Source of the DNA: Pararhodobacter sp.
Lineage (GTDB): Bacteria; Pseudomonadota; Alphaproteobacteria; Rhodobacterales; Rhodobacteraceae
Length of the DNA: 64,000 nucleotides
Assembly: GCA_020832545.1 (NCBI GenBank)
Contig: JAFIEK010000002.1
Location: forward strand, 124,001-188,000
Reading direction: 5' to 3'
Positions 1-64,000 of this stretch are shown here, one piece after another. The notes beneath the pieces were generated by a model. It made no database searches and was not told where the DNA came from. It worked only from the letters and a program-made list of their open reading frames with translations. Each line of letters opens with the position of its first letter. Within the stretch, counting starts at the first letter, position 1. Both the position numbers and the translations under genes were made by a program.

Positions 1-699
1 GTCGTTGGCACCACAGGCAATGTCGTCCCCTTTCTGCTCATCAGTTTTGCTGGCCAAAGTGTCGATAGCGGGTTGGCTGCGCTGATCATGGGTATCGCGC
101 CTGTCGTTACCCTGACATTGGCACCGCTCGTTCACGCGGGCGAAACCCTGAGCAGGTTGACGATCCTTGGCGCTGCGATCGGATTTTGCGGGATCAGTGT
201 TCTGGTCGGCCCCGAGGCGTTTTACGGGCTTGGGGGCGATCTTGTCCCGCAACTTCTCCTGGTGGGCGCGGCTCTGTGCTATGCGTTCACGGCCCTTTTT
301 TCACGCCGGTTTCCCTTTGCCAACGCCCTTCAGATGGCCGCAGCATCAGTTCTTGTCGGCGCTTTGGCGACCAGTGTGATCGCTGTGCTGCAAATGGGCG
401 GCAGCCCGGTCCCGGCCCCATCAACGCGCTCCCTGATCGCACTGGTCTATCTTGGCATCGGCCCTACTGCGCTGGCCGCATTGATCTATTTCCAACTTAT
501 TCCGCGAATAGGCGCAGGGCGTGTGCAACAGGTCAACTATATCGTGCCGGTTCTGGGTATCTTGCTTGGGGCGCTGGTACTGAACGAACAGCCGGAGTGG
601 AATGCTCTTGTGGCGATCCCGATGATTGTGCTGGCCGTCTATCTGGTGACACGGCGTTCAGGCGAAGCGCCGAAACCGTGCGTCATTGGCACCAGATAG
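1..699 (+). CDS. DMT-superfamily (EamA) transporter, 5' truncated
   Basis: The reading frame is open from the first base, so the N-terminal part of this gene lies outside the window; 232 residues are visible. The protein is strongly hydrophobic, with about seven membrane segments separated by short loops, and has the internal layout of one EamA repeat plus part of the other. This is typical of ten-helix inner-membrane metabolite or drug exporters of the EamA/RhaT group. The C-terminus ends in a short basic tail (residues RRSGEAPK). It converges on the AraC-type gene that ends at 872. Substrate cannot be told from sequence. The TTG at 73 is internal and not the true start. Confidence 0.85.
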   Translation, partial: VVGTTGNVVPFLLISFAGQSVDSGLAALIMGIAPVVTLTLAPLVHAGETLSRLTILGAAIGFCGISVLVGPEAFYGLGGDLVPQLLLVGAALCYAFTALFSRRFPFANALQMAAASVLVGALATSVIAVLQMGGSPVPAPSTRSLIALVYLGIGPTALAALIYFQLIPRIGAGRVQQVNYIVPVLGILLGALVLNEQPEWNALVAIPMIVLAVYLVTRRSGEAPKPCVIGTR

Positions 700-871
700 T
701 GCGGGCGAAGAGTTCAAGAGATCGCCTCTTCGTTCCCTTGCACATGTCGCACCGCCTGTCTGACTTTGGCTGCTGTTCATCGTCAGCCGCAAGATAGATT
801 GGATGACGCGGCCACCTTCCATGCATACCTTCTGGTGCCCCGATATTTTCAATCGCCTCCGCGACCGGCAT

Positions 872-1639
872 TCAGGTATGGCATTCCCTTCCGGACTGGA
901 ACCGCAAAGGGGAGCACCCTATAAGCGTGCGAAAAGCATGAGTGAAGGCACTCGGGGTTTCATATCCCACGTCGAATGCAGTTTTCGTCACAGACTGTCC
1001 GGCGGAAAGCTTTTCAATGGCGATCATGATCCGCGTAAGGCGCCTGAGTTCGCGAAAAGTCATTCCGGTCTCTGCTCGAATTGTACGTATCAGATTGCGC
1101 TCTGAGAACCCCATGCGCTTTGCCCATGTCCTGAGGGTGCTCTGATCTGCCGGTTCATTCTGCAAATGCTGAGCCAATTCTGCAATATGCGGGTTGCTGG
1201 GAATTGGAAGGTGCAATGGCTCCGACAGTCCCTGCCTGATCTCATGGACCAGCACATCGGCCAACATCAGGCTTAAGTCACTATCATCCCCGCCTGCCAG
1301 GCGAACAAGAACCTCCCGCATAAGCGGCGAAACGGAAATCACCGCTGCATCAGCATACACCGGCGGATAAGCCTCGCTGAGATATGCTGTGCGCATCTCG
1401 ACGGGGCCCACGCACTGGATGGCGTGCGGCGTTTGTGCGGTAATCCACAATGCGCGCCCTGGAGGGATGAACCACATCTTGTTGTGAACCGATACGCGCA
1501 TCGTTCCAGAAATGGCATGTGCAATTTGGTGCGCAGAGTGCGAATGGGATGGGATAAGTGTCCCAGCGTCGAAGGCTGACGCGAAGCCAGTGACCTTGAG
1601 CTTCATGTCGTTTGGCATTTTGGGCGTAATAAAATTCAT
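872..1639 (-). CDS. AraC-family transcriptional regulator (cupin N-terminus)
   Basis: About 255 residues. An N-terminal cupin-like sensor carries HSHSAHQ (a possible metal or ligand site) followed by the PPGRALWI stretch typical of this regulator group. The C-terminal 100 residues form a double helix-turn-helix AraC domain (SERNLIRTIRAETGMTF; DVGYETPSAFTHAFR). It is divergent from the MFS transporter starting at 1707 with only 67 bp between them, so it probably controls that exporter and itself. The open frame extends to 1717, but that start would overlap the MFS start. I chose the ATG at 1639; the ATG at 1618 is also possible. Ligand unknown. Confidence 0.85.
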   Translation of the reverse strand: MNFITPKMPNDMKLKVTGFASAFDAGTLIPSHSHSAHQIAHAISGTMRVSVHNKMWFIPPGRALWITAQTPHAIQCVGPVEMRTAYLSEAYPPVYADAAVISVSPLMREVLVRLAGGDDSDLSLMLADVLVHEIRQGLSEPLHLPIPSNPHIAELAQHLQNEPADQSTLRTWAKRMGFSERNLIRTIRAETGMTFRELRRLTRIMIAIEKLSAGQSVTKTAFDVGYETPSAFTHAFRTLIGCSPLRFQSGRECHT

Positions 1640-1706
1640 TCTGGCGACAGACAGTACGGCACCTGTGTGGAATATCAAGGTCAGTCTACATCCCGGAGAT
1701 ATGCAG

Positions 1707-2906
1707 ATGTCACGCAACGAAGCCCTTCAATTCATCAATGTGGCGCATTTCTTTGACCACTTCTTTCTGCTGATTTTTCCGACAGCAGCGCTTGCGATAG
1801 CGCCTGCATGGGGCATGAGCTTTGCCGATGTGCTTTTGCTCGGAACAGCGCTTTACGCAATGTTTGCTCTTGGCACCTTGCCCGCTGGCTGGCTTGGCGA
1901 CCGCGTTGACAGGATGACGCTGATAGCAGTGTTCTACATCGGTTGTGGAGTTTCCAGCATTCTTGTTTCTTTGGCCACTGGGCCAACTACTATGATGATC
2001 GGGCTGGGATTGCTCGGATTGTTTGCCGCGATTTACCATCCAGTTGGGCTTGCTCATGTAACACAGATCGGGCTGCGATCAGGGCGGGCGCTGGCGATCA
2101 ATGGCGTGTTTGGCAATATGGGGCTGGCAGGCGCGGCTGTCACAACCGGCGTTCTCGCGCACTACTTTGGCTGGCAAAGCGCGTTCGCGCTGCCCGGTCT
2201 TGTATCAATTGCCATCGGCGGCGCGCTGGCATTTCGAAATAGGACAAACAGAGATATTGTAGCAGCAGGCCCTGTCGGCCACACGAATACTCCGTCAGAA
2301 CACAGTCGGCGCACACAGTGGACGGTTTTCATGGTGATCTGCATCGCTGCTCTTTTTGGAGGGCTGGTGTTCAATATAATGACTGTATCGCTGCCCAAGT
2401 TCCTTGACGAAAGGCTTGTGAGCGAAGGTTCCGGGCTGGCATGGATCGGCGCCTCTGCGGGCCTTGTCTTCGCCGTTGCCGCCTTTGCTCAGTTGCCGGT
2501 TGGAGAGCTATTAGATCGGATTGGCGCACGCCCGGTGCTTCTTTGCCTGCTGGCCACCGAAACCGTGTTGTTGCTAGCGCTTGCACAGGCGACGGGCTGG
2601 ATGGCTTTCGTTCTGGCCCTGCTCGTGGTCACTCTGATGTTCGGGGGTATTCCGATTACAACGTGGTTGATTGGACGTTATCTCGATGCAGCAATTCGTT
2701 CGCGCGCTATTTCGGTAGAATATGTTCTGGCTCTTGGCGTTGGCTCGGCATCGGTGCCCTTGATTGCGCTTCTGCACAAGGCGGGACTTGGATTTGGCTT
2801 TCAGTTTACGTTCCTCGCTATGGCGACGGCAGTCGTGTTCACTGTTGGCTGGCTTTTGCCAAAATCTGATCGTCATCGGTTCGCACCGGTGACATCCGGA
2901 TCCTGA
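1707..2906 (+). CDS. MFS transporter
   Basis: 399 residues, about 12 membrane helices with a central cytoplasmic loop (around residues 185-205), the usual size for a major facilitator permease. The motif GWLGDRVDR between helices 2 and 3 matches the MFS motif A consensus (G-x-L-a-D-r-x-G-r-k). ATGs occur at 1701 and 1707; GGAG at 1695-1698 is correctly spaced only for 1707. The gene is divergent from an AraC-type regulator, an arrangement common for inducible efflux or uptake genes. The N-terminal pattern (SRNEALQFINVAHFFDH) resembles MFS proteins of the fosmidomycin-resistance-like group, but substrate and direction of transport are not certain. Confidence 0.88.
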   Translation: MSRNEALQFINVAHFFDHFFLLIFPTAALAIAPAWGMSFADVLLLGTALYAMFALGTLPAGWLGDRVDRMTLIAVFYIGCGVSSILVSLATGPTTMMIGLGLLGLFAAIYHPVGLAHVTQIGLRSGRALAINGVFGNMGLAGAAVTTGVLAHYFGWQSAFALPGLVSIAIGGALAFRNRTNRDIVAAGPVGHTNTPSEHSRRTQWTVFMVICIAALFGGLVFNIMTVSLPKFLDERLVSEGSGLAWIGASAGLVFAVAAFAQLPVGELLDRIGARPVLLCLLATETVLLLALAQATGWMAFVLALLVVTLMFGGIPITTWLIGRYLDAAIRSRAISVEYVLALGVGSASVPLIALLHKAGLGFGFQFTFLAMATAVVFTVGWLLPKSDRHRFAPVTSGS

Positions 2907-2934
2907 ATTAACCTGGAAACTGAGAGGGCCACAG

Positions 2935-3735
2935 ATGAGGATCATGTGCCTGAATGGCTGGGGCGGAACGCTGAACGACGAGCTCATCGCCTATCTGGGC
3001 AAGGAAACACCGGACGTCCTCTGCCTGCAGGAGGTTATCTACAGTCCGGCGACCGACCAGGACTGGCTGACCTATCGCGATGGCGACCACGTCCTGCCGC
3101 AGCGGGCAAACTTCTTTCGAGACGTTGCCAATGCGCTGCCGGGCCACGCAGCCACCTTCTGTCCAGCGGCGCAGGGCCCGCTTTGGGATGGCGATCGCGA
3201 GGTGCCGTCGTTCTGGGGGCTTGCGACGTTCGTACGGTCGACCCTGCCTGTGATTGGCCAGGTACAAGGCTTCGTTTACAAGGATTTCACCCCTGACGGT
3301 TTCGGCGCTCATCCACGGGCCCGCAACGCCCACGGCCTGCGCGTACATGATCCTGCCTCTGACCGGTCGATAAGCATTACCCATATGCATGGCCTGCGCC
3401 ACCCGGAGGGGAAATCGGACACGCCCGAACGCGCGCTGCAGGCCCGTCAACTTCTTGACTATGCGAACCAGGTATCGCGGCCGGGTGATATCCGCGTCAT
3501 TTGCGGGGATTTCAATGTTGCAAAAGACAGCGAGACGCTGTCGTTCCTTGCACAACACGGCTTCACCGAACTGGTCACCGAAGGTCGTTTCAAGGGTACT
3601 CGCACCTCGCACTACAAGAAGCCGGAACGCTTCGCCGACTACATGCTGATTGACCCGCGGGATGCAGTACACCGTTTCCAGGTTGTCTACGAGCCCGAGG
3701 TCTCTGATCACTGTGCACTGCTGCTGGACCTGTGA
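2935..3735 (+). CDS. endonuclease/exonuclease/phosphatase family protein
   Basis: 266 residues covering the whole EEP (DNase I-like) fold. Visible motifs: MRIMCLNGWG near the N-terminus (the metal-site Asn), LCLQEV (catalytic Glu), a central HMHG, VICGDFNVAKDS (the Asp-x-Asn pair) and the terminal SDHCALLL (the Ser-Asp-His motif). No signal peptide is evident, so it is probably cytoplasmic. Substrates of the family include DNA, phosphoinositides and sphingomyelin and cannot be narrowed here. It follows the MFS gene by 28 bp with an AG-rich ribosome site (GAGAGGG, 2921-2927) and may be co-transcribed with it. Confidence 0.88.
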   Translation: MRIMCLNGWGGTLNDELIAYLGKETPDVLCLQEVIYSPATDQDWLTYRDGDHVLPQRANFFRDVANALPGHAATFCPAAQGPLWDGDREVPSFWGLATFVRSTLPVIGQVQGFVYKDFTPDGFGAHPRARNAHGLRVHDPASDRSISITHMHGLRHPEGKSDTPERALQARQLLDYANQVSRPGDIRVICGDFNVAKDSETLSFLAQHGFTELVTEGRFKGTRTSHYKKPERFADYMLIDPRDAVHRFQVVYEPEVSDHCALLLDL

Positions 3736-3800
3736 ACGGTGTGAAACAGAAGGGGTACGAACGCGCCGAGTAGGTGCGCGCGCCGAGGCTTTAGGTACGA

Positions 3801-4277
3801 CTACCTGACGAAGTATCGCGTGACCGGACGCCCAACAATGCCGCCTGCAACCAACGCCCACCAAACGAAGAGCGGCTGAAAGGCCAGTCTGACCCAGAAA
3901 TACCACGGTGACTGCGGCAACCCCGCCACGTTCAAACCACCAATAGCATTGGCGATATTGGCTGGAAACACTGCGACGAAATATGCGGCCAAGGCCAAAC
4001 CGGCGATCCGCCTTGTGGCAGGGAACAACAAGCCGATCGCGCCTGCAATCTCGCATAATCCGGTTAAGGCAACGATGAACTGCGGTGCGGGCAGGAAGCC
4101 TTCGATCATGGCCAGGTAGCGTTCGGGCGTGACCAAATGGTCTAAGCCGACTACCAGCAAACCGATGGCAAGCCCATGTCGCATATGATCCGGCCATGCT
4201 GCCGCCTGCAGCAGGCCCATTCGCGCTATGAATACACTGAGAAGCGTTGCGCTGATAAGGAGTCCGAAAAAGAGCAT
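3801..4277 (-). CDS. DoxX-like small membrane protein
   Basis: 158 residues with four predicted membrane helices, including the GLCEIAGAIGLLFPATRRIAGLAL stretch characteristic in position and composition of the DoxX family (a Glu and Gly-rich second helix followed by an Arg-Arg turn). DoxX proteins are small integral membrane proteins linked to quinone or thiosulfate redox reactions and to oxidative stress. The start at 4277 has AAGG about five bases upstream. It is divergent from a TetR regulator that starts at 4346, and a two-site operator sits between them, so it is very likely a target of that repressor. Confidence 0.85.
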   Translation of the reverse strand: MLFFGLLISATLLSVFIARMGLLQAAAWPDHMRHGLAIGLLVVGLDHLVTPERYLAMIEGFLPAPQFIVALTGLCEIAGAIGLLFPATRRIAGLALAAYFVAVFPANIANAIGGLNVAGLPQSPWYFWVRLAFQPLFVWWALVAGGIVGRPVTRYFVR

Positions 4278-4297
4278 GGCAACCTTTGGAAGACAAT

Positions 4298-4345
4298 GTT
4301 AGCAGTGTTAACGTCGCAGTAGAGATTTATGTAAGCGGTGTCAAC
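4298..4345 (+). promoter_or_regulatory. tandem TetR operator, copy 1 (tetR/doxX intergenic)
   Basis: Two 15-bp imperfect palindromes in the same orientation fit GTWAGCRGTGTYAAC: site 1 at 4298-4312 and site 2 at 4331-4345. Their starts are 33 bp apart, about three helical turns. Site 2 ends directly at the ATG of the TetR gene. The same two elements with the same spacing recur inverted at 10942-10996. The position between doxX and tetR fits autorepression plus control of doxX. Seen in sequence; binding by the adjacent TetR is inferred. Confidence 0.75.
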
Positions 4346-4951
4346 ATGACGCGGGAAAATTACCATCACGGCAATCTGAAGGAGGCGATCATCAGCGCCG
4401 CCCTCACGATTTTGCATGCGCAATCCGTCGAATCTGTCGGCCTGCGAGAGATTGCGCGGATGATCGGGGTTTCCTCTGCGGCGCCCTATCGGCATTTTGC
4501 GAGCCGGGAGGCGCTGCTGTCGGCCCTGGCAGTTCGCGGCTTTCGCGCGTTAGAGCACCGTCTTCAGCAAGTTGTCAGAACGCATGGGCCGGAATCCTTG
4601 GCCGAACTGGGGCAGGCCTATGTCGCCTTCGCGCTCGAAAACCGGAATTTGTTTGGGCTGATGCTTAGAACAGAGCGTACGGAGCAAACCGATGATGACC
4701 TGCATGAGGCGGGTCAGGCGGCATTCAATCTCTTGCAGTCAGCCGTCAGTGCCATAGCGGGCAAGCCTTGCCGCGACGACGCGATCGGCGCCTGGTCACT
4801 GGTTCATGGGCTTTCCATATTGGTGGCGGAGCGCCAGATCGCGCCTGATCTTCTTGAGCGCGCGCGCCTCAAGGCTCTGGTGGCACAGGTGACAGACACC
4901 TACGCGCGAGGGCTTCAAGCAGGGTGCGGGCCGACGAAGGATGAGGATTGA
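4346..4951 (+). CDS. TetR/AcrR-family transcriptional repressor
   Basis: 201 residues. The N-terminal 50 residues form a TetR helix-turn-helix (SVGLREIARMIGVSSAAPYRHF), beginning with MTRENYHHGNL, a start typical of TetR proteins with a WHG-type C-terminal domain. The rest is helical ligand-binding sequence with FALENRNLFGLML. The open frame extends to 4286, but the ATG at 4346 fits family length and places operator site 2 immediately upstream. Divergent from the DoxX gene. A second copy of its operator lies before the FAD monooxygenase near 10.8 kb, suggesting a regulon of redox or detoxification genes. Inducer unknown. Confidence 0.9.
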   Translation: MTRENYHHGNLKEAIISAALTILHAQSVESVGLREIARMIGVSSAAPYRHFASREALLSALAVRGFRALEHRLQQVVRTHGPESLAELGQAYVAFALENRNLFGLMLRTERTEQTDDDLHEAGQAAFNLLQSAVSAIAGKPCRDDAIGAWSLVHGLSILVAERQIAPDLLERARLKALVAQVTDTYARGLQAGCGPTKDED

Positions 4952-5069
4952 GCACACGGGATTCGCGCTCAACCCCGGCTGCACCAACCCTGACCTTTGG
5001 CTGTTCGTCGCGGCGATGCATTGGACTGCTCGAACTGGATCTTCGTTTCGTGATGCGGAACCATAGGCT

Positions 5070-5657
5070 TTAAAAGGTCTCTGACGTTGCGAAAAAGTCT
5101 GCAACAAGCTTTCTGGCATGACGCCAAAGAGCAGGTGAACCTTGATGGATCTGAGGGCCATAGCGCTCCACCACCTGCTGCTCGGTGAGGCTGTGTTCGG
5201 TCCATGTGCCTCCACCTGTCGCCAGATTCTGGACAAGCGGCTGAAGCCGATCAAGAGCCTTGGCGAAACGGGCGTCCGGAGTTTGCGCCGCTTCAAATTC
5301 TTTCCACAGTGAATGAAGTTGATGCCGCTGAGCGAGTGGCAAAATTCCAAAAATCCGATCGGCGGCCAATTGCTCAGCTTTCATTTGCTCGTCGGTTGAT
5401 TGACCGCTGTGGAGCGGTACGTCTCCCGCATCAATTTCCACAATGTCATGCAGGAGGAGCATTTGTATCACACGTCCGATGTCCACAGCAGCGGGGGCAT
5501 GCTCAGCCAGCGTGATGGCATACATCGATACATGCCAGGAATGCTCGGCTGAGTTCTCGAGGCGAGTTTGACTAATGATGGGCGACGCGCGCTGGACACC
5601 TTTGAGCGCATCGAGAGTTCGCAGAAATTCAAGTTGCTGGTTCAGCGCCGTGGTCAT
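5070..5657 (-). CDS. HD-domain hydrolase, YfbR-like 5'-nucleotidase
   Basis: 195 residues. HD-domain metal ligands are visible: H39 in NSAEHSWH, then H70-D71 in LLLHDIVEIDAGD, followed by later acidic residues. The pattern SAEHSWHVSMYAITLAEH and the Glu/Asp-rich DIVEIDAGD are characteristic of the YfbR/HDDC2 group, which dephosphorylates (deoxy)nucleoside 5'-monophosphates. The open frame reaches 5696; the ATG at 5657 gives a normal length and has GGGATC upstream. Cytoplasmic. It converges with the TetR gene ending at 4951 and appears to stand alone. HD family and YfbR-type metal site are clear; exact substrate is inferred. Confidence 0.85.
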   Translation of the reverse strand: MTTALNQQLEFLRTLDALKGVQRASPIISQTRLENSAEHSWHVSMYAITLAEHAPAAVDIGRVIQMLLLHDIVEIDAGDVPLHSGQSTDEQMKAEQLAADRIFGILPLAQRHQLHSLWKEFEAAQTPDARFAKALDRLQPLVQNLATGGGTWTEHSLTEQQVVERYGPQIHQGSPALWRHARKLVADFFATSETF

Positions 5658-5759
5658 CAAGTCCGATCCCTTCAAACTCGCGCTATGGTCGATCACTGAG
5701 TCAATGATCGCAATGGGCTCTACGCTTTCTTAATGCATTGCATCACCGCGGGACGATTA

Positions 5760-5786
5760 CCCTCACCAGACGATGTCCGGTGAGGG
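5760..5786. repeat. intergenic hairpin downstream of hydrolase
   Basis: Perfect 8-bp inverted repeat, CCCTCACC at 5760-5767 and GGTGAGGG at 5779-5786, loop of 11. It lies between the 3' end of the alpha/beta hydrolase gene (5916, minus) and the HD gene start. There is no U-tract on either strand, so it is at best a weak or protein-assisted terminator. The rest of 5658-5915 shows no gene. Confidence 0.4.
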
Positions 5787-5915
5787 CTGCAAATCTGAAT
5801 TGGCGATCATCTTATCGTGCTGTGATGCCTTCTGCTGAAGGACTTGATGCAGCGTAGCTTCGCTTCGATGCGGCGTCGGGCAGCGAGATACAATACCGCG
5901 TCAACCCAGATGTCA

Positions 5916-6764
5916 TCATTCGACCAGCTGTCGTGAATGCCCAGCTACAAGATCTGCGATCGTCGCAAGCCTGGAGTTGGGAAGCTCATGCCCCATTCCC
6001 GAAACCACATGGATCTCTGCCCCGTCAATTCCTGCGGCAATGGCCTGCCCGTTTTCGACAGGAAGAAGTGGATCATCCTCACCGTGGATGACGAGAACAG
6101 GGTGGACAATCTCGCGAAAGCGCCCTGTCCAGTCTTCACGGGCTGTCATGCTTGCGTGATTGAACATGCTTGCGGGGCTGCCCGTCCGTGCAAGAACCTG
6201 TTCGATACGCGTGCGCACCTGCTCCCCGTCGAGGTTCTGGCCTGATCCCGAGCTCATCTCCGCTATACGTTCAAGAAATCTGATCACTTCGCCCCGATCC
6301 GACCAGTCCAATGATTCCAGGGTGCCGAAGTGCTCAAAGAATTCCTCAGGGATGTGCGGCAGTGAAGGGCCATCCCAGCCCAGGGGTTCTGAAGCCAGAA
6401 GGATCAACGACCTGACCCTTTCCGGGTGCTCCAAGGCGATCATCTGGGCAATGTATCCGCCAAGTGACATACCCATCAGCGCAACCTGTTCCAAACGATA
6501 GGCATTCAGAATGCCAACAACATCTGCAGCCAGATCCTCGGCAAAATAGTTCGCCTGCCCCGGAGGCAGCGTGGTGGATTGCCCGGTGTCGCGGTGGTCG
6601 AAGCGAACCACGAAGAAACCGCGACCTGCGAGATTTTCGCAAAACCTCTCTGGCCAGCCCAACATGGAAGTAGCGGCCCCCATTATAAGTAGAATTGCCG
6701 GATCATTCGCAGAACCAAACGACTCTGTGGCGAGTTGAACGCCATTGGTTTCAACCATTCTCAT
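5916..6764 (-). CDS. alpha/beta hydrolase
   Basis: 282 residues of a cytoplasmic alpha/beta-hydrolase fold. Nucleophile elbow GMSLGGYIAQ, acid in HGEDDPLLPV and His in GMGHELPNSR form the expected catalytic triad; HRDTGQS near the N-terminus is typical of the family. The frame is open to 6854, but the ATG at 6764 begins MRMVETNGVQLATESFG, a standard start for this group, with AGGAG upstream. It is downstream of, and in the same orientation as, a TetR gene (ending at 6903), and the 138-bp gap between them carries a strong TetR-type palindrome. Substrate (ester, lactone or epoxide) unknown. Confidence 0.88.
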   Translation of the reverse strand: MRMVETNGVQLATESFGSANDPAILLIMGAATSMLGWPERFCENLAGRGFFVVRFDHRDTGQSTTLPPGQANYFAEDLAADVVGILNAYRLEQVALMGMSLGGYIAQMIALEHPERVRSLILLASEPLGWDGPSLPHIPEEFFEHFGTLESLDWSDRGEVIRFLERIAEMSSGSGQNLDGEQVRTRIEQVLARTGSPASMFNHASMTAREDWTGRFREIVHPVLVIHGEDDPLLPVENGQAIAAGIDGAEIHVVSGMGHELPNSRLATIADLVAGHSRQLVE

Positions 6765-6866
6765 TTCGCTTTCCACTCCTTCCTGTGCGACCGCAAGAAG
6801 CGGGGCCCGCGTTGGGGCAGCGCCCATTCTCAGGACTGCTCGACGTTGGAACATCGCGGCCCCTTT

Positions 6867-6888
6867 TATAACCTACGTGTTGGTTATA
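6867..6888. promoter_or_regulatory. TetR-type operator palindrome
   Basis: Perfect inverted repeat TATAACC (6867-6873) and GGTTATA (6882-6888) separated by 8 bp. It lies in the A/T-rich stretch between the TetR gene (6903-7463) and the hydrolase gene starting at 6764, about 100 bp upstream of the hydrolase start. The size and position fit the operator of the neighbouring TetR protein. Confidence 0.6.
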
Positions 6889-6902
6889 TATTGCTGAAGA
6901 CG

Positions 6903-7463
6903 TCAAATCAAGCCTGACTTCAGATGATTCAATGCCCAGCGGAGCCGTTCGAGTACATGGTCGGAGAGCCCTGTATCACTATCGGACGCGACCCATTGCA
7001 TGGTTGCCCCTGCGATAATCGCATGCAGATGCTCTGCGGTCCGGTCCCGTTCAGCTCCGGGCGGCAAACGGGCGGCAATAGCGCTTTGCACCAACGTGTA
7101 GCGCCTGTGAGCAAGCGCTCGAAGGGCGGGATCGCGCGCTTCCAAAGCGGCAAGCGTAACGCGCGCCGAAAACCCGTCGCCGCGCCCCATACTTCCAACA
7201 ATCTCTTCGAGAAACGGCCAAAGTTCATTCCCGGAGCTGTCGAGCGGCAGGCTTTCAAGCCATGCCTGCGTGGCTTCGGCTTCATGTGTCGCGATCCTGA
7301 GCAAGATCGCCTCTCTGTTTCCGAACCTCTGGATCAGCGTTGCGCGCGACAGTCCAACGCGTTTGGCAAGGTCGGACAACGTGAAGCTGTCTCCGCTTTC
7401 GGCCAGCACTTCCAGTGCAGCAGCTAGTACATTTTCGTCGGATATGGTCTTGGGGCGTGTCAC
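6903..7463 (-). CDS. TetR-family transcriptional regulator
   Basis: 186 residues. The N-terminal helix-turn-helix is clear (SFTLSDLAKRVGLSRATLIQRFGNREAILLRI, residues about 25-57) followed by an all-helical ligand domain. It begins MTRPKTISDENVLAAALEVLAESG, the normal TetR start. It lies directly upstream of the alpha/beta hydrolase on the same strand and is separated from it by an operator-like palindrome (6867-6888), which suggests it represses the hydrolase. Unrelated in operator sequence to the TetR at 4346. Inducer unknown. Confidence 0.88.
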   Translation of the reverse strand: MTRPKTISDENVLAAALEVLAESGDSFTLSDLAKRVGLSRATLIQRFGNREAILLRIATHEAEATQAWLESLPLDSSGNELWPFLEEIVGSMGRGDGFSARVTLAALEARDPALRALAHRRYTLVQSAIAARLPPGAERDRTAEHLHAIIAGATMQWVASDSDTGLSDHVLERLRWALNHLKSGLI

Positions 7464-7547
7464 GGTTGCTTCACCTTCGCGATCTGCACTGCGTCAGTCA
7501 TAGATCATGTAGCTTGCGGGTTGAACCGGCTGCGCGCCGATCGGAGG

Positions 7548-8132
7548 TCAGGCTGGCCGCTGCTGGCACTTTTTCGTGCGGGCGTCCCATTCGGCCTTGA
7601 GCAGAGCATAGATGAATTCGTCACCCCATGCGCCATTGAAGCGGTCATTCTGCAGCAGATGTGCTTCCCGGCGAAAATGCAGTCTTTCAACGACACCGAC
7701 CGAACCGGCATTCAACGGGTCAAGACGCGCGAATATCCGGTGAAACCCGATGCGGGAGAAGCCGACATCCACCATCATCCCGACAGCTTCGGTTGCGTAT
7801 CCCGCGCCCGCAAAATCGGGGTTGAAGATGTATCCGACCTCCCCCTGCAGACCGGCCTTGTTTTCAACCTTAAGCAGAACTTCGCCAAGCAAAGCAGAAT
7901 CGTCTCGCCGGACAACTGCGAGGCGCAACGTATCTCCGTTTTCCTCGATACGCGTGGACAGCGCGGCCGCGAACTGTTTATCCAGCGCCGCGCCGACTGG
8001 CACCGGCATGTACAGAAACCTGTAGACCTCGGGACGGCTGTGATAAGCGTCATAAGCCGGACGATCCGCAGGCTCAAACGCCCGTAGCAAAAGGCGTTCG
8101 GAATGGATGGGCAGAAAGGTGGCAGTGTTCAT
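7548..8132 (-). CDS. GNAT-family N-acetyltransferase (RimJ/RimL type)
   Basis: 194 residues. SERLLLRAFEPADRPAYDAYHS at the N-terminus and GEVGYIFNPDFAGAGYATEAV (the acetyl-CoA P-loop region, with the aromatic-Ala-Thr-Glu-Ala signature) followed by RIFARLDPLNAGSVGVVERLHF are diagnostic of the RimJ/RimL branch, which acetylates protein N-termini or small amines. The C-terminus WGDEFIYALLKAEW is also typical. Cytoplasmic, single gene, same strand as the following GNAT gene but separated by 90 bp. Substrate not predictable. Confidence 0.88.
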   Translation of the reverse strand: MNTATFLPIHSERLLLRAFEPADRPAYDAYHSRPEVYRFLYMPVPVGAALDKQFAAALSTRIEENGDTLRLAVVRRDDSALLGEVLLKVENKAGLQGEVGYIFNPDFAGAGYATEAVGMMVDVGFSRIGFHRIFARLDPLNAGSVGVVERLHFRREAHLLQNDRFNGAWGDEFIYALLKAEWDARTKKCQQRPA

Positions 8133-8222
8133 TTGACCCCGTGGTTAATGATTGCGACAAGCCGCATCTAAGAATGCGTTTCCTGCCCTGCAACGGCAGC
8201 GCAGGTCATGGCTGCGGGTCCG

Positions 8223-8753
8223 CTAAGCTGTCGCGGCCTCAAGAACCAGGTTGGGAGCTGCCACGCCTTCAAAGTGGAAAGTCGTGTGCGCGATAGTTCG
8301 AAACCGATGCGCCGTGTAAAAAGAGATGGCACTTCGGTTGGCATGATGGACGGTCAGATAGATTTTCTGGTGGCCCGCGTCCGACACCAGTTTCTGCGCG
8401 CTTCGCAAAAGCAGCCCCCCGATCCCCCGGCGCTTGTGACAGGACTGGATATAAAGCGTCGCCAGTTCAGCCGTACCAAACGCCGGATCCAGCAGCGACG
8501 GATTGGTCAGAACCCTGGCATATCCAAGAACGAACGCGCCGCTGGAACAAACCAGAATGTCGGTGCCTTCTGTTTCCAGCATGCGCCGGAATGCAGCGGT
8601 GGAGTATTCCTTGAGCAGATGCCTGGCGAAGGCCGGTGAGATACCGTCCACTGCGTAAGTATCAAGCCAAACCTGCGTCGCAAGAACCGAGAGGACGCCT
8701 GCATCACCGGGTCCGGCGAAACGGATTTCATGACCTGCGCTGGCCCGCTCCAT
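8223..8753 (-). CDS. GNAT-family N-acetyltransferase
   Basis: 176 residues. The acetyl-CoA binding core is visible as LATLYIQSCHKRRGIGGLLLRSA (Q/R-x-x-G-x-G/A motif) followed by IYLTVHHANRSAISFYTAHRF, the standard motif A to B order. The N-terminus (FAGPGDAGVLSVLATQVWLDTYA) fits GNATs acting on small molecules or proteins. It belongs to a different branch from the RimJ-type enzyme at 7548-8132. No operon partner is obvious; same-strand neighbours are 83-90 bp away. Confidence 0.86.
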   Translation of the reverse strand: MERASAGHEIRFAGPGDAGVLSVLATQVWLDTYAVDGISPAFARHLLKEYSTAAFRRMLETEGTDILVCSSGAFVLGYARVLTNPSLLDPAFGTAELATLYIQSCHKRRGIGGLLLRSAQKLVSDAGHQKIYLTVHHANRSAISFYTAHRFRTIAHTTFHFEGVAAPNLVLEAATA

Positions 8754-8836
8754 CGGCTACCTTCCCTTTTGCTGCGGTCACTTATCGATTTTGGCGACTG
8801 CCGCTGTTGCAAATACGCCAGACGGAAAGGGCAACA

Positions 8837-9361
8837 TCAGAAATCATAGGTCAGTAGCACCACGCCAGTCTCATGCAGATGCGACGCGACAAGGCGCAGG
8901 CTCCCCGGCATGCCGCCCGCAAACAACGGCAATCCGGTTCCCAGAACGATCGGGTTCACTTTCAATATCAAGCGATCGATCAGACCCGCTTCTTGCAGCA
9001 GACCCGCAACCCCGGCACCGCCAGCGAGATAGATTGTACCACCGTCTTCGGATTTGATTTTCCTTACGGCGCTGACAGGATCCTCGCGGACAATCTCGAT
9101 CCCGCAGTCATGCGGAAGTTGCAGGCTGCGCGAAATCACGACATGCCGCATATTCTGGTAGGGCCGGTCGCCGGGCTGCATGCCATAGCGATAGCCAAAT
9201 TCATAAGTGCCGCGCCCCATGATCACGCAGTCATAGCCCGTCAGGCGTTGCAGGTAATCCGTCACATGGTCACCTTCGGCAACGAAATCATCGACAGTGC
9301 CGTCAGCTCTCGCGATGAAACCGTCAATGGAAATGGCGACGTCATAGACCAGCCGTCTCAT
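8837..9361 (-). CDS. RibD C-terminal / dihydrofolate reductase-like protein
   Basis: 174 residues. MRRLVYDVAISIDGFIARADG is the characteristic N-terminus of the YwjB/RibD C-terminal family; CVIMGRGTYEFGYRYG and IYLAGGAGVAGLLQEAGLIDRLIL (NADPH-binding Gly-rich loop) follow in order, and the protein ends LLTYDF as usual. The family has a DHFR fold and binds NADPH; the physiological substrate of these stand-alone homologues is mostly unknown. Cytoplasmic. A TMP-resistance or riboflavin role should not be assumed. Confidence 0.86.
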   Translation of the reverse strand: MRRLVYDVAISIDGFIARADGTVDDFVAEGDHVTDYLQRLTGYDCVIMGRGTYEFGYRYGMQPGDRPYQNMRHVVISRSLQLPHDCGIEIVREDPVSAVRKIKSEDGGTIYLAGGAGVAGLLQEAGLIDRLILKVNPIVLGTGLPLFAGGMPGSLRLVASHLHETGVVLLTYDF

Positions 9362-9424
9362 TGTCCGCTCCTTGTTCTCTCTGCGGTGCAGGTCAGGCCG
9401 CAGGCAATTCCCTTGTGTGAATTA

Positions 9425-9610
9425 TCAGGACCGGCGTCGCAGGGCCACGATTAACCCCCAGACAACGAGGCCGGTACCAAGCCCGATTGCGGTCCAGGGC
9501 GCGGGGGCGTTCAGGGCAAGCCCCACGCCTGCTCCGATCAATGTGAAGCCGGGGATCACAAGCAGGAATGCCGCGATCCAGCCGGATCTTCCGGTAATTG
9601 AGTCAGTCAT
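9425..9610 (-). CDS. small two-helix membrane protein
   Basis: 61 residues with two hydrophobic helices (about 11-33 and 36-56) joined by a short loop and ending in the basic tail RRRS (inside-positive). GAAAGGA lies 8-12 bases upstream of the ATG at 9610, a good ribosome site. Located between the RibD-like gene and the FAD monooxygenase on the same strand, 23 bp after the latter ends, so probably co-transcribed with it. No family recognised. Confidence rests on the ribosome site, hydrophobic pattern and snug position. Confidence 0.6.
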   Translation of the reverse strand: MTDSITGRSGWIAAFLLVIPGFTLIGAGVGLALNAPAPWTAIGLGTGLVVWGLIVALRRRS

Positions 9611-9633
9611 GGTTCAGGTCCTTTCGGTGGTAT

Positions 9634-10809
9634 TCAAGCGGCATGTTCCGGCACTTGGTAATCATAGATCCACGATAGCGATCGGTCCGTAACGAACACA
9701 CGGAAAACAATTGGCATAAGCGTGTCGCGCAAGTGCATCTGCAACCGGGTGCGCGGCGCCTTATAGGCCCCGCGGCGGCGGCCTTCGGCCACAATCCTCT
9801 CCGCACGTGGGCGGCGCTCGGTCTCAAACCGTGCGAGCGCCGCTACCGGATCGGTGATGTCGCGAAGGCAAACTGCGAGGAAAGCCGCATCCTCTAACGC
9901 TAGCGATGCCCCCTGACCCGAGCTTGGCGATGTGGCATGTGCCGCATCGCCAATCAACAGCACCCGCCCGTCCTGCCAGCGCGGCACATGCGGCAAGTCG
10001 TGGATTGGATAGGCATGGATTTCAGGCGTGTTGCGGATCAGGTCAGTGATCAGCGGCAGGTCGTCATCAAAGAGCGCCGTCAGCTGCGTGCCCCAATCGC
10101 CTTGCGCGCTCTTCAGCTCATTTTTTGATGGCTCTTTCGCCGCGCCGATGTTGGCAAACCACCAGGCTTCACCATCTTCACGCACTGCATAACCGAAGAA
10201 GGCACGGCTGCCCCACACCATGCGCATTTCCCCTTCTGTTGATCGAAGCCCGGAATGCGGCACCACGCCGCCGAGGTTCAAGAGCCCGGTATAGTCCGGT
10301 TGCAACCTCTGACCGGGCATTGCGGCGCGCACATTTGATCGGATGCCATCAGCACCAATCAACAGATCGGCGCGCAAAACCTGCCCATCCGAGCAACGCA
10401 CGTTTACGCCGCTCGTGCCCTGCTGATAGTCAGTAACGGTATGTCCACGACGGATCGAGATGCCGCGACGCTCAGCCTCGGCTGAAAGCGCCTCGTGCAG
10501 GGAGCGGCGCATCAACGTGATCGGCACGTCACTATCACAGTAGCCGCTTGTCACGTTGCCAAGTCGGTTGCCACGCGCGCCGAAGAACGCGATCTGGGGG
10601 GTGCGGATATGCGGCTGGCCTCGCACGCACGCATCAAGTTCCAGCCCCTCAAGAACGCGATGGCCATTGGACGCAAGCCCAAGAAACAGGCCCTCATCCC
10701 CTTCGGCAGCGTCGCGCGTCTCGATGATCTCAACCGAAATCCCGGTTTTGGCAAGCGCGATAGCGGCGACGGGGCCAGCGATTCCGGCCCCTGCAATGAT
10801 CACTTTCAT
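9634..10809 (-). CDS. FAD-dependent monooxygenase
   Basis: 391 residues of the PHBH-type flavoprotein monooxygenase fold. GAGIAG (residues 7-12) in the N-terminal beta-alpha-beta binds the ADP part of FAD, GADGIRS is the DG motif contacting NAD(P)H and FAD, and LIGDAAHATSPSSGQGASLALED is the GD motif. Such enzymes hydroxylate aromatic or polyketide-like compounds, or inactivate drugs such as tetracyclines and rifamycins; the substrate here is unknown. ATG at 10809 preferred over TTG at 10818 because AGGG is nine bases upstream. A copy of the TetR operator module lies 133-190 bp upstream, linking it to the TetR/DoxX locus at 4.3 kb. Confidence 0.9.
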   Translation of the reverse strand: MKVIIAGAGIAGPVAAIALAKTGISVEIIETRDAAEGDEGLFLGLASNGHRVLEGLELDACVRGQPHIRTPQIAFFGARGNRLGNVTSGYCDSDVPITLMRRSLHEALSAEAERRGISIRRGHTVTDYQQGTSGVNVRCSDGQVLRADLLIGADGIRSNVRAAMPGQRLQPDYTGLLNLGGVVPHSGLRSTEGEMRMVWGSRAFFGYAVREDGEAWWFANIGAAKEPSKNELKSAQGDWGTQLTALFDDDLPLITDLIRNTPEIHAYPIHDLPHVPRWQDGRVLLIGDAAHATSPSSGQGASLALEDAAFLAVCLRDITDPVAALARFETERRPRAERIVAEGRRRGAYKAPRTRLQMHLRDTLMPIVFRVFVTDRSLSWIYDYQVPEHAA

Positions 10810-10858
10810 GCTGGACAACCCTATTTGTCAAAGTATGATTCGTTAGATCAAACTAATA

Positions 10859-10945
10859 TTATGGGGTACTACCTATGTCAACGATGAATGGAGTGGGCGC
10901 GACTGAGCGCTTGTATGCAAGAACCATGTCCCGCCTCGGCATCAT
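10859..10945 (-). CDS. possible 28-residue leader ORF
   Basis: Starting at the ATG that abuts operator copy 2 on the minus strand, a short frame encodes 28 residues (MMPRRDMVLAYKRS..., ending DIGSTP) and stops 49 bp before the FAD monooxygenase start. It sits exactly where the TetR coding sequence begins at the matching locus (4346). It may be a real leader peptide, or just the remains of a start codon carried along when the promoter module was copied. No homology recognised. Confidence 0.25.
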   Translation of the reverse strand: MMPRRDMVLAYKRSVAPTPFIVDIGSTP

Positions 10946-10996
10946 GTTGACACCGCTTACATATATCCTTAGAGCTGCTAGAACACTGCTAACATT
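10942..10996 (-). promoter_or_regulatory. tandem TetR operator, copy 2 (inverted)
   Basis: On the minus strand this repeats the module of 4295-4349: the first element (15 bp) at 10982-10996, then 18 bp of unrelated spacer, then a 22-bp block at 10942-10963 that includes GTAAGCGGTGTCAAC and the following ATGA. Both blocks are identical to copy 1 and the 18-bp spacer length is preserved. It drives toward the FAD monooxygenase (start 10809) and is divergent from the membrane protein at 11094. Confidence 0.75.
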
Positions 10997-11093
10997 AGCC
11001 AAATCTCGAAAGGATTGGCGATAAGCTGGTTGTCACCTGCCGCCGCAGTCTGCTTGCCTCAAGTCGCTCCCTGCAGAGTTCAGGTGTTGAAGA

Positions 11094-11459
11094 ATGCCGC
11101 CTTTTTTCTTGCTCGCAACCATCTCACTTGCACTGGTCGCGGTCCATTGCATCTCCGGAAGCCCTCAGGTTGTGCAGCCTCTGCTCAAATCGAAAGAACT
11201 GCCAGACGACGTGATCTACGTCCTTTACATATGCTGGCATGTGGTCACCCTCCTCATGGTAGCCTTCGCTGTCGCGTATGCCGACGCGGCGTTTGACCAG
11301 TCCTTTCGCCCATATGCCGTCGCGGCGACGGTCTTGGCGGGTGCAATCACCGTATGGAGCTTAGTGGTGGTGATCTGGAAGCGGCAAAGCCATCGAAAAA
11401 TGCCACAATGGGTTGCTTTTCTCGTTCTCACATTTGCCGGAACTTGGGCGCTTTATTGA
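11094..11459 (+). CDS. four-helix membrane protein of unknown function
   Basis: 121 residues with four predicted membrane segments (about 3-22, 43-63, 73-94 and 103-120) and a small cytoplasmic loop rich in Lys/Arg (WKRQSHRKMPQW). No family recognised with certainty; general size and layout are like DoxX-type or DUF small membrane proteins. Gene followed within 10 bp by a strong intrinsic terminator (11469-11500). It is divergent from the FAD monooxygenase across a copy of the TetR operator module, the same position doxX holds relative to tetR at 4.3 kb, so it may be in the same regulon. Confidence 0.7.
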   Translation: MPPFFLLATISLALVAVHCISGSPQVVQPLLKSKELPDDVIYVLYICWHVVTLLMVAFAVAYADAAFDQSFRPYAVAATVLAGAITVWSLVVVIWKRQSHRKMPQWVAFLVLTFAGTWALY

Positions 11460-11468
11460 CTTCAGAAG

Positions 11469-11500
11469 AAAACCGCCCGGATGTCACTCAGGGCGGTTTT
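11469..11500 (+). terminator. intrinsic terminator
   Basis: Perfect 10-bp stem AAAACCGCCC (11469-11478) with GGGCGGTTTT (11491-11500), 12-nt loop, followed by a further T. Lies 10 bp after the membrane-protein stop codon; the A-tract on the other side could let it work in both directions for the convergent beta-lactamase gene. Confidence 0.85.
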
Positions 11501-11609
11501 TGTGCTCCCGGGCACTTTCCCAGTTCATTTCAAGGTGACAGAGCATGATGAAATGCTCCTGGTCGCCGCCTGAAAAACATGTGGGTTCCCAGGCTTTTTT
11601 CCACTCGCC

Positions 11610-12509
11610 TTAGTTTGACCCGATCTCGTTCAAGGCGTCGTTCTCAGCCAAGATCGCGTAAGTGACCTCGATACGTGCCGCCATGGCGCCAGGCAAACTG
11701 AGATCGAGGTTATGTGCGAAGACAACCGGGCCACCGTCATTGCTAGGCCGCTCTACCCACCCGACAAACCAACCCGTTCGCTCTGCATCCGGCGGCAGAA
11801 TGGAATCGTCGTTCGATAGCAGAAATCCATCATTGTCGATTGGCAGGACAGCGCCTGTCTTGCCGTAAATCATGCAATCTCGGCCACATTCCTGCATGCT
11901 CAGCAAGTCGATGGTTCGCATTTGGACGTCGGGATCGACGTCCAGAGCCCTTTCGCGCAGTTGCGACAAGAACGAGATCTGCTCCAGCGCTGATATTTCC
12001 AGCGGACCAGACAGCCAGAAGCTGCGCAGGCGGCTTTCATCGCCAATATCGGCGTTTCCATACTGCAAGCGCTGAACCGCTTCGAGTTCCCGCGCATGGC
12101 CAATGCGTTCGGCGATGTCCTGAAAAACCCAGACAGTCGAGGAGGTGATGGCATCTGAAAGACTTGTGTCCTGGTCCCAGGACCCAACCCCGCGTGGGCG
12201 TCCATCCCATGGTAGTGCGGCGTGGACATCAACACTCTCGCCGGATTCCAGAGCGATAAGTGTATGTGGAATCTTAAAGGTCGATGCCGGGAAGAAACGC
12301 TCAGATGCGCGCTGTTCATTGCAAACGAACATACGACCCGTGTCGATCTCTACCATCACGAAGGTCGAGCGCTCACTGTCCACGAGTTGTTCGCACCCGC
12401 GCGCGTCTTCGATGCTCACAACCTCTGCGCGCAGGCTCGTAGAGAATGACAAGGCAATCGCGAGCAGTGCAAAGCCCGCACGAATTCCTGTTTTCGGATT
12501 GAACGACAT
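11610..12509 (-). CDS. class D (OXA-type) beta-lactamase
   Basis: 299 residues with an N-terminal signal peptide (about 1-28), so periplasmic. All class D landmarks are present in order: catalytic Ser76 in PASTFK with Lys79 (the carbamylated base in the family), S124-T-V126, Y150-G-N152, the Trp of FWLSGPL (W165) and K217-T-G219. The length is slightly above the usual 250-280. It hydrolyses penicillins in the family; the spectrum cannot be read from sequence. It is divergent from an AmpR-like LysR regulator across 344 bp, unusual for class D enzymes and suggesting induction by cell-wall fragments. No mobile elements frame it, so it is probably an intrinsic chromosomal gene. Confidence 0.92.
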   Translation of the reverse strand: MSFNPKTGIRAGFALLAIALSFSTSLRAEVVSIEDARGCEQLVDSERSTFVMVEIDTGRMFVCNEQRASERFFPASTFKIPHTLIALESGESVDVHAALPWDGRPRGVGSWDQDTSLSDAITSSTVWVFQDIAERIGHARELEAVQRLQYGNADIGDESRLRSFWLSGPLEISALEQISFLSQLRERALDVDPDVQMRTIDLLSMQECGRDCMIYGKTGAVLPIDNDGFLLSNDDSILPPDAERTGWFVGWVERPSNDGGPVVFAHNLDLSLPGAMAARIEVTYAILAENDALNEIGSN

Positions 12510-12853
12510 TTGATTTCCTTTCAGTTTGAAGTCGTTGCGGAGTTGGTTACCTGGGACGCAAAACGCGGTCGTTCACGGACTGAATCACCGTCCACTTGGC
12601 CAAGCTTTCTGCCCTTCGGTCGATCCGGCGACACACGCCGGATCCGACAGCCTGATCGCCATTCGGGTCAGTACAGATGTCCTGATCAGTCTTCCCGGGG
12701 ACCATTGCAAAGCGCATTTTTGCTATGGCACTTCGAGTCTGGCTTTTTGATTTCCTTGGCTCTTGCCCCAAATTTTTGTTGTGGCGGTTGAAGTAATCGA
12801 CTCGATAAGAAGCAGCAAACGAGTAATACTCTGGAAGAGCATCAGGAAAACTA
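12510..12853. promoter_or_regulatory. beta-lactamase / AmpR-like intergenic region
   Basis: This 344-bp divergent region has no gene. A weak dyad, ACTCG at 12800-12804 and CGAGT at 12820-12824, lies 30 bp before the LysR gene and could be part of its operator. No match to a known AmpR site was established by eye. The beta-lactamase start at 12509 has GGAAATC and TTTCCTTT-complement ribosome sequence immediately upstream. Confidence 0.35.
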
Positions 12854-13750
12854 ATGGCTATGGATCGTCCCCACCTTCCTCTGAACGCGCTTCGTGCGTT
12901 TGAGGCGGCCGCACGTCAGGGCAGCTTTACGCGCGCTGCGATAGAGCTTTCGGTGACGCTGGCAGCGGTTAGTCACCATATCAAAGGTCTGGAAGCTCGG
13001 CTCGGGCTTACCCTGTTCCGACGCACGTCGCGCGGACTTGTGCTTACGGACGAAGGCAGCGCCTTGGTGCCTGTTCTGGAAGCTGCTTTTGACAAGATGG
13101 GCGAGGTGCTCGACCGGTTTCGAGACGGCCGCTATCAAGAGGTGCTTCATCTCGGTGTCGTAACGACTTTTGCAGCAGGCTGGCTTATTGAGCGCTTGCC
13201 GCGTTTTGCTGCGCTGCACCCTGGCATCGATCTGCGAATTTCAACAAACAACAATCGGGTCGATATTGCTGGCGAGGGGCTTGGCATGGCAATTCGGTTT
13301 GGCGACGGGGCGTGGCGTGGCGAAGTTTGCACGCGGCTCTTTCAGGCACCGATGTCTCCGCTGTGTCGTCTCGACGTGGCTGCGCGTCTCGGTGGACCTG
13401 CTGATCTCGCGAAGGAATCGCTTTTCCGATCCTTCAGGGCCGATGAATGGCAGCGCTGGTTCGCTGCGCAATCCATCCCATGCCCGGACATCCGTGGACC
13501 TGTCCTTGACTCCTCCCTCGCGATTGCCGGTCTCGCTGCTGCGGGGTTTGGCATAGGCATGCTTCCGCTCAGAATGTTTGCGCGCGAGATTTCCGAAGGG
13601 CGGCTGGTGCGCCCCTTCGAAACCAAGATCGCGACTGGAAGCTATTGGCTTACCCGTCTCAAAAGCCGTGACAAGACGCCGGCAATGAAGATTGTCGAAG
13701 ATTGGCTGGTTGACGAGGTCGAACGGGAAGACACCGCAGCGATTTGCTAA
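12854..13750 (+). CDS. LysR-family regulator, AmpR-like
   Basis: 298 residues. The N-terminal winged helix is HLPLNALRAFEAAARQGSFTRAAIELSVTLAAVSHHIKGLEARLGLTLF in layout, close to AmpR/GcvA. The effector domain has STNNNRVDIAGEGLGMAIRFGDGAW, and the TNNNRVD...EGLD-AIRFG pattern is a hallmark of AmpR, which senses peptidoglycan muropeptides and controls beta-lactamases. Divergent from the class D beta-lactamase, which supports the assignment. A second ATG at 12860 is possible. It ends at a perfect hairpin (13786-13813). AmpR-like by motif and context; true muropeptide sensing is inferred. Confidence 0.88.
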   Translation: MAMDRPHLPLNALRAFEAAARQGSFTRAAIELSVTLAAVSHHIKGLEARLGLTLFRRTSRGLVLTDEGSALVPVLEAAFDKMGEVLDRFRDGRYQEVLHLGVVTTFAAGWLIERLPRFAALHPGIDLRISTNNNRVDIAGEGLGMAIRFGDGAWRGEVCTRLFQAPMSPLCRLDVAARLGGPADLAKESLFRSFRADEWQRWFAAQSIPCPDIRGPVLDSSLAIAGLAAAGFGIGMLPLRMFAREISEGRLVRPFETKIATGSYWLTRLKSRDKTPAMKIVEDWLVDEVEREDTAAIC

Positions 13751-13785
13751 GTCACCGAACGCCGTTCTGCGTTGATTCCTTGCCG

Positions 13786-13813
13786 AATTGGCTAGGGTGG
13801 ATCCTAGCCAATT
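13786..13813 (+). terminator. hairpin terminator after AmpR-like gene
   Basis: Perfect 11-bp stem AATTGGCTAGG (13786-13796) and CCTAGCCAATT (13803-13813) with a 6-nt loop, 36 bp after the stop codon of the LysR gene. It has only a short T run after it, so termination efficiency is uncertain. Confidence 0.6.
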
Positions 13814-13844
13814 TGCCAATATGCTCGGTCAACTTTTCAGGTTG

Positions 13845-14010
13845 ATGGCCAGTTGTGGTGTATCGTCGACGGCTACATGCACGAATTCCCAGTCCGCACC
13901 GCGGTTGCGTCACCCTTGCGCGTGCTGGTGGCGCGGTGGTCAGGCCGGTCAAAGTGGCCAAGTTTCTTGAAGTCTAGATGAATCAGCTCTCCCTGTCGCA
14001 GGCAAAGCCA
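13845..14010 (-). pseudogene. IS481-family transposase remnant, frameshifted
   Basis: On the minus strand one frame reads ELIHLDFKKLGHFDRPDHRA, matching the IS481-family pattern G-E-L-(I/L)-H-x-D-x-K-K-L-G-x-(I/F)-x-R-P-G-H-R just upstream of the DDE core. Around 13900 the reading shifts to a second frame that continues ADWEFVHVAVDD, the next conserved IS481 block (W-E-(F/Y)-x-H-V-x-(V/I)-D-D). Only this central stretch survives and both ends are lost. The flanks (13814-13844, 14011-14399) hold nothing else I can recognise. Confidence 0.7.
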
Positions 14011-14399
14011 GGCGTCAGGCGCCGGATCACCTTCTATAGTCACAAGCGGCCTCACGCTGCCGATGTCGGAAAACCGCCCGCCATGGCCTACTTCAACCAT
14101 ATTGCAACCGACCAGCAGGGCCAGAGAGTAGCTTAAATCACGCTGAAAACGGTCCAATGATCGCGGAGCAGCTCACCTGAAAGGAAGTGAACATCACCTG
14201 TTGCAGCTGTCGGTCATCTGCGCAAAGTCGATATGGGTCTTGGGACAATGGCCTACCATAAAGCGATTCACACCACGCCAACCGCACAGACACGGCCCAT
14301 GACGCCCTGATCTCATACAGTACCCGTTGCATACCGAAGGCAAATCCGCCCTCGGTAGCAGCTTGATGAACACTCGCCGGTTTCGCTGACCCAGCCCTT

Positions 14400-16409
14400 T
14401 CAGTTCTGAAACGCAAAGGTCTGTCTGAGGTGCGCAACCATCTCCGGGCTGAGTGGCTTGACCAGTTCAGCGTTGCACGAGGCATGATAGGGAACCGGAA
14501 CCTCGGCCGTTGACAGGTCTTCGTAACGGATCGACGGGTCGAGCGCAGTGGGATCATCGCTCTGAGGGCGGGTTGGGTCCATACTGAGAACGGGAATGGT
14601 TCCGTGCCCACCCACCGTGGCGAAGTTGGGGCTATTTAGCTTGATGTCGTTCTGGATGATCTGCTGCGCCGCGATGGCAAATTTGCGCGACTGTGCGGCG
14701 GGTGTCCCCCCGGCCACGGCGACATCCACATTCACAGCCTCGATCGACACCGTGTAGTCGCTGTTCAGATACACTTCATAGGATCGGAACTGCTGCGGAA
14801 AGTCGCGCAGAGAAGAGGTCTCGACCTGCCAGAAACCCTGCTCGGGGCGGCTTGTATCGGCAGAGGGGAAGGCCTTGACGACGTTGAAGTGGCGATGCCC
14901 GGCCAGCCACATCAGTAGATTGGGCGCGCCTTGCAGGATCGCGACCAGCTCTTCCAGATCGACAGCATTTTCATAGCCGGGTTTGGTGTTTTCGTCCCCC
15001 GCCCACCATTCCAGATGCGATCCGATCGGCGAAACACCGATCGGAATATGGGCCGCGATGATCATGAGCTGGTTGTTGGCCTGGCCGCTGTCCAGTTCCG
15101 CCTGCAACCACTCCAGGCGCCGCGAATCCAGATAGCCGTGGCCATGGATGTCGAACGAGCCATCGTCGCTTGATTGCGTCACATCCAGCACAATGATCTT
15201 CAGCGGGATCTCGGCCTTGGGCACAAAACTGTAGCAGGCGAAAGCCGCGTCCTCGGGGTTGCCGGTATCACGGTCGATCAGGTTGAAGCCATGACCGACG
15301 GGATGGGATGTTGTGTTGAAGAACTCGTCCATCCATTCCGACGGGACGAGCGGCCGGCGATCCGGGTCGGGGACAACCCGCGGCGCTTGGCCACCGAAGG
15401 CAAGATCGTCGGTACTGCCGGCAAGGACAATGTCGCCGTTCGTTGTGGTGCCGTTCAGAACGCCCGGATAAAAAAGTGGATCTGCCCGCAGGTTGCGGTA
15501 ATCGAACACGGGCGGGAAGCTTGAGAAATCCTCCATCCGGATCGGAGAGCCCGCAGCCCAGACGCTGTCTGCCGTATAGGATTCTCTGAGGCCCAGCGAC
15601 GGCTCTGCATCCAGCGGGAAAGACCCGATGAAGAAATGGTCGTGATTCCCAAGCACCATGTACCAGGGAATATCACTGTCCAGCCCCGCCGCCTGGAACG
15701 GCATCTGATAATCGATGCTGTCCGCACCGACATGCGCGCCAGAACTGGGCGTAATGACCTTGCCGTCCAGCACATCAATGAACCATCTGGTGGCGTTATA
15801 CATGGGATCATTGCATGCGTCGCCCAAGGTGATCCCGAAGTCGAACGGGTCGCGACGGTGCAGGTCATTTACAGTCTGCACGGCGACGTCCAGAACCTGC
15901 GTCGTATAAGGCATCACAGGGGAATATATGGACGTGTTTCGATGCGAAACAGGGTCAATCTGCTGGAACAGGATCAGCTGATTGGGCGCTTCCTTGTCCG
16001 TGATATGAACATCCGCGAAGGAGAAAAACCTCAGCAGGCGTTCCTTCTCCAGATTGTCAGGCCGCACGTAACCGGCTGGCATCAGATCCAGCCGCTCCAT
16101 GACCGGCAATCCGGAACCGAAAGTCCACTCCCCGTAGCCGAATTCGCCATATCTTGAAACGTGGTGCAGTTCGTTCTTTTCAAGGCCGGGCGTCAGCGTC
16201 AGCGGAAAGGACAGCATCCGCTCGCGTGTCGTGACCGCAGGGGTGTCGATCGGATAGCTCCTGACCTCGTCTGCCCATGCCCTTGATGCCCCGAATCCCC
16301 CAAGCGATGCAGCGCCCAGAAAAGCTGCCGAGGACTTCAGAAATGACCGCCGGCGCAAGAACCCGAGGCCTCCGGCAAACGGTCGATCAGATGCAATTGA
16401 TTGTGACAT
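14400..16409 (-). CDS. Tat-exported metallophosphoesterase (TIGR03768-like)
   Basis: 669 residues. A twin-arginine signal (LRRRSFLKSSAAFLGAASLGG, residues about 18-38) predicts folded export to the periplasm. Calcineurin-like metal motifs follow: FADVHITD (Asp-x-His), TLGDACND (Gly-Asp) and VLGNHDHFF (Gly-Asn-His-Asp/Glu), then IIAAHIPIG and WLAGHRHFN (His-x-His) near residues 470-530. This order and the large size fit the TIGR03768 family of exported phosphoesterases. The open frame reaches 16589, but the ATG at 16409 precedes the Tat motif properly and has GGAAGGG upstream. It may release phosphate from organic phosphoesters; substrate unknown. Monocistronic by appearance. Confidence 0.9.
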   Translation of the reverse strand: MSQSIASDRPFAGGLGFLRRRSFLKSSAAFLGAASLGGFGASRAWADEVRSYPIDTPAVTTRERMLSFPLTLTPGLEKNELHHVSRYGEFGYGEWTFGSGLPVMERLDLMPAGYVRPDNLEKERLLRFFSFADVHITDKEAPNQLILFQQIDPVSHRNTSIYSPVMPYTTQVLDVAVQTVNDLHRRDPFDFGITLGDACNDPMYNATRWFIDVLDGKVITPSSGAHVGADSIDYQMPFQAAGLDSDIPWYMVLGNHDHFFIGSFPLDAEPSLGLRESYTADSVWAAGSPIRMEDFSSFPPVFDYRNLRADPLFYPGVLNGTTTNGDIVLAGSTDDLAFGGQAPRVVPDPDRRPLVPSEWMDEFFNTTSHPVGHGFNLIDRDTGNPEDAAFACYSFVPKAEIPLKIIVLDVTQSSDDGSFDIHGHGYLDSRRLEWLQAELDSGQANNQLMIIAAHIPIGVSPIGSHLEWWAGDENTKPGYENAVDLEELVAILQGAPNLLMWLAGHRHFNVVKAFPSADTSRPEQGFWQVETSSLRDFPQQFRSYEVYLNSDYTVSIEAVNVDVAVAGGTPAAQSRKFAIAAQQIIQNDIKLNSPNFATVGGHGTIPVLSMDPTRPQSDDPTALDPSIRYEDLSTAEVPVPYHASCNAELVKPLSPEMVAHLRQTFAFQN

Positions 16410-17060
16410 GACCCAAAACCCTTCCGTTTCAGTTCGGGCGCAAGCCCGGTAGCCTCTCCCAAGCTCAAGTGCGGCTTGGCGACTGTCTGGCGTCAGGGTT
16501 GAGCGCACAGTGCACTCACATCGCTTCATGGTCTCCGAGAACGGCGCAAACCAGCCACGTCCGCCGCCCCGACAAACCAACCCGCTCACCGTCTCCCAGA
16601 AATACAGGAAAAGCGGCCCTGCACCTTGATCTGGCTCAGTCTGTTCGGAAAAGTCTGCGCTGAAACGAAGTCATCGCTTTCGGATGGACCGTGTAAGCCG
16701 GGCGTGGACGGGAAGACGTGTTTTTTGAAGGCGGCGCCGGGTGAACACCCTTCAGAGACTTCACAGCTAGCCATTAATCCAGGTCCCTGAAGTAGACCAA
16801 AATCATGCCAATAGTACCACGTTGGTGCGATCCGCCCGCCGAAGAAAATGCTGCTGCGCTGCGCCTCGGTCCGCGAACGGCAGAAATGGGCCATCGCCCA
16901 TCCTGCACCCTCGAGTCGGGCTGCGGCGCAGCAACGGCCTGCTGATCCTTTGGGGCTTCGGCAGCGTCGCAGGCGGCCAACTGCGGACAGTCGTCAAGAT
17001 GCCCTCTCCCTTTGACGCGACCTTCACTGTGGGTTGCAACAGTGGGCGGTCGCGTCGATC
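16410..17060. other. gene-free interval between phosphoesterase and cyd operon
   Basis: About 650 bp with only overlapping, poorly composed frames on both strands and no ribosome sites before them. No RNA gene, repeat or insertion element was recognised. It probably holds the promoter of the phosphoesterase at its left end. Confidence 0.5.
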
Positions 17061-17087
17061 TGCGCGCCCAAGGTGTTCGGGCGCGCA
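17061..17087 (-). terminator. hairpin after cydX
   Basis: Perfect 9-bp stem TGCGCGCCC (17061-17069) with GGGCGCGCA (17079-17087) and a 9-nt loop, 6 bp past the cydX stop on the minus strand. No U-tract follows, as is common for GC-rich alphaproteobacterial terminators. Confidence 0.6.
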
Positions 17088-17092
17088 GGAAT

Positions 17093-17200
17093 TCAGTCTT
17101 CGGTCATGCGGGCGTCCTCACGCAGTTCGAACCACATGGCGTTCAGGATGGCGAAGAGTGCGGCGAGGGGGAGGCCCAGAAGCCAGGCGAAATACCACAT
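17093..17200 (-). CDS. cydX: cytochrome bd oxidase small subunit CydX
   Basis: A 35-residue protein beginning MWYFAWLLGLPLAALFAI and containing one membrane helix, with EL-rich sequence after it (WFELREDARMTED). The MWYFAW start is the hallmark of CydX/YbgT, the small subunit that stabilises the haem b/d site of bd oxidase. It starts 12 bp after cydB ends on the same strand, with GAAAGGA as ribosome site, and is followed directly by a hairpin. Too short for standard ORF cut-offs and easily missed. Confidence 0.9.
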   Translation of the reverse strand: MWYFAWLLGLPLAALFAILNAMWFELREDARMTED

Positions 17201-17212
17201 AAGTCTTTCCTT

Positions 17213-18364
17213 TCAGTAAGCGTTCTTGTTGCTGTTCAGTTCGTCTTCGCCAACCTTGCCCCACAGCACCTTGTAGACCCAGGCGGTGTAGATCAGGATC
17301 AACGGCATGAAGATCACGGTGCTGACCAGCATCACGAAGAGCGTCAGATGCGAGGAAGAGGCATCCCAGACCGTCAGCGATGAGCGCGGGTCGATCGACG
17401 AGGGCAGGATGAACGGAAACATCGTCAGCCCCACCGACGAGATCACGCCGGTGATGCCCATCTTCGACCACAACAGCGCCGAAACCTCGCCGCCCCGCGC
17501 CAGCCCGCGCACCGCCAGCCCGATGCCGACAAAGCCCATCAGCGGGGCAATGACGATCCAGGGGCGCTCGGAATAGGCCGCCAGCCATGACCCGCCGCGC
17601 GCAACCTCGCTCAGCAGCGGGTTCGAGGGGCCATCGGTGGCCACCGGACCGACAAGGGCAAAGCCGTCGATGCCGAAGGCCAGCCACAGCCCGGCCAGCG
17701 CATAGCCCCCCATGGCCACCAGCCCGGCGGTGATGCCGAAGCGGCGCGCGCGGTTGACGACGGCGGGCGCATCGGCCTTGACCGTCAGCCATGCTGCACC
17801 ATGCGCTATCAACATCGCCAGCGACACCACGCCCGCCAGCAGCGCGAACGGATGCAGAAGCTGAAAGAAGGTGCCTTCATAGAGCGAAAACAGGTTCTCG
17901 TTCAGCCGGAAGGGCACGCCCAGAAGCACATTGCCCACCGCCACGCCAAACAGCAGCGCCGGCACCGCGCCGCCGACAAACAGCGCCCAGTCCCAGCCAT
18001 TGCGCCAGGCGTAGCTGTCGCGCTTGGAGCGGTATTTGAAACCCACGGGCCGCAGGATCAGCGCCGCCAGAATCAGGAACATCGCCATATAGAAGCCTGA
18101 GAAGCTGACCGCATAAAGCGGCGGCCAAGCGGCGAAAATTGCTCCACCGCCAAGGATGAACCACACCTGATTCCCCTCCCAGACCGGGCCGACGGTGTTG
18201 ATCACCACCCGCCGCTCGCTGTCAGTCTTTGCCACAAACGGCAAAAGCGTGCCGACGCCAAGGTCGAAGCCGTCCGTCAGCGCGAAGCCGATCAGCAGCA
18301 CGCCCAGAAGCAGCCACCAGATGAGGCGCAGCAGTTCAAAGTCGATCAGTTGATGCAAGATCAT
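17213..18364 (-). CDS. cydB: cytochrome bd ubiquinol oxidase subunit II
   Basis: 383 residues with eight to nine membrane helices. LIWWLLLGVLLIGFALTDGFDLGVGTLLPF at the N-terminus and the following NTVGPVWEGNQVW are diagnostic of CydB. It forms the heterodimeric quinol oxidase with CydA in the inner membrane, reducing oxygen to water with high affinity. It begins five bases after cydA stops, indicating translational coupling, and is followed by cydX. Size matches the E. coli subunit (379). Confidence 0.97.
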   Translation of the reverse strand: MILHQLIDFELLRLIWWLLLGVLLIGFALTDGFDLGVGTLLPFVAKTDSERRVVINTVGPVWEGNQVWFILGGGAIFAAWPPLYAVSFSGFYMAMFLILAALILRPVGFKYRSKRDSYAWRNGWDWALFVGGAVPALLFGVAVGNVLLGVPFRLNENLFSLYEGTFFQLLHPFALLAGVVSLAMLIAHGAAWLTVKADAPAVVNRARRFGITAGLVAMGGYALAGLWLAFGIDGFALVGPVATDGPSNPLLSEVARGGSWLAAYSERPWIVIAPLMGFVGIGLAVRGLARGGEVSALLWSKMGITGVISSVGLTMFPFILPSSIDPRSSLTVWDASSSHLTLFVMLVSTVIFMPLILIYTAWVYKVLWGKVGEDELNSNKNAY

Positions 18365-18369
18365 GTCGT

Positions 18370-19980
18370 TTACTCCGCAGGCGAGGCGAAAGGCCCCTTG
18401 CCATCATGGGTGCGCAGCCGGTGCTCGTGCCGCGCCATCCAAATCTCGGTCTCTTCCACATCCTGTTCGGGGCCCTTGCGGATATATTTCAGCAACAGCG
18501 CCACCTCGACGACGAACAGGATCGTGTAGAAGATGACGAATCCCGCCAGCGTCAGCGCCACCGAGGTGATCGACAGATGGCTGACCGACATCGCCGTGGG
18601 CAGAATGCCGTCCGCCGTCCAGGGCTGGCGGCCGTATTCGGCCACGAACCAGCCCATTTCGGCTGCGATCCAGGGTGTGGGGATGATCGCCACCGCCGCG
18701 CGCAACGCCCAGCGTGGGTAGCGCCCGCCCATGAAATTGGTGACGACGAAGAAATAGGCCATCACACCGATGAAGGCGAAGCCCAGCCCGACCATGATGC
18801 GGAATGCCCAGAACAGCGGCCAGACCATCGGCACGGTGTCATTGGCAGCCATCAGGATCTGTTCCTCGCTTGCCTCGCGCGGGTCTTCGACATAGCGCAG
18901 GAGCAGGAAGGAATAGCCCAGATCGTTGCCATGTTCCTCGAACGTGTCGAGCACCGTTTGCGGGGTATCCTCGCGCTCGGTGCGGATGGTCATCAGCGCG
19001 TCATAGGCGATGATGCCCGAGCGCACGCGTTCCTCGGATTCGATGACCAGATCGTTGATGCCGGGGATCTCGCGGGTCAGCGAGCGGGTGGCGATCAGCC
19101 CCATGACATGGGGGACATGCAGTGCGTAATGGGTTTCGCGCGCCGCCTGATCGGGCAGGCCGATCACGGTGAACGCGGCGGGCGCGGGTTCCGTTTCCCA
19201 CATGCCCTCCATCGCGGCCAGTTTCATGCGCTGGGTATGCGTGGCGCTGTAGCCGGACTCGTCGCCCAGCACCACCACCGACAGCGCCGCCGCCAGACCG
19301 AAGCTGCAGGCCACAGCGATCGAGCGCCGCGCCAGATCGACATGCCGGTCGCGCAGCAGAAACCACGCCGAAACGCCCAGCACGAAAATTGCCGCGGTCA
19401 CATAACCTGCCGATACGGTGTGCACGAACTTGGCCTGCGCCACCTCGTTGAACATGACCTCGAAAAAGCTGGTCATCTCCATGCGCATGGTCATCGGGTT
19501 GAATTGCGCGCCGACCGGGTTCTGCATCCAGCCATTGGCAATCAGGATCCACAGCGCCGAGAAGTTGGAGCCGATTGCCACCAGCCAGCCGACGAACATA
19601 TGCGCGACCTTCGACAGCTTGTCCCAGCCAAAGAACCACAGACCCACGAAGGTGGCCTCCAGAAAGAAGGCCATCAGCCCCTCAATGGCCAGCGGCGCGC
19701 CAAAGACATCGCCGACATAATGGCTGTAATAGCTCCAGTTCATTCCGAACTGGAATTCCATGGTGATGCCTGTGGCCACGCCCAGCACGAAGTTGATGCC
19801 AAAGAGTGTGCCCCAGAACTTGGTCATCTGCCGCCAGATCAGTCGACCGGTCATGACATAGACCGTCTCCATGATCGCGATCAGGACCGACAGGCCCAGC
19901 GTCAACGGCACGAAGAGGAAGTGAAACATTGCCGTCAGCGCGAACTGCAGGCGCGATAGCTCTACGATCCCAAATTCCAT
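18370..19980 (-). CDS. cydA: cytochrome bd ubiquinol oxidase subunit I
   Basis: 536 residues with nine membrane helices. His20 in MFHFLFVPLTLG is the conserved haem b595/d ligand region, HTVSAGYVTAAIFVLG carries the haem b558 His, and KLAAMEGMWETEPAPA begins the quinol-binding Q-loop. The Q-loop is of the long type (E. coli-like L subfamily). The frame is open to 20049, but the ATG at 19980, preceded by AAGGAGGG, starts the canonical MEFGIVELSRLQFALTAMFHF. Transcribed with cydB and cydX. An FNR-type box lies about 85 bp upstream inside the end of cydC, so it probably has its own anaerobic/microaerobic promoter. Confidence 0.97.
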   Translation of the reverse strand: MEFGIVELSRLQFALTAMFHFLFVPLTLGLSVLIAIMETVYVMTGRLIWRQMTKFWGTLFGINFVLGVATGITMEFQFGMNWSYYSHYVGDVFGAPLAIEGLMAFFLEATFVGLWFFGWDKLSKVAHMFVGWLVAIGSNFSALWILIANGWMQNPVGAQFNPMTMRMEMTSFFEVMFNEVAQAKFVHTVSAGYVTAAIFVLGVSAWFLLRDRHVDLARRSIAVACSFGLAAALSVVVLGDESGYSATHTQRMKLAAMEGMWETEPAPAAFTVIGLPDQAARETHYALHVPHVMGLIATRSLTREIPGINDLVIESEERVRSGIIAYDALMTIRTEREDTPQTVLDTFEEHGNDLGYSFLLLRYVEDPREASEEQILMAANDTVPMVWPLFWAFRIMVGLGFAFIGVMAYFFVVTNFMGGRYPRWALRAAVAIIPTPWIAAEMGWFVAEYGRQPWTADGILPTAMSVSHLSITSVALTLAGFVIFYTILFVVEVALLLKYIRKGPEQDVEETEIWMARHEHRLRTHDGKGPFASPAE

Positions 19981-20049
19981 GGAACCCTCCTTGATCAGAC
20001 CGGGCCCGAAGCAGGCCCAATGATACCGGCCAGAATTGGCCAAACACAT

Positions 20050-21753
20050 TCAGATGCGTTGATGTGAATCAAATTGATGCTTAGCCTCAGCAACTTTTTC
20101 CTCCATTGTGACGATCCGCCACAGACTGCTGGCAGGCGGCAGCCGGTGAGTGGCGGCCAGGATGGTGGCGCGGGGCAGAAAGCCGCGCAGCCCGGCCCAG
20201 ACCTTTGCTGCAGTGGCCTCGTCCAGCCCTTCGGTCGGCTCGTCCAGCAACAGCAGGGAGGGACGGCGCAAAAGCAGCCGGGCCAACGCCAGCCGCCGCG
20301 ATTCGCCACCTGAAAGGCCCGCCCCGGCCTCGCCTAGTTGCGCGCACAGCCCGCCGCGCGCGGTAATTGCCGTGGTCAGCTGAACTGCCTCCAGCACAGC
20401 CCTGAGATCGGCCTCGGGCGCATCGGGGGCGCCCAGTCTCAGGGCCTCGGCAATCGTGGTGCGCATGAGTGTGCTGCGCTGGGGCAAAAGGCCCACGTGA
20501 TCGCGCAATGCCGTTTCAGGCCAGCTTGTCAGCGGCTGCCCGGCCAACCGGACCCCGCCGCCTTCCGGGGTGATCAGCCCCGCCGCAAGATGCAGCACCG
20601 TGCTTTTTCCCGATCCGCTGCGCCCCGTCAGCGCCACGGCATCGCCCGGCTGCAGGCGCAGATCGAGGCCATCGATCACCGGGGCTGCAGCACCGGGGTA
20701 GCGGTAGCACAGGTTGCTCAGCTCCAGCGCGGGGGCCATCGGGTCTGGCTGCGCGACTTGGGTGGGGTGCCTTACTTCCGCTACGTCCTGCAAAAGATGA
20801 TCGACGCGCGAGGCGGCATCCAGCATCGCGCCCAGTTCCGTCAGCCCGCGGCGCAGCGGGGCAAGGGTTTCCGCCATCGCCAGCATGACGAAGAAGCCAA
20901 GTGCCGCCTGCGGGGCCGAGATCAGGCCCGCGCGGGCCATCACCGCGCCCATGAGCAGCGCAATCGTGGCGGCAATCGTACTGGTCGCACCCAGCCCGGC
21001 ACTGGCGCGGTGCTCGACCGTGTCGCTTGCCGCGCGCGCCGCGTACAGCCGGGCCGAAGCCGCCAGCACCCCGTCGCGCGCCGCCGCAAGCCGCCCCATG
21101 ACCGCCAGATCGGCCTTGGCGCGCAGCAGATCGATCATGCGCACCCGCAGCGCCTGCACCGCCCGTCCGGCGCGGCGCGAGGGTTTGCGCGCCCGCGCAG
21201 TGACCCAGATCAGCGCCAGAATACCGCCCATCGTAAAGCTGCCGATGCTGGCCAGTGCCAGCAATGGCGTGCTCAATAGGGCCATGACCACCAGCGCCAG
21301 GCTCAGCGTCACCCCCGCCGCCACCGCCGGTATTGCCAGCCGCAGTACCGCGCCGTCCAGCGCATCGACATCCGCGCCCAGCCGGTTGAGCATCTCTGAT
21401 CCGCGCAACCGCCCCAGCCGTTCCCAGCCTTGCCCGGCCAGCGCCTGCATCAACCGGATGCGCAGGGCCGCCAATGCGCGCAGCGTGGCGTCGTGGGTCA
21501 GCAGCCGCTCGCCATAGCGCGCGGCGGTCCGGCCAATGGCCAGAAACCGCACCCCGGCACTGGGGCGGAAGATGTCAAACGTCGCGCCCAGCCCCAACAG
21601 CCCCGCCAGCCCGGCGGCGGATATGAACCAGCCCGACAGGCCCAGCAGCGCCAGCCCCATTACCAGCACGATGATGGACAGCGCCGCACCGCGCAGCAAG
21701 GCGGTACGCTCGGCGCGCCAGAGCAGGATCAGGATTGCGAAGAGGTGGCGCAT
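20050..21753 (-). CDS. cydC: heterodimeric ABC exporter subunit CydC
   Basis: 567 residues: an ABC membrane domain (about six helices, 1-300) followed by an ATPase with Walker [10 protein letters not shown], signature [13 protein letters not shown], Walker [13 protein letters not shown] and H-loop ATHRLP. With CydD it exports glutathione/cysteine (family knowledge) and is needed for assembly of bd oxidase. The start overlaps the cydD stop by one base (TGATG), indicating coupling. The last codons ([10 protein letters not shown]) contain an FNR box for the downstream cydAB genes. Confidence 0.94.
20059..20072. promoter_or_regulatory. FNR/FnrL box
   Basis: TTGATGTGAATCAA is a perfect TTGAT-N4-ATCAA consensus for FNR/FnrL (CRP-FNR family). 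It lies within the last codons of cydC and centred about 85 bp upstream of the cydA start, so it likely activates (or controls) a cydAB(X) promoter when oxygen is low. Confidence 0.85.
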
Positions 21754-23450
21754 CAGAGCGCCCCCCCGGGTGCGGCCAATTCCAGCCGCTGATCCATGCG
21801 GGCGGCCAGCCGCATGTCATGCGTGGCGACAATCAAGGTGACACCCCGCGCGGACAGCGCAAGCAATTGTTCGGTGACGTCCTGCGCGGTCTCGGGGTCC
21901 AGATCAGCGGTGGGCTCATCGGCGATCAGCACATCGGGCGCGGCATGGATGGCGCGCGCCAGCATCAGCCGCCGCGCCTCGCCGCCCGAGACACCCGCAC
22001 CCAACTCACCCAGCCTTGTATCCAGCCCGCGCGGCAAGCGCGCCACCACCTCGCCGGCGCGCGCACGGCTCAGGGCATCGGCCAGCATGGCTGCCGATGC
22101 GCCGGGGGCAAGGTTGTGGCGCAGGCTGCCAGACAGGAAATGCACGCCTTGCGGCACCCAGGCCAGCCGCGCGCGCCAGGCGTCGGCGGTGGCGTCGTCC
22201 AGCCTCTGGCCCGCGACCTCGATCTGTCCGGCATCGGGCGCGGACAGGCCCGCGAGCAGCGCCAGCAGCGTTGTCTTGCCCGAGCCGCTGGGCCCGGTGA
22301 TCGCCAGGCTGGCGCCCGGTGCAAGTGTGATGTCCGCAAAGCGCAACGGCGTGCCATGATCGACCATCAGGCCCACGGTGCGAACAGTGGCCGCCCCCGC
22401 CAGCCGCGCCACCGCCCCGCCACTGCCCGGAAACGCCCGCAGCGGGCGGGCCTGAAGCGCACGGTGTTCATCGGCCACGGCCAGGGCTGCGGCCTTGTCA
22501 TGCCAAGCGGCGGCCAGTTCGCGCATCGGCTCGAAGAAGGCTGGCGCCAGCAGCAAAAGGAAGATGCCTTCGCCCACCGTCAGCGGGGTGCGCCAGTAGC
22601 CGAAGTTTATCAGCTCCAGTAGCGAGAAACCCACATAGACCGCCACCATCGCCACCCCCAGCGCTGCGAACAGCTCCAGCACCGCCGAGGACAGGAAGGC
22701 CACCCGCAGCACCGCCATGGTAGACGCGCGCAAAGCCTCGGCCCGGTCGTGGAACCCCGCCACCATGCGGTCGGTCGCACCCAGCAGCCGGATATCGACC
22801 AGCGCGCGCAGCCGGTCCAGAAGGGCGGTGTTCAGCGTACCAAGCTCGGCCATCTGGCGCGCGCTGGCATCGCGCGCGGCCAGCCCGACCAACACCTGAA
22901 ACACTGGGATCAGCGGGCCCGAAACCAGCAGCACCAGCCCCACCGCCCAGGAATGCCAGAAGGCGAGCGCCAGAATGGTCAGCGGCACCACCATCACCCG
23001 CACCATCGCCGGGCGATAGCGGGTGACATGGGGCACCAGATGGTCCAGCTTTTCGGCCATCAGCACCGCCAGCGCCGCCGAATCCGGGCGCGCGGGGTCA
23101 TGCGGGGCGCGCGCGGCCTCACGCGTGATCAGATCGTCGCGCATCTGCCTGACCAGCCTGCGCGCGATACCCGCCAGCCGCTCAGTGGCGCGGCTTTCCA
23201 GCGCCACCCGTGCCAGCCCGATCAGCAGGAAGAACCCCGCCATGGCGAACAGCCAGATCAGGGCGGGCATGTCTTGCAACAGTGCCGCGAAAACGGCGGC
23301 AACCACCGCCGCTTGGCCGATCCACAGGAGCGGTGGCAGCAACCACATCGCCTGCGCGCGGCGCAGCTCCGCCGCACCGGAAGCGGTGATCTCGCGCAAG
23401 TGGCGCGCGGCGGGGTCGGTTTGCTGGCTGGCTCGGGCGGTTCCTGTCAT
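21753..23450 (-). CDS. cydD: heterodimeric ABC exporter subunit CydD
   Basis: 565 residues: six-helix membrane domain, then an ATPase domain with Walker [10 protein letters not shown], signature [13 protein letters not shown], Walker [12 protein letters not shown] and H-loop ATHD. First gene of the cyd operon (cydDCABX order). The frame is open to 23504; the ATG at 23450 with AAAGGAACGG upstream is preferred. It pairs with CydC to export thiols to the periplasm for cytochrome assembly. The gene is followed without a gap by cydC. Residues after the ATPase end with the usual short tail. Confidence 0.94.
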
Positions 23451-23478
23451 GGCTGCGCCGTTCCTTTGATTAGGGCGC

Positions 23479-23507
23479 CCCATGCCCGGCGGGGTGCCGG
23501 GCATGGG
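23479..23507 (-). terminator. hairpin after peroxiredoxin gene
   Basis: Perfect 12-bp stem CCCATGCCCGGC (23479-23490) and GCCGGGCATGGG (23496-23507) with 5-nt loop, 6 bp beyond the peroxiredoxin stop codon and just before cydD. It separates the peroxiredoxin and cyd transcription units. Confidence 0.7.
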
Positions 23508-23513
23508 CAGAGC

Positions 23514-24158
23514 TCAGAGCGAACGGGTGGTGAAGTACCAATCGACGGTTTTCAGACCTTCGCTCATCCGGGCATTGGCCTCTGTCACGGTCTGCGGCGT
23601 CTTGACGATCACCTCGTCGCCGGGGTGCCAGTTCTCGGGGGTCGATACCTTGCAGGTATCAGAGGTCTGCAACGCCTTGACCAACCGCAGAAATTCATCG
23701 ACCGAGCGGCCATTGGTCATGGGGTAGTAGACCATCGCCCGCAGGATGCCTTCGGGGTCGATGATGAAGGTCGCGCGCACGGCCTGCGTATCCGAGGCAC
23801 CGGGCTGAACCATGCCGTAGGCCTGCGCTACCTTCATGTCCAGATCGGCGATAATCGGGAACTTGATGTCTACGCCAAAGCTGTCCTTGATCGAGCGGAT
23901 CCAGGCGATATGGGCATAATGGCTGTCGATCGACAGACCCAGAAGGGAAACATCGAGCGCGTCGAATTCTTCCTGACGGTTTGCGAAGGCGATGAATTCT
24001 GTAGTGCAGACCGGCGTGAAATCGGCCGGGTGCGAGAACAGGATCAGCCATTTGCCGGCGTAATCATTCAGTGATTTCATGCCATCGGTGGTCAGCGCGG
24101 TGAAATCCGGCGCCGGTTCGTTCAAGCGCGGGAAGGCAGGGGTAACGGTATCGGTCAT
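23514..24158 (-). CDS. peroxiredoxin (1-Cys/Prx6-like)
   Basis: 214 residues. The peroxidatic Cys51 lies in HPADFTPVCTTEF, with the catalytic Pro and Thr of P-x-x-x-T-x-x-C. FPIIADLDMKVAQAYGM and the long C-terminal arm with VSTPENWHPGDEVIV fit the Prx6/1-Cys group of thiol peroxidases that reduce H2O2 and organic hydroperoxides. A second Cys sits in SDTCKVSTPENW where many homologues have none, so a two-Cys mechanism cannot be excluded. It is divergent from an oxyR-type gene (127 bp gap) and ends in a strong hairpin. Probably OxyR-controlled. Confidence 0.92.
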   Translation of the reverse strand: MTDTVTPAFPRLNEPAPDFTALTTDGMKSLNDYAGKWLILFSHPADFTPVCTTEFIAFANRQEEFDALDVSLLGLSIDSHYAHIAWIRSIKDSFGVDIKFPIIADLDMKVAQAYGMVQPGASDTQAVRATFIIDPEGILRAMVYYPMTNGRSVDEFLRLVKALQTSDTCKVSTPENWHPGDEVIVKTPQTVTEANARMSEGLKTVDWYFTTRSL

Positions 24159-24245
24159 TGGGTGTCCTTGCTTGTTTGCTTGCTTGCAAATCGGAACCTA
24201 GAGACTCTGGCTGCCAATGAGAAATTGATATACAAACGATTACAT

Positions 24246-24260
24246 ATAGAGAAATTCTAT
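24246..24260. promoter_or_regulatory. candidate OxyR binding site
   Basis: ATAG-N7-CTAT (24246-24260) matches one half of the OxyR consensus (ATAG-n-t-nnn-a-n-CTAT). A related direct repeat GAGAAATT begins 30 bp upstream (24219) and again at 24249. The site is 25 bp before the oxyR-like start, in the divergent region with the peroxiredoxin gene, where both could be controlled. Confidence 0.5.
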
Positions 24261-24285
24261 AAGTAGACAGGCCACGAGCAAGCCC

Positions 24286-25191
24286 ATGACCACGATCCGC
24301 CAACTTCGATTCCTCGTCTCCGTTGCAAATGAGCTGAACTTCTCGCACGCGGCCGAGAAGTGTCACGTCACCCAGCCCACCCTCAGCGCCGGGCTGAAGG
24401 AGCTGGAGGCGCAGTTGGGTGTGATGCTGGTTGAGCGCACCCGCCGCTCGGTGCGCCTGACAAGCGCGGGCGAAGAGATCACCGCACGCGCACGCCGGGT
24501 GCTGGCCGACATCGCCGAGATCGAGGCATTGGCAGCCCACCATAGCGGCGAATTCACCGGCAGCCTGCGTCTGGGCGCCATTCCGACGGTCGGCCCCTAT
24601 CTGATGCCGCATGCCCTGCCTCTGTTGCGCGCGCGCTACCCTGATCTGAAACTGTTCCTGCGCGAGGAACTGACCGATACGCTGATCAGCGGCGTCGAGG
24701 AGGGGCGGCTGGATCTGGCGCTGGTGGCCTTGCCGCATGAAGTCGGCGCGCTTGCGACAGAGGCGCTGTTCGAGGACAGCTATGCCCTGGCCACCGCGCC
24801 CGAACACCCGTTGGCAGGCCGCAAGGGGCTGACCGGACCGGAACTGGGCGAGCATTCGCTGATGCTGCTGGAGCGCGGGCATTGCCTGCAGCGCCACGCC
24901 TTGTCGGCCCTGCCGGGCGGGGATCTGCATGAAGATGAAAGCTTTTCGGCAACCAGCCTACCGACGCTGGTGTCAATGGTCGAAGAGGGGCTGGGCATAA
25001 CCTTGTTGCCACGCCTCGCCATTGATGGCGGCGCGGCGGAAGGCCATTCAATCACACTGACCGAGATCCCTGCCGCCTGCCCGCGTCAGGTGGTGCTTGT
25101 CTGGCGCAAATCCTCACCGCATGTGCAGCGTTTCAGGGTTCTCGCCCAGATCTTGCGCGAAGCCCGGCAGACGATGAAGCATCGAACGTGA
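24286..25191 (+). CDS. oxyR: OxyR-like hydrogen-peroxide regulator (LysR family)
   Basis: 301 residues. The N-terminal winged helix reads IRQLRFLVSVANELNFSHAAEKCHVTQPTLS; the effector domain has LGAIPTVGPYLMPHALP, LLERGHCLQRHAL and FSATSLPTLVSMVEEGLGITLLP, the standard OxyR blocks. Cys200 corresponds to the peroxide-reactive Cys199 of E. coli, but the position of Cys208 is Leu209, so the usual intramolecular disulfide cannot form. Divergent from the peroxiredoxin gene and with an OxyR-type half-site upstream, it is almost certainly its regulator. Identification as OxyR is strong from the motifs. Confidence 0.88.
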   Translation: MTTIRQLRFLVSVANELNFSHAAEKCHVTQPTLSAGLKELEAQLGVMLVERTRRSVRLTSAGEEITARARRVLADIAEIEALAAHHSGEFTGSLRLGAIPTVGPYLMPHALPLLRARYPDLKLFLREELTDTLISGVEEGRLDLALVALPHEVGALATEALFEDSYALATAPEHPLAGRKGLTGPELGEHSLMLLERGHCLQRHALSALPGGDLHEDESFSATSLPTLVSMVEEGLGITLLPRLAIDGGAAEGHSITLTEIPAACPRQVVLVWRKSSPHVQRFRVLAQILREARQTMKHRT

Positions 25192-25852
25192 CAGATGCAA
25201 TGGGAAGCCACGTCGAAGGTTGACCAGAATTGGAACGCGAAAATCCCGACCGAATGCGATGGGCAATAAGCCTATGTTTTACGTTTACATTTTTTCTGCG
25301 ATGGCTCGCATTGGCCTATGTCGAACACAGGGCACTCTTTCTCCACATAGCTCTATGCCAACTTAAGGTCTATATCCTGACTTCATCTCTGCTGTGGACC
25401 GTGGCTTGGGGCCATGCCCCACACCTTTCCTGCGTCATTCAGCCGCCCGTTCATGCTTGCGGCAGCGAAACAAACTGATCGGTGTCGACGATGAGGTCCC
25501 CGCGAGCTTTCGCAGCAGCTGCAGCACGGGTCAACCTGAGCTGCGGCAATGCGCTGAAAGCGGGCTTTGCAATATTGCGCACCGTGGTTGCACTATTGAT
25601 CGTGAACGGCCCTTCTGTATGTGTCGGCTGCTGTTCGCAATTGAGAATTTGGCACGACTTCGGAAATCGCTCATATGTATCCGGCCTGTTGATCGGCTCG
25701 CGGGCCGTGGCCTTGATGGGGTTACGCACGCGCCTTGGTCTCATTCGCGGCAAGATCCTTGCTGACCATAAGGGCCGTCAGACTCTGGGGGCGTATTTTC
25801 TCCGTTCCATGCTGTCCTCTCTGTCGCGAACTCCTTTTGCCCGTGGAAAGCG
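25192..25852. other. gene-free interval next to IS110 remnant
   Basis: About 660 bp without a convincing gene. Frames on both strands are short, lack ribosome sites, and have the unusual composition of decayed DNA. The right part is probably the downstream end of the IS110 element, but no terminal repeat could be confirmed. Confidence 0.4.
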
Positions 25853-26305
25853 TCAGATGGTTTCCTTGGCCATATCTCTTGGGGCGTCGAACCGGGTGCC
25901 GTGTCGCAGAACGCTCCATGCGGTTCGGGCAAGCTTGTTGGCCAGCGCAACGGCTGCCTTGTTGCGCGGCATGCGCTTCACCGCTTCGGTCAGCCAGGGG
26001 CCGAAGCTGAAGGCGGACCACCTGTTCTGACGCATCATGATCACCTTCGCCGCCGGGACGAACAGCATGCGAAGATAGCGGCTGCCCCGTTTGGTGATCC
26101 GACCGAGGATCGTTCTCCCGCCCGTGCTATATTGGGTCGGAACCAAACCGACCCACGCGGCAAAGTCCCGGCCTCGGTCGAAAGCCTCCCCCTTGCCAAC
26201 TGCCGCGACCATTGCCGTCGAGATCATCGGACCGATCCCGGGGATGGTCATGACGTTGGCACAGTTCTCTTCCGTGCGGCTGGGGAAGCAGCCGACACAT
26301 CCCAT
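25853..26305 (-). pseudogene. IS110-family transposase, C-terminal remnant
   Basis: About 150 residues match the C-terminal (Transposase_20) half of IS110/IS1111 transposases: MTIPGIGPMISTAMVAAVGKGEAF, then DFAAWVGLVPTQYSTGGRTILGRITKRGSRYLRMLFVPAAKVIM and the terminal NKLARTAWSVLRHG. The N-terminal DEDD catalytic half is missing: nothing upstream of 26305 continues it in any frame. An inactive remnant. Confidence 0.85.
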
Positions 26306-26606
26306 TAGCGACCGTTCAAGTTCGCAGACTGTGCCGCGAGACCGGTCATTCGTGCTTAATGCAGCGATGCACCTCGGAGTGTCAGTGCTGCGAGCTTGCG
26401 GACGCTAGTCGCTCCTTCACCTTGACTGACCCACTACCTGAGTTGCCGGCACGAGATGGAAAGTTCATCAATTCATTTGGGCTTTTGGCTCCGTTCTGGC
26501 CATGACGATCCGATGAATGCGGATAGGGCTTGCAGGCCATGGTCGCGGTCGTGGTCTTCGCCGGAATTGCCGCGGTGGTGTTCGGCGCGCGGCGATAGTG
26601 CGCAGC
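26306..26606. other. gene-free interval
   Basis: About 300 bp between the IS110 remnant and the 3' end of the TPR regulator gene. No gene, RNA or repeat is recognised. Confidence 0.4.
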
Positions 26607-28157
26607 TCAGAAGCCCTGGCGACGTAGTTCAGCCGCGATCCGGGCACGCGGGTCGCCGTCCACCAGCGGAAACGCCGCGAAGAACTGCGCGGCGCAGGCA
26701 TCGGGTTTGCGCCGCCGCGCCTCTTGTCGCCAGCGAGCGGCCTGCTGATGTCGGCCCGCAAGGCCGTTCGCCATCGCCGCGATCATCGCGATCAGGTAGT
26801 GAGCGCCCGGCGTGGTCGCCGCGCGATCGGCCCAGCGCGCGGCCGCCCGAAGATCACCGGTCTGGATCAACGAAAAAGCGCGTACGCCGTGCATCGCATA
26901 CAGCAGCGGATCGAGCGGGCTGAGATTGAGCGCGGCGTCGATCTCGCTGTCGGCGGCTGCGATGTTGCCGGTCAGCATCGCAGTGAAGGCGCTTGCGTAA
27001 TAGCCCTGCGCGTAGTTGGGGTTGAGCTCCACGGCGCGCTTCAGCCAGCCGGCCGCTGTTTCGGGATCTCCGGTCAGCCAGAAGCTCCGGCCCATCGTGA
27101 AATGCACGAATGGGTCGAGCGGATCAAGTTCCAGCCCCCTCTCTGCATGGCGCCGTGCTGCCGCGGTGGCTTCCCGGTCGTCCGGTCCGAGGTGAAGAAA
27201 GGCGTCCAGGAACCGCGTGAACGACAGGCCGGCATGGGCCCGGGCAAAACGGGGATCGAGTTTGACCGCGCGGTCGAAATAGCCACGCGCCTTGTGGTTT
27301 GCGTCAGGCTTGAAGCGGTAAAGCTGGTTCAGACCGAGATGAAAATTCGACCAGGCATCCAGCCGGTCGGAACCACCGAGGCCCGCCAACCGCGCCTCGT
27401 TTTGCGGGACGTGCAAGTCGAGCGCGGTTGCGACATGGGAGGCGATGCGCTGACGGAGCCTTTCGATTTCGTCCATCGGGGCCGTCAGGCGATCGCCCCA
27501 GATCACTTCGCCCCTGCCGACATCGGCGAGTTCGATGACCACAACAACTGCGCGGCGTTGGATTTCGACCATGCCCGAGAGCGTGTAGCCCGCCCCCAGC
27601 GCCGCGCCCACCAGGTCCAGGTCGGTCCCGGCCTTGCTGAAGCGAAAGGACGAGCCGCGCGCGATCACCGCCAGCCAACGCATCCGCGACAGCGCCTGGA
27701 TGATCTCGTGCGGGATTGCTTCGGCGAGGAATTTCAGGTCCGGCGTCGCGCCGAGCGGTCTGAAGGGCAATACCGCAACTGACGGACGCGAAAGTTCCGC
27801 ACTATCCGGACCTGCAGTCTGCTCGGCGCGTGCAGGTCGGGCGGCTGGGACTTCGGCCACTTCGGCGGCAAAACGGAAGCCGCGCCCGTGAACAGTCCGG
27901 ATGAACGACTGGTTCTTGCCAGTGTCGCCAATCGCCTCACGCGCCGAGCGGATGCGGCTGGAGATGCTGGCGTCCGAGACATGCTTGCCGTTCCAGACGA
28001 CGCGCGCGATTTCTTCTTTACCGACCATCCGGTCGCGATTGCGGATCAGGTGGATGAGGAGGGTCAGGACCTGAGGTTCTACACGCATCGCTGTACCGTC
28101 GCGTGCGAGCTCAAACCGCTCCGGATCGAGCGTGAACTGTCCAAGTTTCCACGCCAT
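26607..28157 (-). CDS. CadC-type winged-helix regulator with TPR domain
   Basis: 516 residues. Residues 1-100 form an OmpR/CadC-type winged helix (FELARDGTAMRVEPQVLTLLIHLIRNRDRMVGKEEIARVVWNGKHVSDASISSRIRSAREAIGD in layout, then IRTVHGRGFRF). Residues about 125-260 resemble the TolB/adenylate-cyclase-associated linker (SVAVLPFRPLG...FLAEAIPHEIIQALS). The rest is a series of TPR repeats (ARGYFDRAVKLDPRFARAHAG; AERGLELDPLDPFVHFTMG; ARWADRAA). No membrane helix, unlike E. coli CadC. It is divergent from the cupin/cysteine-synthase/decarboxylase genes and is probably their regulator. Signal unknown. Confidence 0.87.
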   Translation of the reverse strand: MAWKLGQFTLDPERFELARDGTAMRVEPQVLTLLIHLIRNRDRMVGKEEIARVVWNGKHVSDASISSRIRSAREAIGDTGKNQSFIRTVHGRGFRFAAEVAEVPAARPARAEQTAGPDSAELSRPSVAVLPFRPLGATPDLKFLAEAIPHEIIQALSRMRWLAVIARGSSFRFSKAGTDLDLVGAALGAGYTLSGMVEIQRRAVVVVIELADVGRGEVIWGDRLTAPMDEIERLRQRIASHVATALDLHVPQNEARLAGLGGSDRLDAWSNFHLGLNQLYRFKPDANHKARGYFDRAVKLDPRFARAHAGLSFTRFLDAFLHLGPDDREATAAARRHAERGLELDPLDPFVHFTMGRSFWLTGDPETAAGWLKRAVELNPNYAQGYYASAFTAMLTGNIAAADSEIDAALNLSPLDPLLYAMHGVRAFSLIQTGDLRAAARWADRAATTPGAHYLIAMIAAMANGLAGRHQQAARWRQEARRRKPDACAAQFFAAFPLVDGDPRARIAAELRRQGF

Positions 28158-28276
28158 GGCACATCATACAGCAGAAAAACAGTTCTCTACAGGAAAACTT
28201 CAGAAACGCATCAAGCATCTCCTCGTAAGGCGGCCTTAATTTCAGGACCCACGCAATCAACTGCAAGGAGACTGAA

Positions 28277-28840
28277 ATGCCTGACCACGTCCTCTTCCTC
28301 AACCGCAGCCGCCAGATGATCGCCGCCATCGGCGCTCTTGCAGGCGCCATCGCCATCGGCACCGTCGCGGTGGCCGAACCCGAGCCGATCAGTGCCAAGC
28401 CGCTGATTGAGCGCCACACCTTCATGGGCGAGGTCTCATTCCATCTCACCCAAACCCTCGATGGGCTGGATAGCCATGAAGTCGAGATGACGGATGCCTC
28501 CTCGCTTGCGGTGCTGGAATTCACCATCCAGCCCGGGGCGGTCTTCCCCTGGCACACCCACCCCGGCACTGTGCTGGTCAGCCTCGCCGAGGGCGAGCTT
28601 GACTTCATCTTCGCCGAAGACTGCACCGAACGCCGCCTCAGTCCGGGCACTGCGATCGTCGATCCGGGCAATGCGGCGCACTCCGCCCGCAACCCCGGTG
28701 ACGTGCCGGCGATCGTTATCGCCACCTTGCTCGGCGCCCCGGCAGAAGGCGGGCTGACCATCCCGGTGGACGCCGACGAAGCCGCGGCCCTGGACGAAAG
28801 CTGTGACATCGAGACGCCAGGCGCACATGCAGGCCACTGA
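28277..28840 (+). CDS. exported cupin-domain protein
   Basis: 187 residues. Residues about 12-33 (QMIAAIGALAGAIAIGTVAVAE) form a signal peptide or anchor. The cupin barrel has FTIQPGAVFPWHTHPGTVLVSLAEGELDFIF, with His ligands HxH in motif 1, and PGNAAHSARNPGDVPAIVIATLL as motif 2. AAGGAG lies 7 bases upstream of the ATG. Short spacing (81 bp) to the cysteine-synthase-like gene and shared orientation suggest an operon. Binding substrate is unknown; metal-dependent sensor, isomerase or dioxygenase functions are all possible in the superfamily. Not a cysteine dioxygenase by sequence. Confidence 0.82.
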   Translation: MPDHVLFLNRSRQMIAAIGALAGAIAIGTVAVAEPEPISAKPLIERHTFMGEVSFHLTQTLDGLDSHEVEMTDASSLAVLEFTIQPGAVFPWHTHPGTVLVSLAEGELDFIFAEDCTERRLSPGTAIVDPGNAAHSARNPGDVPAIVIATLLGAPAEGGLTIPVDADEAAALDESCDIETPGAHAGH

Positions 28841-28921
28841 GGCCAAGCCGATACCGGCTGCGCGACGCAGGCCGCCGCGGACACCTGCGGCGGTCGGACA
28901 AGTGGAAAGCAATCAACCAGA

Positions 28922-30025
28922 ATGGGACATGATCAGATGCTACAGAACGCCACCATAAGAACCACGACCGGGCGCGGGCGCCTGTACGGATCCATCCTCG
29001 ATACGATCGGTGACACCCCGGCGATCCGGGTGAACAACATTGCACCCGCGGGCATCCGGCTCTACGTCAAAGCCGAGTTCTTCAACCCGGCGGCATCGGT
29101 CAAGGATCGGCTTGCGCTCAACATCATCGAGGCCGCCGAGCGTGCGGGCACGCTCAAACCCGGCCAGACCGTGGTCGAGGCCACCAGCGGCAACACCGGC
29201 ATAGGGCTCGCAATGGTCTGCGCGCAGAAGGGTTATCCGCTGGTCGTGACCATGGCCGACAGCTTCTCGATCGAGCGGCGGCGACTGATGCGGATGCTGG
29301 GCGCGAAGGTGGTGCTGACCCCGCGTGCTCAAAAGGGCACAGGGATGTACAGGAAGGCCGTCGAGCTGGCCGAAGAACACGGCTGGTTCCTTGCCCGGCA
29401 GTTCGAGACCCCGGCGAATGCCGACATCCACGAAACCACCACCGCGCGCGAGATCATTGGCGACTTCGCAGGCGACCGGCTGGATTATGTGGTGACGGGC
29501 TACGGGACCGGCGGCACGGTCTCCGGCCTTGCCCGGGTGCTGCGCAGGGAGCGGCCCGAAACCCGCATCATCCTGTCAGAGCCGACCAATGCCGCGCTGA
29601 TTGAAAGTGGTGTGCCACAGGAACGGGGTACCGATGGTTCGCCCACCCTCAGCCACCTCGCATTTGAGCCGCACCCGATCCAGGGCTGGACGCCAGACTT
29701 CATACCGCTGGTTCTGCAGGAAGCGCTGGACAATGGCGGCTACGACGACCTGATCCCCGTCTCGGGCGCAGAAGGCATCTCCTGGTCGCAGAAGCTCGCA
29801 GCGCGTGAGGGCATCCTGACCGGCGTTTCGGGTGGGGCGAGCTTCGGTGTCGCCATGCAGATCGCACAGCGCGCAGTGAAGGGCGCGGTGATCCTCGCCA
29901 TTCTGCCCGATACTGGCGAGCGTTATTTGACGACACCGCTGTTCGAAGGCATCCCCGAGGATATGGACGACGAGGAACGCGCGCTGTCGGCATCGACCCC
30001 CGGCTACCAGATGGCCGCATCATAA
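28922..30025 (+). CDS. cysteine-synthase-like PLP enzyme
   Basis: 367 residues of the fold type II PLP family. Lys61 in NPAASVKDRLA is the Schiff-base lysine, TSGNTGIGLA (88-93) binds the substrate carboxylate, and GTGGTVSG binds PLP phosphate. The core matches CysK, but there are about 50 extra C-terminal residues (GIPEDMDDEERALSASTPGYQ) and an N-terminal extension of 20. Closest by family to O-acetylserine sulfhydrylase; related enzymes make cysteate, 2,3-diaminopropionate and other beta-substituted alanines. It sits between an exported cupin and a PLP decarboxylase, so an amino-acid-to-amine pathway is likely. ATG at 28937 is an alternative start. Confidence 0.9.
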   Translation: MGHDQMLQNATIRTTTGRGRLYGSILDTIGDTPAIRVNNIAPAGIRLYVKAEFFNPAASVKDRLALNIIEAAERAGTLKPGQTVVEATSGNTGIGLAMVCAQKGYPLVVTMADSFSIERRRLMRMLGAKVVLTPRAQKGTGMYRKAVELAEEHGWFLARQFETPANADIHETTTAREIIGDFAGDRLDYVVTGYGTGGTVSGLARVLRRERPETRIILSEPTNAALIESGVPQERGTDGSPTLSHLAFEPHPIQGWTPDFIPLVLQEALDNGGYDDLIPVSGAEGISWSQKLAAREGILTGVSGGASFGVAMQIAQRAVKGAVILAILPDTGERYLTTPLFEGIPEDMDDEERALSASTPGYQMAAS

Positions 30026-30072
30026 CACGAGACGAAGAATGGCAATGCGCCAGATGCGTACCTGCCCGATGC

Positions 30073-30098
30073 GCGCGCCGGGGTAGCCGCAGGCGCGC
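30073..30098. repeat. intergenic hairpin
   Basis: Perfect 7-bp inverted repeat GCGCGCC (30073-30079) and GGCGCGC (30092-30098), in the 174-bp gap between the cysteine-synthase-like and decarboxylase genes. Could moderate read-through or stabilise the upstream mRNA. Confidence 0.35.
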
Positions 30099-30112
30099 CG
30101 GGCATTTCCCGC

Positions 30113-30128
30113 TCTCGATCTATCGAGA
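30113..30128. promoter_or_regulatory. operator-like palindrome before decarboxylase
   Basis: TCTCGAT-CT-ATCGAGA, perfect 7-bp arms around a 2-bp centre, about 70 bp upstream of the decarboxylase start. Consistent with a separate regulated promoter; regulator unknown. Confidence 0.35.
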
Positions 30129-30199
30129 AGCCTGCGCGGAAATGCTGGCACAACATCGCGCGAGACAGTCGCATCCCGGCAAAGTCAAGGAGTCCCGCC

Positions 30200-31675
30200 A
30201 TGACAAGACCGACGCCGCCTACCAACGCAACTCTCGATCCCGAAGATTGGGACGCAACGGCGGAACTCGCTCACCGAATGATCGACTTCGCCATCGCTCA
30301 TCTGCGAGACGTGCGCATGCGACCGGTCTGGCAGCCGATGCCCGACCCCATTCGCGCGGGTTTCAAGACTGGCCTGCCGGAAGCGCCGCAGCCACTGGAC
30401 GCGGTCTTTGAGGAGATGCAGGCACGAGTGTTTCCCTGGGCGATGGGGAACAATCACCCGCGTTTCTGGGGCTGGTATATGGGCGCTGGCTGCTTCACCG
30501 GCGCGCTGGCCGATTTCCTTGCCGCGATTGACGGGTCGAACCTGGGAAGCGGCGATACTGCTGCAAGCAAGGTGGACGAACAAGTCACCGACTGGTTGCG
30601 CCAGATTCTGGGCTTTCCCCAAGGCGCGAGCGGAACGCTGGTCAATGGCGGTTCAATGGCCAACCTCATCGGCCTGACAGCGGCGCGGAATGCCATGGCG
30701 GGAACTGATCTGCGCAAGAACGGCGTCGCCGACATGCCAGTTCCGTTGCGCTTCTATGCCTCGGATCAGGTGCATGCCTGCCACCTGAAGGCGATGAACC
30801 TGCTTGGACTGGGATCGCGAGCCATACGCCTGGCAGGCACCGACATGGCATACCGCATGGATGTCGATGCCCTTCAGGCGGCCATCGCCGCCGACCGCGC
30901 CAAGGGCGCGAAACCTGCCTGCGTTATTGCCACCGCCGGCACCACCAACACCGGCGCGATTGACCCTTTGCCCGCGATCGCCGACCTGTGCCGCGACGAG
31001 GGGCTGTGGCTGCACATCGACGGCTGCGTTGGCGCGCTCTTCGCAATCGCGCCCGAGAACCGGGATCTGGTGACCGGGATCGAGCGGGCAGATTCTCTCG
31101 CGCTTGACCTGCACAAGGGGTTGCATGCACCTTTCGACGTCGGCTGCGCGTTGCTGCGCGACGCCCGGCTGCACCGCGCGACCTTCGACGAGAGTGCCGA
31201 GTATCTGCAACTTGCCAGCCGAGGGATCGCGGCGGCAGAGCATCTGCACCGCTACAGCCCTGAGACGACCCGGAGTTTCAGGGCGCTAAAGCTGTGGATG
31301 ATGATCAAGCATCACGGGGTCGAGACCTTCGGGCGCATCCTTGACCGCAATATCGCCCAGGCTCGGCACCTGACCCGGCTGATCGTGGCCGAACACGAAC
31401 TTGCACTGTTGGCCCCCACCGCCAGCACCATCGTGTGTTTTCGTCACGACCCGGGCGGCATGGACGAGGCCGCCCTGCGCGCCCACAACACCGAAGTCAT
31501 GTTGCGACTGCAGGAAAGCGGCCTCGCCGTGCTCACCGACACCACCATCCGCGGACAGCACTGCCTGCGCGTCGCAATCTGCAACCACCGCACCCGCAGC
31601 GAGGATCTCGACTTGCTTGTCGGTGAGGTGCTCAGGATCGGCAAGGAGATCACCTCGACCGCAGCGGACATCTGA
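30200..31675 (+). CDS. group II PLP-dependent decarboxylase
   Basis: 491 residues, fold type I PLP enzyme of the aromatic-amino-acid/glutamate/cysteine-sulfinate decarboxylase group. NHPRFWGWYMGAG near the N-terminus, CVIATAGTTNTGAIDPLPAIADL, LHIDGCVGA (Asp274, PLP ring) and LALDLHKGLHAPFDVG with the Schiff-base Lys306 are in the usual order. HKGLHAPFD differs from the common HKW(L/F/M)-x-x-xYD pattern, so substrate preference is unclear. Preceded by AAGGAG. Follows the cysteine-synthase-like gene by 174 bp, which contains a palindrome; probably part of the same pathway, removing the carboxylate from its product. Confidence 0.9.
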   Translation: MTRPTPPTNATLDPEDWDATAELAHRMIDFAIAHLRDVRMRPVWQPMPDPIRAGFKTGLPEAPQPLDAVFEEMQARVFPWAMGNNHPRFWGWYMGAGCFTGALADFLAAIDGSNLGSGDTAASKVDEQVTDWLRQILGFPQGASGTLVNGGSMANLIGLTAARNAMAGTDLRKNGVADMPVPLRFYASDQVHACHLKAMNLLGLGSRAIRLAGTDMAYRMDVDALQAAIAADRAKGAKPACVIATAGTTNTGAIDPLPAIADLCRDEGLWLHIDGCVGALFAIAPENRDLVTGIERADSLALDLHKGLHAPFDVGCALLRDARLHRATFDESAEYLQLASRGIAAAEHLHRYSPETTRSFRALKLWMMIKHHGVETFGRILDRNIAQARHLTRLIVAEHELALLAPTASTIVCFRHDPGGMDEAALRAHNTEVMLRLQESGLAVLTDTTIRGQHCLRVAICNHRTRSEDLDLLVGEVLRIGKEITSTAADI

Positions 31676-31849
31676 AACCTGGATGATCGTTCAACGAGGA
31701 TCGCGGCATTTGCCGGCGGGCCGCACATGCCTGATGTCGGCCTTCCGTTCGCTGCCGAAGTCCGATCGCTTTCGCAGGATCGCCGCGCATGTGAAGCAAG
31801 GGGGGAACCATCAGCAGAGATAGTGACCTTCTCCCCTGAGAATCCTCGT

Positions 31850-32032
31850 TTATGAGTTAGCTCTGTTCAGGTTTTGGTCTTCCTTTGACCGGTTAGCATA
31901 TTCCCACGGTGTCAGGCCAGCGAGGCTTGAGTGTGGGAGGTGGTAGTTGAAGTCGTTGCGCCATGCCGCCACCAGATTGCGGGCATGGCGCAGGCTGTCG
32001 AAGAGGTGCTCTTTCAGGAGTTCATCGCGCAT
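31850..32032 (-). pseudogene. IS3-family transposase (orfB) C-terminal fragment
   Basis: About 60 residues match the end of IS3 orfB integrase: RDELLKEHLFDSLRHARNLVAAWRNDFNYHLPHSSLAGLTPWEYA, where ARxx-W-x-x-x-(Y/F)N and the R/LPHSSL motif are diagnostic. The catalytic DDE core is missing. Its left boundary coincides with the right end of an IS66 fragment (about 32030), implying one element inserted in, or was deleted against, the other. Confidence 0.85.
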
Positions 32033-32440
32033 GTTCGCCTTTCCGGTCTACGCCGAACTGATACCTCATGCAGGGCGGGATTTGCCCGCAGCATAGGCGT
32101 TCATCGCGCACATAGCTCCACAGGCGCGCTGTTTGCGTCTTGCCTTTGGCCTGCATCTTGACGGGTGTGTCATCGGCGAACAGGGGGCCTGAACCAGCTT
32201 GCCGATATGAGCTGCCAGTGGTTCCAAAAGCGCCGTTGATCGCCCCACCCAATCGGTCAGCGTGGAACGAAGCGGGGCGACCTTGTCACGGGAATAGATT
32301 TCGGACTGGCGATACAGCGGAAGGTGATCGCAATACTTTCCGACCAGAAGATGGGCCAACAGGCCCGGACCCGGGCGCCCGTGAGTGATCGGGCGAGCGG
32401 GCAGTTCGGCCTTCCTTGTGCTCAGACTGAGTTTCTTTCG
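32033..32440 (-). pseudogene. IS66-family transposase (TnpC) fragment, frameshifted
   Basis: The minus strand reads ARPITHGRPGPGLLAHLLV, then KYCDHLPLYRQSEIYSRD and LRSTLTDWVGRSTALLEPL, the typical IS66 central block. A frameshift near 32170 moves to a second frame carrying ADDTPV (first catalytic Asp region), TARLWSYVRDER and DRKGEHAR. The N-terminus and the rest of the DDE core are absent. Abuts an IS3 fragment at about 32030. Confidence 0.8.
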
Positions 32441-32442
32441 CG

Positions 32443-32726
32443 GGATCTGGATAGGTGGGCTACATCGGCGTGGCTTCCAAGAGGCCGGGAAAAGCTCCTT
32501 CTCGGCAGGTTAGGCCGATTCCATGACACCGAAAGCCGAGGCCGAAAAGGCCGTGAAAGTTTTCCGCCGTGCGACGCGTACTCGAATATCTTTGGACAAA
32601 GGTCTCGCCATGAATGCTGGCCTACTTTTCCAGCATCTATGTTGAATCAGATCATTCATGATTTGGGAAGCCCCGATTCAGCCTGAAACGATCACGCGCT
32701 AGCGGCAACACAGAGCAAGTGTCTGA
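32443..32726. other. gene-free interval
   Basis: About 280 bp between the insertion-sequence debris and the LysR gene stop. No gene or repeat is recognised; possibly further decayed mobile DNA. Confidence 0.35.
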
Positions 32727-33635
32727 TCACAAGGCAGCGCGACTGTCGTGGTCGTGCTTGAGTTCATTTTTCAGCCAAAGCGTGAACAGGCGCGCTTCGG
32801 ACTTTTCGCGCTGGCGGGCAAGTGGGCGCAGGATGTAGTGGGCCATACGCGCCTGCCGGTCCGGTACCCGAAGATCGGACACCCGGTTGGCTGTGAGGTA
32901 GGGCTGAGCGAGGCTCCGGAAGACAATTGCATTGCCGACACCGACGGCAACGAGTTCAAGGGCGATCAGCGCACTATCGACCCTGATGATCTGCTCGCGT
33001 TTCGGTGGGGGCAGACCTGCCGCCGCAAATAGCACGGTCCAGGCATCGTCCACCTCCATGATTTCGATCAGCGTCTCCTTGTGCAGTTCGGCGACCGGAG
33101 CCGCGTCGCGACCTGGCCGACCGACGGCCATGAGTGGGCCGTCGTCGATTGGTTCGGCCTCGAACCCGGACCAGTTCCCGGTGCCGAACCGGACTTCGAC
33201 ATCCACTTCCTCGGCGGGCACCGCGTTGCCCCAGATTGATGAGTAGAGGCGCAACTGGATGCGCGGATAGGCCGTCCTGAACGAGGCGAGACGCGGCGCA
33301 AGCCAAAGCGCGGCGAAGCTGGGATGCGTGCGAATGACGAGCGAGGTCTCGCCACGGGCACCGAACAGCCCGTCTGTGGCTGTCGCGATCTCATCAAAGG
33401 CGCGTTGGACCGATGGCAGGTAAGCCCGTCCAAGATCTGTCAGCACAACCCCATGCGCCTGGCGCTCGAACAGGGAAAGGCCCAGGTGATGCTCCAGACT
33501 GCGGATCTGGTAGCTGACCGCCGCCTGACTGAGCCCCAGCGCCTGCGCCGCGGCTGTAAAACTGCCCAGTCTGGCCGCTGCCTCGAACCCACGCAGCCAG
33601 CCCAATGGCGGCAGCTGACTTTCGCGCTGCCCCAT
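32727..33635 (-). CDS. LysR-family regulator (GcvA-like)
   Basis: 302 residues from the ATG at 33635. Winged helix LPPLGWLRGFEAAARLGSFTAAAQALGLSQAAVSYQIRSLEHHLGLSLFERQ, then a substrate-binding effector domain. LGDGAQ upstream could add six residues from a TTG. The reading frame stays open to 34667, across the divergent oxygenase gene, but that part is antisense shadow. Divergent from the phytanoyl-CoA dioxygenase-like gene at 33801 with a strong palindrome between them, so it probably regulates the oxygenase and the following binding protein. Confidence 0.9.
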   Translation of the reverse strand: MGQRESQLPPLGWLRGFEAAARLGSFTAAAQALGLSQAAVSYQIRSLEHHLGLSLFERQAHGVVLTDLGRAYLPSVQRAFDEIATATDGLFGARGETSLVIRTHPSFAALWLAPRLASFRTAYPRIQLRLYSSIWGNAVPAEEVDVEVRFGTGNWSGFEAEPIDDGPLMAVGRPGRDAAPVAELHKETLIEIMEVDDAWTVLFAAAGLPPPKREQIIRVDSALIALELVAVGVGNAIVFRSLAQPYLTANRVSDLRVPDRQARMAHYILRPLARQREKSEARLFTLWLKNELKHDHDSRAAL

Positions 33636-33721
33636 CTGGGCGCCATCGCCCAAAGCAGTCCGGTCGTCGAGTCGTTTCCTGCCCACGCGGTCCACCCATA
33701 AAAAAACCTGGGTCTCAGGCC

Positions 33722-33743
33722 ATAAAACCTTCGTTTGTTTTAT
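33722..33743. promoter_or_regulatory. LysR-type operator palindrome
   Basis: ATAAAAC (33722-33728) and GTTTTAT (33737-33743), perfect 7-bp arms 8 bp apart. A further half-site CCATAAAA starts at 33696, 24 bp upstream of the matching CCATAAAA at 33720. Lies between the divergent LysR and oxygenase genes, 57 bp upstream of the oxygenase start. Confidence 0.65.
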
Positions 33744-33800
33744 AGCAGGAACTGACGGACCCTGCCTACAGACAAGCGACATCGACGCGGAGGAAATGAG

Positions 33801-34685
33801 ATGATCAACGCACATGTGGCGGAACTGCGTGAACAGGGATACGCGGTGATCCGGGGCTTTCTGTCGCCCGAAGAGGTCGACGAGGTGCGCCGCGCCACCG
33901 ATACCGTCTATGATGAGGGTGTCAGGCACCACGCCACCTATCGCCATCAAAACCTGTTGTTCGAGGTGATCGAGGACCCCGCCATCGGCAAGCGGGTCAT
34001 GCCGCAGGCGCACTGGTTCTCGTGGATCAACCCTACGCTGGAACGCCAGCGGCGCAGCGACAAGATGTTCGATGTTCTGGCGCCGCTGCTGGGTCCGGAC
34101 ATCAAGCAGATTTCGAACCAAGTGCACTGGAAGAACCCCGGCGGCAAATTCACCTACTACCGCATGCACCAGGATGTTCGCTTTCGAGAACGCCCTGAAA
34201 TGTTCGCCAATCTCGATAGTCATCACATCACCGCAGGCCTTGCGCTGAACCGTCAGGGGGCGGCACAGGGCGCTCTGAAGGTGGTGCCGCGTACACACAA
34301 GCGTGGCAATCTCGGGCTGTCCGAGGATGCCAGCATCATGGTGGGGAATGTGGAACAGGGTGAGGAATTGCGGGCTGTCGGTATCGACCCGGCCGAGGTG
34401 GTTCAACTTGAACTGGAGGCGGGCGACCTCGTGCTCTGGACATTGTTCACTGTGCACGGTTCCGGCCCGAACATGTCGTCTGATCCGCGGATACTGCTGA
34501 TCAACAGCTACGTCCGTGCCGAGGATTCGCCCGATCGTGGCGAGTGGGCGTTTCGGGATGGCAGGTCTGTCCCGCTCGGCGACGCGCCCGAGGTCTGCAA
34601 GTACGAAGAGCTGCACGAGCGGCCCGGCCCGTTCTATCTTGACGACGACTGGACCAACGAATCGCAAAAATCAGGCACAGGGTAA
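33801..34685 (+). CDS. phytanoyl-CoA dioxygenase (PhyH) family oxygenase
   Basis: 294 residues with the 2-oxoglutarate/Fe(II) dioxygenase core: H123-x-D125 in MHQDVRF, distal His219 in TVHGSGPNMS and Arg230 in SSDPR that would bind the oxoglutarate carboxylate. The N-terminus (LREQGYAVIRGFLSPEEVDEVR) is typical of PhyH. Family substrates include ectoine, alkylphosphonates, CoA esters and natural products, so the target is unknown. Ribosome site GGAGG lies 8 bases upstream. Followed by a binding-protein gene (103 bp), suggesting that the transported compound is the substrate. Confidence 0.88.
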   Translation: MINAHVAELREQGYAVIRGFLSPEEVDEVRRATDTVYDEGVRHHATYRHQNLLFEVIEDPAIGKRVMPQAHWFSWINPTLERQRRSDKMFDVLAPLLGPDIKQISNQVHWKNPGGKFTYYRMHQDVRFRERPEMFANLDSHHITAGLALNRQGAAQGALKVVPRTHKRGNLGLSEDASIMVGNVEQGEELRAVGIDPAEVVQLELEAGDLVLWTLFTVHGSGPNMSSDPRILLINSYVRAEDSPDRGEWAFRDGRSVPLGDAPEVCKYEELHERPGPFYLDDDWTNESQKSGTG

Positions 34686-34787
34686 TCTGGCGGTCGGCGC
34701 TGCGGTCCGTTCGGAGGGGACCGAAGGCGCCGATGAGCCTTGACCGGATCCAAGAACAGAATGTGCCGCCAACATAGGGAGACGTCC

Positions 34788-36425
34788 ATGTTTTATCAAA
34801 GACCCTCAACACGTGCGGTGCACCCTGCCGCCCGGATGTATGCAAGCGAATGCCGAAATGGCCAGCTGGGAAGGCGCGAATTCCTGACCCGGGCCACGGC
34901 ACTTGGCGTCATGGTGCCGGTCGCCTATGGTCTGCTCGGTCTCACTGCCCCCGCCGCGCGCGCAGACACACCGGTGCGGGGCGGCACCCTGCGCATCCGG
35001 ATGGACATCCGGGCGCAGCGCGACCCGCGCAGTTGGGACTGGACACAGCTTGCCGATGTCTGTCGTGGTTGGCTGGAGTATCTGGTTCAGTTCGAACGCG
35101 ACGGTTCGATCACGCCAGTCCTGCTTGAGGACTGGGAGGCGAGTGACGATGCCACTGTCTGGACGCTCCACGTCCGCCGGGGTGTCACCTGGAACAATGG
35201 CGACGCCTTTATCGCCGAGCATGTTAAGGCCAACATCGAACGCTGGGCCGACGCGTCCTTCGAGGGGAATTCGATGGCCGGGCGGATGAGTGCGCTGGCC
35301 GAGGACGGCAAGCTGCGCGAGGGCGCAGTTGAAATTCTGGATGATCACAGGCTCCGGTTGCACCTGTCGCGGCCCGACATCGCCATCATCGCCAACATGA
35401 CCGACTATCCGGCGGCAATCGTACATCCGGACTTCACGGGCGACGATCCCGTCGCCACCCCGATTGGTACCGGCCCGTATCGCCCGGTCAGCCACGAGAC
35501 CGGAATCGGCGCCGTGATCGAGCGCAACCCCGACCACGAATGGTGGAACGAGGGCAATGGCGCGTGGCTGGACCGGATCGAATTTATCGATCTCGGGACG
35601 GACCCCTCGGCTTGGCTGGCGGCGGCCGAAAGTGATGAAATCGAAGTCACCTATCAGACGACCGGCGATTTCATTGAGCAGTTCGAAGCTATTGGCATGC
35701 CGTCCTCGGAAGTGGTCACCGCCGGCACCATCGCCGTGCGCTTCAATCAGGGGCAAGCGCCCTATGACCGGGTCGAGGTGCGTCGCGCGTTGCAGATGGC
35801 GGTCGACAATGCGGTCGTGCTGGAGCTGGGCTATAATGACCGGGGCGCGGCCGCCGAAAATCACCACGTCGCCCCCATCCATCCCGAATACGCCGAGATG
35901 GACCCGCCCGAGTTCGATCCGGACGGCGCCGCCCGAATGATTGCTGATGCGGGGCTGGCCGATCACGAATTCGAACTGATCTCGATCGACGACGACTGGC
36001 AGGCCGCGACCTGTGACAACGTCGCGGCACAGATCCGCGCCGCTGGGCTGACGATCCATCGAACCATCCTGCCGGGGTCGACATACTGGAACGGTTGGCT
36101 AAGCTATCCGTTCTCGGCGACAGAATGGAACATGCGCCCGCTTGGCGTTCAGGTGTTGAACCTCGCGTACCGCTCCGGAGTAGCGTGGAACGAAACGGGC
36201 TATGCCAATCCCGATTTCGACGCCGCGTTGGACAGAGCGAACGGGATCCCGGATGCCAACGCGCGCCGCGAGGTGATGCGAGAGCTACAGGCGATACTGC
36301 GCGAGGATGGCGTGCTGATCCAGCCCTATTGGCGCTCGCTGTACCGAAACGCGCGGCCGAACATCCACAACGCCGAGATGCACCCGACCTATGAGGTACG
36401 CTATCAATATTACTGGAAATCCTAG
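34788..36425 (+). CDS. Tat-exported extracellular solute-binding protein, family 5
   Basis: 545 residues. A twin-arginine motif LGRREFLTRATALG (about 29-42) followed by a hydrophobic stretch and a PAARA cleavage region indicates Tat export. The rest matches SBP_bac_5: WTQLADVCRGWLEYLVQF, DATVWTLHVRRGVTWNNGD, PIGTGPYRP and VRRALQMAVDN. Such proteins bind peptides, opines, nickel or glycosides for ABC importers. No permease or ATPase gene is adjacent, so it is an orphan. The ATG at 34788 is preceded by GGGAG; the frame begins at 34740. Ends before a strong hairpin (36444-36483). Confidence 0.9.
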   Translation: MFYQRPSTRAVHPAARMYASECRNGQLGRREFLTRATALGVMVPVAYGLLGLTAPAARADTPVRGGTLRIRMDIRAQRDPRSWDWTQLADVCRGWLEYLVQFERDGSITPVLLEDWEASDDATVWTLHVRRGVTWNNGDAFIAEHVKANIERWADASFEGNSMAGRMSALAEDGKLREGAVEILDDHRLRLHLSRPDIAIIANMTDYPAAIVHPDFTGDDPVATPIGTGPYRPVSHETGIGAVIERNPDHEWWNEGNGAWLDRIEFIDLGTDPSAWLAAAESDEIEVTYQTTGDFIEQFEAIGMPSSEVVTAGTIAVRFNQGQAPYDRVEVRRALQMAVDNAVVLELGYNDRGAAAENHHVAPIHPEYAEMDPPEFDPDGAARMIADAGLADHEFELISIDDDWQAATCDNVAAQIRAAGLTIHRTILPGSTYWNGWLSYPFSATEWNMRPLGVQVLNLAYRSGVAWNETGYANPDFDAALDRANGIPDANARREVMRELQAILREDGVLIQPYWRSLYRNARPNIHNAEMHPTYEVRYQYYWKS

Positions 36426-36443
36426 GCAAAATAGCGCAGGTTA

Positions 36444-36483
36444 CAGGGCCTTGTTTAGTGTAGCCGCGCCGACCAAGGCCCTG
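36444..36483 (+). terminator. long-loop hairpin after binding-protein gene
   Basis: Perfect 10-bp stem CAGGGCCTTG (36444-36453) and CAAGGCCCTG (36474-36483) with a 20-nt loop, 18 bp after the stop codon. No T-tract. The remaining interval to 36748 has no gene I can recognise. Confidence 0.55.
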
Positions 36484-36748
36484 CGAGCACCAGTCCTCTT
36501 CACCCGGACGATCCGGGAAATTGGGGTGTGGTGGCTACGATCTGGCAGGCCAAAGGGGGTAGCCCGGTTCAACCCCTAGCGACCGAACAGAAACTTTCCA
36601 ACTGAAATGATGTGCTGATTCATCGCGGCAGAGACAGCCTCAAGTCGATTAATGGGTCCTGACCCTATGCCTCCATCGCATATACCTGCTTGAAAAACGA
36701 TCTGCCCGTCCTGGGAACCCCCTTTGTCAACACGACTTGGTTCGCGCT

Positions 36749-37714
36749 CTAAAACATAACTGATCTGGGGCTTGTGCCCGACGCCTCCATGACCATTTGC
36801 ACGGCGTTTCGCAAGCGTTGCAGGGGTACGAAATCTTCGTTTTCCTTGAGATTGACGAAGCAGATACTGAACGATGGTGGCACCATGCCCGGCACTTCAA
36901 TGACGCAGAGTTCACCCTGCGCGATCTCTTTTTCAATTGATATTCTCGGAACGCAAACCAGTACCTTGAGCCACTGAGCCAGCCGCATCATTTCATGCGG
37001 GCCCGCAGCCCCCTCGCAGAGCGGAACAGGTGGTGAAAGCCCATTGTTGCGAAACATGGTTTCTATTGTGAGTCTCAGGCTGCTGGTCGGACTTTGGAGA
37101 GCCCAATCCGCATGGCGCAAGTCTTCCGTGGTCAGATCCTTCTTTCCCGCCAACGGATGTTGCGGGCCGCAAACAATGACAAGTTCAGTCTGCCCGATTG
37201 GGGTTATGGACAAGGACTTGTCTCTGTCGGGATCCGAATCCGTCCAGTCCACGCGCCCGATATAGCAATCCAGCGATCCGGTGAGCAGCATGTCGAGCAT
37301 GTCTTTCACCGTCCCTGTCAAAAGCCGGTACTGGATGTCTGCCCCGGCGGCGGCCAACATCTTGAGGGCCGCTGGAAAAAGTTGTTCCAGAACGGCCGGG
37401 TTCACGCCGACACGCAGAACGGGTGGCGAACCATCCGCGAGATCGGAGGCGAGATTGCTCAGGATGGAAAGCGCCGCGCCGACCCGTTCCCGGGCCAGCT
37501 GGCCAACGGGTGTAAGCCTGACGCCGCGCGCAGAGCGCACGACAAGATCCACGCCAAAGGTCTGCTCAAGATCCTTGAGCATCTGCGAAACGGCGGGCTG
37601 CGTGACATTGAGCGCCTCGGCGACAACGCGCAGCGAGCCGTGGCGTTCGATCAGTTCCAGTAAGCGCAGCTGACGAAGCCGAAGACGCTCGTGTCGGATG
37701 GAGAGATTGGACAT
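36749..37714 (-). CDS. LysR-family regulator of the TTT transporter locus
   Basis: 321 residues. RHERLRLRQLRLLELIERHGSLRVVAEALNVTQPAVSQMLKDLEQTFGVDL is a LysR winged helix of the kind found beside tct genes. The effector domain shows LRVGVNPAVLEQLFPAALKML and IVCGPQHPLAGKKDLTTEDLRHADWALQSP. Start at the ATG at 37714 (a TTG at 37720 is in frame). Divergent from tctB over 144 bp that contains CAAT-N9-ATTG (37718-37734), a plausible LysR site. Probably activates tctBAC and the CoA transferase. Confidence 0.88.
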   Translation of the reverse strand: MSNLSIRHERLRLRQLRLLELIERHGSLRVVAEALNVTQPAVSQMLKDLEQTFGVDLVVRSARGVRLTPVGQLARERVGAALSILSNLASDLADGSPPVLRVGVNPAVLEQLFPAALKMLAAAGADIQYRLLTGTVKDMLDMLLTGSLDCYIGRVDWTDSDPDRDKSLSITPIGQTELVIVCGPQHPLAGKKDLTTEDLRHADWALQSPTSSLRLTIETMFRNNGLSPPVPLCEGAAGPHEMMRLAQWLKVLVCVPRISIEKEIAQGELCVIEVPGMVPPSFSICFVNLKENEDFVPLQRLRNAVQMVMEASGTSPRSVMF

Positions 37715-37717
37715 AAG

Positions 37718-37734
37718 CAATAGTTATCACATTG
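37718..37734. promoter_or_regulatory. candidate LysR site CAAT-N9-ATTG
   Basis: Short perfect dyad immediately upstream of the LysR start (37714) in the divergent tctB region. The position fits autoregulation; arms are only 4 bp so support is weak. Confidence 0.3.
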
Positions 37735-37858
37735 AAGAAACTTCCGACTACTACTTTTGTCTGGAAGCGCCTAACGCTTAATTGTGCCGCAAGCCCGGGA
37801 GGGGCGTCTGTCATCGGATTGGCAAAACATTTGCCTGCGGTTGCGCGGAGGGGGAAAA

Positions 37859-38308
37859 ATGCGTCAGGCCGATTTCGTTTCGGGGGTAGTCCTTTGCCTG
37901 TTGGGCTTGGGGATGCTGATCTTCGTGATCCCGTCGCACATCGCGCAGGCTCCGGCCGGGTTTGTTTCGCCGCGCCTGGTGCCCAACATGATGATGATCG
38001 CGGTCGTCGGACTGTCGATCCTGCTGGTGCTCAAGGCGCTGCGCGGCATGTCTTATGGCCCACATCCGGAGAAAAACCTGTTCTCGCGCAGTGAGGTGCG
38101 AATGGTCCTGCGTCTGGCAATGGTCTTTGCCATCGCCATCACTGTCTTCGTGTGGCTGTCGCCGCTGGTGGCTGGTGTCGTCCTGATCGTAGGGACGTTG
38201 CTGGCACTGGGCGAACGCGGTCCGGTTGCTCTGGTGGTCATGCCGGCGACGCTGCTTCTGGGGGTCTGGTTGTTCTTTTATCAGCTGCTTGGCACGGCGA
38301 TTCTGTGA
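37859..38308 (+). CDS. tctB: tripartite tricarboxylate transporter small subunit
   Basis: 149 residues, four membrane helices (about 7-26, 42-60, 75-96 and 120-142), the size and layout of TctB. The start FVSGVVLCLLGLGMLIFVIPSHI and internal RLVPNMMMIAVVGLSILLVL are characteristic. It forms the permease complex with TctA and uses periplasmic TctC; cation-driven uptake. The ATG at 37859 has GGAGGGGG upstream. The gap to tctA is 7 bp; the three genes are in the unusual order tctB-tctA-tctC. Confidence 0.9.
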   Translation: MRQADFVSGVVLCLLGLGMLIFVIPSHIAQAPAGFVSPRLVPNMMMIAVVGLSILLVLKALRGMSYGPHPEKNLFSRSEVRMVLRLAMVFAIAITVFVWLSPLVAGVVLIVGTLLALGERGPVALVVMPATLLLGVWLFFYQLLGTAIL

Positions 38309-38315
38309 GGTTGAC

Positions 38316-39869
38316 ATGGAACATCTGATCGCAGGTTTCGCCAACGTCCTCATGCCTGCCACGCTGATCTGGATCGTGATCGGCGTTAGCCTTGGATACA
38401 TGCTTGGTGCGATGCCCGGGCTGGGCAAGGCAACGGGTGTGGCGGTCGCCATCCCGCTGACCTTCTATCTTGAGCCGGTCGCAGCGATTGCGATGCTCAT
38501 CGGCATCGCCAAGGGCAGTACGGCCGGGAGCGCCGTCGCAGCGATCTTGCTGAATACACCCGGGGAGCCATCCTCTGCGCCGACGGCCCTTGATGGTTAT
38601 CCGCTCGCGCGGCAGGGCAAGGCGCAAAAGGCGCTCAAGATGGGCCTCTTTGCCTCTGTCATCGGCGACTTCCTATCGACGCTTCTGCTGATCGCCCTGG
38701 CGGCGCCACTGGCGAGATATGCGCTTCTGATCGGGCCTGTCGAGTTGTGCGCGATCCTGTTCTTTTCGCTGACATTCATTGGCGGACTTGCGGGCGGTTC
38801 GATGATCAAGGGGCTGATTGCCGGTGCCTTGGGGGTTTTCTTTGCGACCGTAGGGCTGGAGCTGGAGACGTTTATCCCCCGCATGACATTCGGGACACTT
38901 GAACTGGACGACGGTATATCGCTTGTCCCCATGGCAATCGGCATGCTGGCTGTTGCCGAGATGGCCGTGCAAGCGGGCAAGATGCGCGAGTTGGACAGCG
39001 CCGCCGCCACGATCGTTGACGGCGCACATCCGAACGACCGCAGGGTGACAAGGGCAGAATGGCTGCGTTGCCTACCTGCGATCGGGCGCGGAACCGCGAT
39101 CGGCTCTGCCGTCGGAATCCTGCCCGGGTTGGGTGCCAGTGTCGGCTCTTTCCTTTCCTACGGGGTTACGCGGAAGCTCTCAAAAACGCTCGAAGCGTTT
39201 GGCACGGGCATGATAGAAGGTGTCGCGGCGGCGGAGAGCGCCGACAACGCTGTCGTGCCATCCAGCTTCGTGCCTCTCTTCGCCCTCGGCATTCCGGGAA
39301 GCGTGATCGCGGCAATCCTCATTGCCGCACTGATCATGCATGGCCTGACACCGGGCCCGAGAATGTTTGTCGAGCAGCCTCAGATGGTAGCCAACATCTA
39401 TGCTGCGATGCTGTGCGCCAGTGTGATCATGTTGGCCATCGGCCTGCTGGGGCAAAAGCTTTTTGCCCAGGTGATCCGGGTGCCATTGCGGCGGGTCATC
39501 CCGGTCGTCCTCTTTCTGTGCTGCGTCGGCGCCTACATGGACAGCGGGAGCATCTTTTCGATCTATGTGATGCTCTTCTTTGCCGTGCTGGGTTATTTTT
39601 CGCGCAAGCTTGGGTTTTCCTTTGTGACCTTCCTTATCGGTTTCGTCATCGGACCGAACCTGGAGCTTACCTTCCGGCAGTCCTTGCAGATTCTCAACCA
39701 TGATCCGATGCGCCTGATGGGGCATCCGGTGGCAGTGGTTTTTCTTGTCCTGACGGTCGTCGTGGTTGTCGCAATCGCCTTCAGCAATTCTCGCGCCGCG
39801 GTGCGGGAAGAGCTTGCTGCACGTGCAGCAACATCAAATCCGCGGAAACTGGAGGAGGAGAACAGATGA
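38316..39869 (+). CDS. tctA: tripartite tricarboxylate transporter large subunit
   Basis: 517 residues with about 12 membrane helices. GAMPGLGKATGVAVAIPLTFYLEP and GSTAGSAVAAILLNTPGEPSSAPTALDGYPLARQGKAQKAL in the N-terminal third, with the duplicated GSAVGILPGLGASVGSFLSYG in the second half, are diagnostic for TctA. It overlaps the start of tctC by four bases (ATGA). It is the channel-forming subunit; the ligand is set by TctC. Alternative upstream starts lie in the end of tctB and are unlikely. Confidence 0.95.
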   Translation: MEHLIAGFANVLMPATLIWIVIGVSLGYMLGAMPGLGKATGVAVAIPLTFYLEPVAAIAMLIGIAKGSTAGSAVAAILLNTPGEPSSAPTALDGYPLARQGKAQKALKMGLFASVIGDFLSTLLLIALAAPLARYALLIGPVELCAILFFSLTFIGGLAGGSMIKGLIAGALGVFFATVGLELETFIPRMTFGTLELDDGISLVPMAIGMLAVAEMAVQAGKMRELDSAAATIVDGAHPNDRRVTRAEWLRCLPAIGRGTAIGSAVGILPGLGASVGSFLSYGVTRKLSKTLEAFGTGMIEGVAAAESADNAVVPSSFVPLFALGIPGSVIAAILIAALIMHGLTPGPRMFVEQPQMVANIYAAMLCASVIMLAIGLLGQKLFAQVIRVPLRRVIPVVLFLCCVGAYMDSGSIFSIYVMLFFAVLGYFSRKLGFSFVTFLIGFVIGPNLELTFRQSLQILNHDPMRLMGHPVAVVFLVLTVVVVVAIAFSNSRAAVREELAARAATSNPRKLEEENR

Positions 39870-40843
39870 TAGATTTCCCGAAGCGGCGCATAATGACGGC
39901 GGCGCTCGCAGCGACAGTGGCCTTCGCCGTGGGCGCGCTTGCGCCCGGGGCAGGATGGGCGGAGGATGGTTATCCGACGCGCCCGATCACCATGCTGATC
40001 GGATACGCGGCAGGCGGACAGACCGATCTTGTGGGGCGCGGCGCGGCGCGGGTTCTTTCGCAAGAACTTGGCGTGCCCGTGAACGTGGTCAACAGACCCG
40101 GCAGCGGCGGACTGGTCGCCACGCAGGCGCTACAACGCACGCAACCCGACGGCTATACGATCCTGTTTCAGGGGCACAGCGTTGTAAACGCCGATCCCTT
40201 CCTCGTGGCGCAGGCAGATTTTGTGCCTGATGATTTCGAGTATGCCGGCATGATCACGGCCTTCCAGCTGGGACTGGCAACCCAGCGGGACGCGCCTTAC
40301 GACACGCTCGCGGAATTTGTCGAATGGGCGCGCGAAAACCCGGGCTTTGTCTACGGCTCGCTCGGCCCGGGCGCACGCCTCTACATGGAGGCCATAGCGG
40401 AAGCCGAGGGCCTTCAGGCAAACATCATTCCCTTGCAGGGTGGCGGCGACATGGTCAACGCGCTTCTGGGCCGGCAGGTGGTGCTGGCCTATTCAGGGGG
40501 CCTCCACTACCGCTATCCCGATGAGCTGAAGACAATCGCGACGACCACGACCTACCGCCATCCCAGCGCCCCCGATGTCGAAACAATCAACGAGCAGGGC
40601 TATCCGCTGGGGATGGATACGCGGACCACGCTGATCCTGCCCAGAGGCACGCCCCGCCCCATCCTGGAGCGGCTGAGCAATGCACTCGCGGCTGCGCAAA
40701 CGGATGAGGAGTTCCTGCGCATGACCGCAAGTGCCGACATTCCGGTCATGTATCTTGACCTCGATCAAGCCGCCGAAGAGGTGCACCAGAGCTACGAGAC
40801 CAATCTGGCGATCTTCGCTGCCGCCGGTATCGAGCCGCGCTGA
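39866..40843 (+). CDS. tctC: tripartite tricarboxylate transporter binding protein
   Basis: 325 residues with an N-terminal export signal (KRRIMTAALAATVAFAVGALAPGAGWA). YPTRPITMLIGYAAGGQTDLVGRGAARVLSQELGVPVNVVNRPGSGGLVATQALQ is the Bug/TctC ligand-binding start, and GLHYRYPDELKTIATT fits the later hinge. Bug proteins bind small carboxylates (citrate, terephthalate, adipate, aspartate and others). It overlaps tctA by four bases. Followed by a perfect hairpin and then a CoA transferase gene, suggesting that the imported acid is converted to a CoA ester. Confidence 0.93.
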   Translation: MIDFPKRRIMTAALAATVAFAVGALAPGAGWAEDGYPTRPITMLIGYAAGGQTDLVGRGAARVLSQELGVPVNVVNRPGSGGLVATQALQRTQPDGYTILFQGHSVVNADPFLVAQADFVPDDFEYAGMITAFQLGLATQRDAPYDTLAEFVEWARENPGFVYGSLGPGARLYMEAIAEAEGLQANIIPLQGGGDMVNALLGRQVVLAYSGGLHYRYPDELKTIATTTTYRHPSAPDVETINEQGYPLGMDTRTTLILPRGTPRPILERLSNALAAAQTDEEFLRMTASADIPVMYLDLDQAAEEVHQSYETNLAIFAAAGIEPR

Positions 40844-40849
40844 CGGCTT

Positions 40850-40872
40850 GGGGAGGGGCGCTTCCCCTCCCC
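40850..40872 (+). repeat. hairpin between tctC and CoA transferase gene
   Basis: Perfect 9-bp stem GGGGAGGGG (40850-40858) and CCCCTCCCC (40864-40872), 5-nt loop, six bases after tctC stop. No T-tract follows and the CoA transferase starts 27 bp downstream, so this is more likely an mRNA-stabilising or attenuating structure than a full terminator. Confidence 0.65.
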
Positions 40873-40898
40873 GATTTGACTTCCATCAGGAGAACGAG

Positions 40899-42101
40899 AT
40901 GTTCCAGCCACTTCAGGGTGTCCGCGTGATCGACCTCAGCCAGGTTCTGGCGGGCCCTTACGCGACCTATCAGCTCGCGCTCATGGGCGCAGAGGTGATC
41001 AAGATCGAAAAGCCGGGTGAAGGCGACTGGACCCGGCGCGGCGGCGGCATGCCGGAACTCTCCGCCCGGAACATGGCGCTTGGTTACCTGACGCATAACT
41101 GCAACAAGAAAAGCGTGACGGTCGACCTCAAATCACCCGAGGGGATTGAGCTGTTGCATGAGTTGGTCACCTCGGCGGATGTGTTCGTCGAGAACTTCAA
41201 GCCGGGGGTGGCCGAGCGGCTGGGCCTTGGCTGGGATATATTACGCAAGCTGAACCCGAAGCTTGTCTATTGCTCGATTTCGGCCTTCGGACAGGACGGC
41301 CCGATGCGAGGTCGCCCCGCCTACGACCATGTCGTGCAAGGCATGTGCGGCATCATGCTGACCACCGGCAAGCCCGGCGACGGGCCGGTAAAGGTGGGGG
41401 CACCTTATATTGACTATGCCGCGGGTATGAATGCGGCAATGGCAATCATGGCGGCCTTGCGGCAGGTCGAACAAAGCAGTGTGGGCGTTCAGGTGGATGT
41501 CGCGATGCTGGACACCGCGCTCATGTTGATGGGGTCGCTCGTCACCCAGCACCTCACCACCGGCTGGAAGCCCGTGCAAAACGGAAACGAAGCCTGGAGC
41601 GCAAGCCCGTCATCGGGTGCGTTCGAGACGGCAGACGGCACGCTGATGCTGGCGGCCAATCATGACCGCCAGTTCGCGAACCTGTGCAAGGCGATCGGTC
41701 GCAGTGACATTCTTGATGACGAACGCTGGCGAACGTTGACGGCGCGGCTGAGCAACTGGCGCAGCCTGCGCGAGACGCTTGAGCAAACCTTCCTCACCCG
41801 CCCGGCCAATGAGTGGGAAGACTTGCTTGCCGTGGCCGAGGTTCCCGCCGGGCGCGTCCGGAGGCTGGACGAAATCCTTGCCCACCCCCAGATTGCGAAC
41901 CGGTGCCTGACAAGCGAGATGTCGTTTGCCGAGACCGACAAGACGGTCCATGTCCCTTCACTGGGTTTCAAGGTCGACGGCCAACCGCAGACCGCCAGCC
42001 GCGCGGCGCCGGTGCTTGGCTCGGATACCGACGATGTCCTGGCAATGATCGGAGTCGATGACGACAGGATCAAAAAGCTGCGTAGCGCCGGGGTCATCTG
42101 A
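40899..42101 (+). CDS. CaiB/BaiF family CoA transferase
   Basis: 400 residues of the class III CoA transferase fold. MFQPLQGVRVIDLSQVLAGPYATYQLALMGAEVIKIEKPGEGDWTR is the standard start, and Asp172 in GAPYIDYAAGMNAA is the catalytic aspartate that forms the acyl-anhydride. SISAFGQDGP and RPAYDHVVQGMCGIM are also conserved. It moves CoA from a donor such as succinyl-CoA to an acid. Directly downstream of tctBAC, so the acid is probably the transported one. AGGAG precedes the ATG at 40899. Upstream in-frame codons overlap tctC and are not used. Confidence 0.9.
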   Translation: MFQPLQGVRVIDLSQVLAGPYATYQLALMGAEVIKIEKPGEGDWTRRGGGMPELSARNMALGYLTHNCNKKSVTVDLKSPEGIELLHELVTSADVFVENFKPGVAERLGLGWDILRKLNPKLVYCSISAFGQDGPMRGRPAYDHVVQGMCGIMLTTGKPGDGPVKVGAPYIDYAAGMNAAMAIMAALRQVEQSSVGVQVDVAMLDTALMLMGSLVTQHLTTGWKPVQNGNEAWSASPSSGAFETADGTLMLAANHDRQFANLCKAIGRSDILDDERWRTLTARLSNWRSLRETLEQTFLTRPANEWEDLLAVAEVPAGRVRRLDEILAHPQIANRCLTSEMSFAETDKTVHVPSLGFKVDGQPQTASRAAPVLGSDTDDVLAMIGVDDDRIKKLRSAGVI

Positions 42102-42780
42102 GACGCGGCGGCCCCATTGCTGCCGACCAGCCTGGGCCGCTGGTGAAGGCGGAGATGCTCGGCATCGTCGATTATTCAAGGGTCTGCCCGTTCCTAACGC
42201 ACGAGGAGGAACTGTCTTTGCTTGCCACGGTCGACCAGGTCGCCCGACGAATAAGACATCAGAAAATTGGCAACCAGATCTGACACTTAACGGCAATAAA
42301 TGCCGCTTATTGAACCGTGTGTCGGGTTTGAGGGCAACGCGACAGCGGCCTTTCTGAGCTACCGCATTCGCGATAACTCCAAGGCAACAGCGGGTCAGCA
42401 GGCGAAGCTGCACACGACCTTGGGATCTTGCGGCCATTACAGGGCGGAACAAAACCGGGCTTCGGCCGCAGCTGGATGAAAGATCAGTGGCAGGTCACTA
42501 ATACCAGCGACTCATCGAGCGGTCATCGGCACTTAAGGCTCTGCGGGCAGAATGTCCGGCATAGCTTTCTGCCCGCCAACCAAAATGAGCTGACGCTATC
42601 GTTCTGCCTCCCAAGTGGCCCTGCTGATAGCGTGGTGCCGATGAGCAGAATTTGGAAGCGCCCGGGCAGCCAGGGGCATCGCTGCGGCGAAGCCTTTCGC
42701 CAAGAATACTATCACGAAAAATGCCTTGAGCGCACCGATGTTGGTTGCCAAGTCCGGGTCACGGCGATAGCGCCCGGTAG
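42102..42780. other. gene-free interval with one inverted repeat
   Basis: About 680 bp between the CoA transferase and AraC genes, with only short low-quality frames. One strong element is present: a perfect inverted repeat at 42543-42576. No RNA gene or mobile element recognised. Confidence 0.4.
42543..42576. repeat. 10-bp perfect inverted repeat
   Basis: GCGGGCAGAA (42543-42552) and TTCTGCCCGC (42567-42576) with 14-nt loop in a gene-free interval. Could be a Rho-independent-like terminator stem, but no T-tract follows on either strand and the nearest stop codons are more than 200 bp away. Confidence 0.45.
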
Positions 42781-43722
42781 TCAGTTTTCGATGCCGTATT
42801 GCCCCGGCGCGCAGCCAAAGGCGCGTCGAAATTGTCGGTTGAAATAGGAAACATCGTTGAAGCCACTTGAATAGGCAATTGTTGAGACAAGCAGCGCTTC
42901 GTCATTGCTGCGGCGGGCGCGTAGCAGATGGCAGGCGTACTCCAACCGCTTTTGCAACAGATAGTCACTGGGTGTAACGCCAAGCAGCGCGAAGCTACGC
43001 TGCAACTGGCGGATTGACACGCCCAGATCGTCGGCAATCTTCTGTATGTTCAGCGTGTTGTCGCTAAAATGGCGATCAACATAGGCCAACCCATTTCTGA
43101 GTGACTGGGCACCCGAGACATCGGAGTCGATTTCGATGTTCTGGTCAGACCGCTCATACAGCATCGTGCCGATCAAGCCGAACAGTGCCTCGCGCAGATA
43201 AAGCGACTGTTGCTCGCTTGCCGAGGTGTGAAAAGCTTTGGCGACGATCGCGGCGAGGGCTCTTGCCGTATGGTCCGCGTGCGACAGAAACAGCCCTCCG
43301 CGCGCCTGACTGCCAAAGCGCATGTTCATTTCGACGCGTGGCAAATGCAACGAGACCTGCCGTTGAAACTTACCAAAAAAGGTAAATTCGCTGAGTTGCG
43401 CACTATCGATCAGGATCATGTCGCCCGGTTGCAACATGCGTGCGACATCATTTTGTGACATCAGCGCCCGCCCCTCTTCCTGGACTATCAGGAAAAAGTT
43501 CTCACCGTCATCAAGGCGAATGTCGCGTCTGGTGCGCGAGATCATTTGAAGATCACTCGCAATATGGGCCATCTCGATGGCGGAATGCTCTGCCAATGCC
43601 ACCACTGCGCGTGTGTTATGGCGCGCTTCGGCCGGATGCCCGCTGAACATGCCACAGATATGCTGCAGCTCAGCCTCGAACTGGTCAATCGGCACGTGTG
43701 TGGCGGAAATCCGTGTCAGCAT
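42781..43722 (-). CDS. AraC-family regulator of the ALDH/GMC/Liv locus
   Basis: 313 residues from the ATG at 43722. The N-terminal part (about 1-200) is an AraC_binding_2 (FeaR-like) domain with LQPGDMILIDSAQLSEFTF. The C-terminal 100 residues are the AraC double helix-turn-helix (LNIQKIADDLGVSIRQLQRSFALLGVTPSDYLL; TIAYSSGFNDVSYFNRQFRRAFGCAPG). Divergent from the aldehyde dehydrogenase gene (167 bp) with three TGTCGCCT-type half-sites in between. FeaR-like regulators often control amine or alcohol oxidation genes, which suits the neighbouring dehydrogenases. Confidence 0.88.
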   Translation of the reverse strand: MLTRISATHVPIDQFEAELQHICGMFSGHPAEARHNTRAVVALAEHSAIEMAHIASDLQMISRTRRDIRLDDGENFFLIVQEEGRALMSQNDVARMLQPGDMILIDSAQLSEFTFFGKFQRQVSLHLPRVEMNMRFGSQARGGLFLSHADHTARALAAIVAKAFHTSASEQQSLYLREALFGLIGTMLYERSDQNIEIDSDVSGAQSLRNGLAYVDRHFSDNTLNIQKIADDLGVSIRQLQRSFALLGVTPSDYLLQKRLEYACHLLRARRSNDEALLVSTIAYSSGFNDVSYFNRQFRRAFGCAPGQYGIEN

Positions 43723-43776
43723 ATCGCTAAGATTGCGACAACATGAGATTCGTTTCAAGTGCAACAATTGTGGCAC

Positions 43777-43821
43777 AGGCGACATCCTCTGTGTCGCCTC
43801 CGTCCAACGATCCTGTCGCCT
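43777..43821. promoter_or_regulatory. AraC-type operator with three half-sites
   Basis: AGGCGACA (43777-43784) is the inverted copy of TGTCGCCT (43792-43799); the same TGTCGCCT recurs at 43814-43821. The two direct copies start 22 bp apart, two helical turns, which is the typical AraC-family spacing. Lies between the divergent AraC and ALDH genes, about 70-110 bp before the ALDH start. Confidence 0.7.
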
Positions 43822-43889
43822 GCCCCCAAGAAACGCCCGGCACTTTCGCCTTAACCTACATTTCAGGGAGATATTTGAGGGAGGAGAGC

Positions 43890-45296
43890 ATGCCCAGTTT
43901 TGGCATGATGATCGATGGCCACTCAGTGGCTGCGGCCGATACTTTTACAGTTTTCAACCCGGCGGATGGAAGCCCCGTCGCCGAGGCGCCGAATGCAACT
44001 GTTGCCGATCTTGACCGGGCAGTTGCAGCGGCCAAGGCAGCTTTCGAAAGCTGGTCCCGGAAAACAGACGCAGAGCTGCAGGCAGCCTGCGAAGCCGTCA
44101 CCGAAGCGATTGGTGAGCACGCCGAAGAGTTGGCGCAACTTCTGACCGCAGAGCAAGGCAAGCCGTTGAACGGCCTGGGCTCACGGTGGGAACTGGGCGG
44201 GGCGCAAGCCTGGGCAGGTTATACGGCGGGTTTGTCGCTGCCCATGAAAGTGTTGCAGGACAATAATGAGGGCCGCGTAGAGCTGTTTCGCAATCCGCTC
44301 GGCGTGGTCGGGTCCATCACGCCGTGGAATTTTCCGGTGATGATTGCAGTCTGGCATATTCTGCCTGCGCTGCGCACCGGAAATACCGTGGTGATCAAGC
44401 CATCACCATTTACGCCGTTGAGCACTTTGCGGCTGGTCGAGATCATGAATACCGTTCTGCCTGCCGGGGTGGTCAATGCTGTAAGCGCGGATGACCAGCA
44501 CGACAACATCGGCGCGGCAATGTCCGGGCATCCCGATATTCGCAAGATTGTCTTCACAGGCTCCTGTGCCACCGGGCAAAAGGTGATGCAGGGTGCTGCC
44601 GAAACGATGAAACGTCTGACGCTGGAGCTGGGCGGTAATGACGCGGGCATCGTCTTGCCGGATGTCGACCCGCAGGCCATCGCTGAAGGGCTTTTCTGGG
44701 GTGCGTTCATCAACAACGGTCAGACCTGCGCGGCGATGAAGCGGCTGTATGTACATGACAGCGTCTATGACGCTGTCTGCGACGCGCTGGTCGCTTACGC
44801 CCGCAATATCCCTGTTGGCGATGGCCGCGAGGAAGGCTCGGTGTTGGGGCCAGTCAGCAACCTGATGCAGTTCGACAAGGTGAAACGCCTTGTTGAAGAT
44901 GCCAGCGGTCGGGGTCGCGTTCTATTGGGGGGCAAGCCGGGTGATGGTTTGTTCTTCCCGCCAACGATCATTGCAGATCTGACCGACGACGCGCCGCTTG
45001 TCACTGAAGAGCAGTTCGGCCCCGCGCTACCGATCATCCGCTATACGGATATCGATGCTGCGATCGCGCAGGCCAATGCCTCGGCCACCGGTCTGGGCGG
45101 ATCTGTCTGGTCGGCGGATGTTGCCAGCGCGCACAAGGTTGCCCGGCGGCTCGAATGCGGCTCGGTCTGGATTAACAAACACGGGGCGATCCAGCCGAAC
45201 GCACCTTTCGGCGGGGTCAAGTCATCAGGTGTGGGGGTCGAGTTCGGCGAAGAAGGTCTGGCCGAATACACGGATATTCAGGTGGTGTTCAGCTGA
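43890..45296 (+). CDS. aldehyde dehydrogenase (NAD(P)+-dependent)
   Basis: 468 residues of the ALDH superfamily: N147 in ITPWNFPV, E246 in LELGGNDAG and catalytic C280 in NNGQTCAAMKR are all present. IKPSPFTPLSTL and GFTGS-like VFTGSCATGQ are the cofactor-binding blocks. Cytoplasmic. The frame begins at 43743 but the ATG at 43890 follows GAGGAGAG and is right for family length. First gene of an eight-gene same-strand run with a GMC oxidoreductase, binding protein and Liv-type importer, consistent with oxidising the aldehyde made by the GMC enzyme. Substrate inferred, not proven. Confidence 0.93.
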   Translation: MPSFGMMIDGHSVAAADTFTVFNPADGSPVAEAPNATVADLDRAVAAAKAAFESWSRKTDAELQAACEAVTEAIGEHAEELAQLLTAEQGKPLNGLGSRWELGGAQAWAGYTAGLSLPMKVLQDNNEGRVELFRNPLGVVGSITPWNFPVMIAVWHILPALRTGNTVVIKPSPFTPLSTLRLVEIMNTVLPAGVVNAVSADDQHDNIGAAMSGHPDIRKIVFTGSCATGQKVMQGAAETMKRLTLELGGNDAGIVLPDVDPQAIAEGLFWGAFINNGQTCAAMKRLYVHDSVYDAVCDALVAYARNIPVGDGREEGSVLGPVSNLMQFDKVKRLVEDASGRGRVLLGGKPGDGLFFPPTIIADLTDDAPLVTEEQFGPALPIIRYTDIDAAIAQANASATGLGGSVWSADVASAHKVARRLECGSVWINKHGAIQPNAPFGGVKSSGVGVEFGEEGLAEYTDIQVVFS

Positions 45297-45374
45297 CCTC
45301 GTGCGCGTGACCGGCCCTGGGGAGAGGGTCAGTCACATCATTTGACGCACGGCAGACTACTTCGGGAGGAAGTA

Positions 45375-46973
45375 ATGGAAACGTACGACTATATCGTTGT
45401 CGGCGGCGGCTCTTCGGGGTGCGTGGTTGCCAGCCGACTGTCAGAAGATCCGGGCATCAAGGTGCTGATGATCGAAAGCGGGCGCCGCGACGATGCGCGT
45501 TACATCAAGTTACCGGCCACCTTCTTCAAGGTGATCGAAAAGGGTCGCGATGTCATGGCTTATGTCGGCGAGCCGTCGCCCGGCGTCAACGACCGGGCGT
45601 CGGTGGTGGTGCAGGGGCATGTGATCGGCGGCGGCTCTTCGGTTAATGCGATGCTTTATGTCCGGGGCCAGGCCGAAGATTATGATGGCTGGGCGCAGGA
45701 CGGGAACCGGGGCTGGTCTTCCAGCGATGTCCTACCCGTTTTCCGCGACATGGAAAACAATATGGAGCTTGCCGACGAATACCACGGCACCGAGGGCGAA
45801 CTGCATGTCTCGGAAACCGGCTTCCACCACCCGCTCAGCCGCGCCTTTATCCGGGCGGCGCAGGAAACCGGGTTGCCCCTGAATCCGGATTTCAACGGCG
45901 CGCGTCAGGAGGGGGTGGGTTTTTATCAGACCACCACCCATAACGGGCGGCGCTGGTCGGCGGCCGAGGCTTTTCTGCGCAAGGCAGAGAAACGCCCGAA
46001 CCTGAAGATCATGACCCAGACCCGCGTGGCGCGCGTCTTGTTCGAGGGCACAAAGGCCATCGGCGTAGAGCTGGAAGATGGCCGCAAGCTGGGCGCTGCG
46101 GGTGAGGTGGTGCTTTGTGCCGGTGCCATAGAGTCACCACGGCTGCTGCAACTTTCAGGCGTCGGCGATGCGGACCACCTGCAAAGTCATGGCATCGCCG
46201 TGGTGGCCGATATGCCCGGCGTCGGTACCAATTATCAGGATCATCTGGAAACGACGGTGCAGGGCGTCACCCATGACCCTATTTCGTTCTTGGGTCAGGA
46301 CAAGGGCCTGCGTGCTGTACGGCATATGGCGCAGTATCTGGCCACCCGCACCGGGCTTTTGTGCTCAAACGTCGTGGAATGCGGCGGGTTTGCCGATGTC
46401 TCCGGCGCAGGCAGGCCAGATGTGCAGTTCCACGTTCTGCCGTTCATGGTGGGCTGGGTTGATCGCGAGCCAATCCCCGAACATGGCATCTCCATTGGCC
46501 CCTGCTTCTTGCGGCCCCGGTCGCGTGGCTCGGTGCGCCTGCGGTCTTCTGATCCGCGCGACGCGGCACTTTTTGACGCGGGCAGCCTGAATGACCCGGA
46601 AGATGTGGAAATTCTGGTGCGCGGGGTAAAGAAGGCCATCGCTATTCTTGAGGCTCCGTCTCTGGCGCGGCTGATCAAACGCCGGGCACTGCCAGAGCCG
46701 GGCATTGAAAAGGACGACGACGCCCTGCGCCACTATGTGCGCCAAACCGTGAAGACCGTGTTCCATCCCTGCGGCACCGCTAAGATGGGCCCGGCGAGCG
46801 ACAAGATGGCGGTGGTGGACAACGAGTTGCGTGTGCGTGGCACGCAGGGGCTGCGCGTCTGTGACGCCTCCGTCATGCCACGGCTGATTTCCGGCAACAC
46901 GAATGCACCAACCATGATGATCGCGGAGCGAGGAGCGCGGTTTATCATGGGCAAGGAGTCAATCAGCGCCTGA
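45375..46973 (+). CDS. GMC-family flavin-dependent alcohol dehydrogenase
   Basis: 532 residues. GGGSSG (residues 10-15) of the N-terminal Rossmann fold, GHVIGGGSSVNAMLYVRGQAEDYDGW (GMC signature 1), GAIESPRLLQLSGVGDADHL (signature 2) and a C-terminal His464 in HPCGTAKMG with Asn510 in NTNAPTMMIAE are as in choline-dehydrogenase-like enzymes. These oxidise primary alcohols with FAD. No export signal. The ATG at 45375 follows GGGAGGA. Directly downstream of the ALDH gene and upstream of a binding protein, so the pair likely turns an imported alcohol into an acid. Choline itself is not established. Confidence 0.93.
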   Translation: METYDYIVVGGGSSGCVVASRLSEDPGIKVLMIESGRRDDARYIKLPATFFKVIEKGRDVMAYVGEPSPGVNDRASVVVQGHVIGGGSSVNAMLYVRGQAEDYDGWAQDGNRGWSSSDVLPVFRDMENNMELADEYHGTEGELHVSETGFHHPLSRAFIRAAQETGLPLNPDFNGARQEGVGFYQTTTHNGRRWSAAEAFLRKAEKRPNLKIMTQTRVARVLFEGTKAIGVELEDGRKLGAAGEVVLCAGAIESPRLLQLSGVGDADHLQSHGIAVVADMPGVGTNYQDHLETTVQGVTHDPISFLGQDKGLRAVRHMAQYLATRTGLLCSNVVECGGFADVSGAGRPDVQFHVLPFMVGWVDREPIPEHGISIGPCFLRPRSRGSVRLRSSDPRDAALFDAGSLNDPEDVEILVRGVKKAIAILEAPSLARLIKRRALPEPGIEKDDDALRHYVRQTVKTVFHPCGTAKMGPASDKMAVVDNELRVRGTQGLRVCDASVMPRLISGNTNAPTMMIAERGARFIMGKESISA

Positions 46974-47001
46974 GACACTATAAAACAAGGGAGGAGAGAC
47001 C

Positions 47002-48255
47002 ATGAAAACGACACTGAAAGCAATGTTCCTTGCAGGAACAGTTCTGGCGATACCGGGTGTGGTACTGGCAGACACAGTAGTTTGCGAACCCGGCAACGAT
47101 GGGCCCGCCACCGGCGCGCCGATCCGCGTGGGTGGCATTTTCGGCAATGCCGCGCCGGGCGATTTTTCATCGGCCACGCGCGCGGCGTCGGCCTATTTTG
47201 CCTGCGTAAACGCATCGGGTGGCATCCATGGCCGCCCGGTTGAATACGGTGTCGAAAACGATCAGTGGAACCCGGAACTGGCCGCGCAAGCCGCCGCAAA
47301 GCTGGTCGAAGATCAGGGCGTTGTGGCACTGGTTGGCAACGCCTCGTTCGTCGAAATGAGCGTCAACGCGTCCTATTACGCGCGCAACGGGGTGATGGTC
47401 ATGGCCTCGGGCTGTGCTGTGTCCGAGTGCTTTGAAAGCTCGAACATCGTGTCAACCAATCAAGGCCCGCTCGCATCATCCGTGGGGGCGGCTATGTATG
47501 CCGTTGAAGATCTGGGCGCGACCAATATCGCGTGTATCGGTCTGGCTATTCCCTCAGTAGGAAACTGGTCGTGCGGCGCCGTCGAAAGTTACATGGAGGC
47601 GCAAGGCCTACGGGCGTCGTCTGTGTTGATGAACCCCGGCGCCCCGGATGTGAATTCGTCACTGCTGGAAGCCATCGCTTCGGGCGCGGATTCCATTCTG
47701 GTTAATCTGCCTGCCGGGCTGGGCATCGCCTTCCTGGGCGCAGCCGAACAACAAGCCCTGCGCGATGTCTACACCTGGACTTCATCAACACCGCTCTATG
47801 ACGTGTCGGTTCCCGGGGCGCTCGGCTCATATTGGGACGGTGCCCTTTATGTGAACGCCGAACTGACGCCGCTTGACGGCGAGGGCGAACACGCGCGCCA
47901 CTGGCGTGCCGTTATGGATGACTATGGCCGCACTGACGATCCGCGCGATACGTTCAGCCAGGCGGGGTATCTTTCGGCACGCTTCTTTACCCAGCTTCTG
48001 AGCACAATGGACCCGGCCGAGATTGATGATCGCGCAGCGGTGACGGCCGCCATTCAGGGGATTGTCGGATACGAGTCGGACCTGATCTGCGGGCCCTACT
48101 ATGTTGGTGTGGCAGACCGCCACATGCCCAACCGAGCCGGGACCATGGTGCGCGTCAGCGACGGCGGCTTTGAAGTCGTTCGCGAATGCTACGAATACGA
48201 AGGGCCCTATTTCGAGCCGCTGATCGAGGCCGAGCGGGCGCTGGGTCTGCACTGA
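47002..48255 (+). CDS. branched-chain-type ABC substrate-binding protein (Peripla_BP_6)
   Basis: 417 residues. MKTTLKAMFLAGTVLAIPGVVLA is a signal peptide. IRVGGIFGNAAPGDFSSATRAASAYFACVNASGGIHGRPVEYGVENDQWNPELAAQAAAKLVEDQGVVALVG is the typical two-lobe Leu/Ile/Val-binding start. Several Cys residues occur (VCEPG, YFACVN, GCAVSECF, IACIG, SCGAV, LICG, RECYE), unusual for this family and suggesting disulfides. The ribosome site GGAGGAGAG lies just upstream. Followed by a perfect 9-bp hairpin and LivHMGF. Ligand unknown but expected to feed the GMC/ALDH pair. Confidence 0.92.
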   Translation: MKTTLKAMFLAGTVLAIPGVVLADTVVCEPGNDGPATGAPIRVGGIFGNAAPGDFSSATRAASAYFACVNASGGIHGRPVEYGVENDQWNPELAAQAAAKLVEDQGVVALVGNASFVEMSVNASYYARNGVMVMASGCAVSECFESSNIVSTNQGPLASSVGAAMYAVEDLGATNIACIGLAIPSVGNWSCGAVESYMEAQGLRASSVLMNPGAPDVNSSLLEAIASGADSILVNLPAGLGIAFLGAAEQQALRDVYTWTSSTPLYDVSVPGALGSYWDGALYVNAELTPLDGEGEHARHWRAVMDDYGRTDDPRDTFSQAGYLSARFFTQLLSTMDPAEIDDRAAVTAAIQGIVGYESDLICGPYYVGVADRHMPNRAGTMVRVSDGGFEVVRECYEYEGPYFEPLIEAERALGLH

Positions 48256-48267
48256 TCACTGGTAGGA

Positions 48268-48291
48268 CTGGCCCGGTAACTTCCGGGCCAG
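48268..48291 (+). repeat. hairpin between binding protein and permease genes
   Basis: Perfect 9-bp stem CTGGCCCGG (48268-48276) and CCGGGCCAG (48283-48291), 6-nt loop, 12 bp after the binding-protein stop. Typical of structures that stabilise a binding-protein mRNA and reduce read-through into the permease. Confidence 0.65.
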
Positions 48292-48314
48292 CCATTGCCG
48301 CAATGAGGGTCTTC

Positions 48315-49268
48315 ATGCGCATTCTTGTATCCGCCGGCGCTTATGCGCTGGCGATGGCCGGGATCATTCTGGGGCTCAGCTGGGGCCAGCCGTCGAATGT
48401 TGTGGGAATGTTTCTGGTTTCGGGGCTGGCCGTAGGCTCGCTCTACGCGCTTGGCGGGATCGGACTGGTGGTGCTCTACCGCGCGACCGGCGTTCTGAAT
48501 TTTGCCAACGGCGCAATCGGTGCGCTTGGCGTTATGGTCGCCTGGCAGCTGGTCCAGTGGGGCTGGCCCGGGCCTCTAACCTGGGTGCTGGGCATCGGCC
48601 TGACCACTGCGCTGTCGCTGGGATATGGCCGGTTGATCGGCCCCGGGCTTGCCTGGCGTGATCCCGTTGTTAAGGCAGTGGCGACGCTGGGGTTTGCGCT
48701 TGTCGTGCTGGGGATGACAGCGTTTGCTTGGGAAGATGACGTGCGCCGCTTTGCGCTGCCGACCGACAATGTGGCAATCACCATTCTGGGCCTTCGGGTG
48801 ACCGTGACGCGGCTTGTCGTGGTTGCTGCAGTAATCGGTATTGTCGTGGTGATCTGGGCCTATCTCGGGCGCACGCGTACCGGGCTGCAGATGCGCGCGC
48901 TGGCCAATGACCGCGATCTATCTGCGCTGATCGGTGTGCCGATTGTGCGCGTAGAGACTGTCGCCTGGGGCATCTCTGGCGTGATTGCGGGTTTCACCGG
49001 GTTGATGTTCGGCAATCTTGTCCGGCTGGAGCCCACAATCATCACCTTCATGATCATTCCCTCCATCGCCGCAGCGATCTGCGGGCGACTGGATAATCTG
49101 GCGCTGGTGCTGGTGGGTGGGCTGTCAATGGGGGTGATCGAATCCATGCTGACCCTCTCGCCTGAGTTGCGCGCCGTGCGTCCGATCGCGCCTTTCGTCA
49201 TCGCCGCACTGGTCCTTGTCTGGATCCAGATGGGTCACCGCTCTGTCATCGGAAGGGACCAGCAATGA
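48315..49268 (+). CDS. Liv-type ABC permease, LivH family
   Basis: 317 residues, about eight to nine membrane helices. SGLAVGSLYALGGIGLVVLYRATGVLNFANGAIGALGVMVAW is the characteristic LivH start, and GLQMRALANDRDLSALIGVPIVRVETVAWGISGVIAG contains the EAA-like loop. Start at ATG 48315 (GAGGG five bases upstream) is preferred over 48303. Pairs with LivM-type permease; stop overlaps its start by four bases. Confidence 0.92.
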   Translation: MRILVSAGAYALAMAGIILGLSWGQPSNVVGMFLVSGLAVGSLYALGGIGLVVLYRATGVLNFANGAIGALGVMVAWQLVQWGWPGPLTWVLGIGLTTALSLGYGRLIGPGLAWRDPVVKAVATLGFALVVLGMTAFAWEDDVRRFALPTDNVAITILGLRVTVTRLVVVAAVIGIVVVIWAYLGRTRTGLQMRALANDRDLSALIGVPIVRVETVAWGISGVIAGFTGLMFGNLVRLEPTIITFMIIPSIAAAICGRLDNLALVLVGGLSMGVIESMLTLSPELRAVRPIAPFVIAALVLVWIQMGHRSVIGRDQQ

Positions 49269-50248
49269 GCACAACCCTTTCAGGGCGCATCGGCGTTGCG
49301 CTGGCATTGATGGCGATTGTCTTTCTGCCGATGCTGATCGGCGGCCAGTGGATGCGCATCTTTACCTCGACGGCCTGTTTTACACTGGCGGCGGCAGCGG
49401 CGGCGTTCATGTATGCCCGGCTCAACATGGTCTCGCTGGCACAGGTGGCGCTGATGGGCGTCGGCGGCTGGGTGATGCTGCGGCTCAATCACGGCACCGC
49501 GCTGCCCTTTGAGATAAACCTGCTGCTGACCGGGGTGCTAACGGCGGCCATCAGCGTGCTGTTGGCGCTGCCCGCGCTGCGGATGCGGGGGCTTTATCTG
49601 GCGCTGATCACACTGATGATTGCCGGTGGGCTTGAGGTTATCTTCTCGACCTACCGCTTTCCCAACGGTGGCACAGGTTTCTGGGGTGTCATGCCATCGG
49701 CTGCGGCGCCATTTCGGCGCCCGGTGCTGGCCGAAAGCGACGGCGCCTATCTGCGCTATGTCATCGCGGTGGTGCTGATCGGCTTTCTGCTGATCGACCT
49801 GCACCGCCGCACGCGTCCCGGTCGGGCATGGGCCATGATCCGCCGGTCCGAGGCGGCGGCACTGGCCTCCGGTGTCAATGTGACAGCTTTCAAGGCATGG
49901 GCCTTTGCCTTGTCGGGGCTTCTGGCCGGGCTGGCGGGAGGGCTTCTGGCCGGGGCATTGGGGCTTTTGGATCCTGCTACCTTCCGGGCCAGTGAATCCG
50001 TCCTTCTGTTCGCGCTTAGCGTGGTCGGGGGCGCGCAATACTGGTTCGGGGCGGTCATCGCCGCAGCGCTTTACAGGGTGTTGCCCGCACTTTTCAACAA
50101 CGCTGGCATTGATCCCAACCTGACGCTGGTGATTTTCGGCGCGGCGCTGCTGCATGCGATCACGACCGCGCCGGACGGGATCGCCGGGCAAATAATGGGC
50201 GTTTTCCGCGGATTAACAGCATGGCTGCGGCCGAAGGGGCGGCGATGA
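49265..50248 (+). CDS. Liv-type ABC permease, LivM family
   Basis: 327 residues, about nine helices. YARLNMVSLAQVALMGVGGWVMLRL and LPALRMRGLYLALITLMIAGGLE are conserved LivM blocks, and WAMIRRSEAAALASGVNVTAFKAWAFALSGLLAGLAGGLLAG is the EAA loop region. It overlaps the upstream permease by four bases (ATGA) and the downstream ATPase by four bases, indicating tight coupling. Confidence 0.92.
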   Translation: MSTTLSGRIGVALALMAIVFLPMLIGGQWMRIFTSTACFTLAAAAAAFMYARLNMVSLAQVALMGVGGWVMLRLNHGTALPFEINLLLTGVLTAAISVLLALPALRMRGLYLALITLMIAGGLEVIFSTYRFPNGGTGFWGVMPSAAAPFRRPVLAESDGAYLRYVIAVVLIGFLLIDLHRRTRPGRAWAMIRRSEAAALASGVNVTAFKAWAFALSGLLAGLAGGLLAGALGLLDPATFRASESVLLFALSVVGGAQYWFGAVIAAALYRVLPALFNNAGIDPNLTLVIFGAALLHAITTAPDGIAGQIMGVFRGLTAWLRPKGRR

Positions 50249-50958
50249 TAGAACTGAATGACCTCACGGTGCGTTTCGGCGGCGTCACGGCGCTGGATGC
50301 GGTGTCGGCCCGGTTCAAAGCACCGGTCAGTGGTATCATCGGCCCCAATGGCGCGGGAAAAACCACGACGATGAACGTGATTTCGGGCTTTTTGCGCGCG
50401 CAAGGCAGCATTTCGGCGTTTGGCACCGATATTGCCAGACTGGCGCCGCACCGACGCAGCCAATGGGGCCTGCGGCGTTCGTTCCAGCGTGAACAACTCG
50501 CCGATGATCTTTCGGTCGCCGATAATCTGCAGGTGATACTTGATGCTTTGCCCGGCACCGCGCAGGAGAAACGCGCCGATCTGGCGCAAGCTCTGGAGGT
50601 CACCGGCCTTGCTGCGCGCGCGCAACAGCTTGCCGGAGGCCTGAACACCTTTGAGCGCCGGTTGACGGATGTCGCGCGTTGCCTGATCGGTCGTCCGCGG
50701 CTGGTGATGTTCGATGAGCCCGCTGGCGGGCTGACGCAGGATGAGACGCATCGTCTGGGCACCCTGATCGCACAGGTACACGGGCTGACCGGCGCGCTGG
50801 TTTTGCTGATCGACCATGACGTGGACCTGATACAGCGGCTGTGTTCCGAGACCCTCGTGCTGGATTTCGGACGCCGCATTGCCTTTGGCGAAACGCGCGC
50901 GGTGCTGGCCGATCCCGCCGTGCAAGCCGCTTATCTGGGCATCGAGGAGGCGGGTTGA
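50245..50958 (+). CDS. Liv-type ABC ATPase, LivG family (divergent signature)
   Basis: 237 residues from the ATG at 50245 (in-frame ATG at 50221 overlaps livM). Walker A GPNGAGKTT, Walker B LVMFDEPAGGL and H-loop LLIDHD are intact. The ABC signature, normally L-S-x-G-Q, is replaced by GGLNTFERRLTDVARCL, so Ser and Gly are missing. The stop codon overlaps the following ATPase start by one base. It should form the nucleotide-binding pair with the neighbouring LivF-type subunit. Confidence 0.9.
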   Translation: MIELNDLTVRFGGVTALDAVSARFKAPVSGIIGPNGAGKTTTMNVISGFLRAQGSISAFGTDIARLAPHRRSQWGLRRSFQREQLADDLSVADNLQVILDALPGTAQEKRADLAQALEVTGLAARAQQLAGGLNTFERRLTDVARCLIGRPRLVMFDEPAGGLTQDETHRLGTLIAQVHGLTGALVLLIDHDVDLIQRLCSETLVLDFGRRIAFGETRAVLADPAVQAAYLGIEEAG

Positions 50959-51659
50959 TGGCACTGGAGATCAAAGGGCTGAGCATAGAGCGCGAGGGGC
51001 GTCTGGTCGTGTCGGATTTCAGTCTGTCGCTGCAGCCGGGCAAGGTGGCGGCGGTTCTGGGGGCTAACGGTGCGGGCAAATCAGAGCTGGTTCTGGGCAT
51101 TGCGGGCGTGCTTCCTTTGCGCGCTGGCAGTGTTCATGCTGATGGCGTTCCCATCGCGGGCCGGGTGCCAGAAGCGGTGCGCGCCGCCGGTGTCGCTGCT
51201 GTGCCCGAGGGGCACCGGGTATTCTCGCGGTTGAGCGTGGACGACAATCTGCGGGTGGCAGGCGCTGTTCTACCGTCTGACGAGGTTGGCGAAAAACTGG
51301 CGCATGTCTACACGCTTTTTCCCGAACTTGACGAACGCCGAAGCCAGATTGCAGGCACGATGTCAGGCGGGCAACAACAGATGCTGGCCATTGGCCATGC
51401 CCTGATGGCCAGGCCGCGCTATCTGCTGATTGACGAAATGTCACTGGGCCTTGCGCCCTTGATCGTGAAACGACTGGTCGGCGCCGTTTCTCAGCTTGTC
51501 GCAGACGGTGTCGGGGTATTGCTGGTTGAGCAGTTCACTGAAGTGGCGTTGGCGCTGGCCGATACGGTTGTCGTGATGCGGATGGGCCGGACGCAGTATG
51601 CGGGACCCGCCAGCGCCATCCGCGATACCCCGGAAATTCTGAACACCGCCTATTTCTGA
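50958..51659 (+). CDS. Liv-type ABC ATPase, LivF family
   Basis: 233 residues. Walker A GANGAGKSE, canonical signature MSGGQQQMLAIGHALM, Walker B LLIDEMSLGLAP and H-loop equivalent LLVEQF are all present, as in LivF. It starts at the TGATG overlapping the previous gene and ends the operon. Together with the LivG-type subunit it energises uptake by the binding protein at 47002. No clear terminator seen directly after the stop. Confidence 0.92.
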   Translation: MALEIKGLSIEREGRLVVSDFSLSLQPGKVAAVLGANGAGKSELVLGIAGVLPLRAGSVHADGVPIAGRVPEAVRAAGVAAVPEGHRVFSRLSVDDNLRVAGAVLPSDEVGEKLAHVYTLFPELDERRSQIAGTMSGGQQQMLAIGHALMARPRYLLIDEMSLGLAPLIVKRLVGAVSQLVADGVGVLLVEQFTEVALALADTVVVMRMGRTQYAGPASAIRDTPEILNTAYF

Positions 51660-51805
51660 ATACTGCTCGTTCCTGACTGATCTTGCCGCACCAACCGGTA
51701 TCGATGGCTGTACCAGCTCAGCGATCTGTCGAGCCAACAGGGTGGTGACCAGAGCCTGCATCTTGCAGGGGCTGTCGCCAGGAACGAACAGCCAGGATCG
51801 GGGGC

Positions 51806-52213
51806 CTAGGCATCCACAGTGTTTGTTACCGTTTCGCGGAAGAAATCAAGAACTCCGTCAGCCTCGTGCGAAACGATATAGGTAAGACTGGTCACATTGC
51901 GCTGCCGCATCCCATAGAAGAACCGCTGACGGAAGCGAGTCAGATGCCAGCCATCGCCCAACGCAAAAGTGTCTATGCCAAGCGCTGTGGTCCCTTTCGG
52001 AAACACGTCCTGACCCAGCCGCCCCACAAGGGACATCAGGGCCTCACGGGAGTTGGCGTGTTGCCAACTGACATCCACATCATCGCGGAAATGGTCGATG
52101 CGGAAATCGATATCCTCGGCGATTGCTTCAAACATCTCCGGATCGCCGGCAACGAACTTAGTGAGCACTTGGCCGATAACGGTCTGCTCGTGTTTCACGG
52201 GGGCTACTTGCAT
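51806..52213 (-). CDS. NTF2-like (SnoaL) fold protein
   Basis: 135 residues with the size and pattern of SnoaL/nuclear-transport-factor-2-like proteins: FVAGDPEMFEAIAEDIDFRIDHFRDDVDVSWQHANSREALMSLVGRL, a start typical of the fold, and FGDGW-like LGDGWHLTRFRQRFFYGMRQRNVTSLTYIVSHEADGV. Members act as small-molecule isomerases, dehydratases or carriers. Divergent from the LysR at 52312 with a palindrome between them, so likely its target. Family assignment is from pattern only. Confidence 0.65.
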   Translation of the reverse strand: MQVAPVKHEQTVIGQVLTKFVAGDPEMFEAIAEDIDFRIDHFRDDVDVSWQHANSREALMSLVGRLGQDVFPKGTTALGIDTFALGDGWHLTRFRQRFFYGMRQRNVTSLTYIVSHEADGVLDFFRETVTNTVDA

Positions 52214-52278
52214 GAACAGGGGCTCCTTTTTTCATGTGGTGCCGTCTGTATGCAGTCAGAATCATCTAAAGTTAATTG

Positions 52279-52302
52279 CTATTCTATCTATAAGTAGAAT
52301 AG
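52279..52302. promoter_or_regulatory. LysR-type operator palindrome
   Basis: CTATTCTA (52279-52286) and TAGAATAG (52295-52302), perfect 8-bp arms around 8 bp, 10 bp before the LysR start and 66 bp from the divergent NTF2-like start. A/T-rich and well placed for autoregulation. Confidence 0.65.
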
Positions 52303-52311
52303 TTTTTAACT

Positions 52312-53139
52312 ATGATAGAATTGACCACGCTGCGCTACTTCACCAGCGCCTTTGAAACCGGGACCTTTAGCAAGGCGGCCCGCGCCAATGGTGTCAGCCA
52401 GCCGACTGTGTCGGTAGCGATCCAGAAACTGGAAGATCGATTGGGCGGGCCGCTGTTCCAGCGCTCGAAATCAGGGTTGGCGCCAACGCCCCTTGCACGC
52501 AGACTATATCACGACTCCGTGGACAGTGTGAGCCAGCTCTCGACGTTGGAGACCCGACTTCGCGAACAGCCGCAACGAAGAGTCCGGGTCCATTGCGCGC
52601 CCGACATGCTGATGCACGGGATCGCGCCGGGTCTGAATAGTTTGCGCCGGAGCACAGCAAACCTGCTTTTCAGTTTCACCGAAGACCCGGAGAGCAGTGA
52701 TCTTACATTTCTGTCAAGCAAATGCGCGCCGGTCACACATGCGTTCATCCCCTTGGTGGATGAGCCTTTTCGCGTCGCACTTGCGCGTTTCCATCCGCTT
52801 GCCATGTTGTCCGGTGTCAGCCTCGCCGATATTCATGACCAACCCCTTATTCACCGGCCGTATTGTCCGAACGCAGATCGCATGGAGCTTGGCGCAACTC
52901 TGGCTGCCCCTTCGGCACAGGCCATGAATGACCAACAATTGCTTGATCTGGTTGCGGCTGGGCTCGGCATCGCTTTTGTGCCACTTTCACATGGTCATGG
53001 TCGCACTGATATCGTGCTGCTTCCCTTGGTAGATGCCGATGCGGGGACACGAACGATCGGAATTTCGCATCGCAAATCAGCCTTCGCGAAAAGTCTGGCT
53101 GAAAGGTTGGCAACTAGGGGCAACCTGCGCAACACCTGA
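52312..53139 (+). CDS. LysR-family regulator
   Basis: 275 residues. Winged helix LRYFTSAFETGTFSKAARANGVSQPTVSVAIQKLEDRLGGPLFQRSKSGLAPT, then a compact effector domain ending LPLVDADAGTRTIGISHRKSAFAKS. Shorter than most LysRs (about 300) but complete by pattern. Divergent from the NTF2-like gene, convergent with the TRAP binding protein, from which it is separated by a strong bidirectional hairpin. Likely controls the NTF2-like gene and perhaps the BKACE/TRAP genes. Confidence 0.87.
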   Translation: MIELTTLRYFTSAFETGTFSKAARANGVSQPTVSVAIQKLEDRLGGPLFQRSKSGLAPTPLARRLYHDSVDSVSQLSTLETRLREQPQRRVRVHCAPDMLMHGIAPGLNSLRRSTANLLFSFTEDPESSDLTFLSSKCAPVTHAFIPLVDEPFRVALARFHPLAMLSGVSLADIHDQPLIHRPYCPNADRMELGATLAAPSAQAMNDQQLLDLVAAGLGIAFVPLSHGHGRTDIVLLPLVDADAGTRTIGISHRKSAFAKSLAERLATRGNLRNT

Positions 53140-53180
53140 CCTGTAAGGCCGCGCCGGAGATAGTCACGGCCTTACAGGTC
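53138..53180. terminator. bidirectional terminator
   Basis: Perfect 13-bp stem GACCTGTAAGGCC (53138-53150) and GGCCTTACAGGTC (53168-53180), 17-nt loop, between the convergent LysR and TRAP binding-protein genes. It begins at the LysR stop codon. Confidence 0.8.
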
Positions 53181-53206
53181 GGTTTCAGGGTCAACCTGCG
53201 GATCAA

Positions 53207-54190
53207 TCAGTTTGCGGTCGCCGCTTCGCGGAAAGCTTCACGGATCGCGGCGCCATCCGGTGTCGCCTGAACCCAGGCCTCGATCACCGGTTGCACCGCC
53301 GCCTCCCATGCCGCGCGCTCACTGTCGTCGGGGATGGTGATGGTACCGCCTGCTGCCTCGATCATTTGTCGCCCCGCTGCAGCGGCACCGTCCCAGAACG
53401 ATCCCATCAGGCGATCGAACTCCGGGCCGGAATGGGCGTCAATAGCCGCGCGCGCTTCATCGGGAAGCCCGTCATAGACATCCTTGTTCATGAACATGAA
53501 CGAAGCGTTTCCACCCAGCGGCAATTCGATGAAATGGCTTGTCACCTCGGCCAGCCGGAAGGGTGGCACGGCTGAATAACTTTCGATCGCGGCATCAACA
53601 GTGCGGCGATTAAGACCCTGATACCAGTCGGTGATCGACAGCGACACCGGCACCCCGCCGACAGCCGAGGCAATGTCCTGCCGGGTAGGATTGAGGCTTG
53701 TCATCCTGCGACCCCGCATATCGGCGAGGCTTGCCATTTCTGTTGAGCCCAGAACATGACCGTTTGGAAATGTGAACAGGTTCAGAATGTGCATGCCATC
53801 ATATTCCGAGGCGATTGTTCCATCCGCGAAAAGGGCGTTCAGAGCCATGGTGCCTGCCTCGGCAGTTTCAAAACCGAACGGCAGGGCAACAACCTCGGTG
53901 CGTGGGAAAAGGCCCGGATAGTAGCCCTGAATATCCCATCCGATCTGCACGACCCCGCTCTGAACCCGCTCCAGCACTTGACCATGTGCGGCCAGCGTGC
54001 CGCCGGTCACCAGCTGGATCTCTATTGTTCCGTTGCTGGCCTCGGTGACGCGCTGCGCCCAGCCCTCAAGAACGGCGGCGTGCACTGGCGTCGGCGCAGG
54101 CGCGGGTGACGCGAAAACCAGGCGTTCCTGGGCCTGTGCTGCGGTGGTGAAAAGCAGGGCCGCGAGCGCCCCGGCGACGAATTTTTTCAT
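53207..54190 (-). CDS. TRAP transporter binding protein (DctP family), copy 1
   Basis: 327 residues with a signal peptide (KKFVAGALAALLFTTAAQA). RLVFASPAPAPTPVHAAVLEGWAQRVTEASNGTIEIQLVTGGTLAAHGQVLERVQSGVVQIGWDIQGYYPG is the DctP start; the conserved Arg-equivalent in GRRMTSLNPTRQD would bind the ligand carboxylate. It is clearly related to the second DctP at 62270-63256 (QERL-FASPAP, GYYPG, PFRLxEV, LGGNxxxM). No permease gene is beside it. Ribosome site GAGGAGGA at 54193-54200 complement. Follows the BKACE gene in the same direction. Ligand unknown. Confidence 0.9.
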   Translation of the reverse strand: MKKFVAGALAALLFTTAAQAQERLVFASPAPAPTPVHAAVLEGWAQRVTEASNGTIEIQLVTGGTLAAHGQVLERVQSGVVQIGWDIQGYYPGLFPRTEVVALPFGFETAEAGTMALNALFADGTIASEYDGMHILNLFTFPNGHVLGSTEMASLADMRGRRMTSLNPTRQDIASAVGGVPVSLSITDWYQGLNRRTVDAAIESYSAVPPFRLAEVTSHFIELPLGGNASFMFMNKDVYDGLPDEARAAIDAHSGPEFDRLMGSFWDGAAAAGRQMIEAAGGTITIPDDSERAAWEAAVQPVIEAWVQATPDGAAIREAFREAATAN

Positions 54191-54206
54191 TTGATCCTCC
54201 TCATTC

Positions 54207-54243
54207 AGCGGGCGTTTCACCCGCTTTCCGGCCATTGTGGCCG
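54207..54243 (-). repeat. two tandem hairpins between BKACE and DctP genes
   Basis: AGCGGG/CCCGCT (54207-54212, 54220-54225; 7-nt loop) and CGGCC/GGCCG (54229-54233, 54239-54243; 5-nt loop) in the 124-bp gap. Likely RNA structures tuning expression of the binding protein relative to the enzyme. Confidence 0.45.
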
Positions 54244-54314
54244 ACCTCCCGAAAGTAAAGGATGCGGCCATTTTGCAGGCACGTCTTGTCTGCCGGTGCG
54301 GTCTGGCTTGATTG

Positions 54315-55160
54315 TCAGGGCAGTAGGGGGCCGGGCACGTTCTGGCCCAGCACATGCCGGGCCAGAACCGCATCGCCAATGGTCCGCCCGTGCCGCTTTG
54401 CCAGACCGGCGACAAGGGCCACGCGCTCGGCATTGTCACGGGCCGGGCGACCATTGGCATCGACGATTGCGTTCTCAAAACCCACGCGGACATGGCCGCC
54501 GAGCGAAATCGCCCTGTCCAGACAGGCCATTTCCCCACGCCCGAAGGCGCAGACCATCCAGACCGCGCTGTCGGCCAGCCCGGTGTCGGAAAGCGTGCGG
54601 TACAGCCCCTCGAACTCTGCCGGGTCGGAATCCTGCGTGGCGGAATAGCGGCCTGCCACAAGCAGCAGCCGGGGCGGGCCGTCCAGCGGCAGGCGCCCGG
54701 CATCCAGCAATGCGGCATAGTCGTGAATCTGGCGGGTATCATAGAGAATGGTCTGGATGCCGATCTTCTGTTCAATCGCCCAGTGCAGAAAGCCGGAGCC
54801 CCGGGCTTCGCCTTTCTGCATCAGCTCGCCCAGTGCGAAGGACAGGCAGGCCGGGCGCAGGCCTTCGACCGCTGCAATCTGGGTGTCGAGGTCAAATATT
54901 CCGGCGGCTTCCGTGGTTGTCTGGACCGGCATACCGGGGCAGACCTGCGAGACCGCATCAATGGCAGTGCGGTAGATGTCAGGATCAAGCGTGTGGCGCA
55001 TCGCCGCGTCGCGGACATGCAGGTGAAGCGCCGATGCACCGGCGGCGCGGCAAGCGGCGGCGGTTGTCGCAATATCCGCCGCCGTCACAGGAAGTGCCGG
55101 GTGATCTGCCGGGGTGCGGCGGGCACCGTTCGGTGCAACCATGATACAAAGATCTGACAT
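54315..55160 (-). CDS. beta-keto acid cleavage enzyme (BKACE, DUF849)
   Basis: 281 residues. BKACE zinc ligands are visible: His46 and His48 in ALHLHVRD, with Glu229 in RVGFEN as the probable third ligand. IMVAPNGARRTP, MPVQTTTEAAG and SDTGLADSAVWM are further family blocks. The enzymes transfer an acetyl group from a beta-keto acid to acetyl-CoA, giving acetoacetate or a related CoA ester and a shorter acid. Located just upstream of the DctP gene, so the TRAP ligand is a plausible substrate or precursor. Specificity not readable. Confidence 0.9.
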   Translation of the reverse strand: MSDLCIMVAPNGARRTPADHPALPVTAADIATTAAACRAAGASALHLHVRDAAMRHTLDPDIYRTAIDAVSQVCPGMPVQTTTEAAGIFDLDTQIAAVEGLRPACLSFALGELMQKGEARGSGFLHWAIEQKIGIQTILYDTRQIHDYAALLDAGRLPLDGPPRLLLVAGRYSATQDSDPAEFEGLYRTLSDTGLADSAVWMVCAFGRGEMACLDRAISLGGHVRVGFENAIVDANGRPARDNAERVALVAGLAKRHGRTIGDAVLARHVLGQNVPGPLLP

Positions 55161-55268
55161 TTTATTGTCCTTGTTCCGGGGTTCAGAGAGGGTGCTTTGC
55201 TGGACTCGTTTAATGGTATGGGATACATTTATGTTTCGGGCCGTCGGGAGAGCGGCCAGGGGGGAAAC

Positions 55269-56246
55269 ATGATCGATGCCGTTACGGCGAGGCCGGTGCT
55301 AAGGTCATCTGGAGTCGATTTTCAGCAACGGATGAACGGGTTGCTGCGCACCCGTTTTGAGCTGACATCGACTGGCGGACGCGACTACAACGGCGAGATA
55401 CAGCGTTCATATGTGACGGACCGGGTAAGACTGGCCGATATCTGTTTCAGCCCCCATTTCACGCGCCTCAAAGCTGGCAAGCCGGGCCGCCAGAAGCATC
55501 GCACGTACCTTGTCTCCTATCAGGTCGATGGGAACGCGCGGGTCCGCCAGGGCGGGCGCGAAGCGCATATCGGCCCGAACCAGATTTTCTTCATAGATAC
55601 GTCGCAACCCTTCGAGATTGAAACCGACCAGATCCGCACCCGGTCGATCTATCTGGACAGCCAGTTCTGGCAAGAGGTGTTCCCCGAGCGTCATGCCTAT
55701 ACGGCCACGGCACTGAGCTGCGATGTCGGGTTGGGCCGGACCTGCCGCAACATGATCGACGAGGTGTTCAGTACCGCCTGGGACCAACCCGAGGCGCTGG
55801 TCAGTCGTGTTGCAGGCTGTCTTGCGAACCTTCTTGCCGTGTCGATGATAAGCAGCCTTCCGGTGCCTGCTGCCAATGACAGCCCGGCCGACCTGATCCT
55901 TGAACGTATCCGCAGTGTCATTCGTCAGAACCTTTCCGATTCCGACCTGGATGTGGCGAAGGTCGCGGCCGAAGTGGGTCTTTCGCCCCGGCAGGTGCAT
56001 TCGGTGTTCTCGCGCAGCGGAACCACTCTCATGCGCTGGACCTGGGATCAGCGCCTGCGCCGGATCGCCAAAGAGCTGGAGAACCCGGCACTGTTTTCGC
56101 GCCCGGTTTCGCTCATCGCGTTTGAGTGGGGCTTCAACGAGGCGGCGCATTTTTCACGTCAGTTCCGGGCCCGTTTTGGCATGTCACCCTCGCACTACCG
56201 CGACCTGCACCGCAACAAACCGGAGCAGGCCGGGTTGCGCGCCTGA
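55269..56246 (+). CDS. AraC-family regulator
   Basis: 325 residues. The N-terminal AraC_binding_2 domain has QIFFIDTSQPFEIETDQIRTRSIYLDSQFW; the C-terminal AraC domain has DVAKVAAEVGLSPRQVHSVFSRSGTTLMRWTWDQRLRRIAKEL and LIAFEWGFNEAAHFSRQFRARFGMSPSHYR. The ATG at 55269 is preceded by AGGGGGG; the frame extends to 55197. Divergent from the BKACE gene and convergent with the molybdenum hydroxylase operon (its stop is eight bases from the FAD-subunit stop). Likely regulator of one or both. Confidence 0.88.
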   Translation: MIDAVTARPVLRSSGVDFQQRMNGLLRTRFELTSTGGRDYNGEIQRSYVTDRVRLADICFSPHFTRLKAGKPGRQKHRTYLVSYQVDGNARVRQGGREAHIGPNQIFFIDTSQPFEIETDQIRTRSIYLDSQFWQEVFPERHAYTATALSCDVGLGRTCRNMIDEVFSTAWDQPEALVSRVAGCLANLLAVSMISSLPVPAANDSPADLILERIRSVIRQNLSDSDLDVAKVAAEVGLSPRQVHSVFSRSGTTLMRWTWDQRLRRIAKELENPALFSRPVSLIAFEWGFNEAAHFSRQFRARFGMSPSHYRDLHRNKPEQAGLRA

Positions 56247-56253
56247 ATCGCGG

Positions 56254-57045
56254 TCACAACTGCGCCAGCGCATCGCGCAAAAGCCAGCCAATCGCAGCGG
56301 CACGGAATGCGGCGGGAAAGGTCGCGTCATCCAGCAGCTCAAGCTCCCCAAGGTTCAGCCCCTCTGCCGCTTTGATCCCACCCTGTTGCAACGCCTGCTC
56401 GGCCTGCGTCAGGCGGAACACGCCCTCCTCGCCTGATCCGGTAACGCCAACTCGCCAGTCATCGCCGAAGCGGGCAACGAAAACGCCGGCGACGGCATAG
56501 CCTGAGGCGGGGTGCGCGTGCTTGGCGTAGGCCGCGGCGTCCGGGATGGGAAATTCAAGCGCCGCAAGCACCTCATCGGCCTCCAGCGCGGTCTCGAACA
56601 GGCCGGTGAAATAGTCGGCGGCGGCGATCCGGCGGCGATCGGTGACCATGGTGGCGCCCAGAGCCAGAACAGCGGCGGGAAAGTCCGAGGCAGGGTCGTT
56701 GTTGGCCACGGACCCGCCCAGCGTGCCCCGGTTGCGCACATGGCGGTCTGCCACCTTTGCCGCCATCGCGCCAAGCGCAGGGATCGCGGTTGCCACATCC
56801 GCTGACGCGATGATCTCTGAAAAACGCGTCAGCGCGCCGATCCGCAGCATGTTCCCCTCACGCGCGATGCCGCGCAGCCCCTTGATGGCTGAAAGATCAA
56901 CCAGCAGGCCGGGGGCCGCCAGACCGGATTTCATCGACGGTACCAGCGTCATGCCCCCCGAAAGATACATCGCATCGCCATGATCGCGGAATGCGGCGAC
57001 CGCGCCATCCAGTGTGGAAGCTCTAAAAATATCGAACGTATTCAT
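56254..57045 (-). CDS. molybdenum hydroxylase FAD-binding subunit
   Basis: 263 residues, CoxM/XdhB type. LSGGMTLVPSMKSGLAAPGLLVDLSAIKGL is the FAD-binding start and VADRHVRNRGTLGGSVANNDPASDFPAAVLALGA the second FAD block (conserved T-L-G-G-S/N). Transfers electrons from FAD to the acceptor in the three-subunit enzyme. Last gene of the operon; its start overlaps the 2Fe-2S gene by four bases. Confidence 0.93.
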   Translation of the reverse strand: MNTFDIFRASTLDGAVAAFRDHGDAMYLSGGMTLVPSMKSGLAAPGLLVDLSAIKGLRGIAREGNMLRIGALTRFSEIIASADVATAIPALGAMAAKVADRHVRNRGTLGGSVANNDPASDFPAAVLALGATMVTDRRRIAAADYFTGLFETALEADEVLAALEFPIPDAAAYAKHAHPASGYAVAGVFVARFGDDWRVGVTGSGEEGVFRLTQAEQALQQGGIKAAEGLNLGELELLDDATFPAAFRAAAIGWLLRDALAQL

Positions 57046-57542
57046 TGGCTTACCTCCCGTTCAGGGACCGGAACACCCATGGCCGCAGCACCTTGCAGGA
57101 CAGCGGCCACGATATTCTGATAGCCGGTACAGCGACACAGATTGCCCTTCAGCTCCGCGCGCACGATCGCGGCGCTCAGCCCTTCAGGGTGACGCTCAGC
57201 CATGTCGATGGCGGTTATCACAAAACCCGGCGTGCAGAAGCCGCATTGCAGTGCGTGGCATTCTGAAAAGGCCTGCTGCATCGGGTGCAGCGCGCCATCG
57301 CTGGCCACCCCTTCGATGGTTTCGACCATGGCGCCATCATCCAGCGTGGCGGCCAGAACCGAACAGCTTTTCACCGTCTCGCCGTTCAGCCGCACCACGC
57401 AGGCCCCGCATTGCGACGTATCGCAGCCGACATGCGTGCCGGTCAGGCCCAGCGGGCCGCGCAGCAGATCAACCAGCAAGGTGCGGTCTTCGGTGGTGAC
57501 GCGCCGGGTGCTGCCGTTCACACTCAGTGTCAGTGTTGTCAT
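57042..57542 (-). CDS. molybdenum hydroxylase 2Fe-2S subunit
   Basis: 166 residues, CoxS/XdhC type. Plant-ferredoxin-type cluster Cys40, Cys45, Cys48 and Cys60 (GCDTSQCGACVV...SC) and C-terminal cluster Cys100, Cys103, Cys136 and Cys138 (CGFCTPGF; CRCTGY). Carries electrons from the Mo site to FAD. Overlaps neighbours by four bases on both sides. Confidence 0.95.
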   Translation of the reverse strand: MTTLTLSVNGSTRRVTTEDRTLLVDLLRGPLGLTGTHVGCDTSQCGACVVRLNGETVKSCSVLAATLDDGAMVETIEGVASDGALHPMQQAFSECHALQCGFCTPGFVITAIDMAERHPEGLSAAIVRAELKGNLCRCTGYQNIVAAVLQGAAAMGVPVPEREVSQ

Positions 57543-57994
57543 GTCGAAGCCTCCGTGCGGGTGGACAATTGCGCGTTCAGGGATGCAAAGAACTGCTCGG
57601 CAAGCTTGCGCGAGGTCGAGGCGATCAGCCGCGTACCGATCTGGGCAAGTTTACCGCCGATCGTCACCTCGGCCTCATAGCTGACCTCTGTGCCGCCCGG
57701 TGCAGGCGTCAGGACCACCGTTGCCGCACCTCTGGCAAAGCCTGCAACGCCGCCGGACCCCTCACCGGTCAGCACCAGCCGTTCGGGGGAGTAGGCTTCT
57801 GCGATGGTGACCTGACCGGAAAACCGCGCCTTGACCGGGCCGATCTTCAGCGCAACGGTCGCATCATAGCCGCCTTCCGTCTGCTCGATCCGCTCGCAAC
57901 CGGGGATTGCCGCACCAAGCACCGCAGGGTCGTTGAGCGCGGCCCAGACTTCGGATGCCGGGCGAGCGACGGTGAATGACCCTTCAAGTTTCAT
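57539..57994 (-). CDS. CoxG-type SRPBCC protein
   Basis: 151 residues, a SRPBCC (START/Bet v1-like) fold: MKLEGSFTVARPASEVWAALNDPAVLGAAIPGCERIEQTEGGYDATVALKIGPVKARFSGQVTI is the characteristic CoxG start, ending with LAEQFFASL. In CO dehydrogenase operons CoxG is a membrane-attached factor that recruits the enzyme; here it lies between the large and small subunit genes, with ATGA overlaps. Role in a non-CO enzyme unproven. Confidence 0.9.
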   Translation of the reverse strand: MKLEGSFTVARPASEVWAALNDPAVLGAAIPGCERIEQTEGGYDATVALKIGPVKARFSGQVTIAEAYSPERLVLTGEGSGGVAGFARGAATVVLTPAPGGTEVSYEAEVTIGGKLAQIGTRLIASTSRKLAEQFFASLNAQLSTRTEAST

Positions 57995-60336
57995 GCCGCC
58001 CCCCGCATTTCTTCGGCCGCGCGCAGCGCCGACCAGAGGCGCACCTGCGTCACAGGCATATCCAGCGAACCGACACCCAGCGGACGCACGGCATCAAGGA
58101 TCGCATTGACGATGGCCACCGGGGCACCGATAGCCCCAGATTCGCCGATGCCCTTGACCCCCAGCGGATTGGTCGTGCAGGGCACTTCCAGCAGATGGCT
58201 TTCGATATGCGGCATATGTCCGGCGCGCGGCAGACCGTAATCCATGAACGAGCCCGAGGTCAGTTGCCCGTCTTCGTCATAGGTAACCTCCTCCAGCAGG
58301 GCCTGACCCAGCCCCTGCGCGATACCCCCATGGATCTGGCCTTCGCAGATGGTCGAGTTCAGCACCCGGCCCACATCATCCAGCGCAAGCATCCGGTCCA
58401 CGACGATGGCGCCGGTTTCCGGGTCAACCTCAACCTCGCACAGGATAACGCCGTTTGGATAGTTCGGCGCGGCACCCGGCTTGCCAGCGGCAGTGCCCGC
58501 CCCGGACAGGCCTATTCCCAGCGCATTTGCCGGGCCAGCGGGCAGGTAGTAAAGCTTCGCCACTTCGGTCAGGGGGATTGCCTTGTTGGTCCCCGTGACA
58601 CGCAGCATCCCGTCGCTGAATTCCACCGCCGCGCGGTCTGCCTCAAGCACGATCGCGGCCATGTCCTTGGCCCGCTCGATCAGGGCATCTTTTGCCCGCA
58701 TTAGCGCCGTTCCACCCAGCATGGACGAACGCGCGGCAAAGGTTCCGCGCCCGATAAGCACGGTATCGGTATCGCCCTGCACATATCGGATGCTGTCCAG
58801 CGGAACCGACAGCCAGTCTGCAACCATCTGAGAAAAGACGGTGGCGTGCCCCTGCCCGTGGCTATGGGTTCCGGCGATGATGCTCAGCGCGCCATCCGGG
58901 TCAAACCGGATCTCCATGCGCTCATTCATCACGCCCGCCACCTCGACATAGGAGGTGATCGAACGGCCACGCAGCCGCCCCCTGCCCTTTGCGGCATCGC
59001 GGCGCGCGGCAAAGCCTGCCCAGTCGCCACGGTCCAGCGCTATCCGGATCATGCCGCCGAAATCGCCGCTGTCATAGGTCATGCCGGTGGGTGTGGTGAA
59101 GGGCATTGCCTCGGGCGCGATCGTGTTGCGCAGGCGCAGTTCAGCGGGGTCCATGCCGATCTCTGCCGCGGCCTCATCCATCAGCCGCTCGATGACAAAG
59201 GTGGCCTCAGGGCGCCCGGCGCCGCGATAGACGCTCATCGGCGCGGTGTTGGTGAAAACGGCGTGCGTGGTCAGGTCCACGGCGGGAATGGTGTAGGTGT
59301 TGGGGATCAGTTGCAGCGAGAAGAAGATCGGCGGCGTTGCCGTTCCCCAGAAATACGCCCCAAGGTTATGCCATGCCTCAACCCGGACGCCCCGCACCGT
59401 GCCGTCACGGTCCAGCGCGATTTCGGCCTCAACCTCCTGACCACGGCCCTGCGTGTCGGTCAGCAGCGCCTCGGACCGCGTGGCGGTCCATTTCACCGGC
59501 CGCCCCACCCGGCGCGCGGCCCACAGAACCAGCGCATCCTCAGGATGCATATGCGCCTTCAGGCCAAAACCGCCACCGACATCGGGCGAGACCACGCGCA
59601 ACCGGCTCTCGGCAATCTTCAGCACATTGCGGGCGATGACCGCGCGAAAGCCATGCGGGTCCTGTGATGACGTGTAGAGCGTGAAGCGGTCCTCGGCGGC
59701 GTCATGCACGCCGATACAGGCGCGCGGCTCAAGCGAGCTGGGTGCCACGCGGGGGCTGATCAGGCGGCGCTTCAGGGTGACCTCGGCCTGTGCAAACGCC
59801 TGCGCGGTTGCCGCCGCATCTCCCAGCCGCAGGGTGCACGACAGGTTCCCGGTGGGGCAGTCGGCCCAAAGCCGCGGCGCGTCATCGGCCAGCGCGGCCC
59901 GCGCGCCGGTTACTACCGGAAGCGGCGCATAGTCGATATCGACCGCTTCGGCGGCCAGCCGCGCCTCGTCACGCGTTTCGGCAATGACGATAGCCACACG
60001 GTCGCCCACACAGCGCACATGGTCGGTCACAAGGATGGGCCGAAGGGTACCATACCCGTCTGGCCCGCCCCACAGTTTGGGCATGAAGAAAGGGGGCACC
60101 GGCCCCAGCCCGTCGGCCAGCACGTCAGCGCCGGTCAGCACCGCCAGAACGCCGGGCATTGCCGCCGCCGTAGTGGTGTCGATGCCCCGGATCTCTGCAT
60201 GGGCATGGGTGGACAGGACCAGCGCCATATATGCTTGGCGGCCCAGTTCGATATCATCGACGAAGCGCCCGGCACCCGTCAGGAAACGCCGGTCCTCGGT
60301 ACGCCCGGTGAACGGGGGTTGGGAGGGTTTTGTCAT
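57991..60336 (-). CDS. molybdenum hydroxylase large subunit, form II CoxL-like
   Basis: 781 residues of the xanthine oxidase/aldehyde oxidase fold. PDVGGGFGLK (residues 251-260) and GIGESG with catalytic Glu732 are the Mo-pterin motifs. The active-site loop is VYRGAGR (369-375), the form II pattern (A-Y-x-G-A-G-R-like), and not the AYxCSFR of true CO dehydrogenase, so it probably hydroxylates an N-heterocycle, aldehyde or purine-like substrate and not CO. First of four overlapping genes downstream of the TRAP permease. No Tat signal, so cytoplasmic. Confidence 0.93.
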   Translation of the reverse strand: MTKPSQPPFTGRTEDRRFLTGAGRFVDDIELGRQAYMALVLSTHAHAEIRGIDTTTAAAMPGVLAVLTGADVLADGLGPVPPFFMPKLWGGPDGYGTLRPILVTDHVRCVGDRVAIVIAETRDEARLAAEAVDIDYAPLPVVTGARAALADDAPRLWADCPTGNLSCTLRLGDAAATAQAFAQAEVTLKRRLISPRVAPSSLEPRACIGVHDAAEDRFTLYTSSQDPHGFRAVIARNVLKIAESRLRVVSPDVGGGFGLKAHMHPEDALVLWAARRVGRPVKWTATRSEALLTDTQGRGQEVEAEIALDRDGTVRGVRVEAWHNLGAYFWGTATPPIFFSLQLIPNTYTIPAVDLTTHAVFTNTAPMSVYRGAGRPEATFVIERLMDEAAAEIGMDPAELRLRNTIAPEAMPFTTPTGMTYDSGDFGGMIRIALDRGDWAGFAARRDAAKGRGRLRGRSITSYVEVAGVMNERMEIRFDPDGALSIIAGTHSHGQGHATVFSQMVADWLSVPLDSIRYVQGDTDTVLIGRGTFAARSSMLGGTALMRAKDALIERAKDMAAIVLEADRAAVEFSDGMLRVTGTNKAIPLTEVAKLYYLPAGPANALGIGLSGAGTAAGKPGAAPNYPNGVILCEVEVDPETGAIVVDRMLALDDVGRVLNSTICEGQIHGGIAQGLGQALLEEVTYDEDGQLTSGSFMDYGLPRAGHMPHIESHLLEVPCTTNPLGVKGIGESGAIGAPVAIVNAILDAVRPLGVGSLDMPVTQVRLWSALRAAEEMRGAA

Positions 60337-60357
60337 TCGGGGTTCTCCGTATCAGGG

Positions 60358-62277
60358 TTACATCTGCGCCGGCAGCCAGAGGGCGATAGCCGGGAACAGA
60401 ACCAGAAGTGCGATCTTGAGAATATCGACAAGCACAAAGGGCATCACACCCCGATAGATAGTACCAAGCCGGGTCTTTGGCGCGATAGCCCGCAGCATGA
60501 AGATATTCATGCCGAAAGGTGGGGTGATCATGCCCAGTTCAACACAGATCACCGTCAGCACCCCCCACCATATCGGATCAAAACCGTAGATCGCGGTCAG
60601 CGGCAGAAAGATCGGAACGGTGATCACCATCATCGCATAGCTGTCCATCACCATGCCAAGCACAAGATAAACCAGCACCAGCATGGCAATCACCATGAGC
60701 GGCCCGAAATCCAGCGCGACGATCCAACCTGAAAGCAGCGCGGGCAACTGGGTGAAGGCGATAAGAAAGCTGAAGATCACGGCGCCGAAGATCAGCGTAT
60801 AGATCAGCGCGATGGTGGTGGTAGTTTCGGCCATCACCGACCAGATCTTCCCGCCGCCCAGCCTGCCGCGCAACAGCGCGAAAAGAAAAGCACCGACTGC
60901 GCCAACCGATGCAGCCTCGGTATCCGTCACCACGCCGGTATACATCCCGCCGATGACCGCGCCGAACAGGATGACAGCACCTGTGCAGCGCTTGGCCGAT
61001 TGCCACAGTACTGGCCAGTCTATCGGCGAGCCTTCGGGGGCAAGGTCCGGGCGCAGGGTCAGCACGACCTTGATGGCGACAAGATAGAGGGCAATCGCCA
61101 GCGACGCGGGCAGCATTGCCGCAACAAAGAGCGCGCCGATAGACTGTTCGGACAAAAGCGCGAAAAGGATCAACGCTGTCGAGGGCGGCACCAGACTGCC
61201 CAGCGTGCCGCCAGCGGCCACACTGCCTGCGGCCAGCGCAGGATTATAGCCGCGCGCGTCCATCTCGGGCAGGGCTACCTTGCCGAATGTGGCTGCAGTC
61301 GCCAGCGACGAGCCGGTCAGCGCGCCAAAGCCCGCGCAGCCCGCGATTGTCGCATGGGCCAGCGAGCCGCGCAGCGGGCGCAGCAATTCATGCGCGAAGC
61401 GATAGATATCCGATGACAGCCCGGCAACCGAAGCAAAGCTGCCCATCAGCAGGAATAGCGGCAGCACCGCCAGCGTCTCAGAGGTCAGAAACCGTGAGGT
61501 CTCGCCACCAGTCACGGTGCCTGCCGGGCCGGGAGCCAGAAGCACGGCGATGCCCAGAAACCCCACCAGCCCCATGGCGGCGGCCAGCGGCACACCAGCC
61601 ATCATCATCACCCACATGCCGCCAAAGAACACCATCGCGGCAACACCCGCCGTCAGCCCGCGCAGCCAGCCATAGCCGGGCAGCATCGTCAGCGCATTGG
61701 CCCAGACCAGCGCGACCACGGCCAGCAGCAAAAGTGCGGGAAGAAACTGCACAAGCCGTTGGATGCCCCGGTCCTTGCGTAAAATGGAAAGGACCGCGCC
61801 GCCCAGATGAACCGCCTGCACCGGCACGCATAGCAGGACCAGCCCGGCCATGGCGAAATGGAAAGGGGCGATAGGCCAGCTCAGTATGATCGTGGCCTGT
61901 GCACGGGTGTGATAGGTCATCGCCAGCTTGAACAGCTCCAGCCCGACCAGCAGCAGAAACACCATCAGCGCCAGAACGCCGAACAGGGCAAAAGCCCGCG
62001 CCGCCCGCTCTGGCAGCCGTTCTGTCACCAGATCCAACGTCAGATGCACCGAGCGGGCGACGCCCGAAGGCAGGCAAGCGGCGATGGCGACACCGACACA
62101 CAGGATCAGAACCTCATTCAGGCCACGGATCGTGGTGCCTGCCAGCGCCCTCAACCCCACATCAGACAGCGTCAGAAACGCACCCCCGATGATTGTGATC
62201 ACCCCGGCAGTGGCCAGAATGCGGGTGGCTGTCTGAATTGGGTTTGCAATCATGCGCCCCTGTGCGGCCTCAGTCAT
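60358..62277 (-). CDS. TRAP transporter fused permease (DctQ-DctM)
   Basis: 639 residues. The first four helices (about 20-190, with RSVHLTLDLVTERL) form a DctQ small subunit, joined to a complete DctM large subunit (about 200-639, 12 helices) with PLFLLMGSFASVAGLSSDIYRFAHELLRPLRGSLAHATIAGCAGFGALTGSSLATAATFGKVALPEM and TEAASVGAVGAFLFALL. The start at 62277 overlaps the DctP stop by eight bases. It is the only TRAP permease in the window, so it could serve both binding proteins. Confidence 0.93.
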   Translation of the reverse strand: MTEAAQGRMIANPIQTATRILATAGVITIIGGAFLTLSDVGLRALAGTTIRGLNEVLILCVGVAIAACLPSGVARSVHLTLDLVTERLPERAARAFALFGVLALMVFLLLVGLELFKLAMTYHTRAQATIILSWPIAPFHFAMAGLVLLCVPVQAVHLGGAVLSILRKDRGIQRLVQFLPALLLLAVVALVWANALTMLPGYGWLRGLTAGVAAMVFFGGMWVMMMAGVPLAAAMGLVGFLGIAVLLAPGPAGTVTGGETSRFLTSETLAVLPLFLLMGSFASVAGLSSDIYRFAHELLRPLRGSLAHATIAGCAGFGALTGSSLATAATFGKVALPEMDARGYNPALAAGSVAAGGTLGSLVPPSTALILFALLSEQSIGALFVAAMLPASLAIALYLVAIKVVLTLRPDLAPEGSPIDWPVLWQSAKRCTGAVILFGAVIGGMYTGVVTDTEAASVGAVGAFLFALLRGRLGGGKIWSVMAETTTTIALIYTLIFGAVIFSFLIAFTQLPALLSGWIVALDFGPLMVIAMLVLVYLVLGMVMDSYAMMVITVPIFLPLTAIYGFDPIWWGVLTVICVELGMITPPFGMNIFMLRAIAPKTRLGTIYRGVMPFVLVDILKIALLVLFPAIALWLPAQM

Positions 62278-63256
62278 CGCCATGGCCCAGCAACTCCAGA
62301 TAGGTTTCCCGGACTGCGGCACGGGCAGGGTCAACAGCCAGCCATGTCTCCGTCAGGGGCATGAGGCGGGTTTGCCAATCGGCCAGCGCGTCTTCATCAA
62401 GGCCATGCAGGTTGTTGCCGTTCTGCGCGGCAAAGCCCTTGGCATCATTGTTCCAGGCTTCAAGAAAGGCACCCATCTCCTGTGACAGCCCGGTGCCCGA
62501 CCGCGCATCAAGAGCGTCGCGCGCGGTGGCAGGCAGGGTGGCATAGCGAGAGGGATTCATCAGGATCATGCCCGGATTGCCGCCAAGCTGAACATCAATG
62601 TATTCAGACATCACCTCGTTCAGGCGGAAGGCGGGAACAGCGGTGAATGTGACAATGGCGCCGTCGATGGTGCCCCGGCTCAAGGCCTGATACCAGTCAG
62701 GAATGGCCAGATTCAGCGCCACGCCCCCCAGCCGTTCAGCCGCAGCCTGCATCGTCTGGTTCTGAGCGGTGATACGGCGGCCAGACAGGCCTGCGAGGTC
62801 TTCGGCGGGCCGGGTCAGCATGAGCGAGGCATTGGGAAACGTGAACAACGACAGCACATGCTGCCCCTGATACTCGGCGTCCAACGCGCCCGTCTCGAAA
62901 AGCTGCTGGAACGCGCGTGAGCCGTCTTCGGCAGTGGCAAACTGGAACGGCTGTTCAACAACAGCGCTGAGGTCGAACATGCCTGGGTAGTAGCCCTGAA
63001 AGTCCCAGGCAATATCAACGACCCCCATTGATACGCGGTCCAGCATCTGCCCATGGCGTCCCAACGTGCCACCGACCACCACGTCAATCGCCAGCGTCCC
63101 CTCGCTGGCCTGGCTGACATCAGCGGCCCAGTCGGTCAGAAAGGCATTGATACGGGCCGGGCCCGGCGCGGGCGAGGCGAAAGTCAGCCGCTCTTGTGCT
63201 GCGGCGGCGTTCAGGCTCAGGGCCAGTACAAGCCCGGTTGTGGCAAGCAGTTTCAT
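62270..63256 (-). CDS. TRAP transporter binding protein (DctP family), copy 2
   Basis: 328 residues with a signal peptide (KLLATTGLVLALSLNAAAA). RLTFASPAPGPARINAFLTDWAADVSQASEGTLAIDVVVGGTLGRHGQMLDRVSMGVVDIAWDFQGYYPGMF is the DctP start and GRRITAQNQTMQ holds the carboxylate-binding region. Paralogue of the DctP at 53207-54190. Immediately upstream of the fused permease and overlapping it by eight bases; GGGAGGA precedes the ATG. Provides the ligand specificity for uptake. Confidence 0.93.
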   Translation of the reverse strand: MKLLATTGLVLALSLNAAAAQERLTFASPAPGPARINAFLTDWAADVSQASEGTLAIDVVVGGTLGRHGQMLDRVSMGVVDIAWDFQGYYPGMFDLSAVVEQPFQFATAEDGSRAFQQLFETGALDAEYQGQHVLSLFTFPNASLMLTRPAEDLAGLSGRRITAQNQTMQAAAERLGGVALNLAIPDWYQALSRGTIDGAIVTFTAVPAFRLNEVMSEYIDVQLGGNPGMILMNPSRYATLPATARDALDARSGTGLSQEMGAFLEAWNNDAKGFAAQNGNNLHGLDEDALADWQTRLMPLTETWLAVDPARAAVRETYLELLGHGDD

Positions 63257-63273
63257 GGTATTCCTCCCTTTGG

Positions 63274-63293
63274 TGCAAACTCTGCGGTTTGCA
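63274..63293 (-). repeat. hairpin between hydrolase and DctP genes
   Basis: Perfect 7-bp stem TGCAAAC (63274-63280) and GTTTGCA (63287-63293), 6-nt loop, in the 38-bp gap between the hydrolase stop and DctP start. It ends two bases before the hydrolase stop codon. Confidence 0.5.
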
Positions 63294-63294
63294 G

Positions 63295-64000
63295 TCACAG
63301 AACCGAGCGGATGATTTCCGTACATTGTCGGGCGTGGTGCAGAACCGGGATATGCCCGGCCCCTTCGATGATCTCGATACGCGCGCCCGGTATCATCGCC
63401 GCAAGCACGCGTGACGCTTCGGGTGGTGCCGCGCGATCCAGCGCGCCGCATGCCACCACCGTTGGTGCGTGGATCCCCCCAACCCGCGCGCGGTTGTCGG
63501 CATTGGCAAGCGCATCACAGCCGCTGGCGTAACCCTCATCCGGTGTGGTCGCCAGCATGCGCGCCAGCCCCCTCCCGTCAGTGTCCGCGCGCTCTGCCGG
63601 CGACATCCACAGCGACAGGACAGCTTCGGAAATGGCACCCAGTCCATCGCGGCGCACCTTCGCGGCGCGGTCAGTCCACATTGCAGGATTCTGGCTCAGA
63701 ACGTAGCTGTCAAAAAGCGTCAGCCCGCTCAACCGGTCTCCGGCAGCGGCGGCCACTGCCTGCGCCACCACCCCGCCCAGCGAGATACCGGCCATCGCGA
63801 AGCGGCTGATATCCAGCGTTTCAAGGATCGCCAGCATATCGCCTGCCAGAGTCTCGATACTCAACCGTGTCGCCGACAGCTCGCTCAGCCCATGGCCCCT
63901 GAAATCCGGGCAGATCACCCGGTGGCTGCATGCGAATGCCGCCATCTGCGCCTGCCACAGCGCCGAGGAGGTTCCGAGCGAATGCAGCAACACCAGCGGC
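63295..64000 (-). CDS. alpha/beta hydrolase (PcaD-like), N-terminus beyond window
   Basis: The frame is open to the window edge, so the N-terminus is missing; about 235 residues are visible, starting PLVLLHSLGTS. HSLG oxyanion region, nucleophile elbow GISLGGVVAQ, acid in CGALDRAAPPE and His in GAGHIPVLHH form the triad. The order and PDFRGHG resemble 3-oxoadipate enol-lactonase (PcaD) and related lactonases. First visible gene of the operon with TRAP and Mo hydroxylase genes, so it may hydrolyse a ring product of that enzyme. Function inferred. Confidence 0.87.
   Translation of the reverse strand, partial: PLVLLHSLGTSSALWQAQMAAFACSHRVICPDFRGHGLSELSATRLSIETLAGDMLAILETLDISRFAMAGISLGGVVAQAVAAAAGDRLSGLTLFDSYVLSQNPAMWTDRAAKVRRDGLGAISEAVLSLWMSPAERADTDGRGLARMLATTPDEGYASGCDALANADNRARVGGIHAPTVVACGALDRAAPPEASRVLAAMIPGARIEIIEGAGHIPVLHHARQCTEIIRSVL

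Follow-up and report, generated by a model that had tools for sequence, protein, structure and literature searches.

Why should a stretch of 55 bp, apparently a promoter region with operator sites, occur twice within a few kilobases of the same genome, in opposite orientations and in front of different genes? Both copies lie in the window, by which we mean the whole 64 kb stretch of DNA analyzed here, and their features are collected in Table 1. When the two modules were aligned in the same sense, positions 1–15 and 34–55 proved to be identical, confirming the coordinates, the inverted orientation, the identical blocks of 15 and 22 bp and the 18-bp spacer given in the initial annotation. A local blastn comparison of the two module regions gave an E value of 6e-12 over 58 bases. 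The spacer between the blocks matches at 8 of 18 positions (shuffle p 0.076), and the flanks, taken as 60 bases per side, match at 17/60 each, with no excess (p 0.32 and 0.36). All ten mismatches between the modules are located in the spacer, so that 37 bases are unchanged and 10 of the spacer's 18 have changed; the value of 1.5e-6 computed for this confinement is post hoc, because the mismatches themselves define the spacer. Reading of the edges of copy 2 revealed no mobile element. Palindromes of one type had been described in each copy, and this stands for copy 1, which has two full ones, and for one site of copy 2. The outer site of copy 2 fits the 15-mer pattern GTWAGCRGTGTYAAC only with three mismatches, and copy 2 therefore comprises one full and one damaged palindrome.

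Table 1. Positions of the genes, modules and candidate regulatory sites in the window
Feature	Position	Strand	Remarks
DoxX-like gene, divergent from tetR	3801..4277	-	158 aa
Module copy 1	4295..4349	+	divergent promoter region, DoxX-like gene / tetR
Outer operator, copy 1	4296..4314	+	ATGTTAGCAGTGTTAACGT; score 19.0, rank 3 in window
Inner operator, copy 1	4329..4347	+	ATGTAAGCGGTGTCAACAT; score 20.2, tied first in window
tetR	4346..4951	+	201 aa; TetR_N and TetR_C_33 domains
FAD-dependent monooxygenase	9634..10818	-	ATG at 10809, TTG at 10818
Palindrome TTAGTTTGATCTAA	10843..10856	-	unlike the TetR operator; covers second hexamer of TTGACA-17-TATTAG
Promoter-like TTGACA-17-TATTAG before monooxygenase	10853..10881	-	10/12 consensus bases; at least 10 in 26/1000 shuffles
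28-residue frame behind copy 2	10859..10945	-	ATG at 10945; judged probably not a gene
Module copy 2	10942..10996	-	inverted relative to copy 1, 6.6 kb away
Inner operator, copy 2	10944..10962	-	score 20.2, tied first; 19/19 identical to copy 1 inner
Damaged outer operator, copy 2	10977..10995	-	GTTAGCAGTGTTCTA; right arm lost, score 4.4, rank 28
11094 protein	11094..11459	+	121 aa; small and hydrophobic, in no named family; probable target of copy 2

The nature of these sites became clearer from the relatives of the neighboring repressor gene. An expectation-maximisation search for a 19-bp palindrome was performed on sequence spanning about -160 to +20 of 18 TetR homologues scoring at least 90 bits, with the window gene excluded and the 64 kb window as background; the set is not fully independent, as it includes the close relatives L085 and L086. 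The resulting family operator is a 19-bp palindrome close to ATGTTGACAnTGTCAACAT, and its matrix placed the three module sites first to third in the window, with scores of 19.0–20.2 and the next best site at 10.7. The top site scores at least 19 in 16 of the 18 motif homologues (the exceptions are L023 and L025), and 14 of the 18 have two sites of at least 12. Two homologues outside the matrix, G402 and G494, have operator pairs 32 and 33 bases apart, and the Pseudonocardia site differs from the inner site of the window at a single base of 19. The inner operator of copy 1 reaches two bases into the tetR ATG, in agreement with the original description of a site at that start codon. At L027, L031, L056 and L058 an ATG, there a putative start codon, similarly overlaps the operator or lies directly 3' of it. 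Within the TetR_C_33 branch it is usual for tetR to have two operators at its start. The proposal that the module sites are TetR operators is thus well supported at the level of sequence, as they match the predicted operator of the TetR's own family at the position usual for autoregulation, and we infer that the TetR binds to either copy.

The whole genome (4.37 Mb) was searched by pattern, and the matrix scan covered the window. Exact matches to the 15-mer pattern number three in the genome, all of them within the modules. One mismatch admits a single further site, and 13 more sites differ at two positions; with up to two mismatches allowed, the backward-read control yielded 42 matches. When no more than one mismatch was tolerated, the degenerate 19-base operator pattern was found genome-wide at the three module sites only, and its control gave 0. 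Allowing two mismatches added five sites with scores of 11.0–18.8, and none for the backward control. These counts rule out the module as a common genomic repeat, a concern raised in the initial annotation, since the pattern search found no exact copies beyond the modules. The two best of the two-mismatch sites, on C61 (18.8) and C85 (15.4), both lie within long reading frames and, as a matter of judgement, were treated as background rather than as operators. The score of the C61 site nevertheless comes close to that of the outer operator in copy 1.

The tetR product is above the curated Pfam cut-offs for both TetR_N (39.5 bits, cut-off 24) and TetR_C_33 (47.2 bits, cut-off 26.8). Its relatives are distant, with 47% identity in Devosia and, for two plasmid-borne relatives, 40% (Klebsiella) and 43% (Pseudonocardia); none above 47% was found, including among 60 relatives at E 0.001, and at E 1e-30 two of 385 class genomes match besides the home genome, at 40% and 44%. 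The closest solved relative by sequence is 3on2, an uncharacterised 'probable transcriptional regulator'. Searches of plasmids found no DNA-level relatives, and literature searches combining TetR with the operator string, with the WHG domain, or with DoxX, operator and palindrome returned nothing. We examined 21 loci, 20 of which contain a TetR match and two of which (L022 and L099) are one locus. By eye, a small hydrophobic protein faces tetR in eight loci (L026, L027, L054, L055, L082, L087, L097 and L098), and copy 1 therefore represents a recurring kind of arrangement. From its sequence, it appears to have been correctly recognised as an ordinary autoregulated TetR promoter with a divergent partner. 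The partner here scores below the Pfam cut-offs for DoxX (19.9 versus 23.6) and DoxX_2 (20.1 versus 26.3), and we call it DoxX-like only; the membrane nature of the partner proteins was judged by reading. What this locus shares with the autoregulated TetR/AcrR repressors of the TetR_C_33 (PF13305) branch are its domains, its divergent partner and the operator pair where tetR starts. It differs from the TetR_C_33 homologues in the second, partly damaged operator pair, which stands 6.6 kb away at a different divergent promoter.

This second pair could have arisen by copying or independently. Copying is favored because the inner operators are identical at all 19 positions and both modules have the same operator spacing of 33 bases, start to start. 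The 21 operator pairs within promoters at 17 homologous loci show identities of 11–18 of 19 and spacings of 21–63. Under the family matrix, two sites drawn independently would be identical with a probability of 7e-5, although convergence is less improbable than this figure, because the family matrix is likely broader than the preference of this particular TetR. Copying thus seems the better account, presumably starting from the tetR promoter, and selection may have retained the copy. No second site of at least 15 was found outside the tetR promoter and gene at any of 15 homologous loci (8–16 kb, with a tetR-promoter site of at least 15); L087 has a site of 15.1 within its tetR gene, and five more distant loci, L059–L063, have no site of 15. 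Neither tblastn nor blastn detected a tetR remnant in 10701–11100, where the best blastn match besides the module had an E value of 0.003 over 22 bases. The idea that a second tetR once stood behind copy 2 was rejected, as only short matches besides the module were found. In promoter propagation, a regulatory stretch is placed before an unrelated gene. A regulatory stretch ahead of an unrelated gene is likewise described for horizontal regulatory transfer (PMC5890482). In contrast to both processes, the copy described here arose in a single genome, at a short distance from the other module and in inverted orientation.

Promoter-like sequences suggest the direction in which each module may act. 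A TTGACA hexamer (10947–10952, plus strand) within the inner operator of copy 2 faces 11094 and is a possible -35 element, and the TTGACA within the inner operator of copy 1 faces the DoxX-like gene. The predicted promoters match at 10/12 positions (spacer 15) toward the DoxX-like gene and at 9/12 (spacer 17) toward 11094. These matches are suggestive only, because shuffles of copy 1 (one strand) reach at least 9 in 67/400 cases and 10 in 7/400. The best tetR-ward match in copy 1, TTAACG-16-TGTAAG, has 8/12 and is not significant, being reached by 261/400 shuffles. In the outer operator of copy 1, the right arm is this TTAACG hexamer; copy 2 has TTCTAG there instead, and on its monooxygenase side no promoter match exceeds 7/12. 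Given the loss of the TTAACG arm, copy 2 would work mainly toward 11094.

The 11094 protein matched no family at E 0.001, and a looser limit gave weak, below-cut-off matches. A search at E 1e-9 or better found it in 5 of the 376 genomes of the class, the home genome included, and searches of plasmids found no protein-level relatives. The inner operator of copy 2 is intact. The module operator was absent, at a score of 12 or above, from all seven loci of its relatives (L065, L066, L067, L069, L094, L095 and L096), and in G036 the relative adjoins a different TetR-like frame (by eye) and a different palindrome.

The monooxygenase on the other side of copy 2 had also been assigned to the TetR regulon, and the ATG at the module edge had been described as kept and leading into a 28-residue frame. 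This frame is present. Its ATG is weak evidence for a start codon and is largely explained by the operator itself, because the operator ends in ...CAACAT and an edge ATG needs only one further base. The frame overlaps the promoter-like TTGACA-17-TATTAG ahead of the monooxygenase, which makes membership of the regulon doubtful. Together with the unrelated palindrome, this promoter-like site indicates that the monooxygenase may have its own control. TTGACA-17-TATTAG was not listed by a stricter promoter scan. What stands of the earlier assignment is the intact inner operator; against it are the nearer, separate promoter-like site and the poor promoter match on this side of copy 2. On this side, copy 2 has probably ceased to be a promoter, and the gene probably relies on one of its own. 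Among 100 genomes, a search at E 1e-60 found one relative of the monooxygenase besides the home genome, 70% identical over residues 112–391; its promoter is missing, because the relative adjoins an insertion sequence (judged by eye). At E 1e-70, none was found beyond the home genome in 285 family genomes.

We therefore favor, with reasonable though not strong confidence, a model in which tetR, the DoxX-like gene and, via a copied promoter, 11094 are all under one autoregulating TetR_C_33 repressor. In copy 1, the two 19-bp operators would lie across the start regions of both tetR and its DoxX-like partner, whose expression the repressor would hold down until it is released by a ligand. Copy 2 would be a tetR promoter that was copied and then diverged, with the inner operator unchanged, the outer arm lost and the spacer drifted, and through this inner operator the TetR at 4346 would most likely repress 11094 in trans. 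The second copy is unusual and probably functional. Promoter copying into one TetR regulon, as originally proposed, is thus supported in part: copying is favored and 11094 is the likely target, and the inclusion of the monooxygenase is doubtful; the three-gene regulon likely shrinks to two loci, tetR with the DoxX-like gene, and 11094. More tentatively, a small local regulon may have formed when the repressor's own divergent promoter was copied before an unrelated membrane-protein gene, the operator arm that also served as promoter toward the regulator being lost and the operator facing the new gene being kept unchanged at every base, so that a two-way switch became a one-way switch; we regard this scenario as possible rather than probable. 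If the TetR binds both copies, the regulon has grown by the copying of a whole promoter, not by point mutation, and two small membrane proteins, one of them of an unnamed family, are tied to one ligand-sensing repressor. In addition, the family operator derived here makes the targets of other TetR_C_33 repressors predictable.

Copy 2 might still control both sides, so that one TetR would govern the DoxX-like gene, 11094, the monooxygenase and perhaps the minus-strand genes behind it. Eight minus-strand genes, from the monooxygenase to 5070, follow each other with gaps of 23–219 bases, no terminator-like site was found in 10750–11600, and the inner operator of copy 2 is intact. We nevertheless consider this arrangement unlikely, in view of the promoter-like site and the unrelated palindrome between copy 2 and the monooxygenase, and of the missing TTAACG in copy 2, where nothing exceeds 7/12, bearing in mind that the TTAACG hexamer pair is itself not significant. 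The damaged outer operator and the drifted spacer would also be compatible with a functionless relic of a duplicated or rearranged tetR promoter, an explanation that seems to us quite improbable, given the restriction of all changes to the spacer (with its post hoc figure) and the lack of any tetR remnant in 10701–11100.

The least probable account, to which we give very little weight, holds that another, widespread factor, which would act at the prs promoter of relatives as well, recognizes the core GTAAGCGGTGTCAAC, and that the TetR is not the main reader of this core. Judging by their protein sequences, the genes in question are those that we take to be prs and a divergent DsbA-type gene. 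The 15-mer lies between them in all four other genomes with a match among 100, and among 295 genomes, 12 others have a match, 11 of them with the same prs placement as judged by surrounding sequence, two genomes being common to both match sets; the prs site of the home genome is present with one mismatch. The prs-type sites, however, are without the outer arms, as none of nine scanned loci reaches 12 and the home copy scores 8.8, and no second operator at the module spacing was seen by eye in the inspected stretches. Moreover, the window sites are accounted for by their resemblance to homologous tetR promoters, with no need for any other factor. We tentatively treat the prs-type sites as a separate element that shares the TTGACA-containing core. 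In the twelfth match genome, L080, the 15-mer lies elsewhere than at prs and scores 17.0.

The family of the small hydrophobic protein at 11094, an unnamed membrane family, may often be under TetR control, as suggested by the gene order at locus L065 of a relative (genome G036, contig C45), where by eye a relative of this protein lies behind the palindrome CATACCATATAGTATGGTATG and directly ahead of a different TetR-like frame. Within the window, the palindrome beside the second TetR gene is probably the operator of that gene itself. The core sequence GTAAGCGGTGTCAAC is conserved in relatives between two divergent genes, which we take from their protein sequences to be prs and a DsbA-type gene, and the home genome carries it there with one mismatch.

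Palindromes, core sites and neighbouring genes
Feature	Position	Remark
Palindrome TATAACCTACGTGTTGGTTATA	window 6867-6888	between second TetR gene and alpha/beta hydrolase; by eye; probable operator
Second TetR gene	6903-7463 (-)	
Alpha/beta hydrolase gene	5916-6854 (-)	
GTAAGCGGTGTCAAC sites in relatives' loci	L004 1501-1515; L050-L053; L072-L079; L081	

At locus L071 of another relative (G011, contig C153), the FAD-dependent monooxygenase is 70% identical and cut at residue 112, where by eye the break adjoins an apparent insertion sequence; a relative of the window's 61-residue gene (9425-9610) seemingly follows the monooxygenase, also by eye.

Enzymes with kinship to drug-modifying families are clustered at 5070-12509: two GNAT acetyltransferases, a RibD_C protein, the FAD monooxygenase, a class D beta-lactamase relative and a hydrolase nearest to the macrolide esterases, the last two scoring under their family cut-offs. 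The G+C content is 0.57 in both 1-3800 and 3801-11500, against 0.62 in 12601-64000, and the lower value at this end of the window (1-12600) might be the pattern of an acquired stretch.
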